A DNA stretch of 23,909 bases, from the IMG/VR virus record IMGVR_UViG_3300009417_000019, positions 1 to 23,909 of that record. The stretch is one strand, 5' to 3'. Made by a program: the position numbers and the translations under genes. Numbering within the stretch: the first letter of the stretch is position 1; each line of letters opens with the position of its first letter. The stretch is from a virus. The notes beneath the pieces were generated by a model, which saw only the letters and a program-made list of their open reading frames with translations, had not been told where the DNA came from and did no database searches. Of this stretch, positions 1 through 23,909 are shown one piece after another.

Positions 1-2
1 AT

Positions 3-1229
3 TTGAACAGTCCAGCAGCTCGCGAAGCCTGGTATATGAAACGCCACGGAGGTAAATTCAGCTACAATAAGCTGGAAGGACAGTTGAAAAGACGCAGAGC
101 TGGCTATGCTGACGCGCTTTGGTCGATAGATGGCACAACAGTGCAGTTGATCAATAATAGTCTGGTACATGATCTGTATATATTCTATGTTTTTGATGCT
201 CACAGCGAAAGAGTACTGGCATTTGATTTTGCAGAAACGGAAAACGCGCACCTAGTAGAGCGCACCCTTAGAGCGGCATTGAAGGACAATATGCGCAAGC
301 CTTATCAGATGAATTACGATGGCGGATCTGCTATCCTGGCAACAACAGTCAAAGAGTTAATGGATAGAACTTCAAGAGTCCACTTCAAGTCGGCTCCCCA
401 TCGCCCAAGAGGTAAACGAGCGGAGCAATTGACTGGAAGAATTGAACAACACATCCTACGCAATTTCAAAAACTTCAAAGGAAGTAATATCACCTCACCA
501 TCGATACAAGGAAAGGCAAACCCTGACTTTGTAATGGCGCAGAAGAAGAAAGGAGAACTACCAAGTCGTGACCGTGTCATGCTACAAATGCGATTAGCCA
601 TCGACATCTGGAATAACACTAAAGGAAAGCGAGACGACATGACGCCAAACGAGCGATATGCGGTAGATCACAAGTACAGAGAAGTGCTTGAATATGATGA
701 ACTATTTCACCTATTCATGACTAAGCGAAAGAACCAAGTCAGCTACAAAACAACAGGAATTCGGATTGAAATCAACAAAGAGAAACACGACTACTGGGTG
801 CTGGACGATGATGGTGTAGGAGACTTTGAATTCAGAAAGAACTGGCTTGGTTACAAATTCGACATTTATGTTGATGTGCATGACTTGGGCAGTATTGAAC
901 TGTACCACAATGGCAAAATGACTGGATACGCAGTCAAGAAAGAAGAATTTGCAGAAGCCATTGTCGATCGTGAAGAAGGAGAAACGGAACGATTAAGAGC
1001 TTACCAGGACAAGCAGAAGCGCAAAAGAAAAGAGCGTGATGAAGCTTGGAAGGAAAACAGAGCTGAGCTGGAAGAAATGGGAATCCCTGAACTAGGTTTC
1101 CATGACCTCCATAAAGACGCATTGAATAGGTTCGAGAGCGAAGAAACCTTGATTGAGCTTGGATTGATTGAACAGAAAAATAAAACAACCAGGTACGCCC
1201 AAGGTGCAGATGGGCGTATCCTGGAATAG
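3..1229 (+). CDS. Mu-type DDE transposase, 5' end cut by window edge
   Basis: This is the C-terminal two thirds or so of a MuA-like transposase, which catalyses strand cleavage and strand transfer during phage integration and replicative transposition. The reading frame is open to the left edge and the first codon seen is TTG, so the true start and the N-terminal end-binding domains lie outside the window. An RNase H-like catalytic core is visible: D43 in WSIDGT, D106 in NYDGG, and E141 in a PHRPRGKRAEQ segment that lines up with the usual PYNAKAKPIE motif, giving a DD35E spacing. A beta-rich C-terminal part (about 230-320) resembles the Mu transposase C-terminal domain, followed by a highly charged helical tail (about 325-370) of the kind that contacts MuB. 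The next gene encodes the MuB-like partner. The family call is firm; the length of the missing part is unknown. Confidence 0.93.
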   Translation: MNSPAAREAWYMKRHGGKFSYNKLEGQLKRRRAGYADALWSIDGTTVQLINNSLVHDLYIFYVFDAHSERVLAFDFAETENAHLVERTLRAALKDNMRKPYQMNYDGGSAILATTVKELMDRTSRVHFKSAPHRPRGKRAEQLTGRIEQHILRNFKNFKGSNITSPSIQGKANPDFVMAQKKKGELPSRDRVMLQMRLAIDIWNNTKGKRDDMTPNERYAVDHKYREVLEYDELFHLFMTKRKNQVSYKTTGIRIEINKEKHDYWVLDDDGVGDFEFRKNWLGYKFDIYVDVHDLGSIELYHNGKMTGYAVKKEEFAEAIVDREEGETERLRAYQDKQKRKRKERDEAWKENRAELEEMGIPELGFHDLHKDALNRFESEETLIELGLIEQKNKTTRYAQGADGRILE

Positions 1230-1286
1230 AAAATAAAATCCCTTGAACAGAATAATATTTCCCTAACACTGTAAATGTAACTAATT

Positions 1287-2177
1287 ATGTATTTCGAAAC
1301 AAAAAATGAGATCACAAACAGTCTCAAATCACACATCGCAAAAAAAAGATTGAGTCAACGTCAAGTAGCTGATCTGCTAGGTGTCAATGTTGCCACAATC
1401 AACAATGTACTTACGCGAAAGTGGGAAACAAAAATCAACCTTATTTCTACTGAAATGTGGGCACGACTAAAAGTGTTCACTGGCATCCAAACTGATGTCG
1501 TTAGAGCAACTCAAAACCTAGTCACTGTACAAAATGTAGTTGAAAGAGCTCGTAAGCTCAACAAGATGTATTCAATAGTTGCTGAGCCTGGTTATGGCAA
1601 AACAACTGCCTTAGAATACCTAGCAAGTCGAACAGACGAAACTTACTACCTCTTAGTTGATAAGTACCACAGACCGCCAACCTTTCTTCGTGACATCGGC
1701 AAATCGATGGGACTACATGTTGAGGGCAAAGCAGGGTATTGCAGAGACAAGGTTGTCAGCGAATTGAAGAAAAAAGAAAACCCGGTCTTTCTGTTAGACG
1801 ACATGGGTAAAGCGAACAATCTTTTATTTCCTGTTATACAGAATCTGTATGATTTGACTGTCAATAGAGGTCATGGCGCAATCGTGATTGCTGGAGTTGA
1901 AGAACTAAGAAGCAAGGTCAATAAAATGCGAGGTAAAGGACGAGGAGGATTTCCAGAATTCAATCGTCGAGTTGCTAGATGGATAGACCTGAAGAAACCA
2001 ACAGTCGCGGAGTATGGTCAGATGGCTTCTGATTTTGGTATCCAGGATAAGAAGTCTATTCAGTTCTTGTATCGCAACTGTGGCAACTTAGCTAGTCTCA
2101 AAGACACACTTGAAGAGGCTGCATTTGAAGCTGAAAACGACATTATTACTTATGACCACTTACTTGCAGTTAGCTAA
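1287..2177 (+). CDS. MuB-like AAA+ ATPase, transposition target activator
   Basis: A 296-residue ATPase expected to bind target DNA as an ATP-dependent filament and deliver it to the transposase. Residues about 20-60 form a helix-turn-helix (LSQRQVADLLGVNVATINN), matching the N-terminal DNA-binding domain of MuB. The AAA+ core follows, with Walker A at about 99-107 (AEPGYGKTT), Walker B at about 166-172 (PVFLLDD) and a sensor-1-like strand near 199-205 (IVIAGVEE). The ATG at 1287 is preceded by an AT-rich leader with no Shine-Dalgarno. It follows the transposase by 57 nt, the usual A-B order in Mu-like phages, and its TAA overlaps the next ATG (TAATG), suggesting translational coupling. Confidence 0.93.
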   Translation: MYFETKNEITNSLKSHIAKKRLSQRQVADLLGVNVATINNVLTRKWETKINLISTEMWARLKVFTGIQTDVVRATQNLVTVQNVVERARKLNKMYSIVAEPGYGKTTALEYLASRTDETYYLLVDKYHRPPTFLRDIGKSMGLHVEGKAGYCRDKVVSELKKKENPVFLLDDMGKANNLLFPVIQNLYDLTVNRGHGAIVIAGVEELRSKVNKMRGKGRGGFPEFNRRVARWIDLKKPTVAEYGQMASDFGIQDKKSIQFLYRNCGNLASLKDTLEEAAFEAENDIITYDHLLAVS

Positions 2178-2536
2178 TGAAAACTGCTACTGTAACATAT
2201 CGAGAGGAATTGCATTGGTTTATGAAAACCATGCAATTCGAGCAGGACGAATGGTTCTGGCTCATTGCTGATAGAGGTATTGAATTCGCAAAAGCAAACG
2301 AGCAAGATTTGTACAAGTTGGTGTGTGAAAAGAAAGCGTACTGGACGTGGTTTAGGCTCAAAGTAAATCAATTCTGTATCAAGTGGGCAAATGACAACTT
2401 GAGCAGCACTAACCCTTCCCTGAGGTACCTAAAACAGCTTAGATGTTATTTCAGGACTGATTTAAGAAGGTTCTGTCACAAGGCATTCCTTGTGCATAGC
2501 TACGACAAATACTACAATCATATTATTCAATCATAA
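2177..2536 (+). CDS. hypothetical protein, coupled to MuB-like gene
   Basis: A 119-residue protein not recognised as any family. It is rich in aromatic and basic residues (many W, F, Y, K, R) with a predicted all-helical character, and has no signal peptide or membrane segment. Its ATG overlaps the stop codon of the MuB-like gene (TAATG), so it is very likely translated by reinitiation and belongs to the same early operon. Position between B and gam suggests a small transposition or early-function accessory protein, but this is inference only. Confidence 0.75.
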   Translation: MKTATVTYREELHWFMKTMQFEQDEWFWLIADRGIEFAKANEQDLYKLVCEKKAYWTWFRLKVNQFCIKWANDNLSSTNPSLRYLKQLRCYFRTDLRRFCHKAFLVHSYDKYYNHIIQS

Positions 2537-2548
2537 AAAATTATACAA

Positions 2549-3034
2549 ATGTTTACATCAAAAAAAATCCATAAGGATAGCCTACAAGGTCTTTATGAAG
2601 GCTATTCAAACGCTACGGCTGAGCTCGTTAAAATCGAGACGAAAGAAACTGAGGAGATTAATAAGATCCTTAAAAAGAATAGCACAAAGAAAAACGTGTT
2701 GGCTGAAATTAAAACTAACCTCTTAGAAAAAATGGAAGCCTGGGCGACTGAAAACAAAGATCAGTTTTCAGACAAAAAGAGTCTTGAAGTTCTTGGTGGC
2801 TCTGTTGGCTTTAGATCTGGAAAAGCTAAGGTTGTGCTTCCAGTTAAGGAAAAACTGGAGATCGCAATTGCAACCCTTAAGGAGCGTGAGCTTAACACCT
2901 TTCTCATTGAAAAAACCGACATCTCCAAAAGTGCATTTATCACCAACAGCGGAAACCCTAGGATCAAAGAACTAATGGACGAGCTGGGCATAAGAATTAA
3001 GAAAGAAGATTCCTTCTTTGTCAAGTTGAAGTAG
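2549..3034 (+). CDS. gam: host-nuclease inhibitor Gam-like protein
   Basis: A 161-residue protein with the layout of Mu Gam, a Ku-like dimer that binds double-stranded DNA ends and shields them from exonucleases such as RecBCD/AddAB. A long charged helical N-terminal half (about 1-75) is followed by the family's beta hairpin with GFRSGKAKV near residues 87-95, then a FLIEKTDISKSA segment near 118-129 and a short C-terminal beta unit (GIRIKKEDSFFVKL). These match the order wR-xx-V, then xxKxA, then GIxIxxxExFxI seen in Phage_Gam proteins. It lies in the early operon downstream of the A-B pair, as in Mu. The similarity is by pattern, not by alignment score. Confidence 0.8.
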   Translation: MFTSKKIHKDSLQGLYEGYSNATAELVKIETKETEEINKILKKNSTKKNVLAEIKTNLLEKMEAWATENKDQFSDKKSLEVLGGSVGFRSGKAKVVLPVKEKLEIAIATLKERELNTFLIEKTDISKSAFITNSGNPRIKELMDELGIRIKKEDSFFVKLK

Positions 3035-3048
3035 TTGGGGAACTGGTT

Positions 3049-3106
3049 TCCGATGTAGCTCAAAATGGGAGCATGCGCCATGTGGGTTCGAATCCCACCA
3101 TCGGAG
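3049..3106 (+). ncRNA. tRNA-like element lacking an anticodon arm
   Basis: This 58-nt sequence folds as a tRNA without a normal anticodon arm. Acceptor stem: TCCGATG (3049-3055) pairs with CATCGGA (3099-3105), 7 of 7 Watson-Crick, followed by discriminator G3106. TA at 3056-3057 matches positions 8-9. D arm: GCTC (3058-3061), loop AAAATGG containing the conserved GG, GAGC (3069-3072). T arm: GTGGG, loop TTCGAAT, CCCAC (3082-3098), canonical in every position. Between D and T arms there are only 9 nt (ATGCGCCAT, 3073-3081) where about 23 are normal; they could form a 3-bp ATG/CAT mini-hairpin with loop CGC. CCA is not encoded (GCAATA follows). The element fills the gap between gam and the gemA-like gene in the same orientation. 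It cannot decode as drawn. It may be a processing signal for RNase P/RNase Z in the early mRNA, a decoy RNA, or a decayed tRNA. Confidence 0.8.
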
Positions 3107-3122
3107 CAATAATATAGAAATA

Positions 3123-3518
3123 ATGAAACGTACTATTAGTCAAAATAAAGAATTGTATGGGTTGCTTAATCGGCTTCAAATATTGGATCAAAAATCTGAA
3201 CTAGTTCTAATCTATACAAACCATCGAACTGAGTCTTCATCCAAAATGACCAAGGCGGAATGTGAGCGAATGTTGATCGATTTGAGAGGTCAAAAAAGCA
3301 TGACAGAAAAGAGATCCGATCGGATGAGAAAGAAGATCATTTCCATGATGGTACACGAGCTTGGATGGACTATGGATAAGCTTTATCAGTTTTGTATCAA
3401 AAGTGGCTATCTCAAGAAGCCATTGAACGACTACAGTTATGAGGAGCTGCCTTTACTAGTCACTCAATTTGGAAATATTCTCGAATCGTACATCCCTAAA
3501 CTATTAACTGATGATTAA
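3123..3518 (+). CDS. GemA-like (Mu gp16, DUF1018-type) regulatory protein
   Basis: A 131-residue protein whose pattern resembles the GemA/DUF1018 family of Mu-like phages, linked to modulation of host DNA topology and gene expression. Visible parts are an N-terminal helical segment (NKELYGLLNRLQI), a middle segment with MTKAECERMLIDLR equivalent to the family's LTxxExxxlLxxLR, and a C-terminal half with KKIISMMVHELGW and FCIKSGYLKKPLNDYSYEE, matching the family's KirxLwxxLG and FvxrqtGvxxlxwLtxxe segments. It is transcribed just after Gam and the tRNA-like element. Early operon position supports the call, but identity is by motif only and the molecular role is not well known even in Mu. Confidence 0.65.
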   Translation: MKRTISQNKELYGLLNRLQILDQKSELVLIYTNHRTESSSKMTKAECERMLIDLRGQKSMTEKRSDRMRKKIISMMVHELGWTMDKLYQFCIKSGYLKKPLNDYSYEELPLLVTQFGNILESYIPKLLTDD

Positions 3519-3879
3519 ACTACAGGAGCAAAAAGTAAAGGTGAAACTAACACCTAATCAAGTCAGGGAAATAATACAGGCATTAAAGAATTTTATGTTT
3601 AGCGATCCTACTGGAAATGATCAAAACATGACTAATGCTTGCCTGTACACTTTACTAGTAAACCTTCATAATAAGTATCAACGCAATTCGAATATAGCCA
3701 TTAAGCTGAGGATACAAGATGCTTATGGATTCTTAGGTTGGTTTTGCCACATAGAACATTTGTTGACTCCATACGCACGCGCAGTTTTGCTGAACATGAA
3801 TGATCAATTGGTTCAGGAGCTGAGTGGAAATGACATTGCATTGATATATAGAAAAAATTTATCTCATGCCACGCACTAA
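3511..3879 (+). CDS. hypothetical protein, early operon
   Basis: A 122-residue protein of unknown family. It starts with a charged segment (KLQEQKVKVKLTPNQVREIIQALKNFM) and appears mostly helical, with no signal peptide, membrane span or recognisable catalytic motif. The ATG at 3511 lies 8 nt inside the GemA-like gene and its own end overlaps the next gene by 14 nt, so the three are almost certainly co-translated. No function is proposed. Confidence 0.75.
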   Translation: MIKLQEQKVKVKLTPNQVREIIQALKNFMFSDPTGNDQNMTNACLYTLLVNLHNKYQRNSNIAIKLRIQDAYGFLGWFCHIEHLLTPYARAVLLNMNDQLVQELSGNDIALIYRKNLSHATH

Positions 3880-4087
3880 AAATGATCGGCTTCTAATCAA
3901 TCGCAATCAGAAGATTTTAAAGCGATTTGATTATTGGTATAACAAGAAAAGGCTCAGATATGATGACGTATTGCACAAGCTATCTGAGGAGGAATTCTTC
4001 TTAAATGAAAAGACGATACTTAAGATCCTGCGAGAAACTAAGAAAATAGAATCCAAATTTCCAACACAAACAAAATTAGAATTATGA
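3866..4087 (+). CDS. small basic protein, possible helix-turn-helix
   Basis: A 73-residue basic protein (many K and R) with a central stretch RLRYDDVLHKLSEEEFFLNEKTILKIL arranged like helix, short helix, turn, recognition-like helix. This layout recalls small winged or simple HTH regulators common in Bacteroidota phages and mobile elements, although no diagnostic residues settle it. It overlaps the gene before by 14 nt and the next by 4 nt (ATGA). A role in early transcription control is possible but unproven. Confidence 0.65.
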   Translation: MPRTKNDRLLINRNQKILKRFDYWYNKKRLRYDDVLHKLSEEEFFLNEKTILKILRETKKIESKFPTQTKLEL

Positions 4088-4893
4088 ATAAATTAAAGAC
4101 AGATCAAAATGGAGGAATGCCATTCGTCGTAGACGATCTACGATGGATTGACGATAGCGTTAGAGATGCCTTTTTAGGCGTCCTGAGTGCTTTTGGTGAT
4201 AGTTACCGACTCTCTGGAGCGGTTGCTACTGTAAACGGCACTAACCTGGACATAAGTGACGGGTATGTGGTTATAGGTGGCGAAGTAATGGAAGTTGTTG
4301 CACACTCAGTTACTAATGTTTCAGGAAACGATTACTACTTTCAACTAGAGGAGAATACTCCAGGAAGTGGAGGTGTGCCAGATGCAGACGGATATAAATT
4401 ATTTGGTGACGCCATATCACGTGACACTTATTACATCCGGAGAGCGCATGTAATTGGCGATACCACCCAGCCACCAAATTCATTAGCCGTAGACGCTCAA
4501 TACCTCAGTGAGCTTACAGATGGAGGTGCGATTGTTAAGATCAATCAAATTGAATCCACTTGGATATACCTCACGCCAACGGTCGCGGTAAATGGGGGTT
4601 CAATTAGCGTCACAGAAGCCTACTTGAAGCATAAAATAATAGGCAAAACAATGCATATAAATGTAAAGGTAGAGGCTACGATCACAGGCTCGGCTAACTT
4701 TATTACAGTTGCACTTCCAACTGGTGTTACTGTTAAAAATTCTGTTGGCGGTGCAGCGATGGACAAACTAACTACAACCGACAAAATTAATGTGTTTTGC
4801 TTTCAAAATAGCAATTTAATTGAGCTTTATCCTACTAGCACCTTCTCAGGAGATGTTGAGATTTATTTGAATCTAACTACTGAAATAAATTAA
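4084..4893 (+). CDS. putative phage tail-fibre or appendage protein
   Basis: A 269-residue, beta-rich, glycine/threonine/serine-rich protein with low lysine density compared with its neighbours. The N-terminus (GGMPFVVDDLRWIDDSVRDAFLGVL) resembles the attachment segment of fibre-like proteins in Bacteroidota phages, where a GGxPxxxDDxRxxDxxxRdAf pattern precedes beta-structured repeats. The middle (about 45-160) reads as short beta strands with turns, and the C-terminal 110 residues look like a beta-sandwich (TVAVNGGSISVTEAYLKHK, then SANFITVALPTGVTV). It would be expected in the late tail region, yet it sits inside the early operon with a 4-nt overlap to the gene before. Either it is a fibre gene expressed from the early operon or a virion protein moved here by recombination. 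No chaperone gene is next to it. Confidence 0.6.
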   Translation: MNKLKTDQNGGMPFVVDDLRWIDDSVRDAFLGVLSAFGDSYRLSGAVATVNGTNLDISDGYVVIGGEVMEVVAHSVTNVSGNDYYFQLEENTPGSGGVPDADGYKLFGDAISRDTYYIRRAHVIGDTTQPPNSLAVDAQYLSELTDGGAIVKINQIESTWIYLTPTVAVNGGSISVTEAYLKHKIIGKTMHINVKVEATITGSANFITVALPTGVTVKNSVGGAAMDKLTTTDKINVFCFQNSNLIELYPTSTFSGDVEIYLNLTTEIN

Positions 4894-4917
4894 TCACAGC
4901 TTTTAAATCACTGAGAA

Positions 4918-5199
4918 ATGAAGCATTTCAAATTAGAGATATTGGCAATAATTGGACTTGTCATAGTGGCAATATATATGTTTTCAAGAATTTATTTTGA
5001 ATTCAAACCGATCTATGAAAGAGCTCAAATAGAGTGTTATTATGACGTGATACACTATACAAGTAACAGCAGTATGCACTACAGGACAACGAAATTAGAA
5101 GGGATAAATAATGGTGTTGAGATGGTTATAGACAATAATCGCGTTGTAATAAAAGGCTCAATTAACGCCACAAAGATATGCCCACCTATAGAAAAATAA
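4918..5199 (+). CDS. small single-span membrane protein
   Basis: A 93-residue protein with a short N-terminal basic segment, one strong hydrophobic span at about residues 8-25 (LEILAIIGLVIVAIYMFS) and a hydrophilic remainder with two cysteines (ECYY and ICPP). The topology suggests an N-terminal anchor with the bulk in the periplasm or, less likely, in the cytoplasm. There is no lipobox cysteine. It follows the fibre-like gene after 24 nt. Superinfection exclusion proteins often have this size and topology, but nothing in the sequence identifies one here. Confidence 0.65.
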   Translation: MKHFKLEILAIIGLVIVAIYMFSRIYFEFKPIYERAQIECYYDVIHYTSNSSMHYRTTKLEGINNGVEMVIDNNRVVIKGSINATKICPPIEK

Positions 5200-5224
5200 T
5201 CAACCTTAATTAAAAAACATAGTC

Positions 5225-5665
5225 ATGAATGATAAAAAATGGAAGCGATTTAGTAGGCAGGAGCTGAAGATAATTAAGAAGAATTTACACAAGAGCAGAA
5301 AAGCAATTCTACAAGAATTAAACGACAACGGCTATTTTCGTACTGAAGAATCCATAAGATGGAAACTCATTAGGCTGAAACATAAGATCAAGCAAGATTC
5401 AGCCATACCAAGCAGTAAATTAGAGCTAGTTTCAAGGCCAGAATACATTCACACTGGAGACTTCATTACGTTTATGAGAGGTGCGGTAACGGAACTTACA
5501 TTTCTAGTTAAAGAGATTAAGAAAGATGCTCACAACTACTATTTCAGGGCAGTGATTAAGCGTCATAGTGATGAAGCATTACTAAGTAGAACAACAAGAA
5601 TTACTGTACCGAAAAGCGTCCATACTAGAAATCATCAGAAGATATCGATGTTCAAATTATCTTAA
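5225..5665 (+). CDS. putative DNA-binding protein with N-terminal HTH-like segment
   Basis: A 146-residue basic protein. Residues about 4-55 (WKRFSRQELKIIKKNL, then KSRKAILQELNDNGYFRTEESIRWKLIRL) have the spacing of a Myb/SANT-like or resolvase-like three-helix unit: a tryptophan at the start of helix 1, a middle helix, and a recognition-like helix with RTEESIRWKL. The C-terminal half (about 75-146) looks beta-rich and contains no known motif. A DNA-binding role is plausible but not proven. It is expressed with its downstream neighbour, whose ATG lies 2 nt after its stop. Confidence 0.6.
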   Translation: MNDKKWKRFSRQELKIIKKNLHKSRKAILQELNDNGYFRTEESIRWKLIRLKHKIKQDSAIPSSKLELVSRPEYIHTGDFITFMRGAVTELTFLVKEIKKDAHNYYFRAVIKRHSDEALLSRTTRITVPKSVHTRNHQKISMFKLS

Positions 5666-5667
5666 GG

Positions 5668-5871
5668 ATGCCATTCAGAGAAATTGAAGAGAAATATTTA
5701 GAGATCTGCAATCCTAAAAGCATTGTTGAAGGAATGACTGACTTGGAATTTATTCTCTGGTTAATGCTAGGAACACCCCAAGATGTCAGATGCACATTTC
5801 ATCAACTTGAATTGCATGAGCTTTACGAATACGCAACCTTAGCAAGGAATTATCTAATAGAATTAAATTAA
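5668..5871 (+). CDS. small acidic hypothetical protein
   Basis: A 67-residue acidic, helical protein with no recognised family. It contains an aromatic/leucine-rich stretch (LEFILWLMLGTP) that is too short and interrupted to be a confident membrane span. It is packed between its neighbours (2 nt gap upstream, 5 nt downstream), which supports it as a real coding unit of the early operon. Small acidic phage proteins of this type are often host-takeover or counter-defence factors, but here this is only a guess. Confidence 0.6.
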   Translation: MPFREIEEKYLEICNPKSIVEGMTDLEFILWLMLGTPQDVRCTFHQLELHELYEYATLARNYLIELN

Positions 5872-5876
5872 TAACG

Positions 5877-6425
5877 ATGAATAACCTAACACCCCATCCA
5901 CTTGAAAAACTAGATGGATGCATTAATACCGCCTCAGGCAATAAGATTGATCTACTAAACCCCAAAACAGACCAAATAAGCATCAATGATATCGCAATCG
6001 CTCTAGGCAATACAAGCCATTTTGGAGGGCAGACAAAGCGTTTCTTTTCTGTAGCGCAACATTCATGGCTAGTGGCTGAAATCGCACCTGAGCACCTTAA
6101 AAAAGAAGCATTGATGCATGATGCAGCTGAGGCCTACTTAGGGGACATGATCAAGCCGCTTAAGATATTGTTACCAGAATACCAACGCCTTGAGGAGCAA
6201 ATGCTTAAAGTGATCTTCGAAAGGTACCATTTAGATTACGAGAAGCTAATAGATGTCAAGCGTTACGATAAGAAAATACAACAACTTGAATATGACTTCT
6301 TTTATGGTGACAGAGTCAATAGCCTGGAGATATACCTCAATAGAAAGAAGTACTACAGATGCTGGACACCTGAAGCAAGTACCTCGAATTTCTTGAGTGC
6401 ATTCAATGTTTTATTCAAGCATTAA
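5877..6425 (+). CDS. HD-domain phosphohydrolase, YfbR-like nucleotidase
   Basis: A 182-residue HD-superfamily hydrolase. The metal-binding residues can be followed: H62 in SVAQHSWLVAE, H81-D82 in ALMHDAAEAYLGDMIKP, and an acidic pair D131/E138 in VKRYDKKIQQLEYDF. The HDAAEAYxGDxxxPLK pattern is characteristic of YfbR-type 5'-deoxynucleotidases and their phage relatives, which dephosphorylate deoxynucleoside monophosphates or hydrolyse dNTPs. N-terminal segment SGNKIDLLNPKTDQISINDIA is also typical of this phage group. In a phage it likely adjusts nucleotide pools during replication. No partner enzyme for a modified-base pathway (PurZ, thymidylate synthase-like) is seen nearby. Confidence 0.85.
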   Translation: MNNLTPHPLEKLDGCINTASGNKIDLLNPKTDQISINDIAIALGNTSHFGGQTKRFFSVAQHSWLVAEIAPEHLKKEALMHDAAEAYLGDMIKPLKILLPEYQRLEEQMLKVIFERYHLDYEKLIDVKRYDKKIQQLEYDFFYGDRVNSLEIYLNRKKYYRCWTPEASTSNFLSAFNVLFKH

Positions 6426-6429
6426 ATTA

Positions 6430-6441
6430 TATCGTACGATA
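6430..6441. repeat. 12-bp perfect palindrome before a start codon
   Basis: TATCGTACGATA reads the same on both strands and lies in the 18-nt gap between the HD hydrolase gene and the SprT-like gene, two bases before the ATG at 6444. It could be a small operator or a translation-modulating hairpin, but at this length chance is also possible. Confidence 0.35.
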
Positions 6442-6443
6442 CA

Positions 6444-6863
6444 ATGAATACACCTACACAACACCAGTTCACGAAATACCAGAAGCTGTTTGAATATTTC
6501 AATCAAAAATTATTCATGGGTAAGCTTCCTTTCTGCCTGCTAATTCTATCAAGAAAAACAGCAAGGATGTGTGGTCATTTTTCTCCTGACAGATGGGAAG
6601 ATCATGTGAAATGGTTCACCTTTGGCAGCATGAGTTTGGCACACTTAGATAATTTCTATTCCTACGCACAGAGTTCAGGTAATGGGCATACGCTACAAAT
6701 AGGAATGATAGGAGGTCGGTTTGCGATTAAGCACAATGGTAGAGTTGAACTGTGCGCATCAGCTACTTGTGCCTGCGAAAAATACAGGAAAATATTTGAA
6801 TCACACGTAGGCTATAAATCATCTACAACTCATGAAGCAAACGAAATACCAGAAGAAGGATAA
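6444..6863 (+). CDS. SprT-like protein lacking the HExxH motif
   Basis: A 139-residue protein whose first 55 residues (YQKLFEYFNQKLFMGKLPF, then SRKTARMCGHFSPDRW) match the start of SprT-like metalloprotease domains found in many phages and plasmids, which have the pattern yxxLNxxlFxgkLPxxxxxxxRkxxxxGxFxpdrW. The usual continuation with a zinc-binding HExxH helix is absent in this frame. The remainder (SYAQSSGNGHTLQIGMIGG and a region with three cysteines at CASATCAC) does not follow the family. It is therefore either a shortened, catalytically dead derivative or a distant relative in which only the first subdomain is kept. The last 32 nt overlap the next gene. I see no single-base frameshift that would restore the motif. 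Confidence 0.6.
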   Translation: MNTPTQHQFTKYQKLFEYFNQKLFMGKLPFCLLILSRKTARMCGHFSPDRWEDHVKWFTFGSMSLAHLDNFYSYAQSSGNGHTLQIGMIGGRFAIKHNGRVELCASATCACEKYRKIFESHVGYKSSTTHEANEIPEEG

Positions 6864-7089
6864 AGGAGTCATAACGCCTTCTTTTCGACTTTCAAAGATA
6901 GAGGAGAGGGAGAGGCAGATAGAACAATGTCAATACCTCAAACGCAAATTTATACGCGGTGAAGAAGTATTCGTTCACACAGACTCTGGTTGGGGGCCCG
7001 CCATTATACACTTTTTCGAAGGTGCTGATGTTTGGGTTGAAACAGGGCTAACGGAGCTATTTCTGGTTAGAGTCGATATGATAATTTAA
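6832..7089 (+). CDS. small hypothetical protein with SH3-like C-terminal part
   Basis: An 85-residue protein starting within the end of the SprT-like gene (32-nt overlap, different frame function). The N-terminal half is basic and helical (KIEERERQIEQCQYLKRKF); the C-terminal half (RGEEVFVHTDSGWGPAIIHFF, then ADVWVETG) has the short-strand pattern of an SH3-like or KOW-like barrel, which often binds nucleic acid or protein. No family is recognised. The first codons share a 15-bp identical stretch with the start region of the preceding gene. Confidence 0.55.
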   Translation: MKQTKYQKKDKGVITPSFRLSKIEERERQIEQCQYLKRKFIRGEEVFVHTDSGWGPAIIHFFEGADVWVETGLTELFLVRVDMII

Positions 7090-7113
7090 TATAAGTCTTA
7101 ATAAATACAACTC

Positions 7114-7506
7114 ATGAATAAGGAAGATTGGAAGGAACTGGAACAAAGCTTCTCTACACACATAGGACATTTAGAGAAATTAAAGATTGATGGATATAAT
7201 ATATCGATTCAAACCCAACGCGGTAAAAACAAGATCTACTACATGGTCTGGGTCAATGGCAAGATGGAAGGAAAAAACCTTAAACTTGAAAATGAAATTT
7301 GTAAAAGGTTCTACTTTGTAAAAACCAAGAACCTCTACACAGCAAAGGAAAAAGCCAGATACATTAAATTGCTAGGAAAGCGTGGAGCAAAAAAGCTAAA
7401 CCTAGACAAGAAGTTATACTTCCCATCTGCGCACTTTACTTCATTCAGTTCACTAAAGAATAAATTTATCAAGAACAACGAATCCATTGAGTGGATTAGA
7501 AAGTAA
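7114..7506 (+). CDS. hypothetical basic protein
   Basis: A 130-residue lysine-rich protein of unknown family, with an apparent alpha/beta N-terminal portion (beta strands in YNISIQTQRGKNKIYYMVWV) and a helical, strongly basic C-terminal part. No catalytic motif, signal or membrane segment is visible. Its TAA overlaps the following ATG (TAATG), so the pair is translationally coupled. A nucleic-acid-binding role would fit its charge, but this is not shown. Confidence 0.7.
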   Translation: MNKEDWKELEQSFSTHIGHLEKLKIDGYNISIQTQRGKNKIYYMVWVNGKMEGKNLKLENEICKRFYFVKTKNLYTAKEKARYIKLLGKRGAKKLNLDKKLYFPSAHFTSFSSLKNKFIKNNESIEWIRK

Positions 7507-8039
7507 TGGCAATTCACAACATCATATATGTCGATGATTCTGATACGATCCTATCAGAAGACACTATCACTCTTGAGGAAGTCTACAGACGTAGAAAGTC
7601 AAGAAGGATAAGAGTTGCTAAGCGTCTATATAAGCGATTTCCACTTTTTACAGCAGAATTCATGCAAGAAGAGTTTCCTGGTACCACAGCTGACCAAGTA
7701 GCTGAGATCGTATCAAAGAAGACACGAAAAACGAAAAGCTATCGTAAAGTAAAAAGCGGTCTTGCAAGATTTGGACGCTACCCATTAATGCAAAAGGCAC
7801 TCCAAGACTACAAGGAAAGTGGAGATGTAGACAAGCTAAAGGAAGCTCAACGATTGCGATCAAACATGACAAAAGACTTTCAATTCAAATTTAGAATAGG
7901 AAAGGAGGTCAAATACTTTAGGCTCCCAGCTCACGCAAGCTATTCTATAGCTAAGCAAATAGCTGCTATCAAATGCGACTCCTGGGAAGAGCTGGATAGT
8001 AAGTGGCATGAATTAACTAAGTACGGACTTACTGGATAG
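7506..8039 (+). CDS. hypothetical basic protein, coupled to preceding gene
   Basis: A 177-residue protein with a central very basic region (YRRRKSRRIRVAKRLYKRF at about 27-45 and KKTRKTKSYRKVKSGLARF near 91-109). A segment LFTAEFMQEEFPGTTADQVAEI may form a helix-turn-helix-like unit. No known family is recognised. The basic patches suggest binding to DNA or RNA. It begins on the stop codon of the preceding gene and is followed by a 29-nt AT-rich leader before the next gene. Confidence 0.7.
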   Translation: MAIHNIIYVDDSDTILSEDTITLEEVYRRRKSRRIRVAKRLYKRFPLFTAEFMQEEFPGTTADQVAEIVSKKTRKTKSYRKVKSGLARFGRYPLMQKALQDYKESGDVDKLKEAQRLRSNMTKDFQFKFRIGKEVKYFRLPAHASYSIAKQIAAIKCDSWEELDSKWHELTKYGLTG

Positions 8040-8068
8040 GATTAATCAACTAATTAAAATTACAAACT

Positions 8069-8404
8069 ATGGGGCTTACACACAAAATTTTTGAGCCACT
8101 TCATAAGCTGGTAATGTGGTATAAGTATTACGATAATTATAGAAGTGAAAGAAACAACAATGAGTTGAAGAAGCTTGAGACTGCTATTATTGACAGAATG
8201 GTCGTGATCAAGAAAAGACTTGAAAACATTTCTGAATTTGAATTTTCCGAAAAGGGAAAACGCTTCAAAGCTCAAAAAGACAATAAAGGACGTTGGTGGC
8301 TATATCTACACCATCATTCAAAAACTCACTTCATGCGGTACCAGGTATTCAAACGCCAATTTGATCTATGCATGGCTTACGAAATAAGAATTAACAAACA
8401 ATAA
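8069..8404 (+). CDS. hypothetical protein
   Basis: A 111-residue protein, helical at the N-terminus (YKYYDNYRSERNNNELKKL, possible short coiled coil), with a beta-like middle (RFKAQKDNKGRWWLYLHHHS) and a basic C-terminal helix. No domain is recognised. The ATG is preceded by an AT-rich leader (CTAATTAAAATTACAAACT) lacking a Shine-Dalgarno, the style seen throughout this operon. Confidence 0.65.
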   Translation: MGLTHKIFEPLHKLVMWYKYYDNYRSERNNNELKKLETAIIDRMVVIKKRLENISEFEFSEKGKRFKAQKDNKGRWWLYLHHHSKTHFMRYQVFKRQFDLCMAYEIRINKQ

Positions 8405-8416
8405 AACTACTCAAGA

Positions 8417-8806
8417 ATGATTCTAGCATTTAATTATAAGTTTAAGAAGCCCATACTTAAACGGGCCAAGATACACACCATCCGAGAAGACAAACACAGG
8501 AGATGGAGAAAAGGTATGAAAATCCACATGGCGACAGGCGTTAGAACCTCAAGGTATAATTGCTTTAAGGAAACAGAATGCATATCCGTTCAACGTGTTT
8601 TTATGAGTCTTGAACATGACGACACCATAGATGTTACTGTAGGCGGTCATTATCTATTTGGTGATGCTGAACGCCTTGAATTTGCCAATAATGATGGCTT
8701 TGCAACTTGGGAAGAATTTTATAATTGGTTTTATCCAATACTTAAGAAATCGCCTGACAAAGAGTTCTCAGGAAGGATTATCCATTGGACTGACAAAAGC
8801 TATTAA
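8417..8806 (+). CDS. ASCH/PUA-like domain protein
   Basis: A 129-residue protein that looks like a single small beta-barrel domain. The N-terminal strand ending in AKIHTIREDKHRRWRKGMKIH has the ASCH-type pattern of a KxhTiR motif followed by a GMKIH/Gdxixf strand, and HYLFGDAERLEFANNDGF plus ATWEEFYNWF follow the domain's later conserved L..lA.nDGF..weeF..WF pattern. It ends with SGRIIHWT. ASCH domains share the PUA fold and usually bind RNA or nucleotides; some are amidohydrolases or RNases. In this context it may act on RNA or modified nucleosides during infection. The exact activity cannot be assigned. Confidence 0.55.
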   Translation: MILAFNYKFKKPILKRAKIHTIREDKHRRWRKGMKIHMATGVRTSRYNCFKETECISVQRVFMSLEHDDTIDVTVGGHYLFGDAERLEFANNDGFATWEEFYNWFYPILKKSPDKEFSGRIIHWTDKSY

Positions 8807-8829
8807 TCACCATTTAAACAATTCATCAA

Positions 8830-9099
8830 ATGTCATTCAACCACAATTTAGCTAGAGCATCACACCAATTCAGGTTTCAGGAATTGGGCTTCATTTTTCA
8901 AATTCACGATCTAGAAGACCATAGAGGAAACTGGTGGGAACTTAAGCGTAATGGGTTTACTATCTCAATCGATGCTTGGTATGAAGTAGAATTAACTAGA
9001 ACAGATTCAAATGGATTAGAAACCGATCCTATAAAGATTGAGATAGACGACAAGTCCGATCTTCAAGCACTGATCGATTTTATCCAGCCACCAGAATAG
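8830..9099 (+). CDS. small acidic hypothetical protein
   Basis: An 89-residue acidic protein with beta-strand-like segments (GFIFQIHDLEDHRGNWWELK, FTISIDAWYEVELTR, PIKIEIDDKSDLQALI). No family is recognised. Negatively charged small phage proteins sometimes mimic DNA, but the acidic residues here are not concentrated enough to argue for it. It is flanked by AT-rich leaders on both sides. Confidence 0.6.
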   Translation: MSFNHNLARASHQFRFQELGFIFQIHDLEDHRGNWWELKRNGFTISIDAWYEVELTRTDSNGLETDPIKIEIDDKSDLQALIDFIQPPE

Positions 9100-9126
9100 T
9101 AATTATTAAACATTAAATATATTAGA

Positions 9127-9456
9127 ATGAAAAAACGATCAAAAAATCAACTTATCCAAGAGGCGCAAGCTATTCAGGTGCCATTTGAAAACATATTTGC
9201 CCGGTATAAATACCAAAGGCAAATTGTTAAGCAATTAGAAAGCCTGAATCCTAGCGGTACTGAAGACTACCAAATTATTGTTGGCAAGTTTACGCTTGCA
9301 ATCGGTTTCGCTGAAAAGGGGGAAGTTGGCGTCCTTACAATGGAGGTTTACAAAGAATCAAACTGGATAGCAAGCTTACAGCTGCCAGAATACCACAAGG
9401 ACGCTGTAGTCAAGGTTGTGAAGACGATCATGCGATTCATTTCCATTTGGAAGTAA
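9127..9456 (+). CDS. hypothetical protein, last gene of early operon
   Basis: A 109-residue protein with a basic N-terminus (KKRSKNQLIQEAQAI), a central beta-rich part (YQIIVGKFTLAIGFAEKG, then GVLTMEVYKES) and a C-terminal helix (VVKVVKTIMRFISIWK). No known domain is recognised. It is the last gene before the strong terminator at 9479-9506, which closes the rightward early transcription unit. Confidence 0.65.
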   Translation: MKKRSKNQLIQEAQAIQVPFENIFARYKYQRQIVKQLESLNPSGTEDYQIIVGKFTLAIGFAEKGEVGVLTMEVYKESNWIASLQLPEYHKDAVVKVVKTIMRFISIWK

Positions 9457-9478
9457 ACAATTTGTAAGAATAATTAAA

Positions 9479-9506
9479 GGCTGTGCAGATCTGCACAGCC
9501 TTTTTT
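9479..9506 (+). terminator. intrinsic terminator between convergent operons
   Basis: A perfect 22-nt palindrome, arms GGCTGTGCAGA and TCTGCACAGCC (9479-9500), is followed by TTTTTT (9501-9506) on the + strand and preceded by AAA on the left. It lies 22 nt after the last early + gene and immediately before the convergent - strand gene, whose TAA stop (9505-9507) falls in the T run. On the - strand the stem is followed by TTTAATTA, so weaker termination from that side is also possible. Confidence 0.9.
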
Positions 9507-9825
9507 ATTTGTCATTGACATTGAGCACACTTTTAAATGTTTCAAGAACCTTCTGGAAGTCTACATTGTATCGCTCAAATTCATCCACCAGGTCAGTTCG
9601 TTTATCATTGAGTCTTTTCTTGAAAACATAATAATCACCAACACGTCGAAACTCCTGTATGTTGAATCCTTTCTTATTTATTACCGTGGTAGTGTCAATT
9701 AAATAGGAATACGAAGACACGGTGCAAGGACGCCAAAGAGTTTCATTTTCTTCTCTCCAGAATACTTGTTCATCTATAAGCCACCGAAAATCGAGTTGCA
9801 CAAATTTTGTATGAATTCGGATCAT
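9505..9825 (-). CDS. hypothetical protein, last gene of leftward late operon
   Basis: A 106-residue protein with beta-strand-like N-terminal half (IHTKFVQLDFRWLIDEQVFW, then TVSSYSYLIDTTTVIN) and a helical C-terminal half. No family is recognised. It is the final gene of the leftward virion operon, 15 nt after the putative tail terminator, and its stop codon lies in the shared terminator. A minor neck or tail role is possible from context only. Confidence 0.65.
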   Translation of the reverse strand: MIRIHTKFVQLDFRWLIDEQVFWREENETLWRPCTVSSYSYLIDTTTVINKKGFNIQEFRRVGDYYVFKKRLNDKRTDLVDEFERYNVDFQKVLETFKSVLNVNDK

Positions 9826-9840
9826 ACGTCAAATTTACAA

Positions 9841-10473
9841 TTATTTGTCAGCTCGAAAAGATTCGTTGAATCCTTTTCCGATCACCTCAAGAGAAGGATC
9901 AGGAACGATAACCACGTCATCCAGAATGATAGTTTCATACCCATTCTGAACGTTCGCAGAATCATCGCAGATCACACATTGGTAGTCAATCAAATCAACA
10001 TGTACATTATTGTGAGAAGTGTCAAAGGTTTGATTTACTCTACTGAGCGCATTAACCATGTTCGAAGTTGCAAAACCTTGTAATTTGGAATGAACCTGCT
10101 TCAGGTACCTGGCAATATTAAGAGCCTGCTCCTGGTTGGAGCTTGCCTTTTGTTGATGCGCATTGAAATAGAAATCAGCTGCTGTCTCCTGGACAATATG
10201 GAATCTAATTGTTGTGAGCCCTTCTTGGATGCCAAGCGTCTTAGTTGTCCATTCTTGGTCAACCCACTCAATAAATATTGCAGGCAAGGGGATCGGGAGA
10301 CTTTCATGTGGTTCCCTGTCACGAATGGCTTCAGGTTGCCCACCGTACTTGTCGATCCACATCAACTTCTTAGATATAGCTTTCTGACCAGCTGGCACAG
10401 GAAACAAACTGGCATAGTTAAGATTTAATGTACTATTAAGATGATCAATTAATTCAAGATATGTATCTACCAT
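9841..10473 (-). CDS. putative tail terminator/completion protein
   Basis: A 210-residue protein in the leftward late operon. I chose the ATG at 10473 (MVDTYLELIDHL), 22 nt after the stop of the nuclease gene; an upstream in-frame ATG at 10524 would add 17 residues and overlap that gene by 29 nt. The pattern of an N-terminal helix, a LPIPLPAIFIEW strand, TIRFHIVQET strand, a long helix with IARYLKQVHSKLQGF and a final DLIDYQCVI strand resembles the tail terminator/completion fold of gp37- or gpU-type proteins, which cap the tail tube and join it to the head. Assignment is by fold-like pattern and by position after the gpG-like gene. Confidence 0.5.
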   Translation of the reverse strand: MVDTYLELIDHLNSTLNLNYASLFPVPAGQKAISKKLMWIDKYGGQPEAIRDREPHESLPIPLPAIFIEWVDQEWTTKTLGIQEGLTTIRFHIVQETAADFYFNAHQQKASSNQEQALNIARYLKQVHSKLQGFATSNMVNALSRVNQTFDTSHNNVHVDLIDYQCVICDDSANVQNGYETIILDDVVIVPDPSLEVIGKGFNESFRADK

Positions 10474-10495
10474 TATTGCTGTAGTTATTTTATAG

Positions 10496-10879
10496 TTAAT
10501 AATCCACTCTAATAGCCAATCCATCAGCTACTAATAAATCAGCTAATGAAACCTGAACACCATCTACTGTGATGTATACATCTGCGATATATCTATCAAA
10601 ACTCTTAGTGTCTTTAAATGTCTGTACCACAACATTAGGATATCTAGTAAGCATGTCTTCTACATACTCCTGTGCTTTTCTTGCACTTTCCTTGCTCTTG
10701 CCTGTGCCTCCCCTCATCTCTTTACAGTTTACACCCTTTAGACGAACAGCGACACCTTTGCCTCTTTGGCCATGCTGCCAGTTACCTAGTCCAAGGTCAA
10801 AGTCGAAGCGGATGGTATCACCATCGTAATTGCTCCGATACACTGCGTTATAAATGAAATTGGTCTTAATAGTGCTCAT
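10496..10879 (-). CDS. staphylococcal-nuclease-like (SNase/thermonuclease) protein
   Basis: A 127-residue SNase-fold protein. The catalytic set is complete: D19 and D21-T22 in YDGDTIRF, R46 in VRLKGV, E54 in NCKEMRG, and R96 in FDRYIADVYI, with the typical C-terminal VSLADLLVADGLA. SNases cut DNA and RNA in a calcium-dependent way. No signal peptide is visible, so it acts in the cytoplasm or inside the virion. It sits in the virion morphogenesis operon, with a 4-nt ATGA overlap with the gpG-like gene before it, and is therefore expected to be expressed late. It is shorter than secreted nucleases, matching the bare domain. Confidence 0.88.
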   Translation of the reverse strand: MSTIKTNFIYNAVYRSNYDGDTIRFDFDLGLGNWQHGQRGKGVAVRLKGVNCKEMRGGTGKSKESARKAQEYVEDMLTRYPNVVVQTFKDTKSFDRYIADVYITVDGVQVSLADLLVADGLAIRVDY

Positions 10880-11400
10880 GTGAATAGTTTTGTGATTTGC
10901 TTCACAGTCTGCGAAGTGATCCTTTTGTTAGGTATTTTTGAATTGCCCATGAATTGCCTTTTGGGCATTTTAAAATGTACATTTCTTTTGTGAGCCTGCA
11001 CGGTCGAGGCTGCGATGGGCGCACCCTTGCGAGTGTAGGCTCTACGTCTGTGTCGTCCTATTTTGGCAGTGGCTTTGACTGTAAGACCTTCGTTGTGAAC
11101 AATTGCATAAGGAAGGCTAGTTCCAACTACAACGAAGCCTGGACGCTTCTTAGTGACCTTGATTGATCGTTTCAGCCGTCCTGTTTTTACAAGTGTTTTT
11201 CCTTTCCTGGTGCGCCTACTGGTATCCTTTGTTTTTTGCCATTTATCAATGCCAGAGTCACCACTAAAACCTTCACTTTTGAATGATTGCTTGAAAAAAT
11301 CAACAGCAATTTTACCAACGAATTTAGGAAACCTACTGTTAAAGGCTTCAAAATCCTTTTGTACTTCTATTAGATTTTTTCCAGATTGCTTGAATGGCAT
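10876..11400 (-). CDS. Mu gpG-like virion morphogenesis protein
   Basis: A 174-residue very basic protein matching the phage virion morphogenesis/tail completion family (Mu gpG, Phage_tail_S type). Conserved features are KWQKTKDTSRRTRKGKTLV, then TGRLKRSI, a strand VVVGTSLPYAIVHNEG near residues 87-103, and MPKRQFMGNS near 145-154 equivalent to the family's mPxRpFlG motif. The family is needed for head-tail joining. A histidine/arginine-rich insertion (about 110-140) lies between the NEG and MPKRQF motifs. It lies between the tape measure and nuclease genes, 10 nt after the former's stop. Confidence 0.85.
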   Translation of the reverse strand: MPFKQSGKNLIEVQKDFEAFNSRFPKFVGKIAVDFFKQSFKSEGFSGDSGIDKWQKTKDTSRRTRKGKTLVKTGRLKRSIKVTKKRPGFVVVGTSLPYAIVHNEGLTVKATAKIGRHRRRAYTRKGAPIAASTVQAHKRNVHFKMPKRQFMGNSKIPNKRITSQTVKQITKLFT

Positions 11401-11410
11401 CTATGCTCTT

Positions 11411-13405
11411 TTATAGGTCACTTGCTAATGTTACCTCAACATCGCGAATTGCTGAGATAAGACCACGCTCCACTATTTCCATAACTTGATCAACATCGAT
11501 GCCTGAGCTTTGATCGATGATGTTCTTTACCTCACCAATTAGCTGATTGATATTGACATTAATATTCTTCACGCTTTTACCTCCAGCAACCACACCAGCG
11601 ATTTCTGAACTTCTTGAATTGCTTGTCCCAAGAACCTGGTCAACTTCATTTGTGGTTATCGATTTTGGAAGTTTTGGAGCAATAGGTTTATTGTTACCTG
11701 GTCTCGGTTTACTATCAATGCCTTTAGAAAGCTCTTTGATTCGCAGATCGCGAGTCCTGTCATTGAAAAAATCAAGAACTTTATTGCCACCTTTAATGCT
11801 TCCAATTTGCGCCTTTTCAAGTAATTTAACTATAGCCTTATTGCCTGCAAGATCATCATTACCATTAAATTTTTCACGTGCTTCAGTGGCGTTCGTCCTT
11901 AAGCGGAATTTAGTGATTTTGTCAAGAGGTAGTTCGTATAGGCCAAGATCCTTAAGGAACTGTTCATTGTCTTTGTTGCCACCAAAAGAGTTTCTTAGGA
12001 AACTGCCAGCCTTGTTTCCTAAATCGCCAGGGGATTTAGTATTTAATGGGTTGAATTTTAAATAGACCTTTATTGCTTTTTCTAAAACGGCCACCACGCT
12101 TCCAATTTGGCTTGCAGTTTTTTCAAATCCAATAATCCATCTATCTATGTGATATGTGATTTGTGGCATTTTATTGTCTATCTTTTGTAAGACCTTGAGA
12201 ACAGTTGGCAGTATGCGTTCGCCTAGCTGGATCATTAACACATTGACCTTGTTGCCGATCATCTCTGAAAGCACAGATACATCCTTCTTAGCATTAGCAA
12301 AAGCCTTATCGATATTGAATTCTGTTTTATCAAACTGCTCAAAAACACGCACCAGCTCATTGCCGTTTGTAGCCGTCTCTGCTATTAGAGCTTTCAAACC
12401 TTCATTGCCCTGGAAGCTATTGACAATCTTTGATATTGCTTGATCATTGCCACGCAATTTTGAAAGTCGGGCATCCAGCTCCTGCACGACTTGACTGATT
12501 TGTTTGACACCGCCTTTTTTATCAAAAAGCGATATTCCAATTTTTTCAAGCGACTTGATGGTTGACTTTTTAGTCAGATCCTGAAGAGCGCCTTTTGTTA
12601 AGGTGGCAGCTTCCTCAGCTGACTTTGTTCTTTTTGAGAAGACTGCAAATAGCTTATTTGCAGAATCAATGTTTTGACCAGCCGCTTTGGCTTTGCCAAG
12701 GTAATCAACCTGGACTCTAGCGAAATCAGCGAAATTGACTTTTCCGACTTGGATGGTCTTGGCAGTTGATGCAAGGATGCTGTCTAGGTCGCTGACCTTC
12801 GATCCATACACATCTATAATAGTAGATGCGGATTCAATTTGCTTATTGAAATCACTTTGAGTCGCTGTGCTGAACTTCGAAACCCTTTCAGTAATAGTTT
12901 GAATCTCATTACCGTACTTTCCTGTGATAGATTGGATGTCATAATAGGCCTGAGTCATTTGCTTTGTGCCTTTTCCAGCTTCAAATGCAGAAGCCAGGAC
13001 ATTGTTCTTAAGCATGTCCAGCTGCTCATTTGTCTTGTCAAGATTCAAAGTTTCAAGCTCCCTAAACTGTGTTTTAAACTCTTTAGCCTTCATAACACTA
13101 GAACTCATTATTGCCACAGCTCCAGCAGCAGCTGCGCCAACTGCCACATAAGGATTGACAAGCGTGCTGACAGCACTTGCTGCTCCAGGCATTACTTCCT
13201 GAATCCCTTGGAACACGCTCAGGTTCTTTGCCTGAAACTTCGCGAGCTTGCCTTGCATCTTGTCATAAGACTTTCCCACGCTACGCTCAGTACCATCTGC
13301 AACCTTTTTGACTTTGTCAATATTGGCTTGCATCTTACCTAGGCTACCCTTCATTTTATCCTTGAGAGTAGCGATCCATTCTAGTTGAGTTCTTTTAGTG
13401 CTCAT
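11411..13405 (-). CDS. tail tape measure protein, TP901-type core
   Basis: A 664-residue protein with the layout of a phage tail tape measure. The N-terminus is coiled coil (about 10-55: EWIATLKDKMKGSLGKMQAN and so on), followed by an Ala/Val/Gly-rich hydrophobic segment at about 75-100 (PYVAVGAAAAGAVAIMSSSV) and the TP901/PhageMin_Tail core with KEFKTQFRELETLNLD, EAGKGTKQMTQAYYDIQSIT, IDVYGSKVSDLDSILASTAK and VNFADFARVQ. A helical tail and a linker rich in proline/asparagine (about 570-600) follow. The protein sets tail length and is ejected with DNA. Unusually it is on the - strand between the portal and gpG-like genes, about 10 kb from the sheath, tube and chaperone genes on the + strand. 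Confidence 0.9.
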   Translation of the reverse strand: MSTKRTQLEWIATLKDKMKGSLGKMQANIDKVKKVADGTERSVGKSYDKMQGKLAKFQAKNLSVFQGIQEVMPGAASAVSTLVNPYVAVGAAAAGAVAIMSSSVMKAKEFKTQFRELETLNLDKTNEQLDMLKNNVLASAFEAGKGTKQMTQAYYDIQSITGKYGNEIQTITERVSKFSTATQSDFNKQIESASTIIDVYGSKVSDLDSILASTAKTIQVGKVNFADFARVQVDYLGKAKAAGQNIDSANKLFAVFSKRTKSAEEAATLTKGALQDLTKKSTIKSLEKIGISLFDKKGGVKQISQVVQELDARLSKLRGNDQAISKIVNSFQGNEGLKALIAETATNGNELVRVFEQFDKTEFNIDKAFANAKKDVSVLSEMIGNKVNVLMIQLGERILPTVLKVLQKIDNKMPQITYHIDRWIIGFEKTASQIGSVVAVLEKAIKVYLKFNPLNTKSPGDLGNKAGSFLRNSFGGNKDNEQFLKDLGLYELPLDKITKFRLRTNATEAREKFNGNDDLAGNKAIVKLLEKAQIGSIKGGNKVLDFFNDRTRDLRIKELSKGIDSKPRPGNNKPIAPKLPKSITTNEVDQVLGTSNSRSSEIAGVVAGGKSVKNINVNINQLIGEVKNIIDQSSGIDVDQVMEIVERGLISAIRDVEVTLASDL

Positions 13406-13422
13406 AACTTATTTTTTGTTCC

Positions 13423-14691
13423 CTATTCTTGTATGGCGTTCTTCTTGCCGATTATTGGTGCACCATATCTGTCTGAAAGCTGATCATAATAATCATCCTC
13501 TACTTCCAGGTTGTTAATGATCCACTTATCCACTGCCATTTGATCTTTCAAAGAGAGCTCTCGAGTATCATCCCAACGAAACTCCAGATCCGCAAATGGA
13601 TAACCATGCATAACTAACCTGGGCAATAGTTCGTCATTGATCCAGTAAGCCATGTCTTTTTTATCCGAATCGATCACAGCTTCCAGCATCTCAGCATGTG
13701 TTTGGCTCTGACTTTTAGAGGAGCCATTGTCTGTCGTCATAGTAACTGTTAGAAGGGCTTTACTCACCTCTGAGTTCGCCCTAAGTATTCGCTTATCAAA
13801 TACATTATAGGCGTCACCTTTTGTGCTCTCTTTGATTTCAACATCAGTGCCATCGGGAAACAAGCCATAAGCAGCTGAACCCATTTCCTTGAGCCAGCTT
13901 TCAATAATGTCATGATCGTCTTTGTTCCTACTGGCAGTTTTCGCGATTCGAATAGGCATGCCAAATATCTCACCAAACTGATCCCAGAAAGACATCATGT
14001 TCTTCTTTGCTAATGCTTCAGGAGAAATTGCTAACAATAAACCAAGGTCTTTAGGTTGCCCGAACTCCATCACCCACTTAGTCCAAGCTCCTTTCTTGTA
14101 ACTCCAACCCTTTTCATCTGTAGGATCTTTTAAGATCAATCCATGCTCAGGCACTACGTGTTGCCTTGGCACAAGTGAAACATTGCAGAATTCGAGCTGC
14201 TTTGATTTCTCGTTGTACGCCATATCGCCAAGCTGGACAAGGGAATGACCATGCAGCTTGGATTCCCAGGCAAGATGCAGGAACATTTGAAACCAAGACC
14301 TTTGCAGAAGCTTAGTTCTGTCTGAGTCGGGTTGGTTCGCTGAGTCAACTAAGACAAACTTCTGACTTGTCGCTTTAAGTCTTCTTTGCTGGCTGACACC
14401 TATAAGGTGTAGGTCTTTCATTACGTCATAATAGACGTTGTTTAGTAAATATCTACGTGGTTTCTTGACATCAATTGCCATTTGTTCTGCGCGTCGCCAG
14501 TTTCTGGTTGTTTGCTCACGCAAGTAGCTCGTTTTCTCCATCAAGTTGGCAACTGCCTGTTTTGATTTTCTTCCAACTCTTCCATTTGGAAGAATCTGGT
14601 TGATAAATTTCAAAGCTGCCTTTTCTTTATCTCGCTGCTGTTGGAAGTTTTCAAGCCACTTAAGGGGATTATACCCATTTTTGTTTTTCAT
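13423..14691 (-). CDS. portal protein, Mu gp29-like (DUF935)
   Basis: A 422-residue portal of the DUF935 type, expected to form the dodecameric ring at the head vertex through which DNA enters and leaves. Recognisable parts are the segment ESKLHGHSLVQLG (strand-turn), EFCNVSLVPRQHVVPEHGLI, PKDLGLLLAISPEALAKKN, then FWDQFGEIFGMPIRIAKT, equivalent to the family's KxxxxxWxxFxExfGxPxrig pattern, and SQTHAEMLEAVIDSDKKDM near residues 336-354. C-terminal HGYPFADLEFRWDDT fits as well. Length agrees with short DUF935 portals. It follows the gp36-like gene by a 65-nt gap. The MuF-type head gene that usually comes next is absent; the tape measure gene is there instead. Confidence 0.88.
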   Translation of the reverse strand: MKNKNGYNPLKWLENFQQQRDKEKAALKFINQILPNGRVGRKSKQAVANLMEKTSYLREQTTRNWRRAEQMAIDVKKPRRYLLNNVYYDVMKDLHLIGVSQQRRLKATSQKFVLVDSANQPDSDRTKLLQRSWFQMFLHLAWESKLHGHSLVQLGDMAYNEKSKQLEFCNVSLVPRQHVVPEHGLILKDPTDEKGWSYKKGAWTKWVMEFGQPKDLGLLLAISPEALAKKNMMSFWDQFGEIFGMPIRIAKTASRNKDDHDIIESWLKEMGSAAYGLFPDGTDVEIKESTKGDAYNVFDKRILRANSEVSKALLTVTMTTDNGSSKSQSQTHAEMLEAVIDSDKKDMAYWINDELLPRLVMHGYPFADLEFRWDDTRELSLKDQMAVDKWIINNLEVEDDYYDQLSDRYGAPIIGKKNAIQE

Positions 14692-14756
14692 CGCTTAGGT
14701 TTGAGTTTAAACGCTATTTAAACGCATATTCTTGATTTACTTTAAAACAATTTGCA

Positions 14757-15449
14757 TCACCAAGACGAAAAAAGTCTATTATTACCTCCTAGTCGAAGCA
14801 AATTGGATGATCCTTCTCCTGTTTTTGGATCTATCGCTTTTGGCAGATCTGGAGTAATTGTACCTTTAGCGACTCCTTTCAGCCAAATCATCGCTTCATC
14901 ATATCTGTCAACTCTGATTTGAGGTATATTTTGAGGGCTGATTCTTGCATGCACATGATACAATGCTAGATCAATCATATACATTACGATTAAGGGATGT
15001 CGTTTATCTCCAAGTTCCCAAAATGTATTGTTTGTTGGATTGTTGCTAACTGTAGATGCAATGGCTGTGTAAGTGTGGCCAACTTGCTGCCAAAATGCAG
15101 TGTTTGTTGGAATTTTGCCAGTATTAGCCACAGTGCAGATGTAGTTGCGTTCGTCATTGTTGGAAATATACGTAATGTAATCGCCCACAGCGTAAGCAAA
15201 CGAATCATCGTAGTCGTTAGGCTCAAAATCAAATTCGACAATGGCGCCAGACGAGTAAGTCGCATTGTTATTATATGGTTGAACATCTAAAAATATCTCC
15301 TGGTCATTATACCTACCATTTAGATATGATTTGATTTGTTCGTAAGCTGCAAGTTCGCTTTTCGTTCTGATCGAATTTTGATTGTCTACGCAAATATTGT
15401 AGATGTCATCCTGGATCAGAAACGCGTAATCATGTATTGATAGTCTCAT
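14757..15449 (-). CDS. gp36/DUF1320-like head-tail adaptor with inserted repeats
   Basis: A 230-residue protein from the ATG at 15449; an in-frame TTG at 15470 would add seven residues but is a less likely start. The outer parts match Mu gp36-like DUF1320 adaptors: residues about 35-47 AAYEQIKSYLNGRY and 151-196 HPLIVMYMIDLALYHVHARI, RVDRYDEAMIWLKGVAKG. Between them lies an insertion of about 95 residues (52-148) built from repeats with YSSGAIVEFD, YAVGDYITYISNNDERNYIC, TGKIPTNTAFWQ and a degenerate NPTNNTFWE. The VGDxIxxxxxxYxCxxxxTgkxPTNTxFW pattern resembles small carbohydrate-binding (CBM5/12-like) modules. The adaptor should sit under the portal; the insert would be exposed on the neck. 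The family call is moderate, the insert plainly visible. Confidence 0.7.
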   Translation of the reverse strand: MRLSIHDYAFLIQDDIYNICVDNQNSIRTKSELAAYEQIKSYLNGRYNDQEIFLDVQPYNNNATYSSGAIVEFDFEPNDYDDSFAYAVGDYITYISNNDERNYICTVANTGKIPTNTAFWQQVGHTYTAIASTVSNNPTNNTFWELGDKRHPLIVMYMIDLALYHVHARISPQNIPQIRVDRYDEAMIWLKGVAKGTITPDLPKAIDPKTGEGSSNLLRLGGNNRLFSSW

Positions 15450-15462
15450 GTTGATCTTTTGA

Positions 15463-15765
15463 TTATCCAATGTAAGTCACCACAACCTGGTGGCCAATTC
15501 CTGAAATTTCGTATGTCGGCAATCGATATTCTCCTTTAGGGTTCACCTTTTGTTTAAACGATTGGCCAATTGGAATATTAGTTCCATTCACCAAGCACCC
15601 TCCAGTACTGCAAACATAAACCTCAATGGCTCCTGAAGGGATCACCACAGGAGTGCTAGTTGCATTTGTATGATATTGGACAAGGATGCCACCACCGTTC
15701 TTGTGGTAAGATTTTTTACCACTTACTGACAACCCTTGGATTTCTGTAAATAATTCTACTACCAT
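15463..15765 (-). CDS. small beta-rich structural protein of unknown role
   Basis: A 100-residue protein starting at the ATG at 15765 (MVVELFTEIQG), 10 nt after the terminase stop; a longer in-frame start at 15819 would run into the terminase gene. It is beta-rich and glycine/valine/threonine-rich, with short strands (GGGILVQYH, TPVVIPSGAIEVYVCSTGG, QSFKQKVNPKGEYRLP, HQVVVTYIG) like a small jelly-roll or Ig-like domain. Its place between large terminase and adaptor suggests a minor head or neck decoration protein. No named family is recognised. Confidence 0.65.
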   Translation of the reverse strand: MVVELFTEIQGLSVSGKKSYHKNGGGILVQYHTNATSTPVVIPSGAIEVYVCSTGGCLVNGTNIPIGQSFKQKVNPKGEYRLPTYEISGIGHQVVVTYIG

Positions 15766-15775
15766 AATTTTAATT

Positions 15776-17287
15776 TTACCAGCGCAATCTTGGTTTGCGT
15801 TTCGCGATTTTTGGAGCAAAGGCTTCTTTCTTTGTCCGCTTGTTTAATTTTTTGACTGCACCTTGTAGCGCATCAGGAAAGTCGTCTGGAGCGTTAGATC
15901 CTTTTTCAAATGCCAATATTTGATCAATGGCATTCTTCATGTCAATACTGTTCTTCAAATCTTCATTGAAGTACATCCATCCCAATTCGAAAGTAGCTGA
16001 CATGTTTTCGATTCGAATGAATTTATTTGCCTTACTTTCTTTATCAGCTCTGATTGGAATGTACCAACCTCTGGCTTCTCCTTCATTGTCGAAATCGTCT
16101 CTGAAGAAATCAGCCTGAATAAAGCTTCCTTCGTACCAGTATTCTGGATGCACTTCCTTTAAGTTGTCTTCATGTGTAGTGTAAAGCCATTTCACAACCT
16201 TGGTAGTGGAGGATTGCTGGCAGAAAACAAAATTCACCATGTACTCTTTACCCTTTTTGCAAACAATCGGCATGGCTTTAAAGTCGCCTGTGGACGTATA
16301 AGATAAATCAGCATAACCAACAATGAAGTCGTATTCGCTAAGAGGTAGAGGTTTTTTGTATTGTATCCATTCCTCCAGGAAAATATTTCCATCCTCAATG
16401 GGGTTGTTCATGTATTCTCTTTGGAAAGACCTGTAGGTTGTTTTCTTGCGTTTCTTCTCCCAATACTCCTTACTCGTCTTAGATGGCCATGTTGGCTCCC
16501 CATTCTCATCGAGTGCATTTACTTTTAAATGAAAAGCTTCCGGAAGATCTTTAAGACAATTGACTAGGATGCTGTTCTTGTGAATCCTGTTGTTAGCAAT
16601 TACGAAACGTTCAATTGCATAGTCAGCACTATCAAAACAACCTCGCAGATCTTCCAAAATCCATTCTACTGCTTCACGAACTCTTTTAGGGTTTTTACAA
16701 CGTTCTTTTGTGTCAGCATCATCAATCAGAATATAGTCTGGTCGTTTTTCGTTTTCCTTCACACCCCGTGGAGAGGAGCCTAGTCCGAGGGAGTAAAACC
16801 CGACCCCATTCTTTGTAGAAAACTCACCAGACGTCCAATTGCCACTACTAACCTGGTCACCAAAGTCATGAATAAGTCTTTTGTTGTACTGGAATTCAGC
16901 TTGAATTGTTCCAAGCAGCTTAGTAGCTTTCTTGTCAGTATCTCCAACGACGATCATTCCATTTAACTCTACATTTATATACAGCCAGATTGGAGTGCCT
17001 AAAACTGCATGAGTGGATTTAGCACTACTCCTGTAGGCTTCGAAAACTACATCAATAACCTTATTTTCTTTGACTGCGTTTGCAAATTCTATATGAAAAC
17101 TAGCGCATGGTGATTTGGCATAATGCGGAAAGTAATACTCAAAGAAAAATTTATAGTCTTTCTTGGCTCTTTTGATTCGAGCTTGTTGCTGTGCAGGAGT
17201 CTCAAAGGTATCGACAATAGTGGAGCTCTGAATGTCTTTACATAGGCGCTCCCACTGTTCGACCATCGATTTTGGAACGCGCTTCAT
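15776..17287 (-). CDS. terL: terminase large subunit
   Basis: A 503-residue DNA packaging motor. The N-terminal ATPase has Walker A at about 84-92 (AYRSSAKST, with the RxxaKST variant usual in this family) and Walker B at about 184-191 (DYILIDDAD) followed by the catalytic-acid region. The C-terminal RNase H-like nuclease starts with VGYADLSYTSTGDFKA (D326) and ends with PDDFPDALQGAV near residues 475-486, whose acidic pair completes the metal site. It cuts concatemeric or integrated DNA and drives it into proheads; in Mu-like phages packaging starts from integrated copies. Its ATG overlaps the stop of the small-subunit-like gene (ATGA). Confidence 0.95.
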   Translation of the reverse strand: MKRVPKSMVEQWERLCKDIQSSTIVDTFETPAQQQARIKRAKKDYKFFFEYYFPHYAKSPCASFHIEFANAVKENKVIDVVFEAYRSSAKSTHAVLGTPIWLYINVELNGMIVVGDTDKKATKLLGTIQAEFQYNKRLIHDFGDQVSSGNWTSGEFSTKNGVGFYSLGLGSSPRGVKENEKRPDYILIDDADTKERCKNPKRVREAVEWILEDLRGCFDSADYAIERFVIANNRIHKNSILVNCLKDLPEAFHLKVNALDENGEPTWPSKTSKEYWEKKRKKTTYRSFQREYMNNPIEDGNIFLEEWIQYKKPLPLSEYDFIVGYADLSYTSTGDFKAMPIVCKKGKEYMVNFVFCQQSSTTKVVKWLYTTHEDNLKEVHPEYWYEGSFIQADFFRDDFDNEGEARGWYIPIRADKESKANKFIRIENMSATFELGWMYFNEDLKNSIDMKNAIDQILAFEKGSNAPDDFPDALQGAVKKLNKRTKKEAFAPKIAKRKPRLRW

Positions 17288-17721
17288 AATTTCTCTTTTA
17301 TGTATGAATTTTGATAATGATTGATCTTTTTAATCAATTCCATCGTCAATTCTGAATCAGATCCCCTGCGATGTTGTAGCCACTTTACGAATTCAGAAAA
17401 CACACCAATTGAGTCAATTACTGAATTGGGTTCTAGTTTCTCAATCGATGATGTGATCTTGATTAACGAATCTGCAATGTTTCCATATTCGTCTGACTCT
17501 AGAGCCTTCTGGATTATTGCTTTTGCTGAGAGCAATAGTCCGTTTACAAGCTCTTCACGAGTCAACATTTTAGCAGCTCGCTGCTCTTCCCATTTGCCCT
17601 CTCTAATCCACTTTCTAAGCGTGTTATCGCTGCCAATTCCAACAGTAGTTAGAATGGATTCCAATAACTCACCTTGCATGTACAGAGAGAGCGCCCATTT
17701 CTTCTTTTGTGCAGAATTCAT
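17284..17721 (-). CDS. terminase small subunit-like HTH protein
   Basis: A 145-residue protein with an N-terminal helix-turn-helix (LSLYMQGELLESILTTVGIG, then SDNTLRKWIREGKWEEQRA at about 12-50), the pattern found in small terminase-like/DUF1804 proteins that recognise packaging DNA. The rest is helical (oligomerisation), with KAIIQKALESDEYGNIADSL and a C-terminal coiled region. It lies directly upstream of terL with a 4-nt overlap, the standard arrangement, and is the first gene of the leftward late operon. I see no clear promoter for it in the 155-bp divergent region. Confidence 0.82.
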   Translation of the reverse strand: MNSAQKKKWALSLYMQGELLESILTTVGIGSDNTLRKWIREGKWEEQRAAKMLTREELVNGLLLSAKAIIQKALESDEYGNIADSLIKITSSIEKLEPNSVIDSIGVFSEFVKWLQHRRGSDSELTMELIKKINHYQNSYIKEKL

Positions 17722-17819
17722 GTTACAAAAATGGCAAAAAAAACACTACACCTTATTGATTTATGTTTTTGTTGAATGTTCATTATTAATTGAATGCAGT
17801 CAAAAAACCCAGCAAAAAC

Positions 17820-17860
17820 ACACAATTTGCATGACTCAGAAAAAGAGTGAAAATTTGTGT
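17820..17860. repeat. imperfect inverted repeat in divergent late region
   Basis: ACACAATTT (17820-17828) faces AAATTTGTGT (17851-17860), complementary with a one-base bulge, and inside it ACTC faces GAGT around a short A-rich loop. It overlaps the candidate rightward promoter and sits between the two divergent late operons, so an activator or repressor site is possible. Confidence 0.45.
17827..17857 (+). promoter_or_regulatory. candidate Bacteroidota-type late promoter
   Basis: TTG at 17827-17829 is followed after 20 nt by AAAATTTG at 17850-17857, close to the Bacteroidota consensus TTG-N17-23-TAnnTTTG (only the first T differs). The predicted transcription start would be near 17864, just upstream of the first rightward late gene at 17877. 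No equally good match was found for the leftward operon. This is pattern matching only. Confidence 0.45.
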
Positions 17861-17876
17861 CATAATTAATTAATAA

Positions 17877-18248
17877 ATGATGCTAACGCTGCTCAATATT
17901 CTTCTTTTAAACATGACAGATGATATGTCTGCGGCTAAAGTGACAATAATAGCTGCAATTACAGGATTATTGGGTGCGCTTATTGGGTCAGGCGGTTTGG
18001 GCGGTATGCTTAAGGATTGGCTTGGCTCTAAAAATCATGAACAAAAAGCAAAAATATTAAGTGCGGAAAAAAAGGATTACGTTGAGCGGATTGCGACATT
18101 GGAAAAGGAGCTTACTGAGGTAAAGCTCACGCTAGAAATCTTAATCGCAAAGCTTGAAATGTTGAAAGGCATAGATGGCTCATTCAAGTATTACGAACTC
18201 TTAGTGAAAAGAAAAAAGAAATTTGACGATGAACAAAAGGGTGGATGA
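17877..18248 (+). CDS. small membrane protein with coiled coil, lysis-like
   Basis: A 123-residue protein with a hydrophobic N-terminal region (an optional first stretch MLTLLNILLLNM, then KVTIIAAITGLLGALIGSGGLGGML at about 21-45) followed by a charged coiled coil (about 60-100, ERIATLEKELTEVKLTLEIL). Translation could begin at 17877 or, giving a cleaner membrane protein, at the internal ATG at 17913 (MTDDMSAAK). This topology is shared by spanin- and holin-associated proteins of phages, and its position at the head of the late operon, where Mu-like phages often keep lysis genes, agrees. No endolysin is adjacent. Its end overlaps the next gene by 20 nt. Confidence 0.65.
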   Translation: MMLTLLNILLLNMTDDMSAAKVTIIAAITGLLGALIGSGGLGGMLKDWLGSKNHEQKAKILSAEKKDYVERIATLEKELTEVKLTLEILIAKLEMLKGIDGSFKYYELLVKRKKKFDDEQKGG

Positions 18249-18636
18249 TGCGCTGAAATTCCTAGATGATTTGTTGTTGTTACAAAAAGAGACAATCGAC
18301 AAATTTAAAACAGGTGGTCAATTGGTCACTTTTGAAATGGTTCACGCTATTGGGACTGATCCAATTGACATTGCAGCTGGTGTTTCAGTCTGGTCTACTG
18401 AAAAAACAAACCAAGAGGTTGATTTGTCTTGCAAGATGCAGGATAAAGCTGAATTGCCAAACCACATGCATCCTGACGCAGACGAAGATTTCGACATTGA
18501 GTATGGTAAGTTATTCGACAAAAATACAAATACAGTTCATGAAGGTAAATTCACCTTTAAGGCTGGTCAATGGCATAATCTGGTTGCAATAGGAGAAACG
18601 TTCATCAAAATCAAAAGTCGTAAAATCGAATCATGA
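18229..18636 (+). CDS. cupin-like domain protein
   Basis: A 135-residue protein from the ATG at 18229; an upstream TTG at 18223 adds only two residues. The N-terminal 30 residues are helical. Residues about 70-128 look like a cupin barrel: NHMHPDADEDFDIEYGKL supplies H79, H81 and acidic residues with a trailing glycine (HxH-x3-4-E-x6-G style motif 1), and FKAGQWHNLVAIGE gives the G-xx-HN style motif 2 with H116. Cupins bind a metal and act as enzymes or as binding/structural domains. Its gene overlaps both the membrane protein gene (20 nt) and the protease gene (4 nt, ATGA). The role in a phage late operon is unknown. Confidence 0.6.
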   Translation: MNKRVDDALKFLDDLLLLQKETIDKFKTGGQLVTFEMVHAIGTDPIDIAAGVSVWSTEKTNQEVDLSCKMQDKAELPNHMHPDADEDFDIEYGKLFDKNTNTVHEGKFTFKAGQWHNLVAIGETFIKIKSRKIES

Positions 18637-19703
18637 AGCATCTCATAAATAAGGATAAAAATCTAATCACATTCTGGTTGACAAAACCAATCTTCAACTG
18701 GACGACTCCAGCTGATGAATTTCAACGTGCAATGCTAGTTGCTGAAATGGATGGAGTTAAAGAAATGAGAATGCGAATCAATTGTCCTGGAGGAGCCATC
18801 GATGTCGGTAGTGCCATCGCAAACGAAATTGAACGCTCGTCGATGCGCACAATTGCAATGGTCGATGGTATTGCGGCTAGTATGGCTAGCAACCTACTTG
18901 CGTACTTTGACGAAGTAGAGATTGCTGGTAATGCAAAAATCATGATCCATAACCCAAGTGGTTATGCTTCTGGACAGTCAGACGATATGAGAACTGCAGC
19001 TCAGCTGCTCGACGATATGAAAAACGATCTTCTTGATCGCTACGTCAAGCGCACCAACGTGAAGCGCAAGGCCTTGTCTACTATGATGGATCAAGAAACT
19101 TGGATTAATGCCAAACAAGCCATTAAAAACAAGTTTGCTGACAGGGTCTACAATGCAGTCGCAGAAGTTGAAACTGACAAGTCAGCTCCTGACGACATGT
19201 ACACTGCATTCCATTCGAAATTAACGAAATTCTATAATCTGGGCGATGACCCTACAAAAATACAACAAATGTATTCTAACGAAGCAAAACTCAAACTGGG
19301 GCTTCCAACTACTGCAACTGATGCACAAGTTGAACAAGCCTTAACCAATTTGCAAACTCAAGCTGCCAAGACTGAAGCTTTAGAAAAGCAAATTAATGAC
19401 CAAAAAGCAAGTCAAGTAAACAATCTAATTAATAAGGCAATTGCTGACGAAAAGATCACTGCTGATTCAAAAGACCATTATACCAAGTTGGCAACTGGAG
19501 ACTTTGAAACTACAAAAGCGATTTTGGACGGAATGACCAAAGTGGTAAAACCTAGCGATGTTATCAACTCTGATGTTGTTCCAGGACAAGCAGCTGAAAA
19601 GAAATGGGATGAACTGGTTGCAATGGGACCTGAAAAGTTCACAGAGTGGAAAGATCAAAATCCAGAAGCATACCAAAAGGCTTTTAAAGATCATTATAAA
19701 TAA
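18633..19703 (+). CDS. ClpP-like prohead protease fused to scaffold
   Basis: A 356-residue protein with an N-terminal ClpP-fold (S14/Mu gpI-like) protease and a C-terminal scaffold-like tail. The protease has INCPGGAIDVGSAIANEI (oxyanion region), the nucleophile S83 in DGIAASMASN and the general base H106 in IMIHNPSG; the third member is probably a D in the DLLDRYV region near 133-138. The C-terminal part (about 215-356) is helical and charged, with coiled coil around residues 235-265, ANKAIADEKITADSK-like sequence typical of Mu gpI/Z tails, and an ending WDELVAMGPEKFTEWKDQNP. It processes the prohead and scaffolds capsid assembly; the capsid gene follows. Confidence 0.9.
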   Translation: MKHLINKDKNLITFWLTKPIFNWTTPADEFQRAMLVAEMDGVKEMRMRINCPGGAIDVGSAIANEIERSSMRTIAMVDGIAASMASNLLAYFDEVEIAGNAKIMIHNPSGYASGQSDDMRTAAQLLDDMKNDLLDRYVKRTNVKRKALSTMMDQETWINAKQAIKNKFADRVYNAVAEVETDKSAPDDMYTAFHSKLTKFYNLGDDPTKIQQMYSNEAKLKLGLPTTATDAQVEQALTNLQTQAAKTEALEKQINDQKASQVNNLINKAIADEKITADSKDHYTKLATGDFETTKAILDGMTKVVKPSDVINSDVVPGQAAEKKWDELVAMGPEKFTEWKDQNPEAYQKAFKDHYK

Positions 19704-19705
19704 AC

Positions 19706-19749
19706 AGCTAATTAATTAGCTAAAGTTTAATCAATAATTTAATCAATAA
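19706..19749. repeat. palindrome and 12-bp tandem repeat in capsid leader
   Basis: The 61-nt gap before the capsid gene holds a perfect 16-nt palindrome AGCTAATTAATTAGCT (19706-19721) and two head-to-tail copies of TTTAATCAATAA (19726-19737 and 19738-19749). The first could form an mRNA hairpin at the boundary between protease and capsid transcripts; the AT-rich repeats leave an unstructured leader before the capsid ATG. Confidence 0.7.
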
Positions 19750-19764
19750 TTAATTCAAAATATC

Positions 19765-20694
19765 ATGGCAGGAGTACATAAAGAAATTTGGGAATCAGAA
19801 GTTGAGAAAAAATATAGAGGCGATCAAACTGGTCGACACTTAGAAGGAATGAAGGACTACTCGAGTAAAGTTTCAATAGATAAGGGTGTAATTGCAATAA
19901 ACTTGGCAGTTATCGGGGCTGACCCAAAAGCTTTGGTAGACAACACGGTTTATCCTATTTCATCTAGTGCACATGATTCTTCTCAAGCGGTTTTAGCCTT
20001 GAGGAAAGTTGAAACCGAAAACACAATTATTACTGATGATGAATTGTATGGGATTTCCTATGATGCTATTGGGGTGACTGTTGAGCAACATACAGAGGTA
20101 CTTTCAGAAACCAACATCGCCCTAACCAATTTTGTTTTTTCACCTAGTACTCATACTGCTGAAACGCCAATATTCCTAACGACTGGAGCGGATAGAGATG
20201 GATCAGGTAGAAAAAAACTAACAGTTCAAGATATTAGAAGACTGAAAGTGGCTTTCAATAACGCTAAAATTCCATTGACAGGAAGGCGTATCGTACTTTG
20301 TGCTGAGCACATTGGAGATTTACTAGACGAAAACGAAGCTTTCTCTAACCAGTATAAGAACATCCGCGAAGGTCAGATTTTGCGTTTATATGGCTTTGAT
20401 GTATATGAGGAATTAGATATGGCAACCTACACAGGAACTGCCGGGGACGCGACAACAATGAATCGTGAAGCTTTTGGCAGTATTCCTGACTTTTCAAGTA
20501 GCAGATTGTCTTCTTTTGCATATTATGTACGAAATGCATGGAAGGCAATGACGAATAACAAAATGTACTACAGTAAGGCTGAGGACAATCCAAAAACTCG
20601 AGAAAACGAAGTAGGATTTAGAAAGTATTTTTGTGCTGCTCCAAAAACCCAAAGAGGTTTCGCAGCCTTGGTCGATGATGACAGTACTGTATAG
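19765..20694 (+). CDS. major capsid protein, HK97-like
   Basis: A 309-residue protein placed directly after the protease/scaffold, the invariant location of the Mu-type major head protein (gpT). The sequence shows the style of Bacteroidota HK97-fold capsids: an N-terminal arm (MAGVHKEIWESEVEKKYRG), the DDELYGISYDAIGVTVEQHT strand region, a central domain with LTVQDIRRLKVAFNNAKIPL, then RRIVLCAEHIGDLLDENEAF, and a C-terminal strand DNPKTRENEVGFRKYFCAAP. It builds the icosahedral shell. It has the most structured leader of the operon and is followed by a hairpin, as expected for the most highly expressed gene. Exact fold is inferred from position and pattern. Confidence 0.85.
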   Translation: MAGVHKEIWESEVEKKYRGDQTGRHLEGMKDYSSKVSIDKGVIAINLAVIGADPKALVDNTVYPISSSAHDSSQAVLALRKVETENTIITDDELYGISYDAIGVTVEQHTEVLSETNIALTNFVFSPSTHTAETPIFLTTGADRDGSGRKKLTVQDIRRLKVAFNNAKIPLTGRRIVLCAEHIGDLLDENEAFSNQYKNIREGQILRLYGFDVYEELDMATYTGTAGDATTMNREAFGSIPDFSSSRLSSFAYYVRNAWKAMTNNKMYYSKAEDNPKTRENEVGFRKYFCAAPKTQRGFAALVDDDSTV

Positions 20695-20726
20695 TTCTCT
20701 AGTTTCAAGTCAATAAATTCTAACAT

Positions 20727-20741
20727 AGGCTTCGGAAGCCT
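20727..20741 (+). promoter_or_regulatory. short hairpin after capsid gene
   Basis: AGGCTT and AAGCCT form a 6-bp stem with loop CGG in the 64-nt gap after the capsid stop. There is no T run, so it is more likely an mRNA 3' end stabiliser or weak attenuator than a full terminator. It may set the capsid to downstream gene ratio. Confidence 0.5.
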
Positions 20742-20758
20742 TAACTAAATCAACTGAA

Positions 20759-21280
20759 ATGGATTTTAATCAAAAAATCAAAAACTACTTTAAAAGTCAC
20801 CCAAAAGCTAAAAGTGTAATAATTGCCTCTGATGGCAATTGTTTTCAACCAGATGGTTTTGGGAAAAATTGTGCGAAGAACCATGCAAAAGAGAACGATC
20901 TCAAATTTGAGGAAGTCAAGCGAGGTCAAAAGGTTACAATTTCAATGAAATCTGATGATGTCATCAAACCAATTATAGGCGCAACTGAAGTTAAGACGCT
21001 CAAGTCTGAAGTTAAGACGCTGAAGACTGACAAAACCAATCTTGGAGCAGAGGTGAAGACACTCAAATCTGAGATCAAGACGCTGAAGACTGACAAAACC
21101 AATCTTGGAAAAGAGGTGAAGGCACTCACATCTGAGATCAAATCGATGAAGACTTTAAATGCAAATCTTGAGTCAGAACTTGCACAGCTCAAGAAAGAAG
21201 AGCCAGTTCTCGATGCTGATTCAAAGGCTGATGCTGATTCAAAAACAGACAAAGTCACTACTGACCCCAAGGAGGGTTAA
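20759..21280 (+). CDS. gp35-like protein with repeated coiled coil
   Basis: A 173-residue protein in the position of Mu gp35, between capsid and tail genes. The N-terminal domain (about 1-65, KSVIIASDGNCFQPDGFGKN, then AKNHAKENDLKFEEV) is a small globular unit with a DGNCF motif and A-xx-HA segment as in head-associated proteins of Bacteroidota phages. Residues 77-139 are three 21-residue repeats with EVKTLKS / IKTLKTDKTNLG heptads that should form a coiled coil. The tail is acidic with ADSK repeats (DADSKADADSKTDK). It may be a capsid fibre, decoration or neck protein. The repeat makes its length likely to vary between related phages. Confidence 0.65.
   Translation: MDFNQKIKNYFKSHPKAKSVIIASDGNCFQPDGFGKNCAKNHAKENDLKFEEVKRGQKVTISMKSDDVIKPIIGATEVKTLKSEVKTLKTDKTNLGAEVKTLKSEIKTLKTDKTNLGKEVKALTSEIKSMKTLNANLESELAQLKKEEPVLDADSKADADSKTDKVTTDPKEG
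20987..21175 (+). repeat. three tandem 63-bp coding repeats
   Basis: Three in-frame copies at 20987-21049, 21050-21112 and 21113-21175, each coding 21 residues (three heptads). Copies 1 and 2 share an identical run across the AAGACGCTGAAGACTGAC and AAAACCAATCTTGGA stretch, while copy 3 has diverged, suggesting recent duplication of the first two. Confidence 0.9.
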
Positions 21281-21306
21281 TTGAGGCTAGTCAGAATTTC
21301 AAATAA

Positions 21307-21331
21307 AATCCTTGTAATAGGATTATTTTTT
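21307..21331 (+). terminator. probable weak intrinsic terminator before sheath gene
   Basis: AATCCT (21307-21312) pairs with AGGATT (21319-21324) around loop TGTAAT, followed by A and a run of six T. The stem is short, so partial termination is likely. It lies between the coiled-coil protein gene and the sheath gene and may reduce transcription from head into tail genes. Confidence 0.55.
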
Positions 21332-21350
21332 AAAGATAAAATTCAATACA

Positions 21351-22610
21351 ATGGGCGAAATTAAGTTCATACTGGGTGATGGCAATTCAGGAAGAAAGGA
21401 GCCAGATGGTGACGATATCTCTGGTATGATTTTCATTGCCAATACAGCACAAGATCCCCTTCCGATCGATCTTAATAAACACTATGAATTAAATAGCTTA
21501 CAAGATGCTATTGACCTTGGGTTTGACGAGGCCTTTGATTCTGGATTAGACCTATTTTCAAAACCTCACTATAACATTTCTGAATATTTTAGGTTTAACC
21601 CAAATGGCACTCTATTTATTTATTTCATAGAAAGTGACACTGCTACTTATGTAGACCTATTTCAAGGCTCAGCAAATATTCCTCAGTTCTTAAAGTATAC
21701 TGGAGGGAAAATCAAGCAACTTGCAGTCATAGGGATGGACAACGACACTGTTAATGCAAATTTAAAGAGTACTGTTATCTCCGCTGCGCCAATAGCGCAA
21801 CAATTAGCAGACTCAGAATTTGACGAAGGTCGACCAATTGTATTTTTGCTTCCAGGATGGGCCTTCACGGGCACAGTCACAACAGCACATGATTTTTCGG
21901 CAGAAGATTTAAAGAATGTTTTTGTCACTATTGCTCACGACAAAGAATATGCATGGGCATTTACAAATGCTGCGTATTTGGCATACTCTAACAAACAGCC
22001 TGCAACTGCGACTACTTTGGGCATGATCGCTGCTAGGTCTGTTCATGAGAACATTGGCTGGACTGGCGGTACACAGGAATTGCCTGGCGACCTTTCTGAC
22101 ACTGCTGAAGGAAAGATGTTAGAGGCTAGATTTACCTCTACTCAGTTGGCAGAGGATTATAAGTCAGACTGGAAGGCCTTAAGCGACAAGGGATATGTTT
22201 TCCCTGTTAGCTACCCAGGGCAGTCAGGAACGTATTTCTATTCTGATAGAAATTGTGCCAGTACTTCAAGTGATTACAATTCTATTCGAATTGTAAGAAC
22301 TGTAAACAAAGCTGTTCGTTTGCTTAATGCTGAATACTTTCCATACATAAATTCGCCTATTGAGATTGATCCTGATACAGGACAAATCGCAGCGATTACA
22401 GCGAAATCTCTAGAAAACGAAGGCAATGATGCGCTCGATTACATGGTAGGACTTGGTGAGCTTTCTGGATTCAGGGTCTATATCGACCCAGAGCAGGATG
22501 TGTTATCTAATGGAAAAATTATTGTTAACGTATGGGTGGTGCCAATTGGCTGCGCAGAAGAAATTGAAGTTCAATTTGCTGTAGTTCCACAACTGCCCCA
22601 AAATTTATAA
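21351..22610 (+). CDS. contractile tail sheath protein, DUF2586-like
   Basis: A 419-residue protein matching the tail sheath of Mu-like Bacteroidota phages (DUF2586 type). Visible parts are the N-terminal SGMIFIANTAQDPLPIDLN, a domain with RPIVFLLPGWAFTG near residues 160-175, a long central region with TTLGMIAARSVHENIGWTGG, the GYVFPVSYPGQSGTYFYSDR strand pair near 281-300, and a C-terminal domain with GFRVYIDPEQDVLSNGKIIV. The sheath surrounds the tube and contracts to drive it into the host envelope, which establishes a myovirus morphology. It is followed after 3 nt by the tube gene, the standard pairing. Confidence 0.88.
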   Translation: MGEIKFILGDGNSGRKEPDGDDISGMIFIANTAQDPLPIDLNKHYELNSLQDAIDLGFDEAFDSGLDLFSKPHYNISEYFRFNPNGTLFIYFIESDTATYVDLFQGSANIPQFLKYTGGKIKQLAVIGMDNDTVNANLKSTVISAAPIAQQLADSEFDEGRPIVFLLPGWAFTGTVTTAHDFSAEDLKNVFVTIAHDKEYAWAFTNAAYLAYSNKQPATATTLGMIAARSVHENIGWTGGTQELPGDLSDTAEGKMLEARFTSTQLAEDYKSDWKALSDKGYVFPVSYPGQSGTYFYSDRNCASTSSDYNSIRIVRTVNKAVRLLNAEYFPYINSPIEIDPDTGQIAAITAKSLENEGNDALDYMVGLGELSGFRVYIDPEQDVLSNGKIIVNVWVVPIGCAEEIEVQFAVVPQLPQNL

Positions 22611-22613
22611 AAG

Positions 22614-23030
22614 ATGGCATTAATTAATGGTGAAGCACATAGCTGGGATAACATACAAGTGCGGCTCTTCGGGCGTACAGTGCAAGGAATTTCGGCTATT
22701 AGTTACACAGACGAACAAGAAATCACAATGAATCCTGGTGCTGGAAACAAGCCTGTAAGTTACAGCAAGGGGTCTATCCAGTTTTCAGGAACTATCACTC
22801 TAGAGTCAAAAGAAGTGCAGGCTATTTCTGATTCCGCTACAGTGGACCGGTTGCAAGACATACCGCCTTTCCCAATCAATGTGGCTTTTATTAGTGCGTC
22901 CACAGGCTTGATGTCAAATCATAAATTATGCTCGTGTCTGTTCAAGAATAATGGACGAAGCGCATCAACTGGCGACACTCAAGTTAATGTTGAGCTGGAG
23001 CTAGCAATTGGCGATATAGAGTGGTCATAG
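22614..23030 (+). CDS. tail tube protein
   Basis: A 138-residue protein immediately after the sheath gene (3-nt gap), the position of the Mu tube (gpM). The sequence is beta-rich: WDNIQVRLFGRTVQGISAI, SYSKGSIQFSGTITLESKEV, PFPINVAFISASTG and a final QVNVELELAIGDIEW strand, consistent with the tube beta-barrel fold in which hexameric rings stack into the inner tube. Motif FGRTVQGISAISYTDEQEI is typical of short tube proteins from Bacteroidota myoviruses. A hairpin follows the stop. Confidence 0.82.
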   Translation: MALINGEAHSWDNIQVRLFGRTVQGISAISYTDEQEITMNPGAGNKPVSYSKGSIQFSGTITLESKEVQAISDSATVDRLQDIPPFPINVAFISASTGLMSNHKLCSCLFKNNGRSASTGDTQVNVELELAIGDIEWS

Positions 23031-23034
23031 TTAA

Positions 23035-23051
23035 GATTGCATTTGGCAATC
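23035..23051 (+). promoter_or_regulatory. hairpin between tube and chaperone genes
   Basis: GATTGC and GCAATC form a 6-bp stem around loop ATTTG, starting five bases after the tube stop codon. No T run follows. It may protect the 3' end of the abundant sheath-tube mRNA or attenuate read-through to the low-abundance chaperone gene. Confidence 0.5.
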
Positions 23052-23080
23052 AATTAGTATAATCTGTTCAATTTAATATT

Positions 23081-23419
23081 ATGGAAAATAAAAAGTTAAA
23101 GGTTCATGGTGTCTTAAGTGCAAAAGAAATCGAAGTACTTAAGAAGAAGCATGGCGAGCTGTTCAAGATTGTTGTTGATTTAAATGACAATGAGCAAGCT
23201 GTTTGCTACTTAAGGGGCCTAACTAGGAATGACAAATCCTATGTGGCTCAAAAAATGGCTAAATCAGATATTTACGAGGTTGGTAAATACATCCTAGCAA
23301 ATTGCAAAGTTGGTGGTGATAAGCGATTTGAAACTGACGACAAAGTTTATGACAGTGCAGTTTTAACAGCTGGAGACTTATTTGATTTCCTGCCAGCAGA
23401 GCTTTCCAAAGTCGAGTAG
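23081..23419 (+). CDS. tail assembly chaperone, short form
   Basis: A 112-residue protein in the canonical place between tail tube and further tail genes. Motifs KIVVDLNDNEQAVCYLRGLT, DKSYVAQKMAK and YILANCKVGGDKRF recall gp41-type tail assembly chaperones of Mu-like phages, which coat the tape measure protein before tube polymerisation. As is usual for these genes a second open frame without its own start codon overlaps the 3' end in the -1 frame, so a longer frameshifted product is expected. Confidence 0.75.
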   Translation: MENKKLKVHGVLSAKEIEVLKKKHGELFKIVVDLNDNEQAVCYLRGLTRNDKSYVAQKMAKSDIYEVGKYILANCKVGGDKRFETDDKVYDSAVLTAGDLFDFLPAELSKVE

Positions 23420-23574
23420 TCGCCATAGAGAGCGATCACTTCTTTAGGAAAGCAAATGCACTACTATCTTATTACTTCAAAATTCCTTTTCCAGAAGAAC
23501 TGCCAGATCTCCTATGGTGGGAAAAGTGGGAACAATTAAAATGGGTTAGGGAGTTTGAAAAAGCGAAAAAATGA
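23386..23574 (+). CDS. probable frameshift extension of tail chaperone
   Basis: In the -1 frame relative to the chaperone, an open stretch starts after the stop at 23383-23385 and ends at TGA 23572-23574. It has no ATG, GTG or TTG start but a protein-like sequence (ESDHFFRKANALLSYYFKIP, then PFPEELPDLLWWEKWEQLKW). Its TGA overlaps the next ATG (ATGA), as real genes do here. The shift must occur within 23386-23416; around CTTTCCAAAGTC is the likeliest place, though it is not a perfect XXXYYYZ heptamer. Listed as the T part of a G/GT-like pair. Confidence 0.6.
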   Translation, partial: FPASRAFQSRVVAIESDHFFRKANALLSYYFKIPFPEELPDLLWWEKWEQLKWVREFEKAKK

Positions 23575-23909
23575 CATTTCAGGTAAATATAGCAAATTTG
23601 ATTCAAGAAGCTTTTGGTATCAAAGGCTATGTTCCTGTTTTGGCTGAAGATAGTGTTGATTTGGAATTTAATGTTCCACAGCTGGCATTAGGCTCAGAGC
23701 CTTTTGTTACATCAATTCTTGGCACACCAATCTACGAGGTTATTACATGGAAGCATCAGGATCTTGAAGATTACACAATGTTAGATCATCCATTGGTTGA
23801 CATATCAAGAGCGAAAAACATTGTCAAGACTTCTGTGGCTGGAAGAGATGGAACATTCAAGGAATTCATCTCTCATGATGATTATAAAGTAAGAATTAGA
23901 GGGTTGATC
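23571..23909 (+). CDS. DUF6046-like tail protein, 3' end cut by window edge
   Basis: The first 113 codons of a gene that starts at the ATG at 23571 and runs off the right edge with no stop. The protein reads MTFQVNIANLIQEAF, then YVPVLAEDSVDLEF, ILGTPIYEVITWKHQD and VDISRAKNIVKTSVAGRDGT, FKEFISHDDYKVRIRG. The RAKNIVKTxVxGRxGTVKE-style segment is characteristic of DUF6046 proteins of Bacteroidota Mu-like phages, thought to be baseplate or tail-tip components. It directly follows the chaperone extension (ATGA), the place where many phages have the tape measure, which here is elsewhere. Confidence 0.75.
   Translation, partial: MTFQVNIANLIQEAFGIKGYVPVLAEDSVDLEFNVPQLALGSEPFVTSILGTPIYEVITWKHQDLEDYTMLDHPLVDISRAKNIVKTSVAGRDGTFKEFISHDDYKVRIRGLI

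Follow-up and report, generated by a model that had tools for sequence, protein, structure and literature searches.

The window analysed here, a virus record of 23,909 bases carrying MuA/MuB-like, Gam-like and terminase genes, contains a tRNA-like element of 58 nt whose acceptor (7/7 pairs), D (4/4) and T (5/5) arms are fully paired and which has no anticodon arm. The element is, with near certainty, a genuine selected RNA built on the acceptor-T stack and the D/T elbow of tRNA, and it belongs to what appears to be a widespread, unnamed and seemingly undescribed class of tRNA mimics in phages, comprising dozens of distinct members from several phyla. As it has no code-reading part, it must do something besides translate, and its two leading candidate roles, both proposed in the earlier note, are that of a processing signal and that of a decoy acting in trans. 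No published description of an armless phage class was found in the open literature, most subscription papers lying outside the search, and tRNA-like structures without usable anticodons are already known from mammals and plant mitochondria. Phage annotation skips the genes of this class or files them as undetermined tRNAs. An armless element cannot decode, thus separating decoding from all other uses of the tRNA fold, and the class offers a natural test of RNase P/RNase Z cutting of mRNA by phages, or of tRNA decoys that evade tRNA-targeting immunity.

Structure and setting of the element

The full Rfam tRNA model (RF00005) matches the window with borders exactly at 3049–3106 (38.5 bits, gathering threshold 29, E = 5.6e-5), and these borders together with direct reading confirm the perfect acceptor, D and T arms, with nine nucleotides between the D and T arms, that the earlier note had described (Table 1). 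By direct reading, T8 and A9 stand between the acceptor 5' strand and the D arm, and the D loop is AAAATGG, with A15 and G18G19. The elbow bases and the canonical T loop of a functional tRNA are present, and the anticodon arm with its 7-nt loop is absent, only the 9-nt linker standing in its place. The trailer is CAA, where C74 is present as in tRNA genes and no CCA is encoded. ARAGORN, which needs an anticodon arm, reports neither a tRNA nor a tmRNA at the element.

The minimum free energy (MFE) structure from single-sequence folding consists of the acceptor, D and T arms and shows a mild gain over shuffled sequences (z = -1.26); as this gain is only mild, the case for the element rests on comparison. 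The 3-bp mini-hairpin (ATG/CAT) once suggested for the linker is absent from the MFE structure and was rejected, T3081 fitting better as base U48 in a Levitt pair with A15.

Table 1. Features of the tRNA-like element and of neighbouring genes in the window
Feature	Positions	Strand	Evidence
Anticodon-arm-less tRNA-like element, 58 nt	3049..3106	+	Rfam tRNA 38.5 bits; class model R1 51.9 bits
Acceptor 5' strand TCCGATG	3049..3055	+	7/7 pairs with 3099-3105; column covaries across 67 elements, rows that had been selected for pairing
D arm GCTC 3058-3061 / GAGC 3069-3072	3058..3072	+	4/4 pairs
9-nt linker ATGCGCCAT in place of anticodon arm; last base U48	3073..3081	+	Sequence reading, 15-48 covariation
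T arm GTGGG 3082-3086 - TTCGAAT - CCCAC 3094-3098	3082..3098	+	5/5 pairs, canonical T loop
Acceptor 3' strand CATCGGA	3099..3105	+	Pairs with 3049-3055; covariation
Discriminator G73 (G3106) and trailer CAA	3106..3109	+	Sequence reading
gam, upstream gene	2549..3034	+	PF07352 E 2.3e-18; phrog_491
Downstream gene, 131 aa, function unassigned	3123..3518	+	phrog_14123 E 2.5e-8 only; no Pfam
MuB-like DNA transposition protein	1287..2177	+	phrog_296 E 2.2e-37

The element lies between co-directional genes: it starts 14 nt after the gam stop, and 16 nt separate its end from the next ATG (3123). It had been placed in sense orientation between gam and a gemA-like gene; gam stands, by its PF07352 match, and the gemA label falls, as the downstream gene has no PF06252 match, finds its sole phrog match in one of unknown function and shows no BLASTP similarity to GemA of a related prophage. 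The left end of the window looks truncated, as the transposase ORF starts at position 3. The layout is like that of Winogradskyella phage Peternella, with early genes on the plus strand, a head/terminase block on the minus strand and then the plus strand again.

A class of armless elements in unrelated phages

Close relatives of the window, sought in sequence collections by short peptide patterns and by DNA, were not found, and the design itself was therefore searched, with a pattern of consensus D arm, short linker and consensus T arm that leaves the acceptor stem free except for its last base. The scan returned at least 119 stretches from viral contigs and 100 stretches from 257 Gb of genome contigs, with at least 224 pattern matches, at least 103 of which (at least 86 distinct) pass an acceptor/T-stem filter (at least 6/7 acceptor pairs, a good T stem, a linker above 5 nt and no N); the chance of random sequence pairing the acceptor that well is about 1%. 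Among the 103 matches listed, 85 come from the viral set (window included) and 18 from genome contigs, at least 7 of the latter being identical to IMG/VR contigs. The elements derive mostly from phages or prophages of several phyla, and the titles of records containing them name Streptococcus, Lacticaseibacillus, Microbacterium, Oleispira, Dysgonomonas, Dysosmobacter and others. The window element is thus one member of a class spread across many unrelated phages, and not a peculiarity of the gam-gemA junction.

Class membership is defined by the score with a covariance model (R1), a linker of 6–13 nt and the pair 15-48. R1 gives 56–72 bits to pattern-found elements and at most 55.4 to other tRNA matches, and ranks a pattern-found element first in all 11 host genomes that were examined. 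The window element, which is among the 67 training sequences, belongs to the class by its R1 score (51.9 bits, E = 2.7e-14), its linker of 9 nt and its A15-U48 pair.

Linker length has its mode at 8 nt (39/86 distinct elements among the matches listed). A second scan, limited to TTCGATTCC and listed completely, gave 23 matches with linkers of 5–13 nt (the acceptor being good in 16) as well as another group with linkers of 15–20 nt, many with apparently shrunken anticodon hairpins; counts climb again near normal tRNA length, and the short-linker mode is therefore not the sole peak. In L222-L277, the phage tRNA-like elements with these 15–20-nt linkers, many anticodon hairpins look too short for a normal anticodon loop.

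Three kinds of match were removed as false positives: those with 5-nt "linkers", which on visual reading consist of the anticodon arm plus the 3' portion of an ordinary tRNA (anticodon CGT), those containing N, and chromosomal Bacteroidota matches with unpaired acceptors in or near tRNA clusters. A 180-kb phage contig (L026) carries three different armless elements, and L013 two pattern matches. A separate group (L002, L004, L027, L035, L044, L055, L060, L062, L074 and L112), several of which are on large phage contigs, shares the linker AACTGGYGAC and a good T arm with a poorly paired acceptor, which may be located elsewhere. On chromosomal contigs of Bacteroidota, several of which contain tRNA clusters (L137, L209, L165, L170 and L172, near pattern matches, and also L193 and L220), tRNA halves look permuted, with the 3' half (anticodon-stem strand, V loop, T arm and acceptor 3' strand) directly upstream of the matching 5' half, as in L137 (TCTAT..CTTCCCC A .. 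GGGGAAG..ATAGA); in L172 an ORF resembling slipin, read by eye, lies downstream of the permuted halves.

Elements of Mu-like phages of Bacteroidota

MuB searches of about 395 Bacteroidota genomes identified distant Mu-like prophages (22–27% identity where aligned), the MuB alignment being too diverse to serve for a scan. Among 42 Mu-like loci (window included) scanned for a T arm and a paired acceptor, 11 convincing elements were found, all 11 in sense orientation and in the early region, and in 11/11 Mu-like cases the base after the discriminator is C74. Weak T-arm-like matches in these loci that had no TTCGANY loop were put down to chance, L309 was dropped, and the elements of L307 and L430 were re-read by eye.

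The acceptor and T arm form the invariant core of these elements; the anticodon region is anything between 0 and about 65 nt long, and the D arm is lost in L304, L361, L346 and L358. L305 carries a classic armless element, L361 and L304 are minihelices with a loop of 12–13 nt, L313 has a D arm of 2 bp, L346 and L358 contain another hairpin, L357 has extra arms, and L307 and L352 are tRNA-like with other middles. A full-length tRNA in a related prophage, which the earlier note had named as a finding that would speak against it, is seen in L350, which carries a complete tRNA-Gln(TTG) in the same stretch; in the other related elements the middle arms are missing, reduced or replaced, L350 being the exception.

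A stop codon lies 11–16 nt upstream of the element in the window, L304, L357, L358 and L361, and the element is often 13–38 nt ahead of the next ORF. The neighbouring gene is gam in the window and L313, GemA in L357 and a transposase gene in L305 and L307; DUF3164 lies a few hundred bases upstream in L304 and, by phrog_846, in L361. A Gam-based scan of viral contigs identified elements just downstream of gam in L430 and L431, and one in L425, recognised by eye, upstream of a MuB-like gene. The two scans bear out the expectation that related Mu-like prophages carry sense tRNA-like elements with re-paired stems near gam. The element stands just before the transposase gene in Dysgonomonas, and it is present in 7/7 records examined of P. 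gingivalis Mu-like phages, 14–15 nt upstream of tnpA where measured. Examination of Peternella, a cultured Mu-like flavophage, gave no convincing element.

In two of the P. gingivalis Mu-like phages (L407:877-997 and L410:1282-1402) a branched insert of ~65 nt with two hairpins replaces the anticodon arm, and the acceptor, D and T arms are retained despite it. GGTT or similar bases (GGTTT, GGGTG) often stand just 5' of the element in mid-operon Mu-like cases, as at 3043-3048 of the window and in the flanks of L304, L346, L358, L352, L313 and L361.

Evidence for selection on the RNA

The acceptor and T stems covary across 67 distinct elements (16 pairs; score 0.728 vs 0.143 shuffled); as these rows were chosen for acceptor pairing, the independent evidence is the pair 15-48 and the conservation of the element relative to its flanks. 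The pair 15-48, which joins D-loop base 15 to linker-end base 48 and corresponds to the tRNA Levitt pair, was not a selection criterion. Among the matches listed, 70 of the 86 distinct elements have it as G-C and 12 as A-U, with 4 exceptions (p = 8e-13, or 9e-12 with near-duplicates removed), and the position neighbouring it shows no association. GG is found in the D loop of 85/86 elements among the matches listed. Element identity is 87–98% in L028/L073/L077/L095, where flanks share 62–85%, 95–98% in L057/L111/L036 (flanks 61–75%) and 90% in L015/L017 (flanks 62–67%); the Microbacterium-type (L040) and L006/L012/L096 groups show little or no such contrast.

The covariation within the class and the conservation above the flanks support the earlier view that selection, and not decay, accounts for the intact acceptor, D and T arms and elbow. 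The reading as a functionless, decaying tRNA gene from which the anticodon arm has been lost is largely refuted and very unlikely, as at least 86 distinct elements have perfect or near-perfect re-paired stems, elements are conserved above their flanks, linker lengths are not evenly spread but have a peak at 8 nt, and the position in Mu-like early operons is recurrent. Decay would be consistent with the intact tRNA-Gln(TTG) of L350, with terminal processing signals weaker than those of tRNAs, and with the pair 15-48, which could have been inherited from parent tRNAs. The least probable reading, for which we see hardly any room, is a DNA-level feature (an attachment, recombination or transposition site) that resembles tRNA by chance. 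tRNA genes are common phage attachment sites, which would suit such a feature; however, covariation involves both strands of the acceptor as well as the tertiary pair, a feature that only an RNA requires, Mu-like phages use transposition to integrate, and conservation extends beyond the end of the T arm.

Comparison with known systems

Phage-encoded tRNAs fall into the same Rfam tRNA family, and the window element differs from them in having no anticodon arm. The tRNA-like domain of tmRNA has an acceptor and a T arm and no decoding anticodon arm. The window element differs from tmRNA in having C3-G70 in place of G3-U70, no tag ORF and no ARAGORN tmRNA match.

The mammalian mascRNA and menRNA (of MALAT1 and MEN-beta) likewise have a tRNA acceptor, T arm and elbow and no usable anticodon. 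These mammalian RNAs are embedded in a longer transcript and recognised by RNase P and RNase Z, at whose cleavage sites they are located, and they employ elbow mimicry (PMC11693755). Unlike the phage class, they belong to eukaryotic nuclear lncRNAs and carry a longer stem with a compact loop at the site of the anticodon arm; the likeness is one of fold and is not drawn from sequence homology. The t-elements of plant mitochondria are tRNA-like structures in transcripts that are cut by RNase P (PMC4919922), but they are organellar and served by a protein-only RNase P, and no phage counterpart of them was found. The tRNA-like module of YrlA is a bacterial tRNA mimic that is left uncut by an anticodon nuclease and has been proposed as a decoy (PMC7790460). 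It is part of a Y RNA in an rsr-yrlBA-rtcBA operon, whereas the window contains no Rfam Y RNA match and no such operon, the neighbours of the element being Mu-like early genes and not rsr/rtcBA.

Possible functions

For the Mu-like element the best explanation, which we put at slightly less than an even chance, is that it punctuates the polycistronic early mRNA in the manner of a tRNA and would also give rise to a tRNA-like RNA. The acceptor-T stack would be recognised by RNase P and/or RNase Z of the host, with cuts at about 3048/3049 and after 3106; these may part the gam transcript from the one downstream, which would keep a short leader of 16 nt, and may release a tRNA-like RNA of roughly 58–61 nt. 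Punctuation is favoured because a sense acceptor-T stack lies between early genes and C74 is present in 11/11 Mu-like cases. An acceptor-T stack alone can be a substrate of RNase P. To find where to cleave, RNase P and RNase Z recognise the elbow of a tRNA and measure off the distance to the cut (PMC11693755), and RNase P substrates include, besides plant mitochondrial t-elements, bacterial operon mRNAs (PMC4919922).

Across the class, U(-1), which is favoured at tRNA 5' ends, precedes 31% of armless elements and 62% of the tRNAs found in viral loci, the corresponding figures for C74 are 65% and 91%, and CCA is encoded in 15% of armless elements. Outside Mu-like phages the neighbour strands are often opposite (++ 17, -+ 12, +- 7, -- 6, from crude ORF calls). 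The weak U(-1) preference and the mixed orientation of neighbours count against punctuation and favour a separate trans-acting small RNA. Such an RNA, carried as a moron-like cassette, would be a tRNA mimic occupying a host or defence protein that binds the acceptor or elbow, and it would offer no cleavable anticodon; we regard this as possible but on the doubtful side. Its occurrence in many unrelated phages, usually with no other tRNAs near (78/102 loci among the matches listed), is in line with a decoy, as are the retained elbow pair 15-48, an orientation to neighbours that is not always sense, the presence or absence of the element between sister phages (below) and the want of a constant neighbour gene: beside armless elements no constant partner was found, several lying near terminase, head, portal or transposase genes with no family dominating. 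A decoy is less easily reconciled with Mu-like elements that are always sense within the early operon and, in four of them (L304, L361, L346 and L358), no longer have a D arm and therefore have no elbow. That armless tRNA mimics acting in trans form an unnamed cross-phylum phage class, whose Bacteroidota Mu-like version is modular with its middle arm freely deleted or swapped, is likewise a minority reading; if true, such a class would deserve more than the status of a variant.

An aminoacylated minihelix that donates its amino acid outside the ribosome, another of the functions proposed in the earlier note, is disfavoured and marginally less credible even than decay. The acceptor, T arm and elbow it would need are intact, and there is a precedent in an E. 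coli tRNA-Leu that is still charged without its anticodon and variable arms (PMC9976931). However, few elements encode CCA, and the acceptor identity positions (1-72, 2-71, 3-70 and base 73) vary freely, so that no synthetase identity is shared.

The sister phages Danklef_1 and Freya_1 count against punctuation and are in line with a decoy. Polaribacter phage Danklef_1 carries a textbook member of the class (74 bits) between co-directional genes, annotated as tRNA-OTHER Undet(NNN). In Freya_1, which is about 96% identical in the aligned parts, the corresponding genes are 22 nt apart with no element between them; the Danklef element is thus not required for expression of the downstream gene, and it behaves like a removable cassette. 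As both phages are cultured, direct testing is possible. A terminator-like hairpin (AAAGCCTTTA..TAAAGGCTTTTTT; approximately L221:5959-5995) stands directly before the Danklef element and likewise speaks against punctuation.
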